Source: Virgibacillus sp. 7505
Lineage (GTDB): Bacteria; Bacillota; Bacilli; Bacillales; Amphibacillaceae
Length of the DNA: 64,000 bases
Direction of reading: 5' to 3'
NCBI RefSeq assembly: GCF_002272135.1
Contig: NZ_NPBF01000033.1
Location: 1-64,000, forward strand
Below, piece after piece: positions 1 through 64,000 of the stretch. Every line of letters begins with the position of its first letter. The stretch's first letter is position 1. Both the position numbers and the translations under genes were made by a program. The notes under the pieces are model-generated. The model ran no database searches. It worked only from the letters and a program-made list of their open reading frames with translations, and had not been told where the DNA came from.

Positions 1-75
1 GCCTTGCGACAGTAACTTTATACTATCACCATGTTTCGATACTGTCAATACTAGATTCAAAGAAATATAGAATAT

Positions 76-109
76 CTGCGAGGAAGCCGTCGAACCGTCT
101 TCCTCGCAG
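76..109. terminator. Inverted repeat downstream of ytwF, terminator-like
   Basis: An 11-bp perfect stem (CTGCGAGGAAG / CTTCCTCGCAG) encloses a 12-nt loop just beyond the ytwF stop codon. Neither side has a long uniform U-tract (TGCTTTT on the plus side, ATATTCTATATTTC on the minus side). It is probably a terminator shared with whatever lies to the left of the window. Confidence 0.55.
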
Positions 110-119
110 TGCTTTTACC

Positions 120-425
120 TTATTTAAAGACGAGTTCGCCTTTCCATTCCAGCATTCCGCCATCCATATTGATCACATCATAGCCTTGGTTCTCCATAAA
201 CGCAGCAGCATTCATGCTTCGATGACCGCCGCGGCAGACAAGTACATATGTGTCGTCCATCGGTAATTCAGGCAGCTTCTCAGGTATTTGCTGCAGCGGG
301 ATATGAATTGCTCCAGGAATCATACCTTGCTCTACTTCTTCATCTTCCCGTACATCAATCACTTTATAGGAAGAGGTGCCATTTTCAATTAGTTCATCCA
401 ATTCTTCCGGTTGTATATTCCGCAT
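120..425 (-). CDS. ytwF: Rhodanese-like domain protein (YtwF type)
   Basis: A 101-residue single-domain rhodanese homologue, probably a cytoplasmic sulfur carrier or sulfurtransferase whose in vivo acceptor is unknown. The sequence shows the domain entry VIDVREDEE near residue 23 and the active loop VCRGGHRS near residue 63, where the Cys would carry the persulfide. The start ATG is preceded by AAAGGGGAACGGAAC, a good ribosome binding site. It lies directly downstream of leuS in the same direction, as ytwF does in Bacillus. A hairpin between the genes suggests separate transcription. The family assignment is firm, the physiological role is not. Confidence 0.88.
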   Translation of the reverse strand: MRNIQPEELDELIENGTSSYKVIDVREDEEVEQGMIPGAIHIPLQQIPEKLPELPMDDTYVLVCRGGHRSMNAAAFMENQGYDVINMDGGMLEWKGELVFK

Positions 426-450
426 GTTCCGTTCCCCTTTACTTAAAATA

Positions 451-479
451 GAATCCCTTCCGTAAAACAGAAGGGATTC
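451..479 (-). terminator. leuS terminator
   Basis: A 10-bp stem GAATCCCTTC / GAAGGGATTC lies immediately downstream of the leuS stop codon and is followed on the minus strand by TATTTTAAG. The U-run is modest. Confidence 0.7.
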
Positions 480-484
480 GCTTA

Positions 485-2899
485 TCAGTTTGCTACTACA
501 TTGACTAGCTTGCCTGGAACGACAATCACTTTACGGACAGTCTTTCCTTCCAGCCAGCTTTTCATTTGTTCGTCGTTTAGTGCAATTTTCTCAAGTTCTT
601 CTTTTGAAGCATCATGAGGCACCATAACTTTTGATCGCACTTTACCCATTGCCTGTAATACGATTTCGATTTCTTGTTCAACAAGCTTCGACTCATCATG
701 GACCGGCCATTCTGCAAACGTAATCGTATCTTCATGACCAAGTTTACTCCATAGCTCCTCTGCAATATGCGGTGCCACCGGTGAAAGCAATTTCACGAAT
801 CCTTCTGCAAATTCACGCGGAATGACAGGCGCTTTGTAACAATCATTGATGAATACCATCAATTGAGAGATACCTGTATTGAAGCGCAAAGCTTCAAAGT
901 CCTCTGTCACTTTTTTCACAGTTTCATGATACGTTTTTTGCAGATCTTCCGATTCTGTATCCTGTACTTTCTCAGAAAGTTCTCCTGTTTCTGTGATAAA
1001 TAATCGCCATATACGATCAAGGAATCGACGGGAGCCATCCAATCCATTTTCAGACCAAGCAATGGAGGCATCCAGCGGCCCCATGAACATTTCATATAGA
1101 CGAAGTGTATCTGCACCGTGGGAATCGATAACATCATCAGGGTTCACCACGTTACCTTTGGATTTACTCATCTTCTCATTATTTTCTCCAAGGATCATTC
1201 CTTGATTATATAACTTTTGGAAAGGTTCTTTTGTCGGTACAGCACCGATATCAAACAAGAACTTGTGCCAGAAACGCGCATACAGCAAGTGAAGCACAGC
1301 ATGCTCTGCTCCCCCGATATATACGTCAACCGGCAGCCATTTCTTCAGCGTCTCAAAATCAGCCAGCTTCTCCGGGTTCTTCGGATCGATATAACGAAGG
1401 AAGTACCAGCAGCTTCCTGCCCATTGCGGCATTGTATGTGTTTCACGCTTCCCTTTCTTACCTGTTTCGGGATCAGTGACATTCACCCATTCCGTAATAT
1501 TAGCAAGCGGGGACTCACCAGTGCCGGATGATTTGATTTCATCTGTTTTCGGCAAAACAAGTGGAAGCTCTTCTTCCGGTACACTTGTCATTGTACCATC
1601 TTCCCAATGGATTACTGGAATTGGCTCACCCCAGTAGCGCTGACGGCTGAAAATCCAGTCTCGCAGACGATAACTGATCTTTTTCGAACCTTGTTTGTTC
1701 TCTTCCAGCCAAGTAATTGCTGCAGATATTGCATCTTGTTTATTCATACCATCAAGGAAATCAGAATTGATATGCGCTCCCTCACCAGTATGAGCTTCAT
1801 TTTCTATGTCAGCACCTTCGATAACTGCCTTGATCGGCAAATCGAAAGTCTTTGCAAATTCATAGTCGCGTTCATCATGAGCAGGTACAGCCATGATAGC
1901 TCCGGAACCATAACTCATAAGTACATAATCCGCAATCCAGATCGGCATTTTCTCGCCATTGACCGGGTTGATTGCATATGCTCCTGTAAAGACACCAGTT
2001 TTCTCTTTCGCAAGATCTGTACGCTCCAAATCACTTTTCGCAGCAACTTCTTGTTTGTATGCTTCGACAGCCTTCTGTTGTGCCTCAGTAGTAATTTTAT
2101 CAACTAACGGGTGCTCTGGGGACAGTACCGCGAATGTAGCACCGAACAAAGTATCCGGACGAGTCGTAAACACATCAAAACTTTCATCAGTGCCTTCTAT
2201 GCGGAATGTTACTTCCGCACCTTCCGAGCGTCCAATCCAATTGCGTTGCATTTCTTTCAAGCTTTCCGGCCAGTCAAGTTCATCCAAGTCTTCTAGCAGG
2301 CGATCGGCATAAGCAGTAATACGAAGCACCCATTGCTTCATCGGCTTGCGGATGACAGGATGTCCGCCCCGTTCACTCTTTCCGTCGATGACTTCTTCAT
2401 TGGAAAGTACAGTACCAAGAGCTGGACACCAGTTCACTGCTACCTCATCCACATAAGCAAGACCCTTTTTATACAATTGAAGGAAAATCCATTGTGTCCA
2501 TTTATAGTATTCTGGATCTGTCGTATTAACTTCACGATCCCAATCGTAAGAGAACCCAAGCTCCTTGATCTGTCTTGTGAAGGTCGCGATATTCTTTTTC
2601 GTGAATTCTTCCGGATCATTTCCAGTGTCGAGCGCGTACTGCTCTGCAGGTAATCCGAAGGCATCCCAACCGATTGGATGCAGTACTTCATAGCCTTGCA
2701 TCCGTTTCATGCGAGACAGAATATCTGTAGCTGTATAGCCCTCAGGATGCCCAACATGCAAACCCGCACCGGATGGATAAGGAAACATATCCAGCGCATA
2801 AAACTTTTGTTTTTCAGAGGAAGTATCTGTTTTGAATGTTTTATTTTCTTCCCAATAAGCTTGCCATTTCTTTTCGATTTCATGATGATTGAATGACAT
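485..2899 (-). CDS. leuS: Leucyl-tRNA synthetase
   Basis: Class I aminoacyl-tRNA synthetase that charges tRNA-Leu. The protein is 804 residues, normal for bacterial LeuRS. The HIGH-type ATP motif appears as HVGH at residues 48-51 after the PYPSGAGL stretch, and the KMSKS loop is intact (EKMSKSKGN). The large CP1 editing insert is present between them, with the typical GTG and VPAHDERD segments. The start was set at the ATG before SFNHHEIEK because AGGAGGCACACGAT sits just upstream. The open frame extends 37 codons further, but those codons fall inside the T-box leader. Expression should follow the charging state of tRNA-Leu. Confidence 0.97.
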
Positions 2900-2949
2900 A
2901 TCGTGTGCCTCCTGTACTCTCTTCAACTTGAACAATCTGACCGTGAAGC

Positions 2950-3203
2950 AAAGAAAAAAGCCCCTCATCCCAATAATGGGACGAGAGACTTCTCCCGCGG
3001 TACCACCCAACTTAGCGCTAATTGCGCCCGCTCGACATTCCTTAACGCGGAAAACGGCAAAAAGTACTGGCAGTTCCCTTTTGCAATTACGAAGGCGAGT
3101 TCACAAGATGCTGGGACGGCTTGCACCGGAATGCCGTCTCTCTTAAACCAAGCAGAGCTTGCTACTACTCCTTCTCCTCATCGTTCACAGTATTGTTGTG
3201 TCC
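2950..3203 (-). promoter_or_regulatory. T-box leader (leucine, CUC specifier) of leuS
   Basis: The minus strand carries the conserved T-box sequence GGGTGGTACCGCGGGA at 2993-3008. A terminator follows (CTCGTCCCA / TTGGGATGAG, then GGGGCTTTTTT, about 2954-2985). Upstream are AGAGAG and a stem I with GTGAA-CTC-GCC, so the specifier codon is CTC (Leu) at 3097-3099. Uncharged tRNA-Leu pairing with the specifier and the T-box bulge should favour the antiterminator and read-through into leuS. Confidence 0.95.
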
Positions 3204-3232
3204 AGTGTACGGAACTGGACTGCATTTGTCAA
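3204..3232 (-). promoter_or_regulatory. Sigma-A promoter of the leuS T-box transcript
   Basis: TTGACA (3227-3232) and TACACT (3204-3209) are separated by exactly 17 bp on the minus strand. The -35 hexamer overlaps the TGA stop codon (3229-3231) of the upstream chemoreceptor gene, leaving no intergenic terminator between the two genes. Confidence 0.8.
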
Positions 3233-4890
3233 GATTCGGCAGCTTCCGTCCGGAACACCGAAACAGCGTCCTGCAGTTCACGTGTTACACGATCAAGCTG
3301 ACCGACTGTCATTGCCAGCTGCTCATACGCTCCATACTGGGCATTGGTGGAATGATGGACGATATCGGTCTTCGCAGTATTTTCCTGAAGGGTACTGCTG
3401 ATTTGTTCTACCCTGCCTAGTACCTCAGCTCCCAGCCGCTCCGATTGGATGCTGCCGTTTTGGATTTGCTGCAGCCGATTCGAGATGGACTGAAACTTTT
3501 CTTCGATCTCCATGAATGAGCTTTCCATACTTTCCATAGAAGCTATTTCCGCTTTGGCAATTTCATGGCCGAATTGTACAGCTTCGGATAAACTCATAGT
3601 ACCCTGTCGAATCGACCCTACCGTCTGATAAATAGCATCTGCAGATGATTTGGACTCATCCGCCAGTTTTCTAATTTCATCTGCAACGACAGCAAAGCCT
3701 TTCCCCGCTTCACCCGCTCTTGCAGCCTCAATTGCGGCGTTTAGCGCAAGCAGATTGGTCTGTTCAGCGACAGAAGATACTGATGCTACCATTTGCTCGA
3801 TTTGCTGGGAGTATTGGATGAAACCTCGAAGCGATGCTTCCATCAAGTCTCTGCTTTCTCCGTTTTTGACCATGAGCTGCTGCTGGTTATGTACAGTTTC
3901 CCTGCCGCGTACCGCTGCCTCAGACGCAAGTTTGCCCAGCGCGACTGTTTCCGTAGCAAACGCACTGTTTGCACTGCCTTGCTTATCCATCTGCTCTATC
4001 AGCGTCACCGTCTGCTGCAAATCTGCAGAAATTCGCTGCGATCCGGAAGTGATTTCACCAACTGAAGCAGCAATTTCTTTATGGAGCCCCTGTAGATTCT
4101 GGTTGTCTTTATCAATTTCAACAGACATTCCGGCTACTTCATCACTAGCCTTCTCAATGGAACCAATCAAATTCTTCAGCTGCTCCGTCATTTGTCCGAA
4201 GGCTTGGTTCATCTCACTGATTTCCAGACTACCTGTTTTCTCTAACGGTCCCACCGTTAGATCACCCGCTGCAATTTGGTTCGTCCTGGATGCGAGTGCC
4301 AATAGGGGATCTGCAATCGACTTACTCGTTCTTCGAGATGTGTAGTTTGTGATGACTATGAGCAGCAATACGCCTATAACAGACACCACAATCACAAATG
4401 TAATCTGATTCTGCAGGGTAAGCTGTTCATCCTCATAAGCTGCTGTACTGTATGCGTTCGCCATATAAATATCATTCAGCAGTCCTTGGACACGGCTTGA
4501 TAACCGCAGCGCATCCATCTCATTCACATTAGTCAGCAGACTCGTTACTTCTGCCTGCCATTCATCATATTTTTCCTTTCCCGCCTCGAGATATGCTGCT
4601 GACTGCCCTTCCGATGATTGCAAAAGCTGCTTGAAGCTTGAATTGCTTTGTTCCATGTAAGAGCGTAAATCAGCCGCGGAAGCATCCGTGCGGATTGTAG
4701 TCGTATTCCGCAGTACCTGTCCGGCATTGTTCAGCTGACTGTCAAGCTGTTGAAGCTGAAGGAGATGCTGAACTTGCTCATAACTCGAAGCATTGATCCT
4801 TATCATACTGAAAATGATAAAAGCAATGAGCGCCAATGCCAAAGCACTCGTCCCTGCTGCCTGCAGGAATAGTTTCCGTGTCAGTTTCAT
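3229..4890 (-). CDS. Methyl-accepting chemotaxis protein
   Basis: A 553-residue membrane chemoreceptor. One TM helix is at about residues 12-31 and another at about 162-181. The extracellular part between them is mostly helical with LQLQQLD-type repeats and looks like a four-helix-bundle sensor. A HAMP region (about 185-240) and a long coiled coil follow. The highly conserved signalling tip [20 protein letters not shown] starts at residue 374. It should relay ligand state to CheA/CheW. The gene starts 5 bp after the stop of a BMP-family lipoprotein gene, so the two are probably co-translated, and the lipoprotein is the natural candidate for its ligand-loaded partner. The ligand is unknown. 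Confidence 0.95.
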
Positions 4891-4895
4891 TTAGC

Positions 4896-5843
4896 TCACT
4901 CCGATTCTAACAGCTTTTGTGTCGCTGTATGGACTTTCCCTTCAACTGTGTCGGTAATACTGACAACAGCGATAGGACTTAACCCGACAGCCTGCTCTTC
5001 TAAACCGATCATATGATTTTCAGGCAACTCTTTGCCTTTTGATAACCGTTCAAGAAAATCGAATATAATATGATCAATTTGCACCTGAGCAGACGTGACG
5101 ACATTTTCAGGAGCGAGATAGCTCTGGTCACCTCCAGCGCCGATCGCATATACATTCGCGAGTGCTGCTTGCTGCAGCATTGCCTTTCCAGCATCGCCAG
5201 GCTCAGCGAAAAGAATATCTGCTTCTTCAGCGATCATTTCCTTTGCCGCTTTGCTGCCTGCTGCCTTATCATCTGGCGAAGTCCCCCGAACGAGCAGTTC
5301 GGTATCCTTGGACGTATCTGCAATTCCTTGTTCGAAACCTTCCAGGTAAGCACTGGACGACCCGCCAATGAACCCTGCTTTACCTGACTGCGTCACAGTG
5401 GCAGCCGCCACTCCAGCCAAATAACCTGCCTGCTTTGTATCAAATGAGTAGCCGAACAGATTTTCTCCTTCCAGCTCCGTCTCAAAAGCTATGTATGTAA
5501 TTTCGGGATTGACCTTCGACTCACTGATTACCGCATCCTCCGCTGTTGTTTCCAACGTGATAATCATGTCCATTCCTTCTTCCGCTAGTTCCTTTAATGC
5601 TTTTTCATAGGTTAATTCTGCAGTGATCTCTTTATATGAATAAATGATATCAAGCCGGTCTCTCGCTTTTGTCAGTCCCTCGATCGCTAAATCATTTCCT
5701 TCCTGATCTCCGAGCCCTGCTTCTGTCAAAACGATACCGATACGTTTTTCTTCATCCAGTTTAGCTGCTGCCGGGTTTGCCGCACACCCAGATAAATAAC
5801 ATAGAATCAAGGCACAAATAGGTATTAGGATGTACTTATACAT
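4896..5843 (-). CDS. BMP-family (Med/PnrA-like) substrate-binding lipoprotein
   Basis: A 315-residue exported lipoprotein. The signal peptide ends in the lipobox LSGC with the lipidated Cys at residue 20. The mature part has the BMP fold features of purine-nucleoside-type binding proteins: IGIVLTEAGLGDQ at the start, then YSFDTKQAGYLAGVAAA and AGFIGG. PnrA/BmpA relatives bind nucleosides, and Bacillus Med belongs to the same superfamily. No ABC transporter subunits are nearby. The next gene, 5 bp away, is a chemoreceptor, so a sensing role rather than uptake is a reasonable inference. A sigma-D-like promoter lies upstream. Confidence 0.88.
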   Translation of the reverse strand: MYKYILIPICALILCYLSGCAANPAAAKLDEEKRIGIVLTEAGLGDQEGNDLAIEGLTKARDRLDIIYSYKEITAELTYEKALKELAEEGMDMIITLETTAEDAVISESKVNPEITYIAFETELEGENLFGYSFDTKQAGYLAGVAAATVTQSGKAGFIGGSSSAYLEGFEQGIADTSKDTELLVRGTSPDDKAAGSKAAKEMIAEEADILFAEPGDAGKAMLQQAALANVYAIGAGGDQSYLAPENVVTSAQVQIDHIIFDFLERLSKGKELPENHMIGLEEQAVGLSPIAVVSITDTVEGKVHTATQKLLESE

Positions 5844-5889
5844 GTCGATATACTCCTTTCTCTTTCTTCATACTAATACTATGGTCCTT

Positions 5890-5916
5890 ACATCGACAGT
5901 TTTCTACATATATTTG
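5890..5916 (-). promoter_or_regulatory. Sigma-D-like promoter of the lipoprotein/chemoreceptor pair
   Basis: On the minus strand CAAA is followed, after 15 bp, by GTCGATGT. The Bacillus sigma-D consensus is TAAA-N15-GCCGATAT, so the spacing is exact and the -10 matches 6 of 8 positions. Motility-type control would fit the chemoreceptor downstream. Confidence 0.5.
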
Positions 5917-6026
5917 GTAAATTAATTGTAAATTTTCCTTTACACTAAAGAGATTTGATTTGCTAAATAAGCGCATGTAGCGTAAAAATAAGAGAGTACA
6001 ATTTGTCAGAGAGAGGATTCAGGGAA

Positions 6027-6596
6027 ATGCTAAAACACGTTATCGCTTATGCACACGAACTGATGGAGCAAGTGATTCAGCCAGGAGATACTGTCATTGA
6101 TGCAACATGCGGAAATGGGAACGATACACTCGTACTCAGCCGTTATGTCGGCGAAGATGGAAAGGTGCTGGCATTCGATATACAGGAGCAGGCCATCGAA
6201 ATGACGAGTAAGCACTTAAGCCTGCATGATGTCACGAATACGACGTTGATTCTGGACAGCCACCAGCGTGTCGATCATTATATAACTCCCGAAGATGAAG
6301 GGAAGCTTGCTGGAGCCATTTTCAATTTAGGCTATTTGCCAGGGAGCAGTAAAGCTATTACCACCAATGCAGAAAGCACGATTACTGCAATTGAGAAAAT
6401 CCGTCACGCAATGAAACCCGGCGGCAGAATCGTTTTGGTCGTTTATCATGGCCATCCGGAAGGCGCCATTGAAAAAGAAGGACTGCTTGCCCACGTAAAG
6501 GATTATGATCAAAAACATTACGCCGTCTTGCAGTACCGTTTCCTTAACCAAAAGAATACTCCGCCATTCATCATTGCAATCGAGAAGAAAAAATGA
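6027..6596 (+). CDS. mnmM: SAM-dependent tRNA (mnm5s2U34) methyltransferase MnmM (YtqB)
   Basis: A 189-residue class I methyltransferase. The SAM-binding motif I is DATCGNGND near residue 28, followed by acidic motif II (AFDI) and the NLGYLPG catalytic-side motif. The B. subtilis homologue YtqB was shown to methylate the nm5 wobble-uridine intermediate of tRNAs, completing mnm5(s2)U34 in organisms lacking MnmC. An upstream in-frame TTG could add 8 residues, but the ATG at 6027 follows GAGAGGATTCAGGGAA and is preferred. In B. subtilis its neighbour is ytpB; here 7.4 kb of other genes lies between them. Its last codons are part of the repeat that brackets that insert. Confidence 0.88.
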   Translation: MLKHVIAYAHELMEQVIQPGDTVIDATCGNGNDTLVLSRYVGEDGKVLAFDIQEQAIEMTSKHLSLHDVTNTTLILDSHQRVDHYITPEDEGKLAGAIFNLGYLPGSSKAITTNAESTITAIEKIRHAMKPGGRIVLVVYHGHPEGAIEKEGLLAHVKDYDQKHYAVLQYRFLNQKNTPPFIIAIEKKK

Positions 6597-6638
6597 AAGA
6601 AGCGCGAGCCCCTGGCCAATCGGGGTACGCGCTTCTTT
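6582..6638. repeat. Left 57-bp direct repeat bracketing the catabolic insert
   Basis: This segment contains the last codons of mnmM plus a terminator hairpin. It recurs at 13961-14017 in the same orientation with 56 of 57 bases identical (only G/A differs, in the hairpin loop). In this copy the mnmM coding part is genuine and the ytpB side is missing. Confidence 0.95.
6598..6638. terminator. Bidirectional terminator, mnmM / insert operon
   Basis: The stem AAGAAGCGCG / CGCGCTTCTT with inner CCCC/GGGG pairs is followed by TTTTTT on the plus side and TTTCATTTTTT on the minus side. It can end both mnmM transcription and the minus-strand catabolic operon. Confidence 0.85.
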
Positions 6639-6688
6639 TTTATAGCTTTCAGCAAGAAACTTGATAATATTCGGTGTTATACATATAC

Positions 6689-7666
6689 TCAAAGTCTGTT
6701 TTTTAAAAACTGATACGCCATCTGATCAGCTTCCTCTCCCATTGTGGGGCCGTGATTAGCCTTGGAAGCAGCTAGATACATAGCCTCCGCACCAGAAGAC
6801 ACTAGGGCATTATAAAGGCTCTCGCTTTGCTCAATCGGTACCAGAGGGTCTTTACTCCCATGCAAAATCATCATCGGTGGATTATCGGCGCTTGCGTATG
6901 TAATCGGACTGCATTTTTTGGCTAGTTCTATATACTTCCAATCCAGTTCACCCGTATCACCTCTTTCCAGCAATCCATTCAAATCCAACAACGATTTTCC
7001 AGGCTCAGTATATCCAAGAATTTGGGTTACAACAGTATCCATGGACTTGTCTGCATGATCAACTTCTGTTCCAGACAAATTCTTTAATGCTGCATTGGTA
7101 TCACTCTTGATGAGTTCTACTAAGTCGGATGGCGGATAAAAAATTGCTGCTGCCCTTACCGCACTTGTATATTCTTGGTTACCGCCGACATCCCCTTCCA
7201 TTTCCCTGCAATTTGCGCTCATTGCGACCATTGCTGCTAGATGTCCGCCAGCAGAGTTCCCCAACACGCCAATTCGTTCAGGATCGATATGGTATCTATT
7301 TGCATTCGCTTTCAAATAACGCACCACTCCCTTGCAGTCATGAATGCACGCCGGGAAAACAGACTGACTGGCCAAGCGATAGGATGGAGATACAATGGTA
7401 TATCCTTGTTCTACCAACTTTATAAGTTCCCTGAAATATACTGCTTTCTGGGTAACCTGCTTGTATTCTCCATACATCCACCCACCACCAAAATAGTAAA
7501 TGATGCAGGGACCTGGAGTTTTCTGGTTAAGGTCTTGATAAATGTCCATTTTCAGTGTGTATGACTCACCAGTATCAAGCGCTACCTCGGCAAAGGATAT
7601 ATCTTCGCAGCGCGGCGGCCGGCCTGGCGGACATAATGGTTTTACATTAGAAATCTGTTGTCCCAT
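6689..7666 (-). CDS. Alpha/beta hydrolase, esterase-lipase (BD-FAE-like) type
   Basis: A 325-residue cytoplasmic alpha/beta hydrolase. The oxyanion-hole region YYFGGGWMYG precedes the nucleophile elbow GNSAGG, and a late segment carries ILHGSKDPLVP with the catalytic Asp and NHGPT with the His. This layout is typical of acetyl-xylan/feruloyl-esterase-like and hormone-sensitive-lipase-like enzymes. The start ATG was chosen because GGGAGGAAACGTGT is directly upstream; an upstream in-frame ATG lacks a site. It is the last gene of the minus-strand insert. De-esterification of an acylated sugar acid is a plausible job but is inference. Confidence 0.85.
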   Translation of the reverse strand: MGQQISNVKPLCPPGRPPRCEDISFAEVALDTGESYTLKMDIYQDLNQKTPGPCIIYYFGGGWMYGEYKQVTQKAVYFRELIKLVEQGYTIVSPSYRLASQSVFPACIHDCKGVVRYLKANANRYHIDPERIGVLGNSAGGHLAAMVAMSANCREMEGDVGGNQEYTSAVRAAAIFYPPSDLVELIKSDTNAALKNLSGTEVDHADKSMDTVVTQILGYTEPGKSLLDLNGLLERGDTGELDWKYIELAKKCSPITYASADNPPMMILHGSKDPLVPIEQSESLYNALVSSGAEAMYLAASKANHGPTMGEEADQMAYQFLKNRL

Positions 7667-7837
7667 ACACGTTTCCTCCCAATATATATTACAGTCTTTT
7701 ATAGACCGCCTAGTTGATAAAGGATTCATCCTGATTTGGAATCAAGCTCTCTATCAGGTTAAAACAAAACGACTCCAGCTTAATCCTCGTTATACAAGCT
7801 GATTGCATTCCATTCATCAGTTCCTGTTATTACATAA

Positions 7838-9121
7838 TCAACTTACAGGGAACATAATCATCGCACCAACACTTAGCGCGAATATTCGAATCACATACAT
7901 AGGTACGGAGAACAGCCAGAACTGCGGCAGCTTATACTTACCCATACCTAAGATCATAGCAGGCATACCATCGACTGGCATGTAGCCGCCGTTCCATGCA
8001 GATATTACAACTGCAACCGCTGCAGCAGTTGGATCAAGACCCAAACTCAGGCTTGTTGCAATAGCGATCGGTGCAAAGATATATACAGAACCCATATTTG
8101 AACCAGTAAACGTAGCACATGTACTAGTTAAAAGAGCAAAAATGAAGATCAGCATGAATGGACTGATATTAGTCCCTAAAGAATTTGCCACGTAGTCTCC
8201 TACCATAGCTGTGAATCCAGTCTCAGCCAACGCATTGGCAACCCCTATAACACCGGCCATTAACAGGATGACTGGTGCACCCATATTATCTCGAACTTCC
8301 TTGAAGTCAAGTACATTAATTATCAGCAAGAATGCCCCAGCCAGGCCAGGTATGACATAAGCCGCTTCGCCAAATAAATTCATGAGCATCATGCCTGCTA
8401 CACTTAAGACAAAAGCCGCTATCGTAGCGTATTCTTTCCATTGAGGCATGGTATTGATTTCAGACGCAACTGCCACTTCATCAAATCCAGAATCTTCCGA
8501 AATCGGATGATCCGGCAATAGACGATAAGCAACCAAAGCCCACGCCAAAAAACCAAGGGTCAAGATGAAATTCACCACTGCAAACTTAGACATAGAAAGC
8601 CCGCCGGTAAATCCAGCTGTTTCCAGTACACTGACAGTAACACCATAAAACAGCGCCACATTGAAAGGAATCAAAGGATGGTTAGTCGCAAATCCCAAAG
8701 GCATCATTAATTTAGACGTAGGCATTTTTTTATTGTAAGGGATAGTAGATATCAAAGATAAAATAAGCACGTAGTATCCAGTGGAACCAGGTCCAGCTAA
8801 ACTGGCACCAAACATAACCACTACAATCAAAAGAGCATAACTTTTGTATCCTCCCTTATTCACCAAAGCAAGCATAGAACTTTGAACCTTACCAATTACA
8901 CTCGTCTTCATTAGTCCCGCCATGACAACCATAAAGCCGGCGACCATGATAACGCTTGAATTTACAAAGCCGGCGAAAGCCTCGGGAACTGTGGCCAGAC
9001 CTGTCACTACAAGCAAAAGGGAAGCTATGAGTGGTGGTGCGCCGAAGGCAAACTTATCTGACATGATCATCACAATCATCAGCACCAAGATACCAAGTGC
9101 AAGATACATATCCATTGTCAT
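7838..9121 (-). CDS. SLC13/CitM-type anion permease
   Basis: A 427-residue integral membrane protein with about ten or more hydrophobic helices and no signal peptide. It begins with a helix followed by SDKFAFGAPPLIASLLLVVTG, and both halves carry duplicated Gly/Ser/Thr-rich stretches (GASLAGPGSTGYY and TFTGSNMGSVYIFAPIA). This is the organisation of ArsB/SLC13/CitM-like ion transporters, which carry di- and tricarboxylates or related anions with H+ or Na+. The ATG follows AGAGGAGTAACAAAA. In this operon it is the obvious uptake protein for the acidic substrate, whose identity is unknown. Confidence 0.82.
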   Translation of the reverse strand: MTMDMYLALGILVLMIVMIMSDKFAFGAPPLIASLLLVVTGLATVPEAFAGFVNSSVIMVAGFMVVMAGLMKTSVIGKVQSSMLALVNKGGYKSYALLIVVVMFGASLAGPGSTGYYVLILSLISTIPYNKKMPTSKLMMPLGFATNHPLIPFNVALFYGVTVSVLETAGFTGGLSMSKFAVVNFILTLGFLAWALVAYRLLPDHPISEDSGFDEVAVASEINTMPQWKEYATIAAFVLSVAGMMLMNLFGEAAYVIPGLAGAFLLIINVLDFKEVRDNMGAPVILLMAGVIGVANALAETGFTAMVGDYVANSLGTNISPFMLIFIFALLTSTCATFTGSNMGSVYIFAPIAIATSLSLGLDPTAAAVAVVISAWNGGYMPVDGMPAMILGMGKYKLPQFWLFSVPMYVIRIFALSVGAMIMFPVS

Positions 9122-9494
9122 TTTTGTTACTCCTCTCTTAAGTGATGACACTTTGCCATCATCTTGAAGACTTCCTAGAGTCTCTTATGAGTTGCACATC
9201 ATACTCCCTTACAATCTCGAGCTAATCCCTCCCGATGAAGCGGTTACATTTTAAGGCGCTCCAACGGCAATTTTATATAGGAGCATGTTAAACCGATATC
9301 TCAGATTGCTCTGCTGCAATTCAACCGCGCACCTTTACTAGCAATGTGTTCAAACTATATGCGACAGCGTTGCATGAAAGTGTGCTGCGGCTGCTATGCA
9401 AACGCAGCACACCGATGCTAGAGTATTAGGAGACAGCCGCTATGTCGCCCCACACTCTATTCATTTACTGGTAGATTCATCTGGCCCTTTCTAC
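9122..9494. other. Intergenic region with hairpin and cre-like box
   Basis: No gene is visible here. It contains the 10-bp inverted repeat at 9380-9412 and, on the minus strand, AAAATGTAACCGCTTCAT at about 9238-9255. The latter resembles a catabolite-responsive element with two mismatches, and a similar AAAATGTAACC block lies in front of the YhcH gene (about 11175-11185). The region could hold a secondary promoter for the permease. Confidence 0.5.
9380..9412. repeat. Perfect 10-bp inverted repeat between sialidase-like and permease genes
   Basis: GTGTGCTGCG and CGCAGCACAC are separated by 13 nt. No U-tract follows on either strand, so it is more likely an intercistronic stability/processing hairpin or a protein site than a terminator. 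Confidence 0.7.
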
Positions 9495-10658
9495 TTAGCT
9501 TATTTCTCCAGAAGTTGGATTGTAGACCCCTTCGTATTCGCGCTTTGCTCCATAAATGTCCTCAACTGAAAAACCATTATATTTTACACACATTCTATTT
9601 TTATACGCGTAAACTAGGTGTAGATACCCTTGCGGATCTTGATAAATAGTTGGATATTCGAACTGTGAATTGTTCGTTTTATTCTCCACTCCAATGAAAC
9701 CTTCAGCGTGTTCTATAATCCGGCCAATCGGCCAAGTTTTACCAGCATCCTCCGACACTGAAACTACGACAGGGTTTCTTAATCCAGGCCAAGCTACTTT
9801 GCCTTTTTCAGGGTTATTAGCTGAATTAGCGTTATATGCAATCGCAATTGCACCGTTATCCAGTTTGATTGCGCTTACACTTGAATTGTTATTTGGCAAG
9901 GTTGTTGGCTCAGGAGCTGTCCACGAATCTCCATAATCGGTCGACTCACTTCTATATATATAATCTGCGAATCTGCTTCTCATAAATGCCACTAGATGAC
10001 CATTCTCCAATTCTATGACGTTGGCATGTACTCGTCCATTACTATCAGGCATACGTACTTCTTTCCAAGTCAGTCCTTCATCGTCCGACACATGCATTAC
10101 TGTGGGATCATTCGTCAGACCAAATTCGGAATCCTCACATACCCACGTGCTGAAAATCCATCTGCCATTACTTAATACTTGAATAGCTTGTCGTGCAAAA
10201 GTACCTTGCTGGTCGAACAACACTTCTGGCTTGGACCAACTTTCACCATTGTCACTTGTTTTTTGATACTTAATAATGGAAGTGAATTGCATATTATCTT
10301 TATCTGGCTGTCTGCCTTCCTGGGAAGTATAGATCAACCAAACGGAATTATCTGGTGCATGGAAGAATGATGGGTTTTGCTCACTGCGCGTATCGTCCTG
10401 TGAGATGATTTTCGGTTCGTTCCACTCTTGGGAGAGATGATCAAATTTAGATAATACAATTGAAATATCCGGGCTGCCTTCAAATGAACCAGCAAACCAT
10501 GCACATAGCAAATCACCATTTTCCAACTTTGTAACAGTCGGTGCATGTGCAGTTGAAAATGGTCCAGATGGAATCAAAGAAAAATCAATATTTGTATATG
10601 CATCATGATATAATTTACCGTTTGGAATTGACTCGTTAATTACTATTTTATTACTCAT
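9495..10658 (-). CDS. Cytoplasmic sialidase-like (BNR repeat) beta-propeller protein
   Basis: A 387-residue protein without a signal peptide. It has repeated Asp-box (SxDxGxTW) elements: SDNGESW, SDDEGLTW, STDYGDSW and SEDAGKTW. The N-terminal AHAPTVTKLENGDLL and the central FMRSRFADYIYRS are typical of the BNR_2 predicted-sialidase family. The canonical FRIP motif of secreted GH33 sialidases is not seen. The enzyme is therefore predicted to act inside the cell on an imported small glycoside or sugar acid, and could be a hydrolase or a lyase. The start was placed at ATG 10658 behind AAGGTGAATAGT. It lies 22 bp downstream of the YhcH gene in one operon. Confidence 0.82.
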   Translation of the reverse strand: MSNKIVINESIPNGKLYHDAYTNIDFSLIPSGPFSTAHAPTVTKLENGDLLCAWFAGSFEGSPDISIVLSKFDHLSQEWNEPKIISQDDTRSEQNPSFFHAPDNSVWLIYTSQEGRQPDKDNMQFTSIIKYQKTSDNGESWSKPEVLFDQQGTFARQAIQVLSNGRWIFSTWVCEDSEFGLTNDPTVMHVSDDEGLTWKEVRMPDSNGRVHANVIELENGHLVAFMRSRFADYIYRSESTDYGDSWTAPEPTTLPNNNSSVSAIKLDNGAIAIAYNANSANNPEKGKVAWPGLRNPVVVSVSEDAGKTWPIGRIIEHAEGFIGVENKTNNSQFEYPTIYQDPQGYLHLVYAYKNRMCVKYNGFSVEDIYGAKREYEGVYNPTSGEIS

Positions 10659-10680
10659 ACTATTCACCTTATCTTTCTAT

Positions 10681-11121
10681 TTAAATTTCGATTTTAATAA
10701 CTGCTTTTTTATAATTCGTCGTTTCATCTATATGTTTTAGAGATTTATGTCCATCGTGAGGCAGACAAATGTAGGCCATACCTTTATTGATTTTCATAGT
10801 CGTTTTCGGACTGCCGTTTAATCGAACGACATCTTTCTCGGCATTGTATGTAACATCTACTGCTAATTGATCAATGGGTGCCCATGCTACATATTCCGAT
10901 CCATCCAATACAATTTGAATATCGATATATTTTTTATGAGCTTCAAACGTCCCTTCATCTATGTGAGTCGTAGATCCTTCCTGAAAGAACAAATAGCCTC
11001 CATCAAAATCAAATCGCTTATTATAATCTATCTTTGCTTCTTTGAATTTCTTTAAACCGTTGTCGAATTTTGGATTTAAGGATTTATACTCATCCAAATT
11101 CTCTATTACATCGAAAATCAC
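10681..11121 (-). CDS. YhcH/YjgK/YiaL family protein (NanQ-like anomerase)
   Basis: A 146-residue DUF386 (YhcH) family protein. Family members are small cupin-like proteins; E. coli NanQ (YhcH) speeds anomer interconversion of N-acetylneuraminate. The sequence begins IFDVIENLDEY as expected and contains the conserved HKKYIDIQIVLDGSEY and CLPHDGHKS segments with metal-type His residues. A GTG start at 11121 is preferred because AGGAAAGAG precedes it and it matches the family start; the ATG seven codons earlier has no ribosome binding site. Together with the sialidase-like protein it suggests a cyclic sugar-acid substrate. Confidence 0.85.
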   Translation of the reverse strand: MIFDVIENLDEYKSLNPKFDNGLKKFKEAKIDYNKRFDFDGGYLFFQEGSTTHIDEGTFEAHKKYIDIQIVLDGSEYVAWAPIDQLAVDVTYNAEKDVVRLNGSPKTTMKINKGMAYICLPHDGHKSLKHIDETTNYKKAVIKIEI

Positions 11122-11294
11122 ATAATTCACTCTTTCCTGCATTAACGGTATGAACTAACTTCTTCCCCAGATAACGGGTTACATTTTTCACATAAGCTTC
11201 TTTGATAACTTCCTGAGCAAGATTCTAGGTTCGACACCCATACTGAGATTTTTGGGGATCAAGCACCCATTTTGCATAATGACTATTTTAATTC

Positions 11295-12299
11295 TTATTT
11301 CAAAACTTCCTTTGGAGACAAGTCAGCTGCGGATTGGATAGCCGCAAGCATACTTCTTTCATCTGCAATATTTTTTCCGGCAATATCAAATGCAGTACCA
11401 TGGTCCACGGAGGTACGAATAACACCGCCATTTAAACCAACCGTGATATTGACCCCCTCTTCCAGGCCTAATACCTTTATCGGAACATGGCCTTGATCAT
11501 GATAACAGGCAACGATCAAATCAAAATCACCACGAACTGCTCGGAAAAACACAGTGTCTGCAGGATGCGGACCGCTTACATTTATGCCTTCAGAAAATGC
11601 TTCCTGTATTCCAGGAACTAGTTTTTCTTCTTCTTCCCCTTCACCAAACAACCCATTTTCACCCGCGTGTGGATTAATTCCGCAAACCGCGATGCTTGGA
11701 TTTGTATATCCTGCACGTGTCAACGTTTCGTGAGCAAGCTTTACAACCTTATACGTTCGTTCTGGCGTGATAGACTCTACTGCTTTAATCAAGCCAACGT
11801 GTGTGGTTAAATGGATGACTTTTAGTTTTGGCGAAGATAACATCATGGAATAATCAGCTGTTTCCGTTAATTCTGCAAGAATTTCAGTATGTCCTGGATA
11901 TAGATGTCCTCCTTTGTGGAGGGCTTCTTTATTTAATGGCGCAGTACAGATCGATTGAATCTCCTTCTTTTTAGCCGACTCAACTGCCGTTTTCAAATAT
12001 TGGAAGGCAGCATCTCCTGCTTTTGGGGATAACTCTCCAAAAGGTAAATCAGCTGGCAATAAATCCAAATCAATACAATCGATTCTGCCAAATTCAAATT
12101 TACTATCTGAGACAGATGCAATAGTCTCAACAGTTAATGGAGATTGTGTGACGCGGATGGCTCTTTCAATTATTTTCGCATCACCGATCACAATCGGTCT
12201 GCATATATCGTAAACAGCTGTATGGCTCAAGGCTTTTACAATAATTTCAGGACCCACACCTGCGGCATCACCCATGGTAATCCCTATAATCGGCTTCAC
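11295..12299 (-). CDS. PdxA-like 4-hydroxythreonine-4-phosphate / threonate-4-phosphate dehydrogenase
   Basis: A 334-residue NAD-dependent decarboxylating dehydrogenase of the PdxA family. Conserved parts include ITMGDAAGVGPEI at the start, SICTAPLNKEAL, GHTEILAELT, GINPHAGENGLFG and the metal-site region YHDQGH. The start is a GTG behind GGGAGGGAATATA. Besides PdxA of vitamin B6 synthesis, the family includes PdxA2, which oxidises D-threonate/erythronate 4-phosphates. The operon context (permease, Fe-ADH, sugar-acid proteins) favours a catabolic PdxA2-like role. The DUF1537 kinase that normally accompanies PdxA2 is absent, so the substrate may differ. Confidence 0.85.
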   Translation of the reverse strand: MKPIIGITMGDAAGVGPEIIVKALSHTAVYDICRPIVIGDAKIIERAIRVTQSPLTVETIASVSDSKFEFGRIDCIDLDLLPADLPFGELSPKAGDAAFQYLKTAVESAKKKEIQSICTAPLNKEALHKGGHLYPGHTEILAELTETADYSMMLSSPKLKVIHLTTHVGLIKAVESITPERTYKVVKLAHETLTRAGYTNPSIAVCGINPHAGENGLFGEGEEEEKLVPGIQEAFSEGINVSGPHPADTVFFRAVRGDFDLIVACYHDQGHVPIKVLGLEEGVNITVGLNGGVIRTSVDHGTAFDIAGKNIADERSMLAAIQSAADLSPKEVLK

Positions 12300-12377
12300 T
12301 ATATTCCCTCCCACGAACTTCATACTCGGCCTGTCAACATGACTTTCTCTTAGCCATGCTGAAAGCTATAGTGACAA

Positions 12378-13544
12378 CTAAACTAGTAATTTGCGATAAA
12401 TCGTTTCCATATCCTCTACACTTATATCCTTTGGATTGTTATCCAACAGACGTGTGACTTTCGAAGCCGAAATAGCTAATTCCGGGATATCTTCTTCTGT
12501 TACGCCATATTCCTTCAAGTTTTGTGGAATTTCCAGCATGTTCGTCCATTCTACAATACGGTCCACTACATTTTGAGCCACTTCTTCTTTTGAATGTCCT
12601 TGAATTTCAATGCCCATTGGTTCTGCTACAAGGTACAATCGATCTGTAATGCTATCCATATTAAATTCCATGACATGACGTAAAAGCATTGAATTTACTA
12701 CACCATGAGGAATTTTGAACTTTCCTCCCAATGGATAAGCCAGTGCATGTACAGCTGCTGTACCCGCTGCCGTCAGGGCCATCCCGCCATACATAGAACC
12801 AACAAGCATTTTTTCTCGCGCTTCAACAGACTGTCCATCTTGATAGGCTTCAACGATACTCGACGAGATAAGGCGAATAGATTCTAATGCAACCATGTCA
12901 CTGATTAAGTTTGCTTTGTTTGAGATAAATGATTCCAGTGAATGGGTAAACGCATCCATTCCTGTTGCAGCTGTAATAGGCTTTGGTAACCCTAAAGTTA
13001 AAAGCGGATCAAGGATTACAATGTTCGGCAGAAGATGCTTGCTTACTATTCCGACTTTTAATTCTTCATCAGGCAATGTAACGATCGCATTTGGCGTTAC
13101 TTCAGCTCCTGTACCTGAAGTAGTGGGAATTAACACTGTTGGGGTACCAGGTTTTTCAACTAAATCTGTTCCTAACAAATCACGGACTGATTTATTATTC
13201 GTTCTTAATACAGATAGAATTTTAGTGGTATCAAGAACGCTTCCTCCTCCAATACCAATTAATACGTCGTAATTTTCAGTGGATGTACTTTGAAATACTT
13301 CTTCGATGTTTTCAACTGTTGGTTCAGGAAGGATGTTCGTATTAACATCCGCCTTAATACCCTTTGCTGATAGTTGGTTTGTTATTTGATCTACAAACCC
13401 TAAATCTTCCATTGGCGGCTGTGTAATAATTAAAGCCGACTGTATTTTTGTGCCTACTAAATGAAGTTGCTCTCCTAAATCACCAAGAGAATTTGGTCCG
13501 GCAATAATATGGTCTGCTGTTTGAAATTTATATAACTTCTGCAT
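12378..13544 (-). CDS. Iron-containing alcohol dehydrogenase
   Basis: A 388-residue group III (Fe-ADH) dehydrogenase. It shows the NAD-binding GIGGGSVLDTTK motif, PTTSGTGAEVTPNAI, and the metal-binding region with GMDAFTHSLESF and HALAYPLGGKFKIPHG. It should interconvert an alcohol or hydroxy acid and an aldehyde or keto acid. The ATG before QKLYKFQTADHI was chosen for family length and because AAGGACAATACAAACGACA precedes it; an upstream in-frame ATG has no ribosome binding site. It is the first gene of the insert operon, behind a clear promoter with a cre-like site. Confidence 0.88.
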   Translation of the reverse strand: MQKLYKFQTADHIIAGPNSLGDLGEQLHLVGTKIQSALIITQPPMEDLGFVDQITNQLSAKGIKADVNTNILPEPTVENIEEVFQSTSTENYDVLIGIGGGSVLDTTKILSVLRTNNKSVRDLLGTDLVEKPGTPTVLIPTTSGTGAEVTPNAIVTLPDEELKVGIVSKHLLPNIVILDPLLTLGLPKPITAATGMDAFTHSLESFISNKANLISDMVALESIRLISSSIVEAYQDGQSVEAREKMLVGSMYGGMALTAAGTAAVHALAYPLGGKFKIPHGVVNSMLLRHVMEFNMDSITDRLYLVAEPMGIEIQGHSKEEVAQNVVDRIVEWTNMLEIPQNLKEYGVTEEDIPELAISASKVTRLLDNNPKDISVEDMETIYRKLLV

Positions 13545-13664
13545 TGTCGTTTGTATTGTCCTTACCTCATTTCCTTCACTTTTTATGAATGCAATGGAGT
13601 ATAGTGTCACTAGCACTGGCATTCTTATTTAAATACCGCTAATACTGCTCCAGTCGAACACCTA

Positions 13665-13683
13665 TTGTTTAATTTTTAAACAA
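13665..13683. promoter_or_regulatory. Operator-like palindrome TTGTTTAA-N3-TTAAACAA
   Basis: A perfect 8-bp inverted repeat with a 3-bp spacer lies about 25 bp downstream of the predicted transcription start of the insert operon. The half-site TTGTTTAA recurs at 13727-13734 over the -35 region, about 60 bp away centre to centre. Two such sites suggest a looping repressor encoded elsewhere. Confidence 0.6.
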
Positions 13684-13692
13684 CATTCATTT

Positions 13693-13707
13693 TTATAACG
13701 CTTTCAT
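13693..13707 (-). promoter_or_regulatory. cre-like catabolite-responsive element
   Basis: On the minus strand ATGAAAGCGTTATAA matches the Bacillus cre consensus TGWAARCGYTWNCW except for one position (A instead of the late C). It lies just downstream of the -10 element, where CcpA binding would block transcription. Carbon catabolite repression of the insert operon is the inference. Confidence 0.6.
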
Positions 13708-13713
13708 AAATCC

Positions 13714-13742
13714 ATTATATATATCGTTGTTTAATTTATCAA
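13714..13742 (-). promoter_or_regulatory. Promoter of the catabolic insert operon
   Basis: TTGATA (13737-13742) and a perfect TATAAT (13714-13719) are 17 bp apart on the minus strand. A GTTG...CAAC imperfect palindrome (13726-13743), sharing TTGTTTAA with the downstream operator-like site, overlaps the -35 box. Confidence 0.75.
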
Positions 13743-13960
13743 CATCTTTTTTTGAAATTTACATGCACTGTCACCGGGAGATGGTATGGAAGCAAATCCG
13801 GATACACCTATCACAGTCACAAGCAATTTCCGAATGGTGTCATCCTGATATAATGTGGATTTGAAATGAGCTTAGAATGTCTTAACGGGTACCGGAGTAT
13901 GTACAGAAATCCCTGTTGTTCGACCTGTTCTGGTGTTCTGTTCTTAACAGCCGTTCATCA
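13743..13960. other. Non-coding stretch at right end of the insert
   Basis: No convincing gene. Short minus-strand open stretches exist in two different frames (about 13780-13870 and 13850-13950), which might be a decayed coding fragment, but neither has a start signal or a recognisable motif. The last ten bases resemble part of the mnmM 3' region just ahead of the direct repeat. Confidence 0.4.
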
Positions 13961-14017
13961 GAGAAGAAAAAATGAAAGAAGCGCGAGCCCCTAGCCAATC
14001 GGGGTACGCGCTTCTTT
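13961..14017. repeat. Right 57-bp direct repeat bracketing the catabolic insert
   Basis: Second copy of the sequence at 6582-6638, same orientation, 56 of 57 bases identical. It holds a stray copy of the mnmM tail (GAGAAGAAAAAATGA) plus the terminator. The ytpB stop codon and its last seven codons lie within it. Confidence 0.95.
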
Positions 14018-14018
14018 C
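13978..14018. terminator. Terminator overlapping the end of ytpB
   Basis: Same hairpin as at 6598-6638. On the minus strand the upstream arm encodes the last codons of ytpB and the TAG stop (13991-13993) lies in the loop, with TTTCATTTTTTC following. Confidence 0.85.
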
Positions 14019-15073
14019 ATTTTATTGTATGCCTTGATATTCAAATGGAAAAACTTCGATTTGTTGCCGCTTGCCTTGAGCAATGTTTTGATCATCTCTT
14101 TACTATCCGAAAGCAAACTCACTTTGCGATCTGCCAAGTACAGTCCGACAAGCCCGTGATGGACCATCTCATGGAATGACGCATGCGGTAGACGCTGGAC
14201 ACTTTCGTTCGTCCGTTCTATGAAGTATAGGAGTCTTTCCTTCATTTCCTCCGAGTCTCGGTAATAATGGCAGAAATTCAGATCGCCTTCCTCTTCATCC
14301 TCCATCTGATCAATATAGTAATCCAGCAGAATGTGAAGTCCTTGCATATATGGAAAATAGCTTTGATAGATATCATCAGCCAATTGCTGGTCGATTTCCA
14401 TCCCCATTCCATAAGATACAAAGCAGAAGATACCGAGTGTCGACCCGCTGCATGCCGAGAATTCATACCACGTAAGATCCCGGTGTTCCTCTTGATGCAG
14501 GGCAAACCAGTTTGTCAGTCTTTCAATCCGCTCTTCCTTCGCTACATGCTTGTGCACTTGCAAATCGCCGTATAATCCAGAAAGTTTCAGCAAATACGGC
14601 TGCAGAACTTGCAGATTGGGCTGTTTGCCGAGGATAGTCTGACACGTGAAAACAAGTGAGTGCAAGTATCCGCCGTCTTCTTTTTCATCACGCAATGCAT
14701 AATAATCCTTCAGCTTTTCACCTGGCTGCAATGCATCCAGCATTGATTGATGCAGCAGGCGAAAATCGTCTGGATCGAGTGAAGTACTGCGATCACATAA
14801 ATTATCGAGATAGTCACTGATAGTCTGATAGGCAATAATGAACTTGATTGCCTGCTTCCATGCATCACCAGCAAGCAGACTGTACACCGCTCCACCCTGG
14901 CAATGGAAGCGTTTGGTCCGAATACTCTCCAGCGCCTGCTTTCGCAGTTCCGGATCCGGTATCGCTTCTGCCCTCTGTGTCCATAGTTCCAATTCTTTAT
15001 GTACTTCCGGGAATATTTTCCGATATACTTGATGCATAAGTAAAACCGATGACTTTGGTATTTGTTGGGTCAT
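13991..15073 (-). CDS. ytpB: Tetraprenyl-beta-curcumene synthase (YtpB, DUF2600)
   Basis: A 360-residue protein of the large terpene cyclase family typified by B. subtilis YtpB, which converts C35 or C25 all-trans prenyl diphosphates to sesquarterpenes and related products. An aspartate-rich metal-binding segment, YLDNLCDRSTSLD, is near residue 90 and DYYIDQMEDEEEGD is in the second half. It is all-helical and cytosolic in appearance. The start ATG has GAGGAGCGAAATCACATT upstream. The last residues (MKEARTPIG) are encoded by the terminator stem, so the C-terminal tail is probably a by-product of the shared terminator rather than conserved protein. Confidence 0.88.
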   Translation of the reverse strand: MTQQIPKSSVLLMHQVYRKIFPEVHKELELWTQRAEAIPDPELRKQALESIRTKRFHCQGGAVYSLLAGDAWKQAIKFIIAYQTISDYLDNLCDRSTSLDPDDFRLLHQSMLDALQPGEKLKDYYALRDEKEDGGYLHSLVFTCQTILGKQPNLQVLQPYLLKLSGLYGDLQVHKHVAKEERIERLTNWFALHQEEHRDLTWYEFSACSGSTLGIFCFVSYGMGMEIDQQLADDIYQSYFPYMQGLHILLDYYIDQMEDEEEGDLNFCHYYRDSEEMKERLLYFIERTNESVQRLPHASFHEMVHHGLVGLYLADRKVSLLSDSKEMIKTLLKASGNKSKFFHLNIKAYNKMKEARTPIG

Positions 15074-15161
15074 AATGTGATTTCGCTCCTCGAATCCGGG
15101 ATTGTCTTCATTCCAAAAAATCTATTAATTCTATAAGAACATAAACGAAGGGAGTATTCAA

Positions 15162-15671
15162 ATGATATACGAATACGACAAGAAACGTCCACATGTCCAC
15201 AAAGATGCTTATGTTGCCCCTGATGCTGTTATTACAGGGGAAGTTACGATTGAAAAAGATGCCAGTATATGGTTTAAGACAGTTATACGCGGAGATGTTG
15301 CTCCAGTTGTGATCAATGAAGGCGCCAATGTCCAAGATCTTTGCGTCCTTCATCAAAGCCCTGACCTTCCTCTTATTATAAAGGAAGGAGCCACGATTGG
15401 TCATCAAGTTACGCTGCATTCTTGCACAATTGGGAAAAATTCCCTTGTAGGCATGGGCTCACTCGTCCTTGATGGTGCGATCATAGAGGATGGCGCATAT
15501 GTAGGTGCGGGGTCACTCGTGCCTCCTGGCAAAACGATTCCTTCCGGCAAGCTCGCATTCGGCAGACCTGCTAAAGTCATTCGTGATTTGACCGAAGCCG
15601 ATTACAAAGATATGGAGCGCATACGAATGGAATATATCAAGAAAAGTAAACAGTATAAAGAAACAACATAA
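15162..15671 (+). CDS. ytoA: Gamma carbonic anhydrase family protein (YtoA)
   Basis: A 169-residue left-handed beta-helix protein built of hexapeptide repeats (for example VITGEVTIEKDASIW, TIGHQVTLHSCTIG). His residues expected for metal binding are visible in VLHQS, IGHQV and LHSCT. Family members include carbonic anhydrases and many proteins of unknown activity, and the Bacillus homologue has no settled function. The ATG is preceded by GAAGGGAGTATTCAA. It is divergent from ytpB with about 90 bp between, and convergent with asnB, sharing a terminator. Confidence 0.88.
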   Translation: MIYEYDKKRPHVHKDAYVAPDAVITGEVTIEKDASIWFKTVIRGDVAPVVINEGANVQDLCVLHQSPDLPLIIKEGATIGHQVTLHSCTIGKNSLVGMGSLVLDGAIIEDGAYVGAGSLVPPGKTIPSGKLAFGRPAKVIRDLTEADYKDMERIRMEYIKKSKQYKETT

Positions 15672-15706
15672 AAAGCCGCTCCTTTTACAGGAACGGCTTT
15701 TTTATT
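15670..15706. terminator. Bidirectional terminator ytoA / asnB
   Basis: AAAAAGCCG-TCC and GGA-CGGCTTTTTT form an imperfect stem with A-tract and T-tract on either side, placed between the converging stop codons. Confidence 0.85.
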
Positions 15707-17612
15707 ATGTGGTCTGCAGCTTGCTTTCCACTCTGTCGACTTTTTGGAACTCCGCAAAGTCATACTTACGTTCAACATAAATCTGATGCCATAGCATGAA
15801 GGCAAGTACAGTCCAAATTTTACGGCTGTAGTCTCCCTTGCCTTGACAATGCGCATCCAACAGATTCAAGATATAGTCTTTATGCAAAAGATGATCTGTT
15901 TGGCTTTCATGGATAAGTGTCTTCGCCCAGCCATTCAATTCGTTTTTCAGCCAGTGGCGCATCGGTACTGGGAAACCAAGTTTTTTACGATGTAAAACAT
16001 GATCCGGCACAATGCCTTCTACTGCTTCACGAAGCAAGCTCTTTGTTGTGTTGTTAGCGATTTTCAGATCTTCCGGAATCTCACGGGCAACACGGAATAC
16101 TTCTTTATCCAAGAATGGCACGCGAAGCTCAAGTGAATGTGCCATTGTCATCTTATCCGCTTTCAATAGGATGTCTCCGCGCATCCATGTATGAATGTCG
16201 ATATACTGCATCTGATCGACAAGGGATTCGTTTTTCACATTCGCATACAATGGGGCAGTGATCTGTTGATAATGGATTGCATCATTGTATGTTTTCAATA
16301 GCTTCTGCTTGTCTGCATCTTCAAACATTTTAGCATTTCCGATATAGCGATCCTTCAATGGTGTTGTACCACGCTCTAGGAAGCTCTTACCGCGTACACC
16401 TTCTGGCAAGATTTTAGCCACTCTTGCAAGCAAAGCTTTTGCAGGTCCAGGAATGCTGTCGAACATGCGCAAGGATTCTGGCTCACGGTAAATATTGTAA
16501 CCGCCGAATAGCTCATCGGAACCTTCACCAGAAAGTACAACCGTTACATGTTTGCTAGCTTCTCTTGCCACAAAATAAAGGGCCACAGCGGATGGATCAG
16601 CCAATGGATCATCCATATGCCACATGATTTTCGGAAGTTTCTCTAAATATTCTTCTGGTGTGATGATATGGGAATAGTTTTCTACTCCGAGTTTTTCAGC
16701 TGTTTCTTTCGCGACATCAACTTCGGAGAATCCTTCCCGTTCAAAACCAACAGAGAATGTTTTCAAATTCGGATTAAATTGCTTCGCAATGGCTACAATG
16801 ATGCTGGAATCAATTCCGCCGGAAAGGAATGAACCGACCGGTACATCACTTCGCATATGCTTGCTCACAGAATCATGAAGAACATCCTGGATACGCGTGA
16901 TCCAAGCTTGCTTGTCCATGATCTTCGGTGAGAATGTCGCATGCCAGTATCGATGGAATTCTATCGGTTCACCTTCACGCTTCACGAAGTAATGACCAGG
17001 CTCTATCTTTTTGATACCTTCTGTCATCGTGAATGGCTCCGGTACATACTGGTAGCTCAAATAATGCTGCAGCGCTTCGGTATCAACTGTTTCTGATTCT
17101 TCAAGAAGTGTGATGCTCTTCTTCTCAGAAGCGAAGAAAATCTCATCTTCTGTCTCCTTATAAAAGAGCGGTTTGATGCCGAATGGATCACGTGCTCCGA
17201 AAAGTGTTTTCTTTTCTTTATCCCATAGCAAGATGCTGAACATACCGCGAAGCTCTTTAAATGCTTCCGTTCCGTATGTATGGTACATCGCAGCGATGAC
17301 CTCGGTATCGGATTCCGTTTTGAACTCTGCGCCTTTTTTCAGCAATTCTTCACGAAGCTCTACATAGTTGTAGATTTCTCCGTTGAAAACCATCCAGATT
17401 TTTTCGTCGTCATAGCTTAATGGCTGAACACCAGCCTCGATATCAATAATACTCAAGCGGCGGAAACCGAATGATACATGCTCGTCATGGTAATATCCTT
17501 CATCATCCGGACCGCGGTGCGTGATGATGTTGTTCTGTTGTTTGAATTTATCCTTATCAGCTTGCGTTAGTTGTTTTACGTTCTTTCTAATTACGCCAAT
17601 CAAACCACACAT
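15705..17612 (-). CDS. asnB: Asparagine synthase (glutamine-hydrolysing)
   Basis: A 635-residue type B asparagine synthetase. It starts MCGLIGV, so Cys2 is the glutaminase nucleophile after Met removal. The N-terminal Ntn domain continues to about residue 200 with HRGPDDEGYY and FNGEIYN. The ATP-pyrophosphatase domain shows SFLSGGIDSS and VVLSGEGSDELFGGYN. Both domains are complete. It makes asparagine from aspartate, glutamine and ATP in the cytosol. Gene order asnB-metK matches B. subtilis. No obvious regulatory element lies in the short leader. Confidence 0.96.
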   Translation of the reverse strand: MCGLIGVIRKNVKQLTQADKDKFKQQNNIITHRGPDDEGYYHDEHVSFGFRRLSIIDIEAGVQPLSYDDEKIWMVFNGEIYNYVELREELLKKGAEFKTESDTEVIAAMYHTYGTEAFKELRGMFSILLWDKEKKTLFGARDPFGIKPLFYKETEDEIFFASEKKSITLLEESETVDTEALQHYLSYQYVPEPFTMTEGIKKIEPGHYFVKREGEPIEFHRYWHATFSPKIMDKQAWITRIQDVLHDSVSKHMRSDVPVGSFLSGGIDSSIIVAIAKQFNPNLKTFSVGFEREGFSEVDVAKETAEKLGVENYSHIITPEEYLEKLPKIMWHMDDPLADPSAVALYFVAREASKHVTVVLSGEGSDELFGGYNIYREPESLRMFDSIPGPAKALLARVAKILPEGVRGKSFLERGTTPLKDRYIGNAKMFEDADKQKLLKTYNDAIHYQQITAPLYANVKNESLVDQMQYIDIHTWMRGDILLKADKMTMAHSLELRVPFLDKEVFRVAREIPEDLKIANNTTKSLLREAVEGIVPDHVLHRKKLGFPVPMRHWLKNELNGWAKTLIHESQTDHLLHKDYILNLLDAHCQGKGDYSRKIWTVLAFMLWHQIYVERKYDFAEFQKVDRVESKLQTT

Positions 17613-17702
17613 TTACTTATTAGCCTCTCTTTCATTACTTCTAGCCATTAATTATAGCATAAAACAATTCGGTTCTTGAAGGAAGATTATGGGCGCCGAC
17701 AC

Positions 17703-17734
17703 AAAAAAAGCAAGAGCGTAATAATCGCTCTTGC
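17703..17734 (-). terminator. metK terminator
   Basis: A GCAAGAGCG / CGCTCTTGC stem followed by TTTTTTT on the minus strand, just downstream of the metK stop codon. Confidence 0.92.
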
Positions 17735-17746
17735 CTTTCAAGCAGA

Positions 17747-18946
17747 TTATGCAAATGTATAGCTTTCCAGCTGTACTGCTTTGTCAGTCTGCTCCCAAGG
17801 GAAGTTTTTATCTGTACGTCCGAAGTGACCGTATGCAGCCGTATCTTTGTAGATTGGCTGACGCAGGTTCAGCATTTTGATGATGCCGGCAGGACGAAGA
17901 TCGAATAGATCGCGTACTGCTTTCACCAATGCCTCTTCGGATTGTTTGCTTGTTCCAAAAGTATCGATACTGATGGAAACTGGTTCAGCAACACCGATTG
18001 CATAAGCAAGCTGTACTTCACATTTATCAGCAAGACCTGCTGCAACAATGTTCTTCGCAACATAACGTGCTGCATAAGCACCGGAACGGTCCACTTTCGT
18101 AGCATCTTTTCCGCTGAATGCTCCGCCGCCGTGACGAGCATAGCCGCCATACGTATCAACGATGATTTTACGGCCAGTCAGACCTGCATCACCTTGCGGT
18201 CCGCCGATAACGAAACGACCTGTCGGGTTGATGATGTATTTCGTATTTTCGTCCAGCAATTCCGCCGGAACAACAGGTTTGATAACAAGCTCTTTCAAAT
18301 CAGCGTGGATCTGAGATTGCTCGACTTCCGGATGATGCTGCGTGGAGATGACAATCGTATCAATACGTACTGGCTGATCGTTTTCATCATATTCTACTGT
18401 TACTTGTGTTTTCCCATCCGGGCGTAAGTAATCCACAGTCTCATCTTTGCGTATCTTCGCCAATTGCTTGGATAGACGGTGCGCCAGTGAAATTGGCAGA
18501 GGCATGTATTCTGGTGTTTCATTGCTTGCATAGCCAAACATCAAGCCTTGGTCACCTGCGCCGATTGCATCGATTTCTTCGTCTGTCATCAGCCCTTCAC
18601 GAGCCTCAAGCGCCTGATCGACACCGCCTGCGATATCAGGAGATTGCTCATCGATTGCAGTCAATACAGCACATGTATCAGCATCAAAGCCATATTTCGC
18701 ACGTGTATAACCAATTTCCTTGATTGTTCTACGGACAATGCTTTGGATATCAACATAAGCGCTTGTTGTGATTTCACCTGCAACAAGTACAAGCCCTGTC
18801 GTAACAGTCGTCTCACAAGCAACACGGGCATTCGGATCCTTAGCTAGTATTTCATCTAATATAGCATCCGAAATCTGATCACAGATTTTATCCGGATGGC
18901 CTTCAGTAACGGATTCTGAGGTAAATAATCGACGATTAGCAGTCAT
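17747..18946 (-). CDS. metK: S-adenosylmethionine synthetase
   Basis: A 399-residue methionine adenosyltransferase that makes SAM from methionine and ATP. The N-terminal [21 protein letters not shown], the [12 protein letters not shown] hexapeptide and the GGGAFSGKD phosphate loop are intact. The start was set at the ATG before TANRRLF because GGGGGATTTGGCAG lies upstream; a longer open frame extends into the leader. A SAM-I riboswitch precedes the gene, so high SAM should stop its transcription. Confidence 0.97.
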
Positions 18947-19085
18947 TCTGCCAAATCCCCCTTCAACTACGATTAATACGGAAGTTTTACTCTTTCCAAG
19001 TATGTTATTAAGAAACTTGATAATGGGTGAAGGTTGAAAGAGCACTACCAATAGTATTGCTCTTTTTCTGTTATTAAGCCGTTAC

Positions 19086-19120
19086 ATAAAAAAAACCTTC
19101 CATCATAACAGAAGGATGGC
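19086..19120 (-). terminator. Riboswitch-controlled terminator of metK
   Basis: CCTTC-TGTTATGATG-GAAGG followed by eight T residues on the minus strand, immediately after the aptamer. CCATC/GATGG offers a competing pairing. Confidence 0.8.
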
Positions 19121-19127
19121 TTATTCC

Positions 19128-19236
19128 CTCTCTTATCGTTCAAGGTATCCCTTGCTCAGGTTGAGCACCATTTCACAAATGTGACGGTTGCCGGGTTTCT
19201 TAGGGCCTGTCCCTCCGCCTACTCTGAATAAGAGTG
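19128..19236 (-). promoter_or_regulatory. SAM-I (S-box) riboswitch of metK
   Basis: The minus strand shows the conserved S-box core: CTCTTAT...AGAG for P1/P2, GGAGGGA, GGCCC, GAAACCCGGCAACC and GGTGCT...CAAGG, closed by GATAAGAG. A terminator with a T8 tract follows, so SAM binding should turn metK off. Confidence 0.97.
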
Positions 19237-19252
19237 TTTTCCGTTCGCAACT

Positions 19253-19281
19253 ATGTTATCGGAACAGCCTACAGAAGTCAA
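19253..19281 (-). promoter_or_regulatory. Sigma-A promoter of the metK leader
   Basis: TTGACT (19276-19281) and TAACAT (19253-19258) are separated by 17 bp on the minus strand, a short distance upstream of the S-box. Confidence 0.65.
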
Positions 19282-19380
19282 CAAAATCATGTTAATACCA
19301 ACTAAAAAACTCGGAATTATAATTCAATAAAGCATCCACTTATTGATTGCATTTTAAAATAGTATGTATTAATATTTTAA

Positions 19381-19391
19381 TGTGTTATACT
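19381..19391 (+). promoter_or_regulatory. CcpN box overlapping the pckA -10 element
   Basis: TGTGTTATACT matches the reported CcpN motif TRTGHYATAYW at every position and contains the likely -10 TATACT of pckA. In B. subtilis, CcpN represses pckA and gapB during glycolytic growth. The ccpN gene itself is not in this window. Confidence 0.7.
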
Positions 19392-19421
19392 AATTAAAAA
19401 TTTAAAAAAGGCGGGATCCAG

Positions 19422-21005
19422 ATGCGAATGATGCACGCGTTAACAGCGTTAGAAGAAATGCGCTCCCAATCCAATGTAAGAAAAAACCTATCCGCGGCTC
19501 AGCTGACGGAGGCGGCATTGTCCCGCCAAGAAGCACGTCTGACAAAGACTGGTGCTCTGCGGGCTGCGACAGGAAAATATACCGGCCGCTCACCAAAAGA
19601 TAAATTCATCGTCAAAGACGAGCTTTCCGAAAACAAAGTGGACTGGGGAAAAGTCAACCAGCCTATCAGCGAAGAAATATTCGAACACTTATTAGGTAAA
19701 GTCGTCGACTACCTGCAGGCGCAGGAAGAAGTTTTCTCATTCCAAGGGTTTGCCGGAGCTGATGAACGCTACCACCTTCCGATACAGGTTATCAATGAAT
19801 ACGCTTGGCATAATCTGTTCGCCCACCAATTGTTCATCCGGCCGAGTGAAGAAGAGCTGGCAGCACATAAACCTGCATTCACTGTCATCTCTGCTCCTGG
19901 TGTAAAAGCAGATCCGCTAGTCGATGGCACTAATTCAGAAGCATTTGTAATCGTCTCTTTCAAACAGCGCGTAATCGTGATAGGCGGTACAGAATATGCC
20001 GGGGAAATGAAGAAATCCATTTTCTCTGTAATGAATTTTCTCCTGCCACAGCAGGAGATCCTTCCGATGCACTGCTCAGCCAACGTCGGGCCTGATGGTG
20101 ATACAACCCTCTTCTTCGGTTTATCCGGAACAGGTAAGACGACACTATCAGCTGATCCGAACAGACCTTTGATCGGGGATGACGAACACGGCTGGTCACC
20201 TGATGGTATCTTCAATATTGAAGGCGGCTGTTACGCTAAGTGCATCAATCTTTCCGCTGAAAAAGAACCGGAAATTCATGGCGCCATCAAATTCGGTACG
20301 ATTCTTGAAAATGTAGCAGTTGATGAAGCTGGTGTTTGTGATTATGAAGATGGATCTGTAACGGAAAACACACGTGCAGCTTACCCGATTGACTACATCA
20401 AGGGCAGCCTGCCGAAGAGCTTGGCAGGTCATCCAAAAACAATCGTCTTCCTGACAGCAGATGCGACCGGCGTCCTGCCGCCAATCAGTAAACTGACAAC
20501 TGAACAGGCAATGTATCACTTCCTTAGCGGCTATACGAGCAAGCTTGCCGGAACAGAGCGAGGCGTCACAGAACCTGAAGCAACATTCTCGACTTGCTTC
20601 GGTGCTCCATTCCTGCCGCTGGCACCTTCTGTTTATGCTGATATGCTCGGGGAAAAAATCAGTGAGCATCAAGCAGAGGTATATCTAGTCAATACCGGCT
20701 GGACGGGTGGAGATTATCACTCCGGTTCCCGAATGAAGCTTGCTTTTACAAGAGCAATGGTTCAGGCTGCTCTCAGCGGAGAACTGCATGATACAGAGAC
20801 TACGCAAGATCCAATCTTCGGCCTGCATGTTCCTGTCTCTATTGCAAATGTGCCAGCAGAGCTGCTGATGCCGGAAAATGCATGGGAGGATAAAGCTGCT
20901 TACAAAGCGAAGGCACAAGAACTTGCAGTAAAATTCCACCAAAATTTTGCTAAATTCGATTTCATTGATGAAGCTGTCCGCCAAGCGGGACCGCTATACA
21001 GATAA
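19422..21005 (+). CDS. pckA: Phosphoenolpyruvate carboxykinase (ATP)
   Basis: A 527-residue gluconeogenic enzyme converting oxaloacetate and ATP to phosphoenolpyruvate. Conserved segments are [17 protein letters not shown], the P-loop [11 protein letters not shown], and GDDEHGWS for the kinase metal site. [17 protein letters not shown] precedes them. The C-terminal [10 protein letters not shown] stretch is intact. The ATG at 19422 follows AAAAGGCGGGATCCA; a second ATG two codons later is possible. It is divergent from metK, as in B. subtilis, and carries a CcpN-type box at its promoter. Confidence 0.97.
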
Positions 21006-21039
21006 AAAGAACTGCCCCATAATCGGGGCAGTTCTTTTA
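21004..21039. terminator. Bidirectional terminator pckA / ytkD
   Basis: AAAAGAACTGCCCC / GGGGCAGTTCTTTT with a five-base loop lies between the converging stop codons. T- or A-runs on both sides suit termination in either direction. Confidence 0.92.
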
Positions 21040-21513
21040 CATTGTCTTTTCAAACTTATCTATATGGTGCAATGCACTAGGCAGCACCTTATCTTTCATC
21101 ATAAAGCTATATTCTGCATGCTGTGCCAGATGGGAAGGGAACTTCTCGACCAGTACTGGTCCATATGTTTCCAAGTAATTGGATTTCTTTTTCAGTTCCG
21201 AAATGATGGCATAATAGACATTCTTTACGATATGTCCAGCCTTGCCAGCTACGAAGTACTGACCGACATACTTCAGCTGCTGAACAACACCGCCAGTCTC
21301 CTCCATTACCTCCCGCAAAGCAGCGTGCTCAGCGGTTTCTCCTTTTTCCACCTTGCCGCCAGGGAACTCCAATCCCCGATCCTTATGACGCGTGAGCAGC
21401 CATTTGCTGCCGTATCGGCAAATCACCCACACATGTTTAGGCTGATCAGAAAATGGATGATCGGCAAAAGACATCTTCACTTCATTATTGTAGTAATCTC
21501 TGAACGTAATCAT
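21037..21513 (-). CDS. ytkD: Nudix hydrolase YtkD (nucleoside triphosphatase, 8-oxo-dGTPase type)
   Basis: A 158-residue Nudix protein. The Nudix box reads GKVEKGETAEHAALREVMEETGG, matching Gx5Ex7REUxEExGU in its metal-binding Glu residues. B. subtilis YtkD removes oxidised and normal purine nucleoside triphosphates and also has a role in RNA decapping-like hydrolysis. The place next to pckA supports this assignment. It converges on pckA with a shared terminator. The preceding gene (21541-22056) lies 27 bp upstream in the same direction, so they may be co-transcribed. Confidence 0.9.
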   Translation of the reverse strand: MITFRDYYNNEVKMSFADHPFSDQPKHVWVICRYGSKWLLTRHKDRGLEFPGGKVEKGETAEHAALREVMEETGGVVQQLKYVGQYFVAGKAGHIVKNVYYAIISELKKKSNYLETYGPVLVEKFPSHLAQHAEYSFMMKDKVLPSALHHIDKFEKTM

Positions 21514-21540
21514 CTTCCCACTGCCTTCTTCACATCAAAC

Positions 21541-22056
21541 CTACAAGTATTTGACTGCTGCGATCTTCCAGCCTCCGTCATACAAGAATTTGATCTCGAT
21601 TGTATAGTTACCGTGCAAATCATCGGTATTGCTTTGTGTAATTGTAACATACTTATCGGAGTCTGTTTCCACTTTGTATGAATTATCAGGATTGAACCAA
21701 GCAGGTGTCTCCGTTGGCAGAATATACAAGCCATCCGCTTCCTCAGTGAAATAGAAATCGACAATCGGCCCGCTAACATCTCTGGTAGCCACTTCGTCAA
21801 AACTTTTTAGCAAATCTTCCTTCGTACTATAATTTAGAACTTTGTAATTTGTATCAATGTCCTGTGTGACTTTATCCATAAATGCATCTGTCAGTTGTAC
21901 TATTTGTTCTTTATTCAGTTCCGCCTTCTCGACAGTCTCATTTTTTTCAGCTGTAACTGCAGATATATTGTCTGTTTGGTATGATAGCGCGAATGTAAAT
22001 GGGACTAGGAGCATGATGATTGCAGCTATTGCTTTTTTCCAAGTTGGTTGAAGCAT
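21541..22056 (-). CDS. Hypothetical exported protein
   Basis: A 171-residue protein not recognised as a named family. Residues about 7-26 form a hydrophobic helix after a short positive start (QPTWKK), consistent with an uncleaved anchor or signal peptide. The rest is a soluble acidic domain with a pattern of helices followed by strands (VDFYFTEEADGLYIL, YVTITQS, YTIEIKFLYDGGWKIAAVKYL), reminiscent of NTF2-like extracellular domains. The ATG follows AAGGAGGACTATTT. It lies just upstream of ytkD in the same direction. Confidence 0.75.
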   Translation of the reverse strand: MLQPTWKKAIAAIIMLLVPFTFALSYQTDNISAVTAEKNETVEKAELNKEQIVQLTDAFMDKVTQDIDTNYKVLNYSTKEDLLKSFDEVATRDVSGPIVDFYFTEEADGLYILPTETPAWFNPDNSYKVETDSDKYVTITQSNTDDLHGNYTIEIKFLYDGGWKIAAVKYL

Positions 22057-22257
22057 AAATAGTCCTCCTTATGTAGTCATGTTATAGGTATTCCTCATCT
22101 GTAAGCATTTAAAACCCTGAATGTTTGTAGGATTTTCATACTGTTTGTCGCTTTCTGACACTTAACCTCAATTAAGTATTCAAACGCTATATTTGAAAAA
22201 GTGTTGTTCCTATAAAAGAATATGCATCTGATTTGTAAAATAAAGGGAGGTGAGCAT

Positions 22258-22320
22258 ATGAATTACAAATGGCTTGATGAAGAATTACATACAACACGTT
22301 TAACTCAAAATCCTTTCTAA
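22258..22320 (+). CDS. Candidate 20-residue peptide
   Basis: An ATG is preceded by AAGGGAGGTGAGCAT, close to an ideal Shine-Dalgarno sequence at proper spacing, and opens a 20-codon frame (MNYKWLDEEL...QNPF) ending in TAA. No family is recognised. It could be a real micropeptide, a leader peptide, or the surviving start of a truncated gene. No downstream gene follows on the plus strand for 700 bp, which argues against a classical leader. Confidence 0.4.
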   Translation: MNYKWLDEELHTTRLTQNPF

Positions 22321-22403
22321 TTTATCTGGCTAACAAAAGATAATGGATGGTTATTCTTGATGAAGCACTGCTATCTAAGTTTGTTTATACTAGTCAGCCA
22401 CCA

Positions 22404-22733
22404 CTATTTCCAATCCTGCGGTGCAGCTGATTCTTCCCAGTGAAGCAGAAGCGGATCAGAATAAAACAATTCCTTCGGCTGATGATATAAAGTTCTGAAG
22501 AAAAACTTATCTATGCAGCTTAGCCTCTCACTTGCCACAATACTTAAATTTACAGATGGCAATAGATGCTTCTGCAGACGGAGATTCAGCTGCGATTGAT
22601 ATCGATCAGCTATAACATAGGAAGACTCCAATCGTATGGAACCGATTCAGATACTGCCGAAGCTCGAAATACCCCGGACATAACAGCTTACCCATCCTCT
22701 GACTTCTAATAGCTTTATAATGACGTGAGTATT
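22404..22733 (-). pseudogene. Possible decayed gene fragment, unidentified
   Basis: Two overlapping minus-strand open stretches in different frames join around 22633 into a protein-like sequence (upstream part with PGYFELRQYLNRFHTI, downstream part with LSCIDKFFFRTLYHQPKEL). Neither part has a ribosome binding site. Amino acid composition looks coding, but the family is not recognised. A frameshifted remnant is one explanation, chance another. Confidence 0.25.
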
Positions 22734-23023
22734 AACAACTGCTGCTCCCTAAAGTAAGTATTTAACCTGACTCTAGTGCTGATGTCTCACTCCTCATCTA
22801 GGTATTATGCTTCCCTTTTGTAATCATTTCCAAAAAGTTTGTAGTTACTTATTACTGAATGTAGAATTTTGTAGGAAATTGTGAAGCGAATTCATGTAAA
22901 ATACGTAATGAATTGATAAGCTTTCCATACGGACTAATTTTTGACATCTATTGTAATAAGACATGCTCCGTTTGTAATAAGGTAACGGGGTCCGTGAAAA
23001 GCAAATTATTTTGGAGGGATTAG

Positions 23024-23845
23024 ATGAAATCGGTAAAACACCTTGGCTGGTTAGTATTAGCACTGGCACTATTCTTGACTGGATGCGGAACAGACAGCGC
23101 TTCTACAGATGCGGAAGGCAAAGAAAAGAAAGGCCCGACGCCGGAAGAAATACTGCAAAAATCCGCCGAAGCCAATGAAAACTTGAATAGCTATGATATG
23201 GATATGACAATGGATATGGACGTTAAAGCTTCTGGAATGGATCAATCCATGACTACAACAGCAGACGGTACTATCGTGATGGATCCACTTTCCTCAAAAC
23301 TCAGCATGGATTCCATGGGACAGCAATTCGATATGTACATCAAGGACAATATGATTTATATGTATGAGCCAGCATCCGATATGTGGATGAAGATGGATGC
23401 TGAATCAGAGATCGGCGCTTCACTTGGAACCGATCAGGTTGCACAGCCTTTGGATGAGCAAATCCAGCAAGTTAAAGATTTGGCAGAAAGTATCAAAGTA
23501 TCCGAAACGGATACGGAGTATGTACTTGATGTTGTAGTAGCAGAAGATAAGATGATGAGCTTTATGGAAGAACAGATGGGTGCAGCAGGCGAAAGCCTCG
23601 AGAGCATGGGTAACTTTACTTTCGATAAGTTCAATTACACGATCTCCATCGATAAAGAGACAAATTATCCGAAGAATATCAAATTGGATATGGTCATGAA
23701 GATGGAAGAAGCCGGTGACGAAGCGACCGTCAATGCATTGATGGATATGAATTACGAAAACTACAATGCAACAGACAGCATCGAAATTCCAGCTGAAGCA
23801 GATAGCGCAGTAGACATCTCTGATCAACCAGCTGCAACTTACTAA
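23024..23845 (+). CDS. DUF6612-type lipoprotein
   Basis: A 273-residue lipoprotein: signal helix, then lipobox LTGC with Cys at residue 21, and a charged linker. The mature domain starts PEEILQKSAEANENLNSYDMDMTMDM and is rich in Met/Asp, with alternating strands resembling the LolA/LppX-like concave beta-sheet fold found in many Gram-positive lipoproteins. The function is unknown; binding of a hydrophobic molecule is only an analogy. The ATG follows TTTTGGAGGGATTAG. It is monocistronic and convergent with a SurA/PrsA-like lipoprotein gene. Confidence 0.82.
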   Translation: MKSVKHLGWLVLALALFLTGCGTDSASTDAEGKEKKGPTPEEILQKSAEANENLNSYDMDMTMDMDVKASGMDQSMTTTADGTIVMDPLSSKLSMDSMGQQFDMYIKDNMIYMYEPASDMWMKMDAESEIGASLGTDQVAQPLDEQIQQVKDLAESIKVSETDTEYVLDVVVAEDKMMSFMEEQMGAAGESLESMGNFTFDKFNYTISIDKETNYPKNIKLDMVMKMEEAGDEATVNALMDMNYENYNATDSIEIPAEADSAVDISDQPAATY

Positions 23846-23850
23846 ACAAG

Positions 23851-23880
23851 AAAGGCACCAGGATACCCTGGTGCCTTTTC
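23851..23880. terminator. Bidirectional terminator between two lipoprotein genes
   Basis: AAAGGCACCAGG / CCTGGTGCCTTTT with a four-base loop lies between converging genes. Confidence 0.9.
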
Positions 23881-23883
23881 ACT

Positions 23884-24636
23884 TTAAATATTATATTTCA
23901 CATCTGCATCTTTTTCGAGCTCGTCCACTTTTTCAAGCATGACTGTCTGCAGGTTCTGCTGTTCCATTGTTGCTTTCAGCTGATCTTTGATGTCATCATA
24001 TTTTGGCAGGCTGTCTTCCTGTTCACTTTCTTTAGCCTGTTTTTCCATTTCTTCATAATATGTCTTCATATCGTCTTCTGTCACTTCTTTTGGTGAGAGC
24101 TCTTCATCCACATATTTATTTACAAGCAAACCTTCTTTCAAACGCTGCTTGTACTCATCTTCTGTTGTACCGGCAGCTTCCAAAGCTTCCTTGAATTTGT
24201 CTTCATTTTCGAACTGTTCTTTTGCAGATTGCATTTGCTCATCCACTTCTTTATCAGAAACCTCGTAGTTTTTCTTCTCCGCTTCCTGGAAAAGCAGTTC
24301 ATTTCCTACAAGACTTTTCAACACTTGGTCCTTTAATTCCTTCGCACCATCATCAGTTGTCGGATCCTCTCCGTTGGCCTGTGATTGCTGCTGAGCAGAA
24401 GAAAGAAGTGAATTATACTCTTCGCCTTTAATCTCCGTACCGTTGACAGTCGCAACTGTCTTATCCGGATCTACTTGCTGTTCCTCCATCTTTTTCTGCA
24501 TTTCTTCCATTTGCTTTTGTGCTTCTTCCTGGTCAGCTGTGGAAGCATTGTCAGATGATTTATCCTCATCATTCCCGCATGCAGCCAATACGATAGCTAG
24601 TACCAGCATCAGGCATAGGGTTGTAATACGTTTCAT
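23884..24636 (-). CDS. SurA N-terminal domain lipoprotein (PrsA-like, no PPIase domain)
   Basis: A 250-residue lipoprotein with lipobox LAAC (Cys at residue 20) followed by a very acidic, Gln/Glu-rich linker that is probably coiled coil. The core VATVNGTEIKGEEYN begins the SurA_N chaperone domain, continuing through KDQVLKSLVGNELLFQEAEKK. The length leaves no room for a rotamase (parvulin) domain, so this is a chaperone-type relative of PrsA rather than PrsA itself. It is likely to help fold exported proteins at the membrane/wall interface. Confidence 0.82.
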   Translation of the reverse strand: MKRITTLCLMLVLAIVLAACGNDEDKSSDNASTADQEEAQKQMEEMQKKMEEQQVDPDKTVATVNGTEIKGEEYNSLLSSAQQQSQANGEDPTTDDGAKELKDQVLKSLVGNELLFQEAEKKNYEVSDKEVDEQMQSAKEQFENEDKFKEALEAAGTTEDEYKQRLKEGLLVNKYVDEELSPKEVTEDDMKTYYEEMEKQAKESEQEDSLPKYDDIKDQLKATMEQQNLQTVMLEKVDELEKDADVKYNI

Positions 24637-24695
24637 AAAATAGAAACCCCTCTCTTCGTGTATGGTTACGAATGTAACATCTATTAGCTGTCAAC

Positions 24696-24932
24696 TCAAG
24701 TATACCACGTATTTTTAGTAGAAAAGTAAGAGAAAGGCGCCCAGTTAGAGGGCGCCTTTTCAAGCATACTGTTTTTTACTATTTTTATGATCTTTACTAT
24801 CAGGGCGGCATGTACGGCTCCCGGAACGAAAAAGATGAGTGTCAATACTAGATTAAGCAATGCTTTAAATGGCTTGCCCGTGAACAACACGGCAACAGGA
24901 GGCAATACAATTGCCAGCAGGTACATAAACAT
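24696..24932 (-). CDS. YqaE/Pmp3 family membrane protein with extended C-terminus
   Basis: A 78-residue protein with two TM helices; the family core LLAIVLPPVAVLFTGKP and LNLVLTLIFFVPGAVHAALIV is clear. Pmp3 proteins affect membrane potential and salt tolerance in yeast and plants; bacterial roles are little known. The ATG is behind AGAGGAGGAGTACCT. Usual length is about 50-55 residues. Here the frame runs on through a hairpin (24733-24760) for about 20 extra codons after KNSML. The extra tail is likely read-through of a terminator region rather than functional sequence. Confidence 0.85.
   Translation of the reverse strand: MFMYLLAIVLPPVAVLFTGKPFKALLNLVLTLIFFVPGAVHAALIVKIIKIVKNSMLEKAPSNWAPFSYFSTKNTWYT
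24733..24760. terminator. Hairpin inside the yqaE-like frame
   Basis: AAAGGCGCCC / GGGCGCCTTTT with a seven-base loop. The flanking T-runs are interrupted (TCTCTTACTTTT on the minus strand). It falls inside the coding frame of the YqaE/Pmp3 protein, upstream of its stop codon. Confidence 0.65.
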
Positions 24933-24992
24933 AGGTACTCCTCCTCTAAGCAGCATTACTATAGAAGTACCCTTATCTGCTCCCTTTGACAC

Positions 24993-26093
24993 CTATTCGC
25001 CAGCAGATACCTCTTTGGACACGTGCAGCAAGTAATCCAAATCCACCTCTACCCCGATTCCAGGTCCATCTGGAACTCGCATGCTTCCTTGTTCCACTCG
25101 CAGCGGCTTTATCAGCAGGTCTCGGTCGAAATAGCGATCAGATCCAGACAGATCACCAGGAATTGAAAATCCAGGCAAGGAGGCGAGCGCCAGATTATGC
25201 GCCTTCGATATACCAGTTTCCACCATTCCGCCGCACCAGACAGCTAAACCGGCCTGCTGGCATAAGTCATGGATACGGATCGCTTCCGTCAAGCCTCCTA
25301 CCCTGCCAATCTTGATATTGATGGTTCGGCACGCTCCCATTTCAAGAGCCTGCCAGGCATCCGAAAAGCTCTCCACTGTTTCATCAAGACAAATGGGCGT
25401 TTCCATGCGCTGCTGCAAGCGATGATGTAAAATTACATCTCCAGGCAAAAATGGCTGTTCGATCATCTGTAAGTTCAAACTGTCCAATTCGGCAAGCAAG
25501 GGGATATCCTCTTCCTTGTACATCCCATTACCGTCAATCATAAGCGGCAGCTCTGGATCAATTTCCTTGACCAGCTCAATGGCCTTGCGCTCATTATATT
25601 TAGTCACTTTCAGCTTGGCACGCTCAAAGCCTTGGCTGCGTATCATCTCAATAGTCTGTTCAAGATCATCGGACAAGCTGATGACCGCTCCTGCTTTCAC
25701 TTTCGTCCTTGTACCGCCGATGCAAGAAGCGAGGCTCTTACCCTGCTGCTTCGCGTATAAATCCCATACCGCTCCTTCGACAGCAGCCTTGGCCATTTGA
25801 TTGCCGACAATGCCTGCAAACAGCTGCGGTACTTCTGTCGGATGATTTAGCTTATTGGCGAATAAAAGCGGAAGTAAGGATTCCTGAAGCAAGCTCCAGC
25901 TCGATGCAACTGTTTCACTCGTATAAAAAGGAGCAGCAAAAGCAACTCCCTCGCCAAAGCCAGAACGCCCATCATGATCCTGAAGCTCGACAATGATGCC
26001 TTCTCTTTCGGTCAATGCACCAGCATGAGTCGTGAAAGGCTGTTTAAGCGGCAGTGTGTATCGGAATAGACGATAGCTTCTCAGTTCCATCAC
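24993..26093 (-). CDS. menC: o-Succinylbenzoate synthase
   Basis: A 366-residue enolase-superfamily enzyme that dehydrates SHCHC to o-succinylbenzoate in menaquinone synthesis. The barrel carries the Lys pair region AKLKVTKYN, the metal ligands LMIDGNGMY, MIEQPF and CLDETVES, and the second Lys region INIKIGRVGGL. Its start overlaps the menE stop by 4 bp, so the two are translationally coupled. It is the last gene of the menF-D-H-B-E-C series. Confidence 0.94.
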   Translation of the reverse strand: MMELRSYRLFRYTLPLKQPFTTHAGALTEREGIIVELQDHDGRSGFGEGVAFAAPFYTSETVASSWSLLQESLLPLLFANKLNHPTEVPQLFAGIVGNQMAKAAVEGAVWDLYAKQQGKSLASCIGGTRTKVKAGAVISLSDDLEQTIEMIRSQGFERAKLKVTKYNERKAIELVKEIDPELPLMIDGNGMYKEEDIPLLAELDSLNLQMIEQPFLPGDVILHHRLQQRMETPICLDETVESFSDAWQALEMGACRTINIKIGRVGGLTEAIRIHDLCQQAGLAVWCGGMVETGISKAHNLALASLPGFSIPGDLSGSDRYFDRDLLIKPLRVEQGSMRVPDGPGIGVEVDLDYLLHVSKEVSAGE

Positions 26094-27565
26094 GCACTCC
26101 CCTCATCTAGCAGGTGCTGCAGCTTATAGCGCATCAGTTTATTACTGGCGTTACGCGGAAGCTCCTCCACAAAGTGCCAGTACTTTGGAATTTTATAGCG
26201 GGCCAGTTTTTCCTGGCAATACGCCTGTAATTCATCGGTGCTCACTTCCGCACTTTTTACAAGAAACGCTACTGGTACAGCTCCCCAATTGGTATCAGCT
26301 TTCCCGATGACAGCTGCCTCTTTTATGCTAGGATGACTTGTCAATACACCTTCCACTTCTGCAGGATAGATATTTTCACCTCCGGAAATAATCAGGTCCT
26401 TCCGCCGGTCAAGCACATACAAGTATCCCTCTTTATCTGTGTAGCCAATATCTCCTGTCGCAAGCCAGCCTTCCCGGAAAGCTCCATCTGTGGCGTCTGG
26501 ATTCCGATAATATCCTTTTGTAATCATAGGACCTTTCACTTGGATTTCCCCAGGCTCTTCCGGCTTGGCAAACCCAGACTCGGTCATGATACGCAGCTGG
26601 GCAGGAACTAGTGCTTTTCCGGCAGATCCTAACTTACGAATACTATCCTCAGGGCTTAACGTCACGATTTGTGACGCAGTTTCGGTCATCCCGTACGATT
26701 GGAATACAGGGATATCACGCGTTTTTGATTCCTCAAGCAAATGGAGAGGAGCAGGTCCTCCGCCCAAAAGCATGCAGCGGAATTTCTCGGGATATGTGAC
26801 GCCATCTTCCTCCTGCAGCCGCAGCAGGCGCTGAAGCATGACCGTCACAACAGAAACGATGGTCACTCCCCGCTCCATGATCGCTGTTTGTACGACTTTT
26901 TCATCGAAGCTCTCGGTCACGTATAATGGCATCCCGTAAATGGCGCTCTTGAAAATGGTCGATAACCCGCCTACATGGAACATCGGCAGAGGAGACAGCC
27001 ATTTATCCCCCTGTGTTAGACCCAGATTCAGGGCAGACCCTATAGCACTCCACCAGTGGTTGCCATAAGTATGCTCGACGCCTTTCGGATTGCCTGTTGT
27101 ACCGGAAGTATAGATGATAGTGAACACATCATCCAATTGCAGCTCTGTGCAGCATGTATACTCCTTTTCAGGCTGGTTCTGCAGCATTTCGATTGTCACT
27201 GAAGGAACACCAGTATCTTTTGCCTGCTTTTCAAATCTTGCCTCAGTGAGCAATAATTCAGCTTCACTATCCTGCAGCTGGAATGACCATTCAGCAGCTG
27301 TCAATCTCGTATTAAGGAGGATCAATGTTGCCCCGATATAGCTCATAGCATGGACAAGCATCACCATCTCCACACTGTTATGGGACAGCACAGCAACCCG
27401 GGATCCTTGCTTTACACCTAGCGAAGTGAGCTTCCGAGCCCGGATATCGACTGCTTTATGCAAATCACCGAATGTTATTGTCGTTCCATCGGGCGTCTCC
27501 AAAGCTAAACGCCCTGGACTAAGATCAGCCTGCTTCTGCAGCCAATGCGGGATGATTTCCGTCAT
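26090..27565 (-). CDS. menE: o-Succinylbenzoate-CoA ligase
   Basis: A 491-residue adenylate-forming (ANL) ligase. It has the P-loop-like IIYTSGTTGNPKGVEHTY, the FQSYGMTETAS A5 motif and YVLDRRKDLIISGGENIYPAEVE in the mobile C-terminal domain. It activates o-succinylbenzoate with CoA and ATP. The start ATG is behind AAAGGAATGGATGTAAC; an upstream in-frame ATG lacks a site. A strong hairpin sits between menB and this gene, so menE-menC levels may differ from those of the upstream men genes. Confidence 0.94.
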   Translation of the reverse strand: MTEIIPHWLQKQADLSPGRLALETPDGTTITFGDLHKAVDIRARKLTSLGVKQGSRVAVLSHNSVEMVMLVHAMSYIGATLILLNTRLTAAEWSFQLQDSEAELLLTEARFEKQAKDTGVPSVTIEMLQNQPEKEYTCCTELQLDDVFTIIYTSGTTGNPKGVEHTYGNHWWSAIGSALNLGLTQGDKWLSPLPMFHVGGLSTIFKSAIYGMPLYVTESFDEKVVQTAIMERGVTIVSVVTVMLQRLLRLQEEDGVTYPEKFRCMLLGGGPAPLHLLEESKTRDIPVFQSYGMTETASQIVTLSPEDSIRKLGSAGKALVPAQLRIMTESGFAKPEEPGEIQVKGPMITKGYYRNPDATDGAFREGWLATGDIGYTDKEGYLYVLDRRKDLIISGGENIYPAEVEGVLTSHPSIKEAAVIGKADTNWGAVPVAFLVKSAEVSTDELQAYCQEKLARYKIPKYWHFVEELPRNASNKLMRYKLQHLLDEGSA

Positions 27566-27595
27566 GTTACATCCATTCCTTTCTGTCATAAAGAA

Positions 27596-27623
27596 GAACC
27601 TTTGCAATATGCTGCAAAGGTTC
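27596..27623 (-). terminator. Intra-operon hairpin between menB and menE
   Basis: GAACCTTTGCA / TGCAAAGGTTC, an 11-bp perfect stem with a six-base loop, followed by TTCTTTATG on the minus strand. The U-run is short, so it is probably a partial terminator or an mRNA processing/stability element. Confidence 0.55.
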
Positions 27624-27636
27624 CTGGTGATATCTA

Positions 27637-28455
27637 TTAAGGGAAACGCGGGAATTTCTTGAAGTCAGGCGTGCGTTTTTCCTTGAACGCATCGCGGCCT
27701 TCCTTCGCTTCATCCGTTGTATAGTAAAGCAATGTCGCATCTCCGCCCATTTGCTGCAAACCAGCAAGTCCATCTGTATCCGCATTAAGAGAAGCTTTCA
27801 AGAAACGCAATGCTGTCGGAGACATGGAAAGCATCTCTTCACACCATTTAACTGTTTCTGCTTCCAGCTGATCCAATGGAACAACTGTGTTGACCAAGCC
27901 CATATCCAATGCTTCTTGTGCATTGTACTGACGGCATAGGAACCAGATTTCGCGAGCTTTCTTCTGGCCGATGTTACGTGCAAGAAGACCAGCGCCATAA
28001 CCAGCGTCAAAGCTTCCGACACGAGGACCTGTTTGGCCAAAGATTGCGTTATCAGCAGCAATCGTCAAGTCACAGACAACATGAAGCACATGTCCGCCGC
28101 CAATTGCATAACCAGATACTTCTGCAACGACTGGTTTCGGAATAACACGAATCAAACGCTGCAAATCCAATACATTCAAGCGAGGAATTTGATCTTCTCC
28201 TACATAGCCGCCATGACCGCGTACCTTTTGGTCACCGCCGGAGCAGAATGCTTTATCGCCGACACCAGCAAGTACGATAACGCCGATGTTAGAGTCGTCA
28301 CGTGCGTATGTAAACGCATCAATCAGTTCATTTACCGTTTGCGGACGGAACGCATTGCGAACTTCCGGACGGTTGATTGAAATTTTTGCTATTTGATTGT
28401 ATTCTTCGTACAAAATATCTTCGTACGTACGGGTAGCTTCCCATGTAATTGCCAT
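27637..28455 (-). CDS. menB: 1,4-Dihydroxy-2-naphthoyl-CoA synthase
   Basis: A 272-residue crotonase-fold enzyme closing the naphthoate ring from o-succinylbenzoyl-CoA. The oxyanion motif [10 protein letters not shown] and the segment [22 protein letters not shown] are conserved. The [16 protein letters not shown] loop includes the bicarbonate-type Gly of MenB enzymes. The start ATG overlaps the menH stop by one base (TAATG), indicating coupling. Confidence 0.96.
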
Positions 28456-29270
28456 TATGATTCCTCCAATATATCCGCTTCATTATGAAGCAAGTATCTT
28501 CTTACTATTTTATCAAAGATTCGCGGTTGTTCAACATGGACGCAATGACCAGCCGATGCAACGATGTGTAATTCTGCTGCAGACAGCCGTTTTTCCATCT
28601 CCTGATTGATACCGACGAATTTATGATCCATTGATCCAGCAACTAAAATGACCGGTTTTTCCAAAAAGGACAGCTTGTCCCAATAGGAGTCTTGTTTGCC
28701 CGTTCCCATAGTCCGTAGTGAACTTGCCAAACCGGTTGCTTGCTGCGATAAGCGTTCTTCCCTGATGATCTGCTGGATAAACTCAGGCAAGTTTTTTTGT
28801 GTATCAAAAAGCGGGATGTTCTCCCAAAAGTTCACAAACTGCTCTAAACCATCCGTTTCAAGCCGACTGGCCAGCCGTTGGTCCTGTTTTTGCCTGGCCA
28901 GCCTTTCTTCTTCTGTTCGCAGCCCGGGGGATGCACTTTCCAACAGTAGTTCACTCACTCTATCCGGATAACGGCAGGCAAAGGCAAGTGCTGCCCTGCC
29001 TCCCATAGAATACCCGAGCAGCTTAACATCCGCAATTCCTTGTTGGACAAGAAAATCAGCAACATCATCCGTAAAACGGTCCATTGTCAGGTCATCCTGA
29101 ATGGCAGTCCTACCATGGCCTGGCATATCCACAGCAATCACATGATGTTTCTCACTCCAGGATTCCAGGAATGGCAGCCACGTTTGATGCGTGCCAGTAA
29201 ATCCATGAAACAGCAGAAGTGTATCTGATGCTGAATCACTGCCGCTTTCGACATAGTGAAACTTAGGCAT
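28455..29270 (-). CDS. menH: 2-Succinyl-6-hydroxy-2,4-cyclohexadiene-1-carboxylate synthase
   Basis: A 271-residue alpha/beta hydrolase. Visible motifs are [13 protein letters not shown] (oxyanion side), the nucleophile elbow GYSMGGR, and the His in [12 protein letters not shown]; the late Asp is in VAGSMDHKF. It removes pyruvate from the MenD product. The start ATG overlaps the menD stop by 8 bp. The open frame extends upstream within menD, but those codons are out of phase with the family. Confidence 0.93.
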
Positions 29271-31008
29271 GATCAGCATCCAAATAATCCAGCAGCTGCC
29301 GCTCAGCTTTTTGCCATATTTCACGGTGCCAGCTAACATTAGCATCACGCTCGGTACGAACCTCGATGATATGCATGCCCTTTTTATTATAACTCTCCTG
29401 CAAAGCACTGGAAAATGCTGCACGATCATCTGCCAGTGTATAAGGCAGCTGATATAAATTGGCTGTATGCGCAAAGTCCAAGTTCGTAGGTGTACCGAAA
29501 AGTGCCTCAAAATGAGCTGCCTCCTGCGCTTGCGGAAGGAAGGAGAAGATACCTCCGCCATTATTGTTGATTACAACAATGGTGAGATCCAGACCATAAT
29601 TGCGGCCTAGCATCAGCCCGTTCATATCGTGATAGAAGGAAAGATCCCCAATTACGAGTGTAGTACGCTTACCGCTGGCAGCAACACCCAACGCTGTGGA
29701 AACAACACCATCGATACCATTTGTTCCGCGGTTGCACCATGGCTGTATTCCTTTATCTGTTGCAAAGAAGAAGCTGTCCAAATCACGGATCGGCATACTG
29801 TTACCAACGAACACATGACTATCCTCCGGTGTTTCACGCAGCATGTCCTGCACAGCTATTCCCTCAGTCAGCTCTTTTGTTTCCTTATCATCATGCAATA
29901 CGTCCTGCGCGATGCGGTTCATTTCCTGCCATGTTGGCAGCCATGTTTCCCTCTTAGCAGCAGGAATTAATGCTAACGACTTACAAAGCTTAGCCGGATC
30001 AGCATAAATAAATTGCGTGTCGACCCCGACTGGTTCACGGTAGCCTGCATGTTTCTCTACTACAATATGGTTATTGCCGGTATATTCTTTCATAAGAAAT
30101 AGATATGGCTTGGAAACAGGCATAGCACCAAACCGGATAATAAAGTCTGGCTGCAGCTTTGCACGTACTGATTCCGATTTCAGGATCGTATCATATGTTT
30201 CAATAATAACATCCTTCGCATGTGCACCGCTTCGTAATTGCGATAACGGATCTGCCAGGATTGGCAGCTGCCACTTCTCCGCAAAATCAACGACTGCATC
30301 CGCAAATCCTTTATCCTCCTGTGGACCGACTACGATCAAGCCTTTTTTAGAGGTTTCAAGTATTTCGGCAAACTGCTGTACAAGGGTTTCATCCAATTGT
30401 GCTGATCCATACAAAGCAGGCTTTACAGCTGTTTCTCCTGAGGACCATATGTTCTCAATGGTAAAATCAGGTGTAAGCGGCTCGCGGAACGGAAAATTAA
30501 GATGCACTGGACCTGGATTTCCTTCCAATGCCTGCTGCATCGCTCTGCCCGCTTGCTGCTGTACATATCGCAACGCAGCCGGATTCGCTTCCGGAAGCAT
30601 CATCTCATGGAACCATTTGACGAAGCCGCCATACATCTGAATTTGATTGATGGCCTGCGGCGCACCTACATCCCGCAGTTCATGCGGGCGGTCAGCTGTC
30701 AAAAGAATCAATGGGATACGACTGTAAAAAGCCTCGACAACTGCAGGCATATAGTTCGCTGCAGCAGTACCTGATGTGCAGACAAGCGCTACCGGCTTTT
30801 GGCTTTCCTTCGCAAGACCGAGCGCGAAGAATGCAGCGGAACGCTCATCCAGATTCACCCATTGTTTCATTTGCGGATGCTCGGTCATCATAAGAGCTAA
30901 GGGTGTAGAACGAGAACCAGGAGAAATAACGACCTGCTCCACACCGCTTCGCCAAAGTGCGTCCACAAAATGTCCAACATATTTGGTCAATGTTTCAATA
31001 TGACTCAT
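29263..31008 (-). CDS. menD: SEPHCHC synthase (thiamine-diphosphate dependent)
   Basis: A 581-residue ThDP enzyme joining 2-oxoglutarate and isochorismate. It shows VISPGSRSTPLAL and the catalytic-Glu region NLDERSAAFFALG in the Pyr domain, ALVCTSGTAAANYMPAV, and the ThDP-binding GDLSFYHDMNGL with NNNGGGIFSFLP in the PP domain. The start overlaps menF by 4 bp (ATGA). The family length is complete. Confidence 0.95.
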   Translation of the reverse strand: MSHIETLTKYVGHFVDALWRSGVEQVVISPGSRSTPLALMMTEHPQMKQWVNLDERSAAFFALGLAKESQKPVALVCTSGTAAANYMPAVVEAFYSRIPLILLTADRPHELRDVGAPQAINQIQMYGGFVKWFHEMMLPEANPAALRYVQQQAGRAMQQALEGNPGPVHLNFPFREPLTPDFTIENIWSSGETAVKPALYGSAQLDETLVQQFAEILETSKKGLIVVGPQEDKGFADAVVDFAEKWQLPILADPLSQLRSGAHAKDVIIETYDTILKSESVRAKLQPDFIIRFGAMPVSKPYLFLMKEYTGNNHIVVEKHAGYREPVGVDTQFIYADPAKLCKSLALIPAAKRETWLPTWQEMNRIAQDVLHDDKETKELTEGIAVQDMLRETPEDSHVFVGNSMPIRDLDSFFFATDKGIQPWCNRGTNGIDGVVSTALGVAASGKRTTLVIGDLSFYHDMNGLMLGRNYGLDLTIVVINNNGGGIFSFLPQAQEAAHFEALFGTPTNLDFAHTANLYQLPYTLADDRAAFSSALQESYNKKGMHIIEVRTERDANVSWHREIWQKAERQLLDYLDADHA

Positions 31009-32360
31009 TCTGATACCTCCAAAGCTTCCAGCATCGGACGGAATTTGATTGCCGTCTCTTCGAATTCCATATCTGGATCTGAATCCTTCACGACACCACA
31101 GCCTGCAAATAGCACAGCCTGCTTCCCGTTCAGCAGACCAGAACGGATAGCAACGGCTGTATCACCATTACGATAGCTGTCCAACCAGCCTACCGGCGCA
31201 CCGTACCAGCCTCGTTCAAGTGGTTCTTTCTTTTCAATGAAATCCAATGCTTCCTGCTTTGGCAAACCGCCCAGCGCAGGTGTTGGATGCAGCTCCTGTA
31301 CAATCTGCTGCAGCGAGGCTCCGGGCATGAGTGTGGCAGAAACCGGAGTATGCAAGTGCTGAAGCTGCCGCAGTTTCAATAGCTGCGGTCCCTCAGGTAC
31401 AAGCAAGTCCTTGCTGTATTTGCTGATTACATCTGTAATCATCTTCACAACGTATTGATGCTCTTCACGGTTTTTACTATCTTGCAGCAGCGCATTGCCG
31501 ATCACTTTATCATCTGTCTCATTTTTACCGCGCGGAGCAGTTCCAGCGACACAGCTTGTATGCAGTGTGCCAGACTCAACACGCACCAGACGCTCCGGCG
31601 TTGCCCCAAGGAAACATGCTGAGCCGTTTTCGACAGCAAAAATAAAACTGTCCTTTTGGGTGTCCAGCAAATTCCGAAGCACACCCGCTGCCTGAAGCTT
31701 TTCTTCAAATTCAAGTTTCATCGCCCGTGCCAGCACGACTTTATCCAATTCAGTCGACTTTATTGTGTCCGTTGCTTCTTTAACTAATCGCTTCCACGCT
31801 TGTGACTCAAGCTCTTCTTTACTAATGAGCACAGTCTGCAGCACAGGAATATCATTTTCAGAGAACAGCTGCTCAAGCTGCTCAAGTATATTAGTGATTT
31901 GACTTTCGATATTTGAGCTGTCCACTAATTGATTGATGGTTACATAATATTCTTTCTCCGTTTTGGTCAAAGTAAAAGCAGGTATGCGATATTGTGTGTC
32001 AGGAAAGTCCTGCCACAGCTCACGTTCGCGCTCCTGCTGAAAGTTCATTCCACTGAAAGCAACAGGGCCTGTACCAGCTATCGCAGAAAGATTGTGAACA
32101 ACTGCACTTTCTATAACATGCTCCCATTCTTCAGCAGTGCGCATATCCAATATTGCTGGTCCTGCACCAACCAAGCAAAAATCATCTTTTTGGCTGTACC
32201 AGAAATGGCGGTTTCCTTCCAAAGAAGAACCGTTAGCAAAGAAACGGAGAGGATCTATCGCTCCGACTTTCTCAGTCCAGCTGACAAGTATTTGCTGTTG
32301 CTGCTTAACAGCAGCTTTTCGAAGAAAAGACTCGAAATCTGTCTTATATTGTTGAATCAT
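31005..32360 (-). CDS. menF: Isochorismate synthase
   Basis: A 451-residue chorismate-utilising enzyme that makes isochorismate for menaquinone (or siderophore) synthesis; the men cluster settles the pathway. The C-terminal catalytic domain has LDKVVLARAM, FLGATPERLV, CVAGTAPRG, LHPTPALGGLP and AGCGVVKDSDP. The start ATG was set behind GGAGGTCGGAAAAT; a longer frame exists upstream. It is the first gene of the minus-strand men operon and is divergent from menA. Confidence 0.93.
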   Translation of the reverse strand: MIQQYKTDFESFLRKAAVKQQQQILVSWTEKVGAIDPLRFFANGSSLEGNRHFWYSQKDDFCLVGAGPAILDMRTAEEWEHVIESAVVHNLSAIAGTGPVAFSGMNFQQERERELWQDFPDTQYRIPAFTLTKTEKEYYVTINQLVDSSNIESQITNILEQLEQLFSENDIPVLQTVLISKEELESQAWKRLVKEATDTIKSTELDKVVLARAMKLEFEEKLQAAGVLRNLLDTQKDSFIFAVENGSACFLGATPERLVRVESGTLHTSCVAGTAPRGKNETDDKVIGNALLQDSKNREEHQYVVKMITDVISKYSKDLLVPEGPQLLKLRQLQHLHTPVSATLMPGASLQQIVQELHPTPALGGLPKQEALDFIEKKEPLERGWYGAPVGWLDSYRNGDTAVAIRSGLLNGKQAVLFAGCGVVKDSDPDMEFEETAIKFRPMLEALEVSE

Positions 32361-32571
32361 ATTTTCCGACCTCCACATTACTGCAAGGACAATTAGTTCG
32401 TTTACGTTCATTTTCTGATGTCCTTCCCTATTCTATTCCCTTTTTCGCCGATAAACAAGGAGTAGCACTTGATAACTTATTTTTAGTAAGCAATTTGCGT
32501 TGACATGCTATCTTTGTTTCCCTAAAATTAATATGATATAATGCCCTGCATTTTTAAGGAGAGAAAGTATT

Positions 32572-33519
32572 ATGCAATCCATCGGTAACGATAACGTGCG
32601 ACAAGCACTTAATGAGCGCGAAGGCTTCCAAATTTGGTGGCGTCTCATGCGTCCTCATACTTTGACAGCTTCCTTTGTGCCTGTCTTTATAGGAACGATG
32701 CTCGCTGCATTGGACGGCAAGATCAACTGGCTGCTTTTCGGAGCTATGCTGCTTGCTTGTATGCTGATCCAATGTGCGACAAATATGTTCAATGAGTATT
32801 ATGATTTTGTACGCGGACTGGATAATGAACAGTCTGTCGGAATCGGCGGTACGATCGTACGTGACGGTATCAAGCCGAAAACCGTGTTGTCACTTGCACT
32901 GACATTCTATGCTATCAGCATGCTGTTAGGCGTGTATATTTGCATGGAATCCAGCTGGTATATCGCTTTAATAGGATTGGCATGTATGCTTTGCGGTTAT
33001 TTGTATACAGGTGGTCCATATCCGATTTCCTATACACCTTTTGGTGAATTGACATCTGGTGTTTTTATGGGTGCTATCATCATCTGCATCACCTATTACA
33101 TTCAGACGTTGACGCTTACCGGAGACGTCGTATTGATCAGTATCCCAGTGACTATTTTCATCGCGTGTATCAATTTTGCCAATAACCTGCGTGACCATGA
33201 TGGTGACAAAGTGAACGGCAGAAAAACAGTAGCTATCCTGCTCGGACGTAAAAAAGGTGTTACCTTCCTTGGTATTTGTTTCATCGTCAGCTATGTTATT
33301 ACTGCTGTGTTCATTGCTGTAGGATTACTTCCAATTTGGGCTGTCATTACTTTCCTGAGCATTAAAAAAGCCCGTGATGCTTACCGGGGTTTCATCGGCA
33401 AGACAATGCCGCTTGAGATGATGCCTGCAATGAAAGCAACGGGACAAACGAATACGATTTATGGTTTATTGCTTGTGATTGCTTTACTGATCCAGCAATT
33501 CGTACCACTTTCATTCTAA
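32572..33519 (+). CDS. menA: 1,4-Dihydroxy-2-naphthoate polyprenyltransferase
   Basis: A 315-residue UbiA-family membrane prenyltransferase with eight or nine helices. The first Asp motif is NMFNEYYDFVRGLDNE and the second NNLRDHDGDKVNGRKT; both bind Mg-prenyl diphosphate. It attaches the isoprenoid chain to DHNA at the membrane. The ATG follows AAGGAGAGAAAGTATT. It is transcribed away from menF, so the pathway is split over two divergent units, and it ends in a clear terminator. Confidence 0.94.
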   Translation: MQSIGNDNVRQALNEREGFQIWWRLMRPHTLTASFVPVFIGTMLAALDGKINWLLFGAMLLACMLIQCATNMFNEYYDFVRGLDNEQSVGIGGTIVRDGIKPKTVLSLALTFYAISMLLGVYICMESSWYIALIGLACMLCGYLYTGGPYPISYTPFGELTSGVFMGAIIICITYYIQTLTLTGDVVLISIPVTIFIACINFANNLRDHDGDKVNGRKTVAILLGRKKGVTFLGICFIVSYVITAVFIAVGLLPIWAVITFLSIKKARDAYRGFIGKTMPLEMMPAMKATGQTNTIYGLLLVIALLIQQFVPLSF

Positions 33520-33524
33520 TTTAG

Positions 33525-33551
33525 AAGCGGGCATCCTGCCCGCTTTTTTAT
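33525..33551 (+). terminator. menA terminator
   Basis: AGCGGGCA-TCC-TGCCCGCT followed by TTTTTT. Confidence 0.93.
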
Positions 33552-33611
33552 ATAGGTTTAATACAGACTAGTACGGGAAATACATTACCATACAGAAAGC
33601 AGGTTACTATT

Positions 33612-33998
33612 ATGGACTTCTCAGAAACATTAATGGAGCAGCTGCAAATGCGGGTGGTCGAAGCAAGCAAGGATCAGGTTGTGATGGAAATGCCCGTCGG
33701 GCCGCATAACCGGCAGCCAATGGGTTTCTTGCACGGAGGTGCCAGTGTAGCTCTGGCAGAGACAGCAGCAAGTATCGGCGGCAACCTGCACGCAGACCCA
33801 TCAACACAGGCGGTGTTTGGGCTGGAGATCAATGCAAACCATATTCGCAGTGTCCGTTCCGGTATCGTGACTGCGGTCGCTTCTCCGATCCATATTGGAA
33901 AATCGACTATGGTATGGCAAATAACCATTTCAGATGAGAATAAGGACCTGCTCTCTATCGCCCGCTGTACGCTGGCCGTGAAAACGAAAAGGCACTAA
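33612..33998 (+). CDS. Hotdog-fold thioesterase, likely DHNA-CoA thioesterase (MenI/YuxO type)
   Basis: A 128-residue PaaI/YuxO-type hotdog protein. The central helix motif MGFLHGGASVALAETAASIG carries the HGG and catalytic Glu/Asp position of DHNA-CoA and 4-hydroxybenzoyl-CoA thioesterases. Its place just after menA suggests it hydrolyses DHNA-CoA, the missing men step between MenB and MenA, although PaaI relatives act on other aromatic CoA esters. The next gene starts 10-16 bp later, so they are probably one transcript. Confidence 0.82.
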   Translation: MDFSETLMEQLQMRVVEASKDQVVMEMPVGPHNRQPMGFLHGGASVALAETAASIGGNLHADPSTQAVFGLEINANHIRSVRSGIVTAVASPIHIGKSTMVWQITISDENKDLLSIARCTLAVKTKRH

Positions 33999-34008
33999 AG
34001 GAGATGGA

Positions 34009-34398
34009 TTGAAAATGGATAAAAATAAATTGGATTATTTCCGCAATCAATTGCTTGCAATGAAGGAAGAAGCAGAGGAACAAATCAAAGGGAATGACAG
34101 CTATAACAGCGCCAAGGAATTCCCTAATGATTCTACCGGGGAACTCTCGACAATCGTCAATCACCCAGGCGATCTTGGCACGGAAATGCATGACCGCGAG
34201 ACAGCCGAAACATTGAAAGAAGCTGCACGTGAACGACTTCGCGATATTGAAGATGCACTAGACCGAATCGAAGAAGGCACTTACGGAGTAAGTGAGAAAT
34301 CAGGCGAACCTATTCCGGAGGAGCGGCTGAAGGCTGAACCGACTGCCCGTTTACTTGTAGAGGAACAAGCTGAAGTAGAAGAAGCAAGAAGAGCTTAA
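34009..34398 (+). CDS. yteA: TraR/DksA-like protein of the YteA family
   Basis: A 129-residue protein with an N-terminal helical hairpin (residues about 4-75) and a C-terminal segment YGVSEKSGEPIPEERLKAEPTA. That segment aligns with the zinc-finger part of TraR/DksA proteins (YGxCxxCGxxIxxxRL) but has no cysteine at all, so zinc binding is not expected. Related Bacillus proteins are annotated as YteA sporulation proteins. The start is either TTG 34009 or ATG 34015; AAAGGAG ends at 34003 and suits both. Its role, perhaps RNA polymerase binding, is inferred from the fold only. Confidence 0.78.
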   Translation: MKMDKNKLDYFRNQLLAMKEEAEEQIKGNDSYNSAKEFPNDSTGELSTIVNHPGDLGTEMHDRETAETLKEAARERLRDIEDALDRIEEGTYGVSEKSGEPIPEERLKAEPTARLLVEEQAEVEEARRA

Positions 34399-34411
34399 AA
34401 AAGAGCATAAG

Positions 34412-34522
34412 AAAAGGCACCCTCGCAGGGTGCCTTTGTTAATTGCGGCGTATAAAGCCGTGCGGCCACATCCGCACGTGTCTAAGACGCGCTTTACCGA
34501 CTTATGCAATTCAGCTCATCGC
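34412..34522 (-). ncRNA. Candidate structured small RNA
   Basis: A stand-alone minus-strand transcription unit of about 110 nt between the ribU terminator and the yteA end. It begins behind a TTGCAA-N17-TACAAT promoter and ends at the hairpin 34414-34436. The body folds as AATTGC/GCAATT closing TAAAGC/GCTTTA, which encloses two hairpins: a 7-bp CGTGCGG/CCGCACG stem and a small GTC-TTA-GAC. No open reading frame fits. I do not recognise a known RNA family. Confidence 0.6.
34413..34437. terminator. Bidirectional hairpin, yteA end / small RNA end
   Basis: AAAGGCACCC / GGGTGCCTTT with a four-base loop, flanked by short T-runs on each strand. Confidence 0.85.
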
Positions 34523-34528
34523 TAGACT

Positions 34529-34557
34529 ATTGTAGCATGGACTATCCTGTATTGCAA
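34529..34557 (-). promoter_or_regulatory. Promoter of the candidate small RNA
   Basis: TTGCAA (34552-34557) and TACAAT (34529-34534) with a 17-bp spacer on the minus strand, downstream of the ribU terminator and with no gene to serve other than the structured element. Confidence 0.65.
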
Positions 34558-34576
34558 CAACTGTTTTTTCGGACAC

Positions 34577-34603
34577 AAAAAAGCTCCCGAATCGGGAGCC
34601 TTT
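34577..34603 (-). terminator. ribU terminator
   Basis: GCTCCCGA / TTCGGGAGC followed by TTTTTT on the minus strand, directly after the ribU stop. Confidence 0.92.
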
Positions 34604-35182
34604 TTATGCTGCTGCTGATCTTTTACGCTTGGCGAACCACGGTTTCAGTTTTGCAAACAGCGGTACAAAGACGATTGCTATGATGACACCCTTCAATAGG
34701 TTGAATGGCAGGATACCTGCAATGACTGCTGCCCATTTCGCATCAGCGCTCATTACTGGAGAGCCTAGGAAGATACTATATAGCGGCAGGACAACAAAGT
34801 AATTCAGCACACCCATTCCGACTGCCATGGTAACTGTACCCGTAGCCAATCCTGAAACAAGTGTTTTCTTGCCTGCTTTGAATTTATGGTAAAAGTATGC
34901 GACCGGCATTACGAAAAGCATGCCTGCCAAGAAATTCGCTACGACGCCAACCGGGTCACCAGCACCTGTAAAGATAAGATATAATAAGTTCTTGATTGCC
35001 TCGACAGCAACACCTGCAAGTGGTGAAAACAGCAGTGCTGCAATCAGTACCGGAATCTCACTGAAGTCTATCTTCAAGTAAGGCGGCAGGAATGGTAGCG
35101 GGAAATTCAGCAGCATAAGTACCATGCTGATCGCTCCCAATAAAGCGAAAGTGATTGTTTTAGTTAACTTGGATGAACGCAT
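34604..35182 (-). CDS. ribU: Riboflavin ECF transporter substrate-binding subunit RibU
   Basis: A 192-residue S-component with six predicted helices. Typical elements are PYLKIDFSEIPVLIAAL, FSPLAGVAVEAIKNLLY and PVAYFYHKFK. It captures riboflavin (or FMN) at the membrane and works with the shared ECF energising module, which is not in this window. An FMN riboswitch and terminator precede the gene, so it should be expressed when FMN is scarce. The ATG follows AAGGAGGAGAACGATT. Confidence 0.92.
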   Translation of the reverse strand: MRSSKLTKTITFALLGAISMVLMLLNFPLPFLPPYLKIDFSEIPVLIAALLFSPLAGVAVEAIKNLLYLIFTGAGDPVGVVANFLAGMLFVMPVAYFYHKFKAGKKTLVSGLATGTVTMAVGMGVLNYFVVLPLYSIFLGSPVMSADAKWAAVIAGILPFNLLKGVIIAIVFVPLFAKLKPWFAKRKRSAAA

Positions 35183-35252
35183 AATCGTTCTCCTCCTTCA
35201 TCTTGTTTATCGATTCTAACTCTTGATGAAGGGGAAGCTGCCTATCTACGTT

Positions 35253-35285
35253 AAAAAGCCCCGGAGCATAATGCTCTGGGGCTTG
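35253..35285 (-). terminator. FMN-riboswitch terminator of ribU
   Basis: AAGCCCCAGAGCAT / ATGCTCCGGGGCTTTTT on the minus strand, between the aptamer and ribU. Confidence 0.88.
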
Positions 35286-35375
35286 GAATATACGCAAATA
35301 AGCATGAAGATGTTAAACATACGGATACCGTATGGAAACAAGGATAGCCCGTTCGGCATCCCTCTTCTGCTTCGT

Positions 35376-35514
35376 ATCTTCTCCCATCCAGACTTTCACT
35401 GTCGGTCCCGGACTTGCACCGGATCAGCCGCAGAACTATGTTCTGCGGGTCACGGACTTCAGCAGTTTCCTGCTGTCACCGTCGGTCGGGAATTGCACCC
35501 TGCCCCGAAGATAG
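35376..35514 (-). promoter_or_regulatory. FMN riboswitch (RFN element) of ribU
   Basis: The minus strand shows the RFN core: ATCTTCGGGGCAGGGTG, AATTCCCGACCGGCGGT-like (here GACCGACGGTGA), AGTCCGTGACCC, TGATCCGGTGCAAGTCCG and AGTCTGGATGGGAGAAGAT closing P1. FMN binding should favour the downstream terminator and reduce ribU expression. Confidence 0.96.
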
Positions 35515-35537
35515 AATCGATTTAGTTTTGTTATTAT

Positions 35538-35565
35538 ATTATAACTGCTTTCTGCGCATTTGCAA
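35538..35565 (-). promoter_or_regulatory. Promoter of the ribU leader
   Basis: TTGCAA (35560-35565) and perfect TATAAT (35538-35543) with a 16-bp spacer on the minus strand, just downstream of the M42 peptidase gene. Confidence 0.7.
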
Positions 35566-35574
35566 CCCCTATGC

Positions 35575-36633
35575 TCACAGATCCAATGGATTCAAGCTTT
35601 CTTCACCTGTCAGGTTTGTCAGGAATTTTACCAATAGATCGATCTCCTGCTGGATGACCTGCAAACTTACTGTTTCTACCGGGGAGTGCATATATCGAAG
35701 CGGCAAGGATACGAGCGCAGTCGACACGCCTTTACCTGAATAGCGCATCTTATCTGCGTCCGTTCCGGTGGTGCGGGGCGTCAATTCGTATTGCAGCGGA
35801 ATATCCAGTTCCTTCGCTGCTTGCTCCAGCAAAAGATTTGCTTTACGGTTGATAGGTGCCCCCTTCGCCAGCACAGGACCCCCGTCCAAGCTGACATCCA
35901 CTGCCTTCCGCTTATTGACACCTGGATGGTCGGTCGCAAATGTAACGTCACAGGCAATCGCTAAATCCGGCTGGATACCAGCTGCTGCGAAGTACGCCCC
36001 TCCCATATTCGTTTCTTCATTCACTGTGCTGACTGCATATACGCCAATATTGACGTTCTCTTGCTTAAGCCGGCGGACAACTTCTCCAACGATGAATGAA
36101 CCTGTACGGTTATCCAAACCTCGCCCAGTAACATAACGTTCCATCAGCACTGATGGCTGCCGCTGGTACACGATCAAGTCACCTACTTGCACGTATTGCT
36201 CCATTTCCTGTTTAGACTTAGCTCCGCAATCAATATACAGATCTGGCAGTTCAAAGTCTCCCTTCACGCCTCCGAGATGCATCGCATTTACACCTACGAC
36301 ACCTGGAATCGTCTTGTTATAGCCTATGACCTGTACGGTCATACCAAGTGCAGCTTTTGCATTGAAGCGTCCCACTTCATCAATCTGCAGGAAACCGTTC
36401 TGGTCGATCCCCGTTACGACCATCGCAATTTCATCACAATGACCAGCAAGCAGCACTTTGAATTCTGCATCTGGATTCACAACTGCAATGGCATTACCTG
36501 ACACATCTGTACGCATCTCATCTGCGTATGGAGCATATTCCTTCATCCACTTCTTCTGTATATCCATTTCATAGCTGGACGGAGATGCCGTCCGCAGCAG
36601 CTCCATTAAAAATCCCTGATTCTCTAGTTGCAT
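35575..36633 (-). CDS. ytoP: M42 family metallopeptidase (YtoP-like aminopeptidase)
   Basis: A 352-residue co-catalytic metalloaminopeptidase of the M42 (glutamyl/deblocking aminopeptidase, FrvX) family. Metal-binding features are LLAGHCDEIAM, GRGLDNRTGSF and STVNEETNMGGA, with ACDVTFATDHPG and the terminal PLRYMHSPVE providing further ligands. It probably trims peptides in the cytosol as a large oligomer. The ATG follows an AAAAAGGCGGATAG site. It is divergent from a thioredoxin-family gene, as in B. subtilis ytoP/ytpP. Confidence 0.88.
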   Translation of the reverse strand: MQLENQGFLMELLRTASPSSYEMDIQKKWMKEYAPYADEMRTDVSGNAIAVVNPDAEFKVLLAGHCDEIAMVVTGIDQNGFLQIDEVGRFNAKAALGMTVQVIGYNKTIPGVVGVNAMHLGGVKGDFELPDLYIDCGAKSKQEMEQYVQVGDLIVYQRQPSVLMERYVTGRGLDNRTGSFIVGEVVRRLKQENVNIGVYAVSTVNEETNMGGAYFAAAGIQPDLAIACDVTFATDHPGVNKRKAVDVSLDGGPVLAKGAPINRKANLLLEQAAKELDIPLQYELTPRTTGTDADKMRYSGKGVSTALVSLPLRYMHSPVETVSLQVIQQEIDLLVKFLTNLTGEESLNPLDL

Positions 36634-36744
36634 ATCTATCCGCCTTTTTTATGTAGTCTTCTATCACTGTAGCATATTCAGAGGCTTATTTGTTTAGTTT
36701 ATCCTATCGCTCGGGTAAACTAAACATCAGAAAGGATGAGGCAC

Positions 36745-37302
36745 ATGACGACATTAAACGAATGGTTTGAAAAAGGTATTAATATCGATGCGTATTTGGA
36801 CTCCATGCAAACACATAAAGAAAATACGATGCATATCTACGATCACTACGAGCTTCCAGCTGACACAGAGTTTTTCAACACACTCCGCTCCCAAAAACTG
36901 CGAGCTATCGTACTGACAGAAGACTGGTGCGGGGATGCCATGCTGAATTTGCCGATTTTCTATCATATCGCACAAGCCGGAGCAATCGATGTTCGCATCC
37001 TTCGCCGTGATGAGAACTTGGAATTGATGGATCAATACCTGACTAATGGTAAAAGCCGTTCCATTCCAATCATCATCTTTATCAACCAAAATGGAGATGA
37101 AGTTGCGAAATGGGGTCCGCGAGCTCCAGAACTGCAAGTTTATATTGATGAATCCTTCAGCAGTCTGCCGGATAAGGATGCACCTGAATATGAGGAAAAA
37201 CGCAGCCAAATGCTCACTTTTATCACAAAATCATATCGTGACAATACAGACTTCTGGAAGCGAGTCTATGCAAGCTTGAAAAGAGGCCTTGAAGAAGCAT
37301 AA
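36745..37302 (+). CDS. Thioredoxin-family protein with a single active-site Cys
   Basis: A 185-residue protein with a thioredoxin-like core: AIVLTEDWCGDAMLNLPIF places one Cys where CxxC would begin but the second Cys is Met, and the cis-Pro region reads SRSIPIIIFINQNGD. Without a CxxC it is unlikely to be a dithiol oxidoreductase; thiol-disulfide sensing or bacilliredoxin-like chemistry are possible. The ATG at 36745 follows AGAAAGGATGAGGCAC; an ATG three codons earlier is also possible. It is monocistronic with its own terminator. Confidence 0.78.
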   Translation: MTTLNEWFEKGINIDAYLDSMQTHKENTMHIYDHYELPADTEFFNTLRSQKLRAIVLTEDWCGDAMLNLPIFYHIAQAGAIDVRILRRDENLELMDQYLTNGKSRSIPIIIFINQNGDEVAKWGPRAPELQVYIDESFSSLPDKDAPEYEEKRSQMLTFITKSYRDNTDFWKRVYASLKRGLEEA

Positions 37303-37328
37303 AAACATCCATCTCGGATGTTTTTTTG
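37301..37328 (+). terminator. Terminator of the thioredoxin-like gene
   Basis: AAAACATCC-ATCTC-GGATGTTTTTTT. Confidence 0.88.
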
Positions 37329-37383
37329 CTTCTTATTAAATTACTGCAGGGGTACAGTTGCTATTCAATATAAGTATCCCATA

Positions 37384-38184
37384 TTAAACAAATCGGTTCT
37401 CCATTTCAGCTAATAGCTTACTGTTAGGTCCATATTCAAACAGCTCATAATATAAGCCTAGTTTGGATAGCTGCTCTGCCCGCCGTAAAATCTTTTCCTT
37501 ATCATCAGCTTCATACGCGCACAGTACTTGCTGCAAGAAAACCTTGCTTATCTCACTGATTCCAGCAAAATCGATAGCTGGATCACCGACATGCATATCA
37601 CTGAAATCAATGATACCGACTCGGCAGGACGATTCCTCCCACAATATATGCGCTGATCGTAAATCTCCATGCACAACAGCGGTACAAACTGGTTCTAATT
37701 CCGCAAACAATCTTTCTGTGTAATTAATGACAAAAGCAGGCAAACTCGGATAAAAGCTGCTTATTCCTTCTTGAAGCCGATCATAATAAGATTTGTCTCG
37801 TTCCGGTAACCTGTACATGGAAGCGTCCAGTTGATGGAGTTTCGAGAGAAAGGCACCCAGCTGACTCGCTGCCCCCTCAAGAACTATATCTGACATGTTT
37901 GCAGATATAGGATGTCCCGGTATGTATGGATAAAGTACAGCTTCGCTTCCCTTCGGAGTCGTTAAGATAGTGAATGCTGGCAGTGCAATGTTTGTTTTAA
38001 CTTGTAAATCTTTGAGCAGCTTCTTCTCTTCCTGATTGACTGTCTCACTCTTCTTCGGCACTCGTAATACCCAGCTGTTATTCAGTACATATACGTCATG
38101 ATCCCAGCCCATATCAATAGTTTCTACATGCCAGATTGCTTCCTGTAAGTAGCTTTCCAGCCATCCTGCCATCATTTTATCCAA
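37384..38184 (-). CDS. Aminoglycoside/macrolide phosphotransferase-like kinase
   Basis: A protein of about 266 residues with the APH kinase-like fold. A beta-strand lobe has DHDVYVLNNSWVLRVPKK (nucleotide Lys), and the catalytic loop is VVHGDLRSAHILWEE with the metal Asp in IIDFSDMHVGDPAIDFAG. Relatives include antibiotic phosphotransferases and many small-molecule kinases; resistance should not be assumed from sequence alone. The start is uncertain: TTG 38184 lies at good distance from AGGAGGGGG, whereas ATG 38175 is 9 bp farther. The promoter region overlaps the divergent K+ channel gene. Confidence 0.78.
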   Translation of the reverse strand: MDKMMAGWLESYLQEAIWHVETIDMGWDHDVYVLNNSWVLRVPKKSETVNQEEKKLLKDLQVKTNIALPAFTILTTPKGSEAVLYPYIPGHPISANMSDIVLEGAASQLGAFLSKLHQLDASMYRLPERDKSYYDRLQEGISSFYPSLPAFVINYTERLFAELEPVCTAVVHGDLRSAHILWEESSCRVGIIDFSDMHVGDPAIDFAGISEISKVFLQQVLCAYEADDKEKILRRAEQLSKLGLYYELFEYGPNSKLLAEMENRFV

Positions 38185-38254
38185 ATCTTCCCCCTCCTGT
38201 CCGTTTAAACAATGTGAATAAACATATACTAACAAAAAAATGAGGAGGGATAGT

Positions 38255-39256
38255 ATGGTCACGCAGTTTCTGCGACGTTTCTATTTCCGCCTTCCCATAT
38301 TTGTCCGTCTTTTCTCCACTATACTTATCGTGATGGTGATATTCGGAATATGCATGCGCCACATAGAACCGGAGCAGTTTCCCACCTATTTTGATGGTGT
38401 CTGGTGGGCATTCGTCACCGCATCCACAGTCGGCTATGGGGATTTGATCCCTGAAACATTTTCCGGCAAGATTCTTGCGATTGTCCTTATCCTCTCAGGA
38501 GCGGGTCTTGTCACTTTTTATTTGGCCACTATTGCTGCTGGAACTGTAAAGTATACCCAGGATCTTTCGAAAGGACTAACCGAATTCAAAGGAAGCAATC
38601 ATATAATCATTATCGGCTGGAATGAGCGGGCTAGGGCCCTGCTTGAAAAGCTGACCGAAAAACATCCTGAACAATCTGTCGTCTTGATTGATCAGTCATT
38701 GACTATGCTCCCCTACCGGGAACACCCTTTGCACTTCATCCGCGGCGACGCTTCTGAAGATAAGACTCTTCAAAAAGCGAATATCCAGCATGCCAAGACC
38801 GCTATCATCACCGCCAACGCTGGCAAAAACGAAAAACAAATTGATTACATGACGATTCTGACGACGATTGCGTTGCGGGGCAACAATCCAAAGCTTCACA
38901 TCGTAGCTGAAGTTCTGACATTTAGTCAAAAGGAAAATCTGCGACGTGCAGGAGCAGATGTCGTCATTCGATCTAACGACTTTGTGAGTACATTGTTTTT
39001 CCACGAAGTGTATCATAAAGAAAAGAAAAGTCATTTGGAACTTCTTTTGCATTTTCTGCGAGAACAGGAAATCAGAATCATCTCCCTGCCCAATGAATTA
39101 GCGGGTAAAAGCTACTTTGAAGCTAGTCGTTATTTTGCCCGCAAGGAAAAAACGGTAATCGGCTATATGCGAGGAGAAAGTATGGATATGAACCCAGACT
39201 TCCAGGAACCGATGCATCAGGAGGACTGCATCATCACCTTACAGCATATTGAATAA
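38255..39256 (+). CDS. yugO: Potassium channel with TrkA-N domain (YugO-like)
   Basis: A 333-residue protein. Two TM helices flank the pore sequence TASTVGYGDLIPE with the K+ selectivity filter. Residues from about 105 form an RCK/TrkA-N NAD-binding domain (IIIIGWNERARALLEKL, VVLIDQS, FIRGDASEDKTL). B. subtilis YugO is the K+ channel implicated in biofilm electrical signalling. The ATG follows ATGAGGAGGGATAGT. The small upstream partner gene mstX found in B. subtilis is not visible. The gene order yugO-pgi is kept. Confidence 0.88.
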   Translation: MVTQFLRRFYFRLPIFVRLFSTILIVMVIFGICMRHIEPEQFPTYFDGVWWAFVTASTVGYGDLIPETFSGKILAIVLILSGAGLVTFYLATIAAGTVKYTQDLSKGLTEFKGSNHIIIIGWNERARALLEKLTEKHPEQSVVLIDQSLTMLPYREHPLHFIRGDASEDKTLQKANIQHAKTAIITANAGKNEKQIDYMTILTTIALRGNNPKLHIVAEVLTFSQKENLRRAGADVVIRSNDFVSTLFFHEVYHKEKKSHLELLLHFLREQEIRIISLPNELAGKSYFEASRYFARKEKTVIGYMRGESMDMNPDFQEPMHQEDCIITLQHIE

Positions 39257-39295
39257 AAAATCCCTTCAGCCATTAAGGCAAGAAGGGATTTTTTA
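39256..39295. terminator. Bidirectional terminator yugO / pgi
   Basis: AAAAATCCCTTC / GAAGGGATTTTTT with a 14-base loop between converging genes. Confidence 0.88.
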
Positions 39296-40642
39296 TTATA
39301 ATCTTTTTTCTAATTTTGCTTTTTCTTCTTCATAGCCAGGTTTGCCAAGCAGCGCAAACATGTTCTTCTTATAGGCTTCCACTCCTGGCTGATCGAACGG
39401 ATTCACACCAAGCAAGTAGCCGCTGATTGCACAAGCTTTCTCGAAGAAGTATACAAGATACCCGAAACTGAAGGAATCGAGTGCTGGAACTTCTACGACT
39501 AAGTTTGGTACGTCACCATCTGTATGAGCAAGCAATGTACCCTGGAAGGCTTTATGGTTCACTTGATCGACTGTTTGACCTGCAAGGTAGTTCAGTCCAT
39601 CTAGGTCTTCCTCTTCCGCTTCTATCGTCACATCAGAGACCGGCTGTTTCACATGTACGACTGTTTCGAACAAGTCACGACGGCCTTCCTGTACGTATTG
39701 ACCGAGGGAATGTAAATCGGTAGAGAAGTTAGCAGATGCCGGGAACAACCCTTTCAAATCCTTCCCTTCACTCTCTCCGAACAATTGCTTCCACCATTCA
39801 TTGAAGTACTGCAATGACGGTTCATAGTTCACAAGCAGTTCGATATTCTTGCCTTTGTTATACAGGACATTACGAATAGCTGCGTACTGATAAGCCGGGT
39901 TCTCCTTCAAATCGGATACAGAAAGTTCTTCCTGCGCCTTTTGTGCGCCTGACATGATGCTGTCGATATCGACACCAGCTGCCGCAATTGGCAATAGTCC
40001 AACGGCTGTCAGGACAGAGAAACGGCCGCCAACATCATCAGGTATGACGAACGACTCGTAGCCTTCTTTGCTGGCAAGTGTTTTCAGAGCACCTCTTGCC
40101 TTATCCGTTGTGGCATAAATACGTTTGCGTGCTTCATCCACTCCGTATTTTTCTTCCAGGTACTTCTTAAAGACACGGAAGGCAATTGCTGGTTCCGTCG
40201 TCGTACCGCTCTTGGAAATGACATTCACGCTGACATCTTTGCCCTTGATTGCATCAAGCAGCTGATTCAAATAAGGGGCGCTGATGCTATTGCCGACAAA
40301 GAATACTTGCGGCGCTTTGCGGTCTTCTTTGGAAAGTACGTTGAAAAAGCTGTGCGTCAGTGCCTCGATCGCCGCACGGGCGCCAAGATAAGAACCGCCG
40401 ATTCCGACAACGAGCAGGACATCCGAATCTGATTGGATCTTGGCTGCCGCCTGCTTGATACGTGCGAATTCCTCCTTGTCATAATCCGTCGGCAAATCAA
40501 GCCAGCCAAGGAAATCATTGCCGGCACCTGTTTTATTATGTAATTGGTCATGCGCAGCCTGTACGAGCGGTGCAAGGTAATCAAGCTCCTGCTCCCCGAT
40601 ATATGGCATCGCTTTCTTATAATCGAATCCGATGTGTGTCAT
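39296..40642 (-). CDS. pgi: Glucose-6-phosphate isomerase
   Basis: A 448-residue bacterial-type phosphoglucose isomerase interconverting glucose 6-phosphate and fructose 6-phosphate. Signature parts are [35 protein letters not shown] and [14 protein letters not shown], with [13 protein letters not shown] later. The ATG before [11 protein letters not shown] lies after AAGGAGGATGAAT; the longer open frame upstream is unlikely. The enzyme is complete. Confidence 0.96.
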
Positions 40643-40786
40643 ATTCATCCTCCTTGAACTGCTTACTACTGCAACTTTACCGAAACTGGACAAGTAAAGC
40701 AAGAATTGTTGCAGGAATATAATCAGCCAACAAAGGCATGCTAAGAAAGATTTATCATCCCGCTTCATGAAATGGAGGTTATGCAG

Positions 40787-41020
40787 TTGAATATGGTACA
40801 GCGTATCGCTCTTGTTCTTGTCATAATCGGTGCGATTAACTGGGGACTAGTCGGTTTATTCAACTACGACTTGGTTGCAGGTATCTTTGGTAACGGCAGT
40901 CAAGCTGCTGCTTTTCCACGGATCATTTACAGTCTTGTCGGCTTGGCTGGTCTTGTGTCGATTTCCGCTCTGTTCCTTGAGCGCAAAGAAGTGGAAGAAG
41001 CGTCAACTACCAAGGCATAA
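40787..41020 (+). CDS. yuzA: DUF378 small membrane protein (YuzA-like)
   Basis: A 77-residue protein with two TM helices. The signature [24 protein letters not shown] is that of DUF378, of unknown function. The best start is TTG 40787, placed seven bases after GGAGGT; ATGs at 40772, 40781 and 40793 are in frame but badly spaced. It is divergent from pgi and convergent with the S1-domain gene. Confidence 0.85.
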
Positions 41021-41032
41021 ACGGATAAATCA

Positions 41033-41063
41033 AAAAAGACCCCCTTCAATGGGGGTCTTTCTA
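41033..41063. terminator. Bidirectional terminator yuzA / GSP13
   Basis: AAAGACCCCC-TTCAAT-GGGGGTCTTT between converging genes. Confidence 0.92.
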
Positions 41064-41064
41064 A

Positions 41065-41436
41065 TTATTTGCGGTTGCCTTCAGTTTGTTTGATCCAGTC
41101 TTGAAGTTTATCCTTCAACGTATTGAATCCTGCTGGAGCATCCTCAGAAACAGCTTGCTTCTGGCTGCTAGCTTGCTGCTGTTTTGCAGGTGCTTCTTCA
41201 GTAGCACGGATAGAAAGGGAATATTTACCGCTTTCTTCGTTGATATCAAGGATTTTAACTTTAACTTCATCGCCCACGGATAGGTGCTCATTGATGTCTT
41301 TTACGAAACCGTGAGTCACCTCGGAAATGTGAACCAAACCTTGAACCTGCTCATCCAATGCAACAAACGCACCGTAAGGCTGGATTCCTGTTACTTTACC
41401 TGTCAATACTTGTCCTGTTTCGAACTTCTCTGCCAT
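41065..41436 (-). CDS. yugI: S1 domain RNA-binding protein, general stress protein 13 (YugI)
   Basis: A 123-residue protein with one S1/OB-fold domain at residues about 5-75: VLTGKVTGIQPYGAFVALDEQVQGLVHISEV and a following VGDEVKVKILDI. A charged, Gln-rich tail follows. B. subtilis GSP13 is a heat- and cold-induced RNA-binding protein that associates with ribosomes. The start before AEKFETG was chosen because CAGGAGTTGTTTAGT precedes it. A sigma-A-type promoter is at 41481-41509. Confidence 0.88.
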   Translation of the reverse strand: MAEKFETGQVLTGKVTGIQPYGAFVALDEQVQGLVHISEVTHGFVKDINEHLSVGDEVKVKILDINEESGKYSLSIRATEEAPAKQQQASSQKQAVSEDAPAGFNTLKDKLQDWIKQTEGNRK

Positions 41437-41480
41437 ACTAAACAACTCCTGATTTTTTCTACTTTTATACGCAATAAATA

Positions 41481-41509
41481 ATTCTATCACAGTAAGTTGG
41501 TTTCGGCAA
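41481..41509 (-). promoter_or_regulatory. Promoter of the GSP13 gene
   Basis: TTGCCG (41504-41509) and TAGAAT (41481-41486) with a 17-bp spacer on the minus strand. Confidence 0.55.
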
Positions 41510-41539
41510 AAATTTATCTAAGTATGATTTTTTTATCGG

Positions 41540-41643
41540 AACAGGTTTGCAAAGGAGCAATTTGGGCAATACATAGTACTGTAAGACTTTCTCGTATTCC
41601 CCCTGTAGGCAAAGCGATCCGTATCGCTTTGCTATTTTTTTTT
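41540..41643 (+). ncRNA. Candidate small RNA or leader with orphan terminator
   Basis: An excellent plus-strand terminator (GCAAAGCGAT-CCGT-ATCGCTTTGC, then TA and T10, 41609-41643) has no plus-strand gene upstream of it for more than 500 bp. A weak TTGCAA-N17-TACATA promoter lies at about 41550-41578, giving a transcript of roughly 60-70 nt with an unpaired CCCCC run (41599-41603), a type seen in anti-Shine-Dalgarno small RNAs. Alternatively it is an attenuator in the leader of the hydrolase gene that starts at 41703. Confidence 0.45.
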
Positions 41644-41702
41644 GCATATAAAGTATGAAATGACCGAGACTAGAATTAATTGCAGGCAAAGGGGCAGCTA
41701 GA

Positions 41703-42515
41703 ATGTCTTACTCGAACCATACCTTCCATTACAAAAAAATAGCTATCGATTACCGTATTTACCCTTCTCACAATACCGACTCATTACGTACAATCCTTCT
41801 TCTTCACGGTTTCCTTGCCTCAGGAAGCTGCTTTCATCGCATGATACCCGACCTGCGTCAACGTTACCAGGTAATAACATTGGATTTCCCTCCCTTCGGA
41901 AATAGTGAAAAATCATCTGATATAGCTTTTTCCTATGAAGACTATACCGACCTTGCGGCATCTCTTCTTGATCACTTGCAAATAAAGTATCTGGATATTG
42001 GCGGTCACTCAATGGGCGGTCAAATTGCTATGCGTCTCGCTTATTGCTACCCAGAACGTATTAATAAGCTATTTCTATTTGCACCATCAAGCTATATGCT
42101 GCCAACGGACACTTTTTCAAGCATGATTGCTTCTGCCAGCATCTTCCCTGCGATTATGCAATTCGTATTCGAAGCTACGAGCGTCGTTGGTTTCCTCCGC
42201 CACCTTGTTGCAGATCCTGAAAAGGTCACCCTTCGGATGGTGATTGCATACAGCATTCCCTTTATGGACAAGGAACTTTTTCCAAGTCTGGCTCATTTTA
42301 TCCGATCACGAGGCGGCGATTTGCCGAATGACAGCCTGCAGCAAATAAAAGCAAAAACAATCATTTTCTGGGGAAAAGAAGACCCATTACTGCCTCCTTC
42401 CATTGGCTATCGGTTGCTTGCAGAGCTGCCCCATGCCACGCTCCATATCCTGCCTGATGCCGGTCATCTCTTACCCGAAGAAACACCGGAGACGATTGTT
42501 TCGTATATAGAATGA
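41703..42515 (+). CDS. yugF: Alpha/beta hydrolase (YugF-like)
   Basis: A 270-residue alpha/beta hydrolase. LLHGFLASGSCFHRM gives the oxyanion-hole region, GGHSMGGQIAM the nucleophile Ser, IIFWGKEDPLLPP the Asp and PDAGHLLPEE the His. The substrate is unknown. The position close to patB-kapB matches B. subtilis yugF. The ATG follows AAAGGGGCAGCTAGA. An intrinsic terminator 60 bp upstream may control or precede it. Confidence 0.85.
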   Translation: MSYSNHTFHYKKIAIDYRIYPSHNTDSLRTILLLHGFLASGSCFHRMIPDLRQRYQVITLDFPPFGNSEKSSDIAFSYEDYTDLAASLLDHLQIKYLDIGGHSMGGQIAMRLAYCYPERINKLFLFAPSSYMLPTDTFSSMIASASIFPAIMQFVFEATSVVGFLRHLVADPEKVTLRMVIAYSIPFMDKELFPSLAHFIRSRGGDLPNDSLQQIKAKTIIFWGKEDPLLPPSIGYRLLAELPHATLHILPDAGHLLPEETPETIVSYIE

Positions 42516-42584
42516 TCAAGCCTTTCGCTTTTCGAAGCATTTCTTTATATAATGGGAAAAGAAATGATGGAAGGAGTACGGACT

Positions 42585-43763
42585 ATGCATAATTTCGAAA
42601 TAGTACATGACCGCAGAAAGACGCGGTCCGTGAAATGGGACAATCTCAAAGCATTATATGGAGGAGAAGATGTTCTGCCGATGTGGGTCGCAGATATGGA
42701 TTTCCAGGCGCCTCAAGCCGTGATAGATGCCTTGAAGAGCAGAGCTGAACACGGCATCTATGGTTACACAATCACAGATGCGAGTATTTCCAAGACCGTA
42801 TCCAATTGGGTTGAAAAACGTCATGGCTGGCGCATTAAGCCAAGCTGGCTTCTATACAGTCCGGGCGTCGTGACGAGTTTGCATATGGCCATCCAGACAT
42901 TTACCGAATCTGGTGAACAAGTTGTGATTCAAACACCTGTCTATGCTCCTTTTTACAGTGTGGTTACAGCTCATGATCGTGAAATCGTCGAAAACCCTCT
43001 CCTTGAAGAGAATGGTACATATCAAATGGATTTCGGACACTTGGAGACATGTTTCCGAGAAGGAGCAAAGGCGATGATTCTTTGCAACCCGCATAATCCA
43101 GTTGGACGTGTCTGGACGAAAGAAGAACTGGAGCGCTTAGCAAAGCTGTGCGAAACCTATGATGTTTTGCTCCTGTCAGATGAGATCCATGCTGATTTGA
43201 TTCATGAAGGATATCAGCATATACCCATTGCTTCCTTGTCTAAGGACATGTGCAAACGGACGATCACATTCCTTTCTCCGTCAAAAACATTCAACTTAGC
43301 AGGATTGCAGGTATCTTACAGCATCGTTGAGCAGGAAGATATGCGGCAGCAGCTGCAGGAGACGTTCTCGAAGCAAGGCTTCCATATGCTGAATGCGATG
43401 GCAGTTGCCGCAATGGAAGCTGCTTATACTGACGGTGAGGAATGGCTGGAAGGACTGCTGGACATACTGGCCGTCAATCGAAAGCTGACGGAAGAAGCAT
43501 TGGCAGATAGTTCCTTGATCCAAATTGCACCTCTGGAAGGCACCTATTTGATGTGGCTGGATTGCCGCCAGATGCAGCTGGAACAAAATGAATTGATGGA
43601 CTTCTTTGCCAAGAAAGCGAAGCTCGGTTTCAATGATGGCATTCAGTTCGGAGAAGCGGGTGCTGGATTTGTTCGGATGAACATTGCCTGTCCGCCTGAA
43701 ACGATGCGCGATGCCCTGCAGCGGCTGACAAACAGCCTTAAGGAATTCGAGGCTGCAAAATGA
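42585..43763 (+). CDS. patB: PLP-dependent C-S lyase PatB (cystathionine beta-lyase, MalY family)
   Basis: A 392-residue fold-type I aminotransferase-like enzyme. Conserved features are PMWVADMDFQAP near the start, ILCNPHNPVGRVW, LLSDEIHADL and the PLP lysine in SPSKTFNLAGLQ. B. subtilis PatB cleaves cystathionine and other S-substituted cysteines, releasing thiols. The ATG lies behind GGAAGGAGTACGGACT; an upstream in-frame ATG is weaker. Its stop overlaps the kapB start by 4 bp. Confidence 0.91.
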   Translation: MHNFEIVHDRRKTRSVKWDNLKALYGGEDVLPMWVADMDFQAPQAVIDALKSRAEHGIYGYTITDASISKTVSNWVEKRHGWRIKPSWLLYSPGVVTSLHMAIQTFTESGEQVVIQTPVYAPFYSVVTAHDREIVENPLLEENGTYQMDFGHLETCFREGAKAMILCNPHNPVGRVWTKEELERLAKLCETYDVLLLSDEIHADLIHEGYQHIPIASLSKDMCKRTITFLSPSKTFNLAGLQVSYSIVEQEDMRQQLQETFSKQGFHMLNAMAVAAMEAAYTDGEEWLEGLLDILAVNRKLTEEALADSSLIQIAPLEGTYLMWLDCRQMQLEQNELMDFFAKKAKLGFNDGIQFGEAGAGFVRMNIACPPETMRDALQRLTNSLKEFEAAK

Positions 43764-44140
43764 CTATGGAAATCGGCAGCGTCGTAAAAGCACGCTACAA
43801 AACTGGTTCCTATGTCGGAAAAATCAAAGAGGAACGCGGCAAGTTCTATTTGGTGGAGATACTGGCCGTTCTCAAGCATCCGCAACAAGGTGATCTGCAC
43901 CATCCAAAGGAAACAGAAGATGTTTTCTTCCATGAACGCCGCGCACTGTCTCAGCATGAAAAAGCGAATATACCGAAAACAGCTGTATCAGAATTTGCAG
44001 ACGAAGTACCTGAGTACTCCGCTTCCCTACGTACTGCACTTCAGCAGCTTAGAAACGATTTGAAGGAACAATCCGCCTCGCGCTATCAAGAACTCGCGCT
44101 TGCAAACGTTGATACGCTGGAAAAGGATTACTTCAAATAA
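43760..44140 (+). CDS. kapB: Kinase-associated protein B (KapB)
   Basis: A 126-residue protein with the KapB start IGSVVKARYKTGSYVGKI, which forms an SH3-like barrel, and a helical C-terminal half. In B. subtilis KapB supports the KinB branch of the sporulation phosphorelay. Despite the family name no lipobox is present here. It overlaps patB by 4 bp and ends in a terminator. Confidence 0.88.
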   Translation: MTMEIGSVVKARYKTGSYVGKIKEERGKFYLVEILAVLKHPQQGDLHHPKETEDVFFHERRALSQHEKANIPKTAVSEFADEVPEYSASLRTALQQLRNDLKEQSASRYQELALANVDTLEKDYFK

Positions 44141-44142
44141 AC

Positions 44143-44176
44143 AAAAAAGGCAGGAGCTTAGCTTCTGCCTTTTTTC
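44143..44176. terminator. Bidirectional terminator kapB / khtU
   Basis: AAAAAAGGCAG-GAGC / GCTT-CTGCCTTTTTT between converging genes. Confidence 0.92.
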
Positions 44177-44180
44177 AGTC

Positions 44181-45359
44181 TTAAGAGCCTGGCACTTTCA
44201 GATTACGTTTTTTCGTCACAGGCTTACCAAAAATCTTGTTTGTTACCTGCGGGGCAAATTCGAACAGCAATACACCGATGAAGGCTGCCAGGACAATGTA
44301 GATGCCAGCAAATACTTTTGCCGTACCCATTGCAATACTGGCTATTACAACACTGAATTCTCCTCTGGCACATATAGACAATCCTCCGCGAAAAGCGACT
44401 CTCTTCGGCAATCCGTACATCAATCCTCCAAAGTAGCCTGTCATCACTTTGGCTGCTATTGTCCAAATCAGGACAATCAAAAGCAATAACGGCATTGGTA
44501 CACCGTCGCCGAAATCTATGGTTGTTCCAAAATAGATGAAAAACGTCGGCAGCAGTAAATCTCGAATTGGTATCACAGCATGTTCCACACGCTCGATTTT
44601 ACCTGATTCCGCTAAAATCATCCCGGCCAGGAAGGCACCCAGCACCTCGGATAATCCAAGGTAGACAGCAAGCCCGCCATATGTCAAAGCTATTCCGATC
44701 AACAGCACAATTTTAAAGTCCTCGTCTTCCAGCTTATCCATGAAGGTATCAAATCTGCGGAAGACTGTTTTGCTGAGAACAACCGCCCCTGCAGCTAGGG
44801 CAAGTATTTTCAGCACAAGATACACAGCACTAACCGGATCGAAGCTTCCCGAACTGCTGATACCAATTAGCACAGCTACTAAAATCGGCGCGATGATATC
44901 CTCGAAAATAAGGAGTGCCAATATGAATTCTGTCTCCATATTGGCCATTCTGCTTTTGTCATCCAGCAGCTTAGCAGTAATGGAGGAGCTTGTAGCATAT
45001 GCCACCGCGCCAATAAGGAATGATGTAAACAAATCAACCTTCAAAATGAGGCATATCCCCATCGTAACACCAAGACTTAAGACCACATCCAGCAGTCCGG
45101 TTGACCAGATTTTCTTAGCTATTCCGCCAAGTCTCGAAATACTGAATTCTAAACCGAGCACAAAGAAAAGCAAAACGATTCCAACCTCACTGGAAAAGTG
45201 AAGAATCTCATTATGAACGAGCAGATCTGCAAGAATGATGCCAAATAAGATATACAGAATGACATTAGGAAAACGGATCTTGATGGAAAGGAAACCCAAA
45301 TAGAAAATGCCGAGCAAAACAAGGCCAGTTCCAAGCAGCGTTGGCAGCTGCACACTCAA
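44181..45359 (-). CDS. khtU: K+/H+ antiporter subunit KhtU (CPA2 family)
   Basis: A 392-residue cation/proton antiporter with about 12 helices. Typical CPA2 features are SSEVGIVLLFFVLGLEFS, ATSSSITAKLLDD (discontinuous helix) and GAFLAGMILAES. With KhtT it forms a K+ efflux system activated at alkaline pH or by diamide. The start overlaps khtT by 4 bp. No KhtS (YhaS) gene is visible upstream, unlike the B. subtilis khtSTU operon. Confidence 0.88.
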   Translation of the reverse strand: MSVQLPTLLGTGLVLLGIFYLGFLSIKIRFPNVILYILFGIILADLLVHNEILHFSSEVGIVLLFFVLGLEFSISRLGGIAKKIWSTGLLDVVLSLGVTMGICLILKVDLFTSFLIGAVAYATSSSITAKLLDDKSRMANMETEFILALLIFEDIIAPILVAVLIGISSSGSFDPVSAVYLVLKILALAAGAVVLSKTVFRRFDTFMDKLEDEDFKIVLLIGIALTYGGLAVYLGLSEVLGAFLAGMILAESGKIERVEHAVIPIRDLLLPTFFIYFGTTIDFGDGVPMPLLLLIVLIWTIAAKVMTGYFGGLMYGLPKRVAFRGGLSICARGEFSVVIASIAMGTAKVFAGIYIVLAAFIGVLLFEFAPQVTNKIFGKPVTKKRNLKVPGS

Positions 45360-45853
45360 GTCTGTTCATCCTTACCTGCACAAAGGTCAATCATCGCATC
45401 TATTTGTACTTTCTTTCCAATGGACATCAGTACGTCCCCAGGATGCAAAACTGTATCCGGCTCGGGAATGGCAATTGTCTCATCACCTTGGATGATCCCG
45501 ATAACAGTTACTCCGGTTTTGGAACGTACCGCCGCTTCTCCTAGCGTCTTATTCGCAATCTCTGATGATTCCGATAATTCAATGTAATCTACGATGATTT
45601 GCTTACGAAAGAGCTTCAGCTGATCGGTATCAACTGGCTGATACGTTGCACCTAGAAGCTGTGCGCCTAGTTCCCGTGTTTCATCTGCTGTCAAATCCAT
45701 TGCGAAATCCGCTTCATCATTGGAAGCATCCTCGAAGAAATACAGCTCCCGTTTGCCAGAATGGTGGACGATGATGACAACCATCCCCTCTTCTCCAGTG
45801 CGCAGCGTAATTTTGCTTCCGATACCAGGAAGCTGTGATATATGACATTTCAT
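45356..45853 (-). CDS. khtT: KhtT, regulatory TrkA-C subunit of the K+ efflux system
   Basis: A 165-residue cytosolic protein. The N-terminal half (PGIGSKITLRTGEEGMVVI) is the YhaT-specific domain, and the C-terminal half, with ELSESSEIANKTLGE and TVIGIIQGDETIAIPEPD, is an RCK_C/TrkA-C domain. In B. subtilis this domain binds c-di-AMP and inhibits efflux. It is the first gene of the pair. Confidence 0.88.
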   Translation of the reverse strand: MKCHISQLPGIGSKITLRTGEEGMVVIIVHHSGKRELYFFEDASNDEADFAMDLTADETRELGAQLLGATYQPVDTDQLKLFRKQIIVDYIELSESSEIANKTLGEAAVRSKTGVTVIGIIQGDETIAIPEPDTVLHPGDVLMSIGKKVQIDAMIDLCAGKDEQT

Positions 45854-45900
45854 CAGCCAGGACTCCCCCTACGGTGTATTAAACTCCTTGAGAAAAGTAT

Positions 45901-45932
45901 AAAAAAAGCCGGAGAAAATCTCCAGCTTTTTC
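45901..45932 (-). terminator. ptsH terminator
   Basis: AAAAAGCTGGAGA / TCTCCGGCTTTTTTT on the minus strand, right after the ptsH stop codon. Confidence 0.9.
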
Positions 45933-45934
45933 GA

Positions 45935-46195
45935 TCAGCTCAAATGGTTTTCCAACACTTCCTGGATACCTTCTAACGCTGCTTCCTCATCATTTCCGTC
46001 TGCTGTAATAACAACCTGTGCTCCCTGCGGTACACCTAGTGACATGACACCCATAATCGATTTCAAGTTCACTTTTCTTTCTTTGTATGCAAGCTCAATC
46101 TCAGAGTTGAACTGGCCGGCTTTATTAACAAGCAGCGTTGCAGGTCTCGCATGGATTCCTGTTTCGCTAGTAATGGTGAATGTTTTCTCTTGCAT
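45935..46195 (-). CDS. ptsH: Phosphocarrier protein HPr
   Basis: An 86-residue HPr. GIHARPA places the phosphorylatable His at residue 15 and [10 protein letters not shown] places the regulatory Ser at residue 46. This identifies HPr rather than its paralogue Crh, which has Gln15. It passes phosphate from enzyme I to sugar-specific EIIA proteins, and as HPr-Ser46-P is the CcpA co-repressor. The ATG follows GGAGGGAATTACG. No ptsI is adjacent in the window, so the gene stands alone rather than in the usual ptsHI pair. Confidence 0.92.
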
Positions 46196-46387
46196 CGTAA
46201 TTCCCTCCAAAGCAAATAGCTCATGTATGTAAATGTGAAAGTGGTAACATAATTATTATAGGAGAAAAGAAAGCGGTTTTAAATAAATATGCCACTTTTT
46301 TAAGTTTAAAAACAGCTTCTTGGCAGAAGATTGAGTTTCTCCAGTATTTATGGTAATTTTGACACATCTAGAAAAAGGAGTGCTGTC

Positions 46388-47098
46388 ATGAGTGTACATA
46401 TAAATGCAGAGGCTGGCCAGATTGCAGACAAGATCCTGCTTCCTGGCGATCCGCTTCGCGCAAAATACATCGCCGAAACATTTTTAGAAGATGCAAAGCT
46501 TTATAACGAAGTAAGAGGAATGTATGGCTATACTGGTACATACAAAGGAGAAAGAATCTCCGTTCAAGGTACTGGTATGGGTGTCCCTTCCATCAGCATC
46601 TATGTAAATGAATTGATTCAAAGCTACGGTGTGAAAAAACTGATCCGTGTTGGTACTGCCGGCGCTATTCAGAAGGATGTAAAAGTTCGTGATGTAATCT
46701 TAGCATCCACGTCGAGCTCTGATTCCCAAATAAACCGACAGGAATTCGGCACAGTCGATTTTGCACCTACAGCTGACTTTGATTTGTTGTTGAAAGCCTA
46801 TCAGGCTGGACAAGCAAAAGGGTTGAATATCCGTGTTGGCAACGTGTTTACAAGCGATCGTTTCTATCGTGACAACACATTGGAATTCTACGGAAAATTG
46901 GCAGATTACAAAGTCTTGGCTGTCGAAATGGAAACGACTGCACTCTACACGATAGCTGCGAAACATGATTGTCAAGCGCTATCTGTTCTTACAGTCAGCG
47001 ATCACATCCTCACTGGCGAAGAAACAACTGCCGAGGAACGTCAGACTACTTTTGGCGATATGATGGAAATTGCATTGGATGCAGCAATTCAGGCATAG
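46388..47098 (+). CDS. deoD: Purine nucleoside phosphorylase (DeoD type)
   Basis: A 236-residue hexameric-type phosphorylase that splits purine nucleosides with phosphate for salvage. Conserved parts are [47 protein letters not shown], and [13 protein letters not shown]. The start before [13 protein letters not shown] was chosen because AAAAAGGAGTGCTGTC precedes it. The TAG stop lies inside the stem of its own terminator. Confidence 0.95.
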
Positions 47099-47123
47099 AA
47101 GAAGGCTTCTATGCCTTTTTTTA
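47091..47123 (+). terminator. deoD terminator with embedded stop codon
   Basis: AGGCATAGAAG-AAGG-CTTCTATGCCT, an 11-bp perfect stem, followed by TTTTTT. The TAG at 47096-47098 is in the upstream arm. Confidence 0.9.
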
Positions 47124-47131
47124 TGCCTGAA

Positions 47132-47162
47132 TTGTAAACCTTAATAAAATTCAAGTTGACAA
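47132..47162. promoter_or_regulatory. BirA operator-like site of bioY
   Basis: TTGTAAAC-N15-GTTGACAA is an almost perfect inverted repeat (one mismatch) matching the biotin operator half-sites TTGTAAAC / GTTTACAA. The right half overlaps the -35 element, so biotinyl-5'-AMP-bound BirA would block bioY transcription when biotin is plentiful. Confidence 0.72.
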
Positions 47163-47184
47163 TAGTGGTAGTGTCGTTTACTAT
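47156..47184 (+). promoter_or_regulatory. Promoter of bioY
   Basis: TTGACA (47156-47161) and TACTAT (47179-47184) with a 17-bp spacer, about 25 bp upstream of the bioY start. Confidence 0.75.
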
Positions 47185-47206
47185 TTCTGCAAGGAGTTGA
47201 TAAGTT

Positions 47207-47797
47207 ATGAGTCGTACTGGTAAATTGACTGCAAGCGCGATGTTTGTTGGCTTGATGACAGTCGGAGCAAACATTTCGGTCTGGCTTCCGTTTCTTGCTG
47301 TACCAATCGGAGGACAAACCGTACCATTATCATTGCAGCCGTTCTTCGCTTTACTTGCTGGATTGCTGTTAGGCTATAAATGGGGAGCCTACAGTATGAT
47401 CTGTTACGTATTGCTTGGTCTGACGGGGTTGCCGATATTCGCAGATCTCTCAGGAGGATTTGGTGTCTTTGCTGGTCCCACTGGCGGTTTCTTGCTATCT
47501 TTCATACCTATTGCCTTTATCGCTGGATTCATCATGGAAAAGACATCTTTACGATACCGGGCATTCGGGGCGGTAATCGCTGGTGTAATTGTAAATTATC
47601 TTATGGGTGTCACGTATATGTATGGCGCCATGCACCTTTGGATGGGTGTGGATATCAGCTACTTGGCTGCTTGGATCAGTATGATTCCATTCTTTATCAA
47701 AGATTTCTGTTTCGCTATACTTGCAGCCCTCTTTTACCCTAGAGTGGCTCATGCTTTCAAAAAAGGTAAAGTGACATATAATACTTCGTTTAAATGA
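47207..47797 (+). CDS. bioY: Biotin ECF transporter S-component BioY
   Basis: A 196-residue membrane protein with six predicted helices. The family signature is in ISVWLPFLAVPIGGQTVPLSLQPFFALLAG and GLPIFADLSGGFGVFAGPTGGFLLSF. It binds biotin and works alone or with the common ECF module. The ATG follows AAGGAGTTGATAAGTT. The BirA-like operator upstream supports the substrate. In B. subtilis the homologue (YuiG) is near yuiD, as here. Confidence 0.92.
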   Translation: MSRTGKLTASAMFVGLMTVGANISVWLPFLAVPIGGQTVPLSLQPFFALLAGLLLGYKWGAYSMICYVLLGLTGLPIFADLSGGFGVFAGPTGGFLLSFIPIAFIAGFIMEKTSLRYRAFGAVIAGVIVNYLMGVTYMYGAMHLWMGVDISYLAAWISMIPFFIKDFCFAILAALFYPRVAHAFKKGKVTYNTSFK

Positions 47798-47873
47798 CAT
47801 TTTCTCAGGGAAATTTAGTTATAATGAGTACATCATATATTATAGCTTTTTCTCTGAAAGGATGTAGCAGTAC

Positions 47874-48347
47874 ATGTCATTGTTACAAAATATGCCACTA
47901 TGGAGTGCGTTGATTGCCATCGTTTTCGCACAAGTAATAAAAGTACCCATCCGCGCGATTGCCGATAAGCGCATCCAGGCCGATCTTGCATTCAGTACGG
48001 GAGGTATGCCAAGCAGTCATTCAGCAGCAGTGGCTGCCCTGACAACATCGATCGGCTTTGAAAGCGGACTTGATTCCCCTATCTTTGCAGCATCCTTTGT
48101 CTTTAGCATCATCATCATGTTCGATGCATCTGGTGTAAGAAGACAAGCTGGTGAACAAGCGGTATTGCTTAATTTGCTATTGAAGGATTTCCAGCGCTTT
48201 GTAGACGAAGCTAAACACTGGGGCAGTAAACAAGAGTTCGAAAAGAATCGTGAAATCAGGGAAATGCTCGGACATCAGCCGATTGAAGTCTTTTTCGGCG
48301 CCCTGACCGGCATTGGTATTTCTCTAGTCATCTATTTGCTGTTTTAA
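47874..48347 (+). CDS. yuiD: Divergent PAP2 family protein (YuiD)
   Basis: A 157-residue DUF212 membrane protein with about four helices. The phosphatase-like segment GGMPSSHSAAVAALTT keeps the central SSHS of PAP2 enzymes, and DASGVRRQAGEQA the following Arg/His-type site. An acid-phosphatase-like activity on a lipid phosphate is the family prediction, unproven. The ATG follows GAAAGGATGTAGCAGTAC. Its 3' end overlaps a small convergent gene by 24 bp. Confidence 0.86.
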   Translation: MSLLQNMPLWSALIAIVFAQVIKVPIRAIADKRIQADLAFSTGGMPSSHSAAVAALTTSIGFESGLDSPIFAASFVFSIIIMFDASGVRRQAGEQAVLLNLLLKDFQRFVDEAKHWGSKQEFEKNREIREMLGHQPIEVFFGALTGIGISLVIYLLF

Positions 48348-48512
48348 TTGCAAATGCAGCTGCTTGCTTCCGAAATCACGCACCGGGAGCTGCCTCTGTT
48401 CATATTGGATGACGTCCTCTGCAGTTAAATTAGTCAGCTGGCTCCATGTCACATACATAGCTGTAAGCCAGAGGGTGCAAAGGAGTGCTCTAATGCACCA
48501 TCGTCGTATCAT
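48324..48512 (-). CDS. Small single-pass membrane protein, unidentified
   Basis: A 62-residue protein: a basic start (IRRWCIRA), one TM helix at about residues 7-26 (LLCTLWLTAMYVTW), then a hydrophilic tail ending KQQIDD. The ATG is preceded by AGAGGTGAAAGAT, which supports translation. No family is recognised. The N-terminus is of the kind seen in Bacillus 3D-domain cell-wall proteins, so it could be a truncated one, but that is weak. It overlaps the end of yuiD by 24 bp on the opposite strand. Confidence 0.55.
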   Translation of the reverse strand: MIRRWCIRALLCTLWLTAMYVTWSQLTNLTAEDVIQYEQRQLPVRDFGSKQLHLQLKQQIDD

Positions 48513-48566
48513 ATCTTTCACCTCTGGTAACAGCATCGACAAATCAGAATATCCCTATACAAAAGA

Positions 48567-48592
48567 AAAGCAGCCATATGGCTGCTTTTTGT
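48567..48592 (-). terminator. NADH dehydrogenase gene terminator
   Basis: AAAAGCAGCCAT / ATGGCTGCTTTT next to the stop codon. It is symmetric and so could act on both strands. Confidence 0.85.
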
Positions 48593-49810
48593 TTAGCTGA
48601 AGATATTGAATTTCCCTTTTTTCAAAACCAGTCCTACACCGCCAAGCTGATAAAGATAGCGATTATCCGATGCCTTCTTCATCACATCTGCTGGCTTTCC
48701 GAACAGCTTCTTGCCCATTACCATACCCATGGCATCACCGCCTCCCAAGGAAGCCAGTGTACCCTTGATTTCCGGCACGAATTTTTGAGTGTTTCTTTCT
48801 TTACGGATAAGTGCTTTTAGATTCTGGGCACAGTTGTAGCCCATCTGTGTAGCTATTTGTGCAGTCGGCGGATATGGTTTTCCGGTTTCATCATTTATCA
48901 CTGCAGCACAATCGCCGACAATAAAGATATCGTCATGATTTGGGTCTCGCAGATCGTCTGTCACCATTACCTTACCGCGATTTACTTCAAACCCAGATTC
49001 CTCCAAAATCGAATTTCCTTTGACACCGGCTGCCCAAACAGTTGTATTGGTTTTGACCGTATGCCTCTCGCCTGCTTTTTCATAAACGATGCTGTCGGCC
49101 GTCACTTCCTTAAGGAAAGCATTCGTCTGGAATTCAATACCGCGGGATTCCAGTGAGTTCAAGGCGTATTCTACAAGCTGCGGATCAAATCCCATCATCA
49201 CGGAAGCACCTGCTTCCACAACGATAACACGTACTTTATCGCGGTCGATATCATATTCCTTACACAGTTCTGGTATACGTTCTGCTAGTTCTCCAGCAAA
49301 TTCAATGCCCGTGAAACCGCCTCCGCCGATCACGATATTAAGACGCTCTTCTTTCTTTTCCGTTTCATTGTTATACACAGCGAAATTGTGCTCGATATGC
49401 TCTCGAATCAAACGGGAGGAATTGATGCTCCGAATCATGTACGCATGGTCAAGCAGACCATCAATCCCGAAATTCGCCGGTTCAAAACCTAAGCCTACAA
49501 CAAGATAATCATAGGAGATTTCGCCGTTTTGCATCACCAGCTTTTTTTCGTCCGGTTTGATTTTCGTTACCGTATCCTGTACAAAATTGACTTTTTTTGC
49601 ATCGATAACATCCTTGATGGCAATCCGTGTCTGATCATGATGTCTCGTCCCTGCTGCGTTTTCATGGAGCCATGTAGTCTGATAATGGTAATCATGCTTA
49701 TTGACGAGTGTAATGCTCGCCTCGTCCGCTCCAATCAGTTTCTGAAGTTTCACTGTCGTGATCAGGCCGCCGTAACCAGCACCTGCAATCACAATTTTGG
49801 GTTTGCTCAT
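48593..49810 (-). CDS. ndh: Type II NADH dehydrogenase (YumB-like)
   Basis: A 405-residue FAD-dependent oxidoreductase with two Rossmann folds: IVIAGAGYGGL at the N-terminus for FAD and IVIGGGGFTGIEFAGEL for NADH. DDIFIVGDCAAV is the second FAD contact. The C-terminal amphipathic region is expected at the membrane. It passes electrons from NADH to menaquinone without pumping protons. The gene is next to yumC, divergent, as yumB is in B. subtilis. A Rex-like palindrome lies in the shared upstream region. Confidence 0.88.
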   Translation of the reverse strand: MSKPKIVIAGAGYGGLITTVKLQKLIGADEASITLVNKHDYHYQTTWLHENAAGTRHHDQTRIAIKDVIDAKKVNFVQDTVTKIKPDEKKLVMQNGEISYDYLVVGLGFEPANFGIDGLLDHAYMIRSINSSRLIREHIEHNFAVYNNETEKKEERLNIVIGGGGFTGIEFAGELAERIPELCKEYDIDRDKVRVIVVEAGASVMMGFDPQLVEYALNSLESRGIEFQTNAFLKEVTADSIVYEKAGERHTVKTNTTVWAAGVKGNSILEESGFEVNRGKVMVTDDLRDPNHDDIFIVGDCAAVINDETGKPYPPTAQIATQMGYNCAQNLKALIRKERNTQKFVPEIKGTLASLGGGDAMGMVMGKKLFGKPADVMKKASDNRYLYQLGGVGLVLKKGKFNIFS

Positions 49811-49884
49811 CTTCGATCACATCCATTAACATAGTTTGGTTTTTCCTAAGCTTCAGCAACCTAACAACACATTAATATTTTTGT

Positions 49885-49902
49885 TTGTGATACTATTCAC
49901 TT
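49885..49902. promoter_or_regulatory. Rex-like operator upstream of ndh
   Basis: TTGTGA-TACTAT-TCACTT matches the Rex motif TTGTGA-N6-TCACAA except for the last two bases. It is 75-92 bp from the ndh start, in the probable promoter region. Redox control of a type II NADH dehydrogenase by Rex is known in B. subtilis. Confidence 0.5.
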
Positions 49903-50110
49903 TATAAAGCAGATGAAAACATAAAACTGTCACAAAACCGTCATCAATATTATGGTAAACGTTTTCTTTCCTTTTATCAACCAAAAAAAGGGAAGCTTAT
50001 CACGTACCAGGGCATACTACCATACATTAAAAACCCTTCTTCTTACTCATATTTCAGCAACTATGATAAAATACCAGGTGTTACGTTTAAAAATACTAGG
50101 AGGAACCGGT

Positions 50111-51094
50111 ATGTCAGATCAAGTATATGATGTGACCATCATCGGTGCAGGTCCAGTCGGACTTTTCACCGCATTCTATGGTGGGATGCGTCAGCAAAGT
50201 GTCAAAATCATTGAAAGCCTTCCCCAAGTGGGCGGACAGCTTTCTGCTTTATACCCAGAAAAATACATCTACGATATTGCAGGCTTCCCCCAAGTCCGCG
50301 CGCAGGAATTAGTGGACAACCTGATGGAACAGCTTAAACGCTTCGATCCTACTATCGCACTCGGGGAATCAGTCGATAAAGTCGAGCGGTTGGAAGATAA
50401 TACATTCCGCATCGAAACAGATAAAGACGTGCACTTCTCAAAAACGATCATCATCACAGCAGGAAACGGTGCCTTCCAGCCGCGTCGCCTGACTGTTGAA
50501 CGATGTGACGAGTTCGAGGGTGTCAACCTGAATTACTATGTGGATAATATGCAGAAATACGCTGGCAAGCGTGTTCTATTAGCAGGTGGCGGCGATTCGG
50601 CTGTTGACTGGGCGCTGATGCTTGAACCGATTGCCAAAGAAGTCATTCTCGTGCATCGCCGCGATGAATTCCGCGCCCATGAGCACAGTGTGGAACGACT
50701 CATGCAATCCAATGTTAGAATCATGACTCCTTACACACCAGTTGAAATGCTTGGTACCGACCGCATCGAACAGGTTGTTCTGCAGAAGGTGAAAAGCGAA
50801 GAAACAGAAACGATCGATGTGGACGAAGTGCTCGTCAATTACGGCTTCATTTCTTCCTTAGGTCCGATCAAGCAATGGGATCTGGAAATCGAGAAAAACA
50901 GCATTGTTGTAAATACGAAACAAGAAACGAATATTCCCGGCATCTACGCTGCAGGTGATATTTGCACATATCCTGGCAAGGTTAACCTGATCGCCTCTGG
51001 TTTCGGCGAAGGTCCGACTGCCATCAACAATGCCAAAACTTACATTGATCCAGACGCACGTGTACAGCCTAAACATTCCACAAGCATGTTTTAA
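50111..51094 (+). CDS. yumC: Ferredoxin/flavodoxin-NADP+ reductase (YumC type)
   Basis: A 327-residue thioredoxin-reductase-like flavoprotein without the CxxC motif. FAD-binding [24 protein letters not shown]-binding [15 protein letters not shown] with [11 protein letters not shown], and the C-terminal [25 protein letters not shown] are conserved. It reduces ferredoxin or flavodoxin with NADPH; the B. subtilis gene is essential. The start before SDQVYDV was chosen because CTAGGAGGAACCGGT precedes it. Confidence 0.93.
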
Positions 51095-51103
51095 ATAACA
51101 CCG

Positions 51104-51137
51104 CACCGGTTACCTTTATGGAAACCGGTGTTTTTTT
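51104..51137 (+). terminator. yumC terminator
   Basis: CACCGGTT / AACCGGTG with an 11-base loop, followed by TTTTTTT. Confidence 0.9.
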
Positions 51138-51197
51138 ATACTTCTTGTATAAGGAAGCCCGTCTATCACACACTAGTATCGATAAAGGAGGAGCTGT

Positions 51198-51995
51198 ATG
51201 GAAAACGAATTTGAACATCGCTTAATTCCGCTTGCCTCAATAAAGAGCGGAACAGAAACAACCGTCTCCCCAACTGTTCATGGCTATCTTGACAGAATAG
51301 TGAATGTCTTTTTCATTGAAAATCCTGTTACAAAAGAATGGGTGCTTGTCGATGCTGGAGTCCCTGATACAGCAGGCAATATCAAGAAAGCTGCTGCTGA
51401 ACTATTCGGAGAAGGCGCCAAACCAGCATGCATCATCCTCACACATGGTCACTTTGACCATGTCGGCAGCATCGTCGAGCTGGTAAAGGAATGGGATGTC
51501 CCTGTATATGCGCATGAGCTCGAGCTTCCATATCTAACGGGACAGCTAGATTACCCGGAAGCTAAGACAGATGCTGGCGGCGGACTGATCACCAAGCTGT
51601 CCAAAACGTTTCCGAATGCCGGGATCGATTTAAGCAAGCATGTACGTCTCGTTCCGCTCGATCATCAAGTACCGCATCTTCCTGGCTGGGAATGGATCCA
51701 TACGCCCGGCCATACTCCCGGACATATCAGCTTATTCCATACAGAAGACAAAGTCTTGATTGCGGGGGATGCATTCACGACTGTGCAGCAGGAATCCCTG
51801 CACAAAGTGCTCACGCAGCAAAAGGAATTCAATGGTCCTCCCCGCTACTTTACAATGGACGAGCAAGAGTCCTTCCGCTCCATCCGTAAGCTGCAAGAGC
51901 TGCATCCGCAAGCGGCAGGTACTGGACATGGAATGCCTGTATTTTTTGACGAATTGGAAGCGGGCTTAAAGAAACTAACTGAAACAAAAAAATAG
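51198..51995 (+). CDS. MBL-fold metallo-hydrolase
   Basis: A 265-residue metallo-beta-lactamase-fold protein. The metal motif THGHFDHVG, the later HTPGHTPGHISLFH with LIAGDAFTT, and a C-terminal GTGHGMPVFF supply the ligands. Glyoxalase II-like and lactonase-like enzymes share this layout; the exact substrate is not predictable. The ATG follows AAAGGAGGAGCTGT. It converges on a sugar porter gene with only 9 bp between the stop codons, which lie in the same terminator hairpin. Confidence 0.86.
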   Translation: MENEFEHRLIPLASIKSGTETTVSPTVHGYLDRIVNVFFIENPVTKEWVLVDAGVPDTAGNIKKAAAELFGEGAKPACIILTHGHFDHVGSIVELVKEWDVPVYAHELELPYLTGQLDYPEAKTDAGGGLITKLSKTFPNAGIDLSKHVRLVPLDHQVPHLPGWEWIHTPGHTPGHISLFHTEDKVLIAGDAFTTVQQESLHKVLTQQKEFNGPPRYFTMDEQESFRSIRKLQELHPQAAGTGHGMPVFFDELEAGLKKLTETKK

Positions 51996-52023
51996 GAGAA
52001 GGGATTATACCCTTTCTCCTATT
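51991..52023. terminator. Bidirectional terminator containing both converging stop codons
   Basis: AATAGGAGAAGGG-ATTATA-CCCTTTCTCCTATT has one bulged base. The MBL TAG (51993-51995) is in the left arm and the sugar porter TAA (complement of 52005-52007) in the loop. T-runs are present on both strands. Confidence 0.88.
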
Positions 52024-53480
52024 TCTGCTTTCTTCTTCAATTTTGGTACTGATTTGCGGATTGTCATCTGACGGAAATCCTGCTCCAATTCTTCCAGTGT
52101 CCGATCCTTTGTTTCCGGAAGGAACTTTTGGATAAAGAGAATGGCAGCAATCCCCAGGACAACAAAAATCAGGAAAGTGCTGGATAGACCAATTGCACTT
52201 AACAGTACCGGGAACGTCAAACTAATCGTGAAGTTCGTCATCCATTGGAAGAATACTGCGATTCCCATCCCCATTCCACGCAGTCTGGAAGGGAAAATCT
52301 CTGCCAGCATCAGCCATGTGACTGGTGAAACAGCTCCCTGCTGGAAGGCAAGGAATGTGACAGTAAGAGCTAGCACCATGTAAGGCAGTGCTGTTGTTCC
52401 TTCAAAGAAAGTAGCAGCTATCGTAATAAGCAGCAGCGCACTAGTTGTACCGATAAAACCAACTGTCAGCATCTGCCTGCGCCCTACTCTGCCTAGCAGC
52501 CAGATACCAACAAATGTGGCAAGTACAGAAATGACACCATTAGCAATATTACCGATCAATGCTGCTTTTGTTCCAAATCCTGCATTACTCAGAATCTCTG
52601 TTCCGTAATACATAATGGAGTTAACACCGGTGATCTGCTGAATAATACCAATACCCATACCAATAAAAACAATTTTTCTGATCCATGGTATTGCAAGGTC
52701 TTTGTACGTAGCCTTATCTTGCTTCTCCTCTTTTTCCACTGTCTTGCGAATTTCCGCCATTTCCTGTTTCGCCTGGTTTCTGCGGCGTATCTTCGAAAGA
52801 ATTTGGAAAGCTGTTTTCAGCATACCTTGCTGTGCAAGCCATCTTGGGCTTTCCGGCATGACTAGCATCCCGAACCAAAGGACGATAGCTGGCAAGGTAG
52901 CAATAACCAGCATATAACGCCAGATATGACCTGTATCACCGAACAAATTCCCGAGTGCAGCGTTGGAAGTATAAGCAAGCAGCTGACCAGTTACGATCAT
53001 CAATTCATTTTGCGTTACCATTCGTCCGCGTTTCGCTGCTGGTGACATCTCCGCAAGGTAAGCCGGGACGGTTACGGAAGCACCACCGACGGCCAGACCA
53101 AGCAGTACGCGGAAGATAACCATCGTCTCCGTGTTCGGAGCGAATGAACAGCCCAATGTCGCAATAAAGAATAAAACCGCAAGATACAATATAATACGTC
53201 GACGGCCTATCTTATCCGCAAGCTTCCCGCCAAATACAGCACCGAATGCTGCTCCTAGCAGCAGGGAGCTGGCAACAACACCTTCTGTTAGCGGGGTCAG
53301 GTTAAGCTGATCGGACTGCCGCATAAATGGCAAAGCACCATTGATGACTCCTGTATCATATCCAAACAATAATCCTCCGAAAGTAGATATGATGGCAATC
53401 CATCTCAGCCTTCGCTTCGAATGTTTTCCATCATCCTCATTCTGTGGGACGTGCCCTTTTTCAGTCTCGTGTTTGTCCAT
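52005..53480 (-). CDS. Sugar porter family MFS transporter (copy 1)
   Basis: A 491-residue major facilitator of the sugar porter family with 12 helices. It shows [19 protein letters not shown] in helix 1, the loop motif [15 protein letters not shown], the [11 protein letters not shown] motif after helix 6, [13 protein letters not shown] in helix 7, and [12 protein letters not shown] at the end. Relatives include IolT (inositol) and the sigma-B-controlled CsbC; the substrate is not determined here. The start ATG lies behind GGAGGAGAAAAAT. It is a tandem paralogue of the next gene. Confidence 0.9.
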
Positions 53481-53564
53481 ATTTTTCTCCTCCATTTACG
53501 CATTTGACTGCTGCATGAATCATGCTTTTCCCCTTGTTTGTATGTAGAGGGTGGTAGAAGTTAT

Positions 53565-53591
53565 ATACCCGTCTTTTATCAAAATAATCAC
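53565..53591 (-). promoter_or_regulatory. Sigma-B-like promoter, sugar porter copy 1
   Basis: On the minus strand GTGATT-N15-GGGTAT. The GGGTAT -10 is the sigma-B consensus, while the -35 is poor against GTTTAA. The same element precedes copy 2. Known sigma-B control of the related csbC makes it worth noting. Confidence 0.4.
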
Positions 53592-53701
53592 TTTTGTTAT
53601 ATTACAACTCTGTTTCAATTAAACAGTTGTACCACAGCAAACATATTAATTGTCATTTTCACCCATAAAACAGACATAACAATATCTTTCTTTATAACAG
53701 A

Positions 53702-53731
53702 AAATCCCCACCTGACAGTCAGGAAGGGATT
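53702..53731 (-). terminator. Terminator of sugar porter copy 2
   Basis: AATCCC-TTCCTGA / TCAGG-T-GGGGATT stem, followed by TTCTG on the minus strand. The U-run is weak. Confidence 0.6.
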
Positions 53732-53738
53732 GTTCTAT

Positions 53739-55214
53739 TTACACTCTTTCACTTAATTCAGCTTTTTTATTCAGTTTTGGAACAGTCTTACGAATCTTTT
53801 TATTACGGAAGTCGTGTTCCAATTCCTCCAGTGTACGGTTTTTCGTTTCTGGCAGGAATTTCCGGATAAAGATAATCGCACAGACACCTAGTACAACGAA
53901 GATTAGGAAAGTACTTGATAATCCAATTGCGCTAAGCAGTACAGGGAATGTCAAACTTACAGTGAAGTTCGTCATCCAGTGGAAGAATACAGCTATTCCC
54001 ATTCCCATTCCGCGAATACGGGAAGGGAAGATTTCAGATAGCATCAGCCACGTAACCGGGGAAACAGCCCCTTGCTGGAATCCTAAGAATGTAACCGTAA
54101 GTCCCAGTACCATATATGGCAGCGCAGGACTACCCTCAAAGAAGGTTGTGACGATGGTAAGCAAAAGCAATGCACTTGTCGTTCCGATGAACCCGATTGT
54201 AAGCATCGGTCTCCGGCGAACCTTACCTAATAACCAAATACCGAAAATAGCGGCAGCAACGGAAATGATACCATTTGCGATATTACCTATAAGTGCCGCA
54301 TCACGGCCTAATCCGGTTTCACTTAAAATCTGCGTACCATAATACATGATAGAGTTAACACCAGTTATTTGCTGGATGACACCAATACCCAAACCGATCA
54401 GCACAATGTTTCTGATCCAAGGGATAGTCAAATCTTTAAAGGAAGCTTTATCCAGCTTCTTCTCTCTTTCAACAGTTTTCTTAATTTGTTCAATTTCCTG
54501 TTTCGCACGGTTTTTACGGCGAATCTTCAATAAGATTTGAAAAGCGGTCTTCAGCATACCTTGCTGTGCAAGCCATCTTGGGCTTTCCGGCATGACAAGC
54601 ATACCGAACCATAAGACAAGTGCAGGAATTGTTGCAATAACAAGCATATAACGCCAGATATGAGCTGTATCTCCGAACATGTTTCCAAGAAATGCGTTAG
54701 AAGAATAAGCAATCAGCTGGCCAGTAACGATCATCAGATCATTGATTGTAACCATTTTTCCTCTTGATTCAGATGGAGATACTTCAGCTAGATAAGCTGG
54801 AACTGTTACGGATGCCCCACCGACAGCCAAACCGAGCAAGACTCGGAAGACAATCATCGTCTCCGTATTTGGTGCGAATGAACAGCCTAAAGTTGCAATA
54901 AAGAATAAGACAGCTAAATATAAAATGACGCGACGGCGGCCAATTTTATCTGCCAGCTTCCCGCCGGATACAGCACCAAATGCAGCTCCTAGAAGCAAGG
55001 AACTTGCTACCATCCCTTCCGTTAACGGTGTCAGATTCAACTGATCCTCCTGACCCATGAAAGGCAATGCCCCATTGATTACACCTGTATCATAACCGAA
55101 TAATAATCCACCAAAAGTGGAAATGAATGCGATCAGTCTCAATCTTCGTTTCGAACTTCGACCATCATCCTCCATTTGAGGGACTTGCCCTTGTCCGTTA
55201 GCTTGTTTGTCCAT
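53739..55214 (-). CDS. Sugar porter family MFS transporter (copy 2)
   Basis: A 491-residue sugar porter nearly co-linear with copy 1 and the same length; most of the protein matches residue for residue, differing mainly in the central cytoplasmic loop and the N-terminal tail. It has the same [30 protein letters not shown] and [12 protein letters not shown] motifs. The start ATG follows GGAGGAGAGAGAAAG. A recent local duplication is likely. Each copy has its own promoter region, so dosage or different inducers are possible reasons to keep both. Confidence 0.9.
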
Positions 55215-55297
55215 CTTTCTCTCTCCTCCATTTTTTGCATATGTCTGTTGCAAAAACAAACAATGCTTTCACCCATGATTTATATGGTAGGAGTTAT

Positions 55298-55324
55298 ATA
55301 CCCGTATTTTATTAATATAATCAC
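55298..55324 (-). promoter_or_regulatory. Sigma-B-like promoter, sugar porter copy 2
   Basis: GTGATT-N15-GGGTAT on the minus strand, with the surrounding sequence (GGGTATATAACT) shared with copy 1. Confidence 0.4.
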
Positions 55325-55384
55325 ATTCAAACATTACAATATTTGGTTTTGTACATGAAAGAGGTCTTATAGAGTTCTATAGAC

Positions 55385-55852
55385 TTACCATAGATTTTTG
55401 GTCATAGTTACAGTTTCCATGTGAATTCCATTGGGCTTTACGACTGTTTCACTGTCGGTTATATGAAATTCATTCTTTTTGTATAAATTGATATTTCTTA
55501 TTTCTGACAGCCTCACCTGACAGCAAAGCACAGCAAAATCATAGGCTGCTGCATAATCTTCTAATGCCTGAAGCAGCTGTCCTGCTATTCCTCGGCCTCT
55601 TTCTTCTGGACATACAGACAGGCGAAAGAAATATATAGCATCGTCCTGTTCTTTAAAACGGACGGTTCATACAGCTGATTCACCCCGCCAGTATAAGAAG
55701 GCTTTCTCATTCTCATTTAAACAAGTTCTGATCGAGTCCGCTTTTTCACTTAAAGCACTGGAAGGAAGCGCCTTATGTCTATAATCCTCAAATGCAGTAA
55801 GCATGACACGATGGATTACCGATGCATCCTCAGGTGTTGCCAAAGTAATCAT
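55385..55852 (-). pseudogene. GNAT N-acetyltransferase interrupted by one in-frame TGA
   Basis: A reading frame of 155 codons starts with ATG (behind AAAGGAGGTCTACC) and would end at TAA 55385-55387, but it contains one TGA at 55667-55669, codon 62. The first part (TLATPEDASVIHRVML) and the second (RLSVCPEERGRGIAGQLLQALE, with acetyl-CoA motif RGRGIA) together make a full-length GNAT domain in one frame. A single-base change, such as GGA to TGA, or a sequencing error would explain it. The two halves are otherwise intact, so decay is recent. Confidence 0.85.
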
Positions 55853-56114
55853 GGTAGACCTCCTTTGTTGACATACATGAAATTTTGAACTGCAGTCGAA
55901 TTCCAGCACACACATTTACCCAGATAAATGGAAAAGCAGAAAACAACACTGAGTTGGGAAATAAAAACTTATTCGATAGCCATTAGGTGATAAAAATTGT
56001 TTCTTTCATTATATAAACAAGTGAAACTTCCCCTCATTTTCCCAATACCGGAATTCTAGTTTATATTTTACAATTTAATAGAATTACTCATTTATCGATA
56101 GGAGGAAATATAAA

Positions 56115-56720
56115 ATGAAGAAAAGTAAAATCTTAACGCTCTTTTTTATCAGTCTCGCAATGGTGTTCGCATTATCTGTCTACCTGCAGCCCTCTAAAGT
56201 CCAAGCGGCCACTGCCAACACACCTGTTGTCTTTGTTCATGGTTTAACTGGCTCCGATTCAAATTTCTATTTCATTGAGAGATACCTGCAGGGGCAAGGC
56301 TGGTCAGAAGATGAACTTTATTCTATTGATCTTCCAAGCAAGCAAGGGCACCAAGAATTGAATTCAACTGCCATAAAAGGATTTGTCGATGATGTACTAG
56401 AGGAAACAGGCAGTGACAAAGTTAATATCGTAGCCCATAGTATGGGTGGAGCGAACAGTCTGTATTACATATTGAATAAAGGCGGAAGTGACAAAGTAGA
56501 TAAACTGGTAACGCTTGGAGGGGCAAATAGACTGACAACCAGCGCTGCACCTGCTGGTATAGATACTACTTCTATCTATTCTACAAGTGACTATATCGTG
56601 AACCCGTCTCTTTCTATCCTATCTGGTGCGGATAATATCCGAATTTACGGTGTATCTCACATCGGCCTTTTAAACAGCTATCAAGTAAATGGCCATATTA
56701 AAGCGGCTCTTCAAAATTAA
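56115..56720 (+). CDS. Secreted triacylglycerol lipase (LipA/LipB type)
   Basis: A 201-residue extracellular lipase. The signal peptide (KKSKILTLFFISLAMVFALSV) ends near VQAA, giving a mature protein of about 170 residues, the size of the minimal B. subtilis LipA family. VVFVHGLTGSDSNF precedes the nucleophile in VAHSMGGANS; the usual Gly at the first position of the elbow is Ala, a hallmark of this family. The late His is in GVSHIGLL. The ATG follows GATAGGAGGAAATATAAA. It degrades esters outside the cell. Confidence 0.93.
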   Translation: MKKSKILTLFFISLAMVFALSVYLQPSKVQAATANTPVVFVHGLTGSDSNFYFIERYLQGQGWSEDELYSIDLPSKQGHQELNSTAIKGFVDDVLEETGSDKVNIVAHSMGGANSLYYILNKGGSDKVDKLVTLGGANRLTTSAAPAGIDTTSIYSTSDYIVNPSLSILSGADNIRIYGVSHIGLLNSYQVNGHIKAALQN

Positions 56721-56737
56721 AAGACTTCTGTATGCAA

Positions 56738-56788
56738 AATAAGCCTTCCTGCCGTTTGTAAGAACAAACGGCCAGGAAGGCTTATTTA
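56738..56788. terminator. Long bidirectional terminator, lipase / IscA-like gene
   Basis: AAATAAGCCTTCCTG-CCGTTTGT and its complement ACAAACGG-C-CAGGAAGGCTTATTT form a stem of more than 20 bp between converging genes. Confidence 0.93.
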
Positions 56789-56792
56789 TGCA

Positions 56793-57152
56793 TCAGCAAT
56801 TCTCAGGCGTACCAGCATTCGTCGCTGTCTTGAAGGATGAACCGCATCCGCAGCTGACGATGGCGTTTGGGTTATCGATCGTGAACCCGCCGCCCATCAT
56901 ATTCTGTTTGAAATCGATCGTCGTGCCTTGGATGACCGGAATGTCCATAGAACGGATGATGACCGGGATATCGTTGACCTCTTCGAATGTATCCAACTCT
57001 TCATTCTTTTCGTATTCAAAGCCGAGACTGTAGGAAAGGCCGCTGCAGCCGCCGCCTTTTACGCCAAAGCGCAGCAAAACAGTTTCTGCTTCTTCTTCCT
57101 TCATCATTTCCTTGATCTGAAGGCTCGCACTGTCGGTAATATTCAATACCAT
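56793..57152 (-). CDS. yutM: HesB/IscA-type iron-sulfur carrier (YutM)
   Basis: A 119-residue A-type carrier. The three conserved cysteines are in KGGGCSGLSY and SCGCGSSF, the latter near the C-terminus. It is thought to receive Fe-S clusters from SufU/SufB and pass them to targets. The ATG follows GGGGAGGTAACCTAAC. Neighbouring dapF, yuzB and yutI are in the B. subtilis order; the NifU-like YutI nearby also has an Fe-S role. Confidence 0.9.
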   Translation of the reverse strand: MVLNITDSASLQIKEMMKEEEAETVLLRFGVKGGGCSGLSYSLGFEYEKNEELDTFEEVNDIPVIIRSMDIPVIQGTTIDFKQNMMGGGFTIDNPNAIVSCGCGSSFKTATNAGTPENC

Positions 57153-57210
57153 GTTAGGTTACCTCCCCATTCTAATCTTACTGTAAGTATACGCTCCTAT
57201 ACGCTGATGC

Positions 57211-58074
57211 TCAAGCACTGTGCTCCCAGTGAAAAATACCAGATACAGTCTTCTCGGCAGCACCGCGCATCCAGACGGAACCATCTTTTTCCCAGCGGAT
57301 GAACAGATCGCCGCCGCTAAGATGCACGGTTACCTCTTCTCCGTATGGTGCTTTGCCATTTTGAATGGCTGCAACAACTGCTGCACAAGCGCCAGTACCG
57401 CATGCCTGGGTGACACCAGAGCCGCGTTCCCATACACGGAAATGCAATTCTTTCTCGGAAACCATTTCGATGAACTCTACGTTAACACCTTCTGGGAATC
57501 TGGGATCATTGGTAATAACCGGACCCTGCGTATAAAGCGGTGCTTCCTCAATGTTATCGACAAAGAATACGGCGTGTGGATTGCCCATGCTCACTGCTGT
57601 GAGTTGAAGCTGTTCTTCACCTGCTTCAAAAGCTTCGTTGACGACTTCCTGACCAGTCTCACCTAGCATCGGAATCAATTCACGCTGTAAAATCGGTGCT
57701 CCCATATCAACTGTCACTTCATGTACATGCTCTTTTGTGCCATGGACTTGCGCTTCTACTAGGCCTGCCTTCGTCTGAATCGTGAATGTATCATTTTCTA
57801 CCAGACCGTTCTCATAAGCATATTTGGCAACACAGCGCAGGCCGTTACCGCAATTCATCGCTTCAGAGCCGTCCAGATTGAAAATACGCATGCCTACGTC
57901 ACATGTTTCGCTTGGATGGATGAGGATCAAGCCGTCAGATCCGATTCCGGTATTCCTGTCTGCAACAGCAATCGCAAGCGGTGCGAGCATGTCCTCCTCG
58001 AGCTGGAATTGAAAGAGATTCACGAAAATGTAGCTGTTTTTTAAACCATGCAGTTTTACAAAAGGTATATCCAT
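57211..58074 (-). CDS. dapF: Diaminopimelate epimerase
   Basis: A 287-residue PLP-independent racemase making meso-diaminopimelate for lysine and peptidoglycan. The two catalytic cysteines are in AMNCGNGLRC and GVTQACGTGACA. The substrate-binding entry is unusual: HGLKNSYIFVN where most DapF have HGLGND. The start ATG was placed at MDIPF because GAGGAGAAATGACA is at good distance; an ATG two codons earlier is possible. It is the YutL type of Bacillus. Confidence 0.93.
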   Translation of the reverse strand: MDIPFVKLHGLKNSYIFVNLFQFQLEEDMLAPLAIAVADRNTGIGSDGLILIHPSETCDVGMRIFNLDGSEAMNCGNGLRCVAKYAYENGLVENDTFTIQTKAGLVEAQVHGTKEHVHEVTVDMGAPILQRELIPMLGETGQEVVNEAFEAGEEQLQLTAVSMGNPHAVFFVDNIEEAPLYTQGPVITNDPRFPEGVNVEFIEMVSEKELHFRVWERGSGVTQACGTGACAAVVAAIQNGKAPYGEEVTVHLSGGDLFIRWEKDGSVWMRGAAEKTVSGIFHWEHSA

Positions 58075-58134
58075 TGTCATTTCTCCTCTACTATGAAAAA
58101 AGCCATGGCCTGCGAAATGCAGACGCACGGCCAA

Positions 58135-58371
58135 TTAAAATAACGGATTTTCTTCGATGAACTTGTAGACGTTTTCGACAAGCTCATCAGGTGTCTCAGC
58201 TGTCACCGGTTCGCCATTTACGAGTGCGAACATGTGCTGGGCACAAATGCCGCAAAAGCTTGTACAGCCATATTCTATCACATCAAGGCCTGGGTCACTG
58301 TCCAGCTTCTCAAAAGCTGCCTGCGAGCCGGAGGCCAGATTGTTAACACAAAATTCAATGATCGGATTCAT
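58135..58371 (-). CDS. yuzB: UPF0349 protein YuzB
   Basis: A 78-residue protein with [21 protein letters not shown] and [15 protein letters not shown]. The Cys pattern CxxFCGxC suggests a metal or Fe-S/thiol function, but none is established. The start before NPIIEFC was chosen by family and by GGAGATGAGCGGG upstream. It is between dapF and yuzD, as in B. subtilis. Confidence 0.88.
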
Positions 58372-58444
58372 CCCGCTCATCTCCTATTCTAGGATGTAAC
58401 ACTATCAAGTGATAATCCTACCATAAGGCGGGATATCAGCACAA

Positions 58445-58756
58445 CTAGGTTGCGCTGACTGTTTCAACAGCTTTCGTGACTGCCTTAAGGGAAATGATTC
58501 CTTCCCCGGCTATTTCATCATTGACAAGAACAACTGGATAGAACAAATCCTCTTCTATTACCTTCGCAGCGAATTGTTTGTGCTTTTCTTCATCAGGCGG
58601 CTCATTGATGTCAATGTACTCGAATCGAAACTGTTTGTTTTCGAACTTCCTTGCCAATGCGGCCTGCAGCCATTCATACGTGTCCTTGGAGCTTGGTGCA
58701 TTCACACAGCTTGCACAGATAATATCAGCTCCATAAACGGTAATAGTAGTGGTCAT
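58445..58756 (-). CDS. yuzD: YuzD-like thioredoxin-fold protein (DUF1462)
   Basis: A 103-residue protein with the thioredoxin-like entry VYGADIICASCVNAPSSK, where CASC forms a CxxC site, and a cis-Pro-type region LFYPVVLVNDEIAGEG. A redox or metal-carrier role is possible but unproven. It is transcribed away from yutI. Confidence 0.87.
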   Translation of the reverse strand: MTTTITVYGADIICASCVNAPSSKDTYEWLQAALARKFENKQFRFEYIDINEPPDEEKHKQFAAKVIEEDLFYPVVLVNDEIAGEGIISLKAVTKAVETVSAT

Positions 58757-58913
58757 CCAGCTCCATCCTCTCGTATACTGATAGCTTCAGTTTACCGTAA
58801 CAATCACGATGTTGGAATTTATTTTTTAATTGATAGAATTTCTCAGTTAGCCAGCGTGGATTTTTTGCCCGAAAGGATTTATAATGAATATATAATCGTA
58901 AGGGGGATAATGG

Positions 58914-59138
58914 ATGATGGAAAACCAAGTACAAGAAGTTTTGAATAAATTGCGTCCATTCTTGCTGCGTGATGGCGGCGACGTCGAGCTAGTCGATGTT
59001 GATGAAGGTATCGTGCGTCTGCGTCTTATGGGAGCATGCGGCAACTGCCCAAGCTCTACGATCACATTGAAAGCCGGAATTGAACGTGCCTTGATGGCAG
59101 AAGTTCCTGGAGTCCGTGAGATCGAGCAAGTATTCTAA
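58914..59138 (+). CDS. yutI: NifU-like (NFU) iron-sulfur scaffold YutI
   Basis: A 74-residue NFU domain alone. [19 protein letters not shown] and the CxxC in [15 protein letters not shown] are conserved; the two cysteines of a dimer bind a 4Fe-4S cluster. The start is ATG 58914 or the next codon, behind TAAGGGGGATA. It has its own terminator. Confidence 0.92.
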
Positions 59139-59147
59139 TACATTGAT

Positions 59148-59187
59148 AGAACCACGGAAGAGTGAAAGCTTTCCCGTGGTTCTTTAT
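59148..59187 (+). terminator. yutI terminator
   Basis: AGAACCACGG / CCGTGGTTCT stem, followed by TTTATTTAT. Confidence 0.82.
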
Positions 59188-59221
59188 TTATACGCAAGAC
59201 ATTCCATAAACGACAATGATA

Positions 59222-59256
59222 AACCCACAGAAATCATCCGGTTTCTGTGGGTTTTG
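59222..59256 (-). terminator. thrB (threonine operon) terminator
   Basis: AAACCCACAGAAA / TTTCTGTGGGTTT with an eight-base loop lies after the thrB stop. The T-run on the minus strand is short. Confidence 0.82.
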
Positions 59257-60159
59257 TTAAGCTTCAATAGCCAACTCGACTGCGCAGCTCCCTTCGGCAG
59301 CACAAGAAAGCAAAAGCCATTCAAATTCAGGATACAATTTCTGATAGTGTGAATGAACCGCATCCGCTCGGGCTTCATCAACTAAAGCAATCATTGTCGG
59401 CCCAGCTCCGCTTAAATAGACACCATATGCTGCTTCCTGAAGTGAGTCCGCGATTTTCTTATAATGTGGAATCATTGACTGCCTGTAAGGCTGATGGAAA
59501 AGATCCTTCGTCAACATCTCTCCGAGCAGCTCCCAGTTTTGCTGCAGCAAAGCAGCAACAGCTACATTCGCAATGCCACTTGCCTTCACAGCGTCTTTAT
59601 ACAGGAGCTGTTCTGGAAGAACTGCTCTGGCATCTGATGTTGCGAGCTCGAATGAAGGAATAACTGCCAGGAAGCGTACATCCTTAATCGGGGTCTGCAC
59701 ATAATGGACTTTGTCATCATAATAGCCGATTACACACCCACCTAAAATGGATGGTGCTGCGTTATCAGGATGTCCTTCCAAACTGACAGCGATATCGAGC
59801 TTTTCTTCATCACTCAACTGAAGCGCCAAAAGACAATCAGCAAGTTCAATTCCTGCGACAAGGGCGGTCGCACTGCTGCCTAATCCTCTAGCCAGCGGAA
59901 TATCACTACTCATTCGGACTGTACATGCCGGCAGATCACTATATCCATAGCGATCCGCAACATAAATGGCCGTTTCATAGATCATATTGTCCTTACCTGC
60001 CGGAAGTCCTTGTACAGCTTCCGACATCGGAATGAATTCCCACTCTGATCCAGGCTGGACTTCCAGCTCCAAATACAGATCTAAAGCGATCCCAACTGAA
60101 TCGAATCCTGGTCCGATATTGGCGGTGCTTGCGGGTACGCTTATTTGCCAGCGTTTCAT
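59257..60159 (-). CDS. thrB: Homoserine kinase
   Basis: A 300-residue GHMP kinase. VPASTANIGPGFDSVG begins the fold, the phosphate loop is PLARGLGSSATALVAG, and the third motif is YGVYLSGAGPTMIAL. It phosphorylates homoserine with ATP on the way to threonine. The start overlaps the thrC stop by one base. It is the last gene of hom-thrC-thrB. Confidence 0.95.
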   Translation of the reverse strand: MKRWQISVPASTANIGPGFDSVGIALDLYLELEVQPGSEWEFIPMSEAVQGLPAGKDNMIYETAIYVADRYGYSDLPACTVRMSSDIPLARGLGSSATALVAGIELADCLLALQLSDEEKLDIAVSLEGHPDNAAPSILGGCVIGYYDDKVHYVQTPIKDVRFLAVIPSFELATSDARAVLPEQLLYKDAVKASGIANVAVAALLQQNWELLGEMLTKDLFHQPYRQSMIPHYKKIADSLQEAAYGVYLSGAGPTMIALVDEARADAVHSHYQKLYPEFEWLLLSCAAEGSCAVELAIEA

Positions 60160-61214
60160 TACATCCGCTCCCTGATGGCGTCTGCAATCACCTGTTCTTC
60201 GTTCGGGAGGACAACCGGCTTGATAGTACTGTATTCTATTGCTGTATTCGGATCCTTCAATCCGTTTCCAGTCAGTACACTAACGACTGTTGCACCTTTG
60301 GGCACCTCACCTTGCTCCAACGCCTTCAGCAGTCCAGCGAATGAAGCACAGGATCCTGGTTCAGCGAAAATTCCTTCCTCACGGGCGATTTTTTGATAAG
60401 CAGCGATAATCTGCACATCTGTCACTTCATCGATTGTCCCGCCTGATTCATCTCTTGCAGCGGTTGCTTTCTGCCAGCTTGCAGGATTACCAATACGTAT
60501 GGCAGTACCGACTGTTTCCGGATTGTCGAACACCCTATCATGCACAATCGGAGCTGCTCCGCTTGCTTGGTAGCCTTTCAGTACTGGAAGACTGTATCCT
60601 TTTTCTAGTTCATATTCCTTGAAACCTTTCCAGTAAGCACTAATGTTACCTGCATTGCCAACCGGAATGAAGAGATAATCCGGCGCTTGTCCCAGTTGTT
60701 CGCACAGCTCGAAGGCCGCTGTCTTCTGTCCTTCGAGACGATATGGATTGACAGAATTTACGAGTGCTACCGGCTCGGTTTCACTTAAATGCCGTACAAC
60801 ACGCAGTGCATCATCAAAATTGCCTTCGATTGAGAAAATTTCCGCTCCGTACATGACAGCCTGTGCCAGTTTCCCTTGTGCAATTTTACCTTCTGGAATG
60901 ACGACGAAGCAGCGCATACCAGCACGGGCTGCATATGCAGCTGCTGAAGCAGATGTATTGCCTGTGGAAGCACAGATGACTGCTTTCGCCCCTGCCTCTT
61001 TTGCCTTGGCAATGGCCATGACCATACCGCGATCCTTGAAGCTTCCCGTCGGGTTCGCTCCTTCGATTTTCGCATAGGCCTCGATACCATACGCTGCTGA
61101 CAGCTTTTCAAGTTTTACTAAAGGTGTATTTCCTTCTCCTAAACTTAATGCTGGCGTTTCCTCTGATATCGGTAAATGATTTTTATAAGCTTCTAAAAGA
61201 CCTTTCCATCCCAT
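60159..61214 (-). CDS. thrC: Threonine synthase
   Basis: A 351-residue PLP enzyme converting phosphohomoserine to threonine. The PLP lysine is in [11 protein letters not shown], the phosphate-binding loop [11 protein letters not shown], and a Ser/Gly loop [17 protein letters not shown]. The start ATG before GWKGLLEAY follows GGAGAGGATTGAGAAGC; a TTG three codons earlier (overlapping hom) is possible. It is the short, bacterial type. Confidence 0.95.
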
Positions 61215-61219
61215 GCTTC

Positions 61220-62515
61220 TCAATCCTCTCCGTCTACACGATAGCAGCTGATGACGCGTTTCACGACGTTCAATTGCTCCAGCTGCTGTATGCTGTTTTC
61301 GATTTGCTGCTTGCTGTGTTTATGTGTCACCATGACAACTTCTGCTGTTTTTGATTTGGAATGCGGCAGCTGGAGGATTTTCGCAAACGAGACATCCTGG
61401 CCTGCAAAGACATTTGTGACGGCATGGAATGCACCTGTCTGATCCTCTGCTTCAACACGAATGAAATATTTGGCGTGCTTTTCTGTATTATCCTTTAAAG
61501 CAGTTTTATATTGCGGCTGCACATATGCCTTTCCACTGACTCCTAAGCGAATATTCTTGATGACCTCCATAAGATCCGATACGACTGCTGTCGCTGTTGG
61601 CAGACCGCCAGCTCCCGGACCATAAAACATCGTCTCCCCGACAGCGTGCCCATACACATAAACGGCATTGAACTCATTCTTCACTTGTGCCAGCGGATGT
61701 GCTTCCGGCAGCAAAGTAGGCTCGACGCTGACTTCGACTTTTCCCTCATCAATTGCAGCGATACCGATCAGCTTCACAATATAGCCGAGTTTTCCTGCAA
61801 ACTCGATATCTTCCTGCGAGATGGAAGTGATACCAGCAACTTGGACATCACTATATGCAACTGGCATCTTGAAGGCCAAGTTCGCCAGCAAAGTCATCTT
61901 ACGGGCTGCATCCAGACCTTCTACATCCGACGTTGGATCAGCTTCGGCAAATCCAAGTGCCTGCGCTTCCTCCAGCACTGTTTCAAAGGATAGGTTTTCA
62001 TCTGTCATTTTCGTAAGGATGAAATTCGTCGTTCCATTGACGATTCCCATCACTTTCTCAATTTTATCTGAAGCAAGACCGTCACTGAGTGAACGAAGAA
62101 TCGGTATGCCGCCGGCCACACTAGCCTCGTAATAAATATCGGTACCATATTCCTGAGACAGTGTAAACAGCTTATCACCATGCTCTGCCATCAAGTCTTT
62201 ATTGGCTGTCACGATATGTTTTCGATTCCGGATGCCACGTTCCAGCAGCTGAAATGTATCTTCCATCCCGCCCATCACTTCCACAATGATATCAATGTCC
62301 GGGTTATCTGTAATATCAGCGGCTTCCGTCGTAAGGATGGAAGCATCCCTGATATATTCCCGCTTCTTCTCCTTATCCTTGACGAGCACTTTCGCTACTT
62401 CCACTTCACAGCCGAGCTGATATCGAATCTGTTCCTGGTGATCCTGCAAAATTTGAACCACACCGCTTCCAACTGTGCCAAGGCCGCATAAGCCGATTTG
62501 TATCCTTTGTTTCAT
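61220..62515 (-). CDS. hom: Homoserine dehydrogenase
   Basis: A 431-residue enzyme reducing aspartate semialdehyde to homoserine. The N-terminal NAD(P) fold is [14 protein letters not shown], the catalytic part has [14 protein letters not shown] and [11 protein letters not shown], and a C-terminal ACT domain ([21 protein letters not shown]) would allow threonine feedback. The ATG lies after AGGAGGCTGAGTGAG. Confidence 0.96.
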
Positions 62516-62603
62516 CTCACTCAGCCTCCTGTCCACCTCAAATAAACAAATGTTTTTATATAAAGGACATTATAACTCTATCAATCTGCTATCGCAACCA
62601 ACT

Positions 62604-63560
62604 TTACAAATATTTTTCCAATATCGGTATCTCAAGAGTATGCGCATCGACTTGCATACGGTCGAATAATCCGCTTAGACGTTGCTCATACTTGCTTTGC
62701 TGCATGATGAGAGTTTCATACGCTTTTCCAGTCAGACCTTTCTCCATCTGATCGTACAGATGAAGCGGCATGATCAATCTGGCATACAGCAGCCGCATTC
62801 CGAAAACAGAGAGCGGCCGCTGCTGCATATAAGACTGCAGAAATTCAGCCGTTTCCCCTTCCTCCTTCTTACAAAAGGCAGTCCTTGTGAATTCTGCCAG
62901 GTCACGAGCTGGATGGTCATAAATGATGTTATGAGGCAGCACATATGTATCTGCCAGTTCAGAACCGTATTTGGTGAATACCGTGGTCGGCTGATCATAG
63001 TCCGTGAAACGGAATTCATTGCTTGTTTCATTCAGATATTGGATGGCAAGCTCTGTCCTGCCGATAACATAGTGAAAGGTATCCAGGAATACCCGTTCTT
63101 CATGGACAAGCGGCCGTTTCTGATACATGTTTGAATAAAGCCTTTCTGCCTGCGACAGACGAGCAGTCCAAAGATCACTCCATTTTCCGTAGCTGGAGAG
63201 TGTATCAGGCGCAAATGGACATCCGGCACCCAGCTGATGAAATGCTGCCAGCTCTGTCCCATGCGCATCAAGACCCCTTGGATAAGGCGGCGGCATTTCC
63301 ACTACGAGATACGCCGTATTTTCATAGACCGTCAATATCTGTCCATCCGTTGTCAGCATTGGCTGCGCAAGACGGGGAAAACCTGCCTCTTGCATATAAA
63401 CAGTGATAGCAGCCAATTCATAATAACTGTCTTGATCCGTCCTTGCTGGTATAATGACATATAATCGATCTGTTGTCTGATATGCGTGATAATTCCGGTA
63501 GGATACCGGCTTGCCGCTAAAACCTGGAATATATTGCTGCATCAACTGCAACACGAGCAA
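62604..63560 (-). CDS. yutH: Spore coat-associated kinase-like protein YutH
   Basis: A 318-residue protein of the CotS/YutH group with a protein-kinase-like (APH) fold. The N-terminal lobe is degenerate; the region FTDYDQPTTVFTKYGSELADTYVLPHNIIYDHPARDLAEFTRTA replaces the canonical HGD catalytic loop, so activity is doubtful. In B. subtilis YutH is a coat-associated protein encoded just before yutG and hom, as here. The ATG follows AGGAGGTGTTTGCTC. Confidence 0.87.
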   Translation of the reverse strand: MLVLQLMQQYIPGFSGKPVSYRNYHAYQTTDRLYVIIPARTDQDSYYELAAITVYMQEAGFPRLAQPMLTTDGQILTVYENTAYLVVEMPPPYPRGLDAHGTELAAFHQLGAGCPFAPDTLSSYGKWSDLWTARLSQAERLYSNMYQKRPLVHEERVFLDTFHYVIGRTELAIQYLNETSNEFRFTDYDQPTTVFTKYGSELADTYVLPHNIIYDHPARDLAEFTRTAFCKKEEGETAEFLQSYMQQRPLSVFGMRLLYARLIMPLHLYDQMEKGLTGKAYETLIMQQSKYEQRLSGLFDRMQVDAHTLEIPILEKYL

Positions 63561-63684
63561 ACACCTCCTATCTCATTTTATGATGCATATGTAAGAAACA
63601 TGTTCCAGTACTGATGGTTGGCGCATAGGCTAGAAGGGTATACTGCTAAACAGAGAATCATACATAGGAAAGTGAAGTGATCTT

Positions 63685-64000
63685 ATGACAGCTGAATTAG
63701 AGAAAAAAGCGCGGGAGTGGCTCATCGAACGCGGTGTGCAAGTAAAAGATATCGCAGAGCTTGTACATTTTCTGCAAGAAAAATATTATCCTGGCCTTAC
63801 GATGGACCGGTGTATTTATAATGTAGAACGTGTATTGTCCAAAAGAGAGGTTCAAAACGCCATCCTCACTGGGATCCAGCTTGATGTACTAACGGAACAA
63901 GGAAAACTGGAACAGCCGCTTCAAGATAACCTGGCGCGGGATGAAAGCCTGTATGGTATCGACGAAGTGATTGCACTTTCCATCATCAACTTATATGGAT
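63685..64000 (+). CDS. yutG: YutG, phosphatidylglycerophosphatase A-like (5' part)
   Basis: An open frame of at least 105 codons, cut by the window end. It reads TAELEKKAREWLIERGVQV, then LVHFLQEKYYPGLTMDRC, VERVLSKREVQNAILTG and ESLYGIDEVIALSIINLYG. This matches the YutG/PgpA domain family (low-temperature requirement C-like). The ATG follows GGAAAGTGAAGTGATCTT. It is divergent from yutH. Confidence 0.9.
   Translation, partial: MTAELEKKAREWLIERGVQVKDIAELVHFLQEKYYPGLTMDRCIYNVERVLSKREVQNAILTGIQLDVLTEQGKLEQPLQDNLARDESLYGIDEVIALSIINLYG

Follow-up and report, generated by a model that had tools for sequence, protein, structure and literature searches.

How does a set of catabolic genes come to lie between two core genes, with a copy of the core-gene junction on either side and no recognised mobility gene inside? 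The question is raised by a 64-kb stretch of DNA (64,000 nt, the window) from a draft genome of 3.66 Mb in 578 contigs, hereafter the source genome. A previous reading of the window from its letters (the sequence-only reading) had placed six minus-strand genes between mnmM and ytpB. This arrangement was confirmed, with the flanks identified by the models NF053511 and PF10776. The block is an insertion flanked on each side by a copy of the junction.

Structure of the block and its borders

The features of the locus are as follows (window coordinates, strand where one applies).

6003–6596, plus: mnmM, tRNA U34 methyltransferase, left flank (NF053511, E 4.7e-70)
6582–6638: left direct repeat, mnmM end and bidirectional terminator, also closing the insert operon (repeat search)
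6639–6680: expected place of a ytpB-tail remnant, not significant in the source genome or G061, significant in G005
6689–7729, minus: alpha/beta hydrolase, BD-FAE family (PF20434, E 9.3e-56)
7838–9151, minus: CitMHS/DASS-type anion transporter (PF03600, E 4.7e-23; TIGR00785 under its cutoff)
9495–10667, minus: BNR_2 sialidase-like protein (PF13088, E 1.9e-63)
10681–11142, minus: YhcH/YjgK/YiaL protein, sugar anomerase family (PF04074, E 8.3e-28)
11295–12323, minus: PdxA-family dehydrogenase (PF04166, E 1.1e-105)
12292–12377, limits approximate, minus: deletion scar between FeADH and PdxA, C-terminal remnant of a DUF1537-type kinase (alignment)
12378–13622, minus: iron-containing alcohol dehydrogenase, FeADH (PF25137, E 9e-55; PF00465, E 2.1e-42)
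13666–13750, minus: predicted operon promoter region (TTGATA-17-TATAAT at 13742–13714, two operator-like repeats, cre-like site at 13693–13706 with one mismatch)
13950–13974, plus: decayed and, in the source genome, short mnmM-tail duplicate upstream of the right terminator (sequence comparison)
13961–14017: right direct repeat, mnmM end (non-coding here) and terminator, encoding the last ytpB codons (repeat search)
13991–15073, minus: ytpB (DUF2600), right flank (PF10776, E 2.6e-141)

The 57-nt direct repeats claimed by the sequence-only reading were recovered by the repeat search at exactly 6582–6638 and 13961–14017, with 56 of 57 positions identical (98%) and a spacing of 7379. Their lone mismatch falls on the ytpB stop codon (the right copy reads CTA at 13991–13993, the left CTG), which the right copy encodes together with the last ytpB codons. 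Folding energies of the left repeat are −28 kcal/mol for one strand (z −5.7) and −26.7 kcal/mol for the other (z −5.2); for positions 13967–14024 they are −35.5 and −34.8 kcal/mol. When the window was searched for the repeat core in degenerate form, the two copies and the right palindrome read backwards came up, with none in 100 shuffles. BLAST of the source genome with the left junction (E ≤ 0.001) found no places beyond these. The presence of only two copies rules out a common terminator family in this genome.

The GC content of the insert was 41.0%, compared to 45.4% and 44.8% in the flanks. The N-acetylneuraminate anomerase model NF040884 matched the YhcH-family gene under its cutoff. The operator-like sequence occurred at 29 places with up to three mismatches vs. 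10 in the reversed control, and the sole other place with one mismatch sits within a coding gene. The cre-like site was judged against the cre consensus. The absence of a visible integrase, also proposed earlier, held for the insert in the window: neither the insert ORFs that were scanned nor seven translated intergenic pieces gave a recognisable integrase or transposase. Apart from the terminator arms, the insert showed no terminal inverted repeats. A transposon or composite IS element was rejected, as its transposase, terminal inverted repeats and short target duplication were not found here.

Occupied and empty sites, and the extent of the duplication

The comparison set consisted of 10 Terribacillus genomes: the source genome, G061 (a complete genome in one contig that belongs to the same species), and eight other species (G001–G008). 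Four of the 10 carry the insert between mnmM and ytpB (the source genome, G061, G001, and G005). Six of the eight other species (G002, G003, G004, G006, G007, and G008) have empty sites, in which one terminator joins the two genes; these sites bear out the earlier proposal of an insertion that duplicated the junction. For 16 kb G061 was collinear with the source genome (97.6% identity), both repeats included. An assembly artefact is ruled out by this same arrangement within a single contig. Among 30 ytpB loci fetched, 21 have mnmM at most 160 bp from ytpB. The junction holds other genes in four other genera (G011, G014, G022, and G026), and junction repeats do not bracket the genes at the site there. 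Gene content between mnmM and ytpB varies among related genomes, as at a hotspot, and direct repeats occur together with single-copy empty sites, as in an island of the H47 type.

The original duplication probably measured about 120 bp rather than 57, judging from remnants in G001 and G005. In G001, 31 of 33 mnmM-tail bases survive in the right copy, 22 of these columns lying outside the 57 bp; none of 2000 shuffles and none of 400 insert pieces scored as well. In G005 it is the left copy that shows a remnant, alignable to the ytpB tail; its score was equalled by 0 of 2000 shuffles with the tails of G005 itself and of G008, by 3 of 2000 with that of G007, and by 0 of 400 insert pieces. The ytpB-tail remnant was marginal in G001 (p 0.013–0.112; 3% of control pieces) and not significant in the source genome and G061 (shuffle p 0.41–0.62; equalled by 11% and 17.5% of control pieces). 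The mnmM-tail remnant was weak in G061 (p 0.11; 6.5%) and G005 (p 0.04; 15%), and its score in the source genome came mostly from the 57 bp themselves. As the duplication probably spanned about 120 bp, the insertion did not have to target the terminator as such. The sequence-only reading had taken a 57-bp terminator and gene end as the landing site; its duplication of the junction stands, and its 57-bp extent probably does not. The duplicated terminator keeps every neighbouring transcript terminated, which may explain why the landing was tolerated.

Relatives of the cargo and a second operon

The cargo, putatively for sugar acids, belongs to a catabolic operon type of other Bacillus-like genera, comprising FeADH, kinase, PdxA, YhcH, BNR_2, anion transporter, and hydrolase. 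The BNR_2 protein is 87–90% identical in ten non-Terribacillus loci, in contrast to 49% for ytpB of a Litchfieldia genome (G054). The insert resembles a Litchfieldia salsa locus (L066) in gene order and in protein identity (84–89% for PdxA, BNR_2, and the transporter, 76% for FeADH) but has no regulator, DapA-family gene, or kinase body. As in Bacillus sp. AFS006103, YhcH and the hydrolase stand beside BNR_2 and the transporter. The insert has PdxA and FeADH but only the tail of the kinase and is not a full FeADH/kinase/PdxA operon; the scar was aligned to L. salsa, Metabacillus niabensis, and Robertmurraya korlensis. PdxA of G001 is nearer to that of Litchfieldia than to that of the source genome, and a single capture is therefore not proven for every gene. 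A plasmid origin was rejected: no donor was found, and BNR_2 relatives on plasmids reached 69.4% identity in one record and less than 60% in the other 318. The stretch 13600–13960 was without any plasmid match.

The full kinase/PdxA/accessory set is held by a second, distant operon (the C41 locus), whose kinase occurs, at an identity of at least 90%, in all four carriers and in none of the other six genomes. G006, which has no insert, has a diverged second operon; in G007, G008, and G002 the operon is not present between YebC and the subtilisin gene. The rooted tree of four genes of the second operon does not settle its topology; its PdxA sides with the species tree, and a third topology is preferred by its Nramp-like gene. 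No repeats of 22 bases or longer were found there, so its mode of entry differs or was erased. The insert cargo (uptake, anomerase, hydrolases) would work with the second operon, which has the full kinase, an aldolase-like gene, and a regulator, and the shared distribution makes a two-locus trait testable.

Conflicting trees and the history of the block

The flank tree was (source genome,((G001,G005),G007)) at 100/100 support. The insert trees separated the source genome, G061, and G005 from G001 and the outgroups (99.8–100/100), and the AU test rejected the swapped topologies for both flank and insert. Four-fold distances between the source genome and G005 were 0.299 in the flank and 0.247 in the insert; between G001 and G005 they were 0.178 and 0.312. 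Given this conflict, simple descent with the species does not account for the block; it probably moved between Terribacillus species by homologous recombination. Sites uniting the source genome with G005 vs. G001 with G005 numbered 49:35 within 2 kb of the edges and 33:87 beyond (Fisher p 1.2e-5, with the 2-kb limit chosen post hoc). The direction of exchange is uncertain, because the two kinds of sites are equal within 1 kb of the edges (19 each) and the outgroup-polarised interval at 14–15 kb has 8 sites derived in G001 and G007 vs. 5 in the source genome and G005. Trees of 3 kb beside each edge do not separate G001, G005, and G007.

The empty site of G007 is nested among carriers in the flank tree, which suggests that G007 lost the insert; it may also never have had it. 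Precise loss by recombination between the repeats, foreseen by the sequence-only reading, fits this nested site, though the loss itself is deduced from the tree. The site yields a direct prediction on excision between repeats of the 57-bp size class.

The history that we favour, and hold to be fairly likely, is that of an integrase-free genomic island with one ancestral capture, followed by exchange between species, deletions, loss in G007, and a two-operon function. As for the landing mechanism, we infer that a single capture in a Terribacillus ancestor would have duplicated about 120 bp (mnmM tail, terminator, and ytpB tail). The terminators would have been kept intact, each insulating a different set of converging transcripts. 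The block would later have passed between species by homologous recombination through the flanking core genes, and different lineages would have suffered different deletions within it. From G007 it would have been lost, either because the two repeats recombined with each other or because an empty allele took its place.

For hotspots without an integrase, recombination in the adjoining core genes is one documented way of exchange (2017, PMC5635113), and the landing pattern is to that extent less unusual than the sequence-only reading had held. Those hotspots, like this locus, have accessory genes between two core genes, no recognised integrase, and patchy presence, and a recombination signal near the edges may be common to both; they differ in that the Terribacillus cassette has a duplicated core-gene junction around it and was compared between species, at one site in 10 genomes. 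The microcin H47 island of E. coli (PMC3191183, PMC5426353) spans 13 kb with imperfect direct repeats, no recombinase gene, and empty sites in other strains, and PCR has picked up both its excision and its integration, in a recA-deficient strain as well. The Terribacillus island is likewise small, with direct repeats, no recombinase, and empty sites in relatives; unlike the H47 island, it is known from sequence alone, and its repeats are a duplicated housekeeping-gene junction. Gene spread by ordinary recombination is already known; the mnmM/ytpB island is an unusually well documented case, and a worked one of accessory metabolism entering and leaving a genome without a mobility gene. Titles and abstract openings in the open-licence literature contained no account of it, which does not imply absence from print.

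At least two independent gains at the junction, one in the lineage of the source genome and one in that of G001 and G005, with G007 ancestrally empty and no loss, would be just as parsimonious on the species tree as a gain followed by a loss. The right-copy remnants have lineage-specific stops (TAA in G001 and G005, TGA in the source genome), but copies converting each other would also produce such letters. By four-fold distances, PdxA, hydrolase, and YhcH of G001 are about as far from those of the source genome as from those of other genera, or farther. Against this, all four carriers have the block at the identical position, with a kinase tail ahead of PdxA and a common gene order except for deletions, and the promoter segment is a common one (87% identity over 85 bp between the source genome and G001); we consider separate gains unlikely, if worth keeping in mind. 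It seems improbable that the block is a recombinase-free mobile unit, in which repeat recombination would yield a circle with one junction copy that re-enters empty mnmM/ytpB sites and recreates the repeats, and which would travel with the second operon and depend on it for the lost kinase.

Little credence is given to a former site-specific element, integrative or IS-borne, with its recombinase deleted and the repeat as its attachment site. Direct repeats over a gene end with a palindrome do resemble attachment sites, and other genes have already been lost from the insert; however, the scans of ORFs and intergenic pieces of the window's insert described above revealed no recombinase, and the only terminal inverted repeats were the terminator arms. 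Usual attachment cores are also shorter than the reconstructed repeat of about 120 bp.

Illegitimate capture at staggered-break repair or by natural transformation, with about 120 bp filled in on each side and purely vertical descent thereafter, accounts for a long target duplication without a recombinase, and the source genome has a ComEC-type gene (of a family also matched in 10 of 14 control genomes), but vertical descent is rejected by the conflicting trees and this history is very improbable. As an account of the first capture alone, it is compatible with the integrase-free island.

The duplicated mnmM/ytpB junction

Two 57-bp direct repeats, identical at 56 of 57 positions, bracket the catabolic insert exactly where the sequence-only reading had placed them. 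The region is organized as follows:

6003..6596, plus strand, mnmM
6582-6638, left copy of the repeat
Insert, minus strand, from the promoter inward: FeADH, deleted kinase, PdxA, YhcH, BNR_2 protein, CitMHS/DASS-type transporter, alpha/beta hydrolase
13961-14017, right copy of the repeat
13991..15073, minus strand, ytpB

ytpB was searched in 61 genomes and found in 56, and the 30 best loci were retrieved. mnmM was at most 160 bp from ytpB in 21 of these 30, 746 and 982 bp away in two, and outside the retrieved stretch in seven. The seven were the window's own genome, G001 and G005 (insert), G026 and G014 (with about 2.5 and 4.6 kb of other genes), and two loci with ytpB at a contig end. A single terminator with no genes between mnmM and ytpB was found in six of the eight other Terribacillus species (G002, G003, G004, G006, G007, and G008); the block was present in G001, G005, and G061, a one-contig genome of the window's species. 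Four loci of other genera (L042, L043, L044, and L045) carried different genes at the junction, an amino-acid ABC transporter set (named by eye) in two of them, and the junction repeats were absent from all four.

With the left junction as query, the own genome yielded both repeat positions plus the right palindrome in reverse orientation. On the right, G001 kept 31 of 33 mnmM-tail bases upstream of the terminator, 22 of these columns lying outside the 57 bp; an equal score was reached in 0/2000 shuffles and 0/400 pieces of its insert. Downstream of the left terminator, G005 aligned to the ytpB tail, with 0/2000 shuffles scoring as well for its own tail and for that of G008, 3/2000 for the G007 tail, and 0/400 insert pieces. 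Elsewhere the remnants were weak, both of the ytpB tail (p 0.41–0.62 in the own genome and G061, 0.013–0.112 in G001) and of the mnmM tail (p 0.11 in G061, 0.04 in G005). We infer that the original duplication was probably longer than 57 bp, roughly 33 + 46 + 40 bp.

Both terminators folded strongly on both strands. The left one now lies between mnmM and the insert operon, and ytpB ends at the right one; such placement would account for their conservation. The sole base differing between the repeat copies falls on the ytpB stop codon, needed by the right copy only. The terminator copies show signs of homogenization within genomes: the own copies had one difference in terminator core positions, and both copies of G005 shared a letter not found in other rows. 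However, left and right differed at 5 positions in G005 and, mostly via an inverted loop, at 11 in G001, which counts against it. Conversion between the copies would need the same pairing as could excise the block. In the G001 insert locus (L034), the loop of the mnmM-side terminator copy (9951-10003) is inverted when set against the ytpB-side copy and the other rows compared; stem changes preserve pairing, and the arms are 92% complementary over 49 nt. The change amounts to a hairpin inversion.

Conflicting histories of the insert and its flanks

The flank tree (16.7–18.1 kb aligning beyond asnB) was (own,((G001,G005),G007)) with support of 100/100. Trees of the 3-kb edges also placed the own genome outside G001, G005, and G007 (support 94 and 98), with G001 and G007 grouped at only 50 and 60. 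Insert trees, built from four data sets (PdxA, BNR_2, transporter, and hydrolase with YhcH) and a concatenation of the first three, separated the own genome, G061, and G005 from G001 and the outgroups (99.8–100/100). For the insert, AU tests rejected a flank-like topology, with p 1e-95 when three genes were combined and 5e-5 with PdxA alone. They likewise rejected three alternative flank topologies, one of which placed G007 outside the carriers (p 5e-5 or less). Distances at four-fold sites agreed with both conflicting trees: own-G001, own-G005, and G001-G005 were 0.299, 0.299, and 0.178 in the flank and 0.335, 0.247, and 0.312 in the insert. Alongside these topologies, illegitimate capture of foreign DNA at the junction followed by purely vertical descent is very improbable.

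Sites shared by own and G005 vs. those shared by G001 and G005 numbered 49 to 35 within 2 kb of the edges, a window picked after inspecting the site list, and 33 to 87 beyond (p 1.2e-5). Within 1 kb they were equal (19 each), and in the 14–15 kb window polarized sites were derived in own and G005 at 5 and in G001 and G007 at 8. We take these patterns as probable recombination near the insert, without a settled direction.

The empty G007 is nested among the carriers, so one gain with one loss and two gains fit equally by number of steps. Two or more independent gains at the junction, with G007 ancestrally empty, are thus no worse in step count, but the carriers have the promoter segment, gene order, and kinase tail in common. 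One gain is therefore favored on these shared features, and independent gains appear rather unlikely. The explanation that we consider the most probable, with some reservation, is an integrase-free island captured once with duplication of the junction and then exchanged by homologous recombination via flanking core genes.

Such an insert fits between integrase-free hotspots exchanged via flanking core genes (PMC5635113) and the microcin H47 island, which carries no recombinase of its own but is excised and integrated between imperfect repeats (PMC3191183, PMC5426353). Compared with those accounts, the Terribacillus case is distinctive in that its repeat is a duplicated housekeeping-gene junction keeping transcripts insulated, and its insert is possibly linked to a second locus.

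Cargo genes and promoter region

The kinase tail preceded PdxA in the insert of all four carriers (own, G061, G005, and G001) and was longer in G001; FeADH was only a fragment in the G005 insert and missing from that of G001. The kinase body was therefore deleted, before or after capture, and each lineage was trimmed further in its own way. In one genome scan, the BNR_2 protein had twelve relatives, two in Terribacillus and ten in other Bacillus-like genera at 87–90% identity. ORFs were read at two such loci, one in Litchfieldia salsa and the other in Neobacillus sp. SuZ13. Both additionally encode a sigma-54-type regulator resembling PrpR, a member of the DapA family, and a kinase of the DUF1537 type (names by eye). 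PdxA of the G001 insert was nearer to that of Litchfieldia and the like than to PdxA of the own genome (11295-12323) and G005, so genes inside the block may have been replaced separately; BNR_2 and the transporter of G001 lacked this closeness.

Upstream of the insert operon lies a promoter-like TTGATA-17-TATAAT (11/12 match). The nearby cre-like site with one mismatch is by itself weak as a candidate, three such matches occurring in the window vs. 2.5 expected. Two related palindrome-like sequences, 83% alike, adjoin the promoter at 13666-13750. No regulator gene was recognized among the insert ORFs.

A second operon and proposed function

5550-13334 of own contig C41 (locus L092): regulator, DapA-like gene, FeADH, kinase, PdxA, Nramp-like transporter (names partly by eye; kinase by PF07005)

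This operon has a subtilisin-like gene on one side and YebC on the other, and no flanking repeats were found at it. In G061, a single 3.58-Mb contig, its position is 0.11 Mb, compared with 2.3 Mb for the insert. The C41 kinase was found at ≥90% identity in the own genome, G061, G005, and G001. None of the remaining 6 genomes had it at that level; their closest matches were 47% (G006), 38% (G007, G008), 29% (G002), and none (G003, G004). Insert and C41 kinase are thus co-distributed (4/4 vs. 0/6), in a small and phylogenetically non-independent sample. Between YebC and the subtilisin-like gene, no such operon was present in G007, G008, and G002, and a diverged one adjoined YebC in G006; this comparison was made without G003 and G004, and in G005 YebC is on another contig.

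Four second-operon genes followed the insert pattern (distance own-G005 0.17–0.21 vs. own-G001 0.27–0.37), and the adjoining subtilisin gene had distances of 0.29 and 0.30. The rooted four-gene test favored no single topology; PdxA agreed best with the species tree, and a third topology was preferred for the Nramp-like gene. Joint transfer of the insert and the second operon is only suggested.

DASS-type carriers import organic anions, and DUF1537-type kinases followed by PdxA-type dehydrogenases act on four-carbon acid sugars. YhcH is described as an anomerase (PMC8141875). From these roles we propose that the insert would supply uptake and early steps, and the C41 kinase would replace the one lost from the insert.

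Elsewhere in the window, at or close to about 22382-22773, the alignments with each of the eight congeners compared are interrupted over varying lengths; a small stretch here may be special to the own genome.
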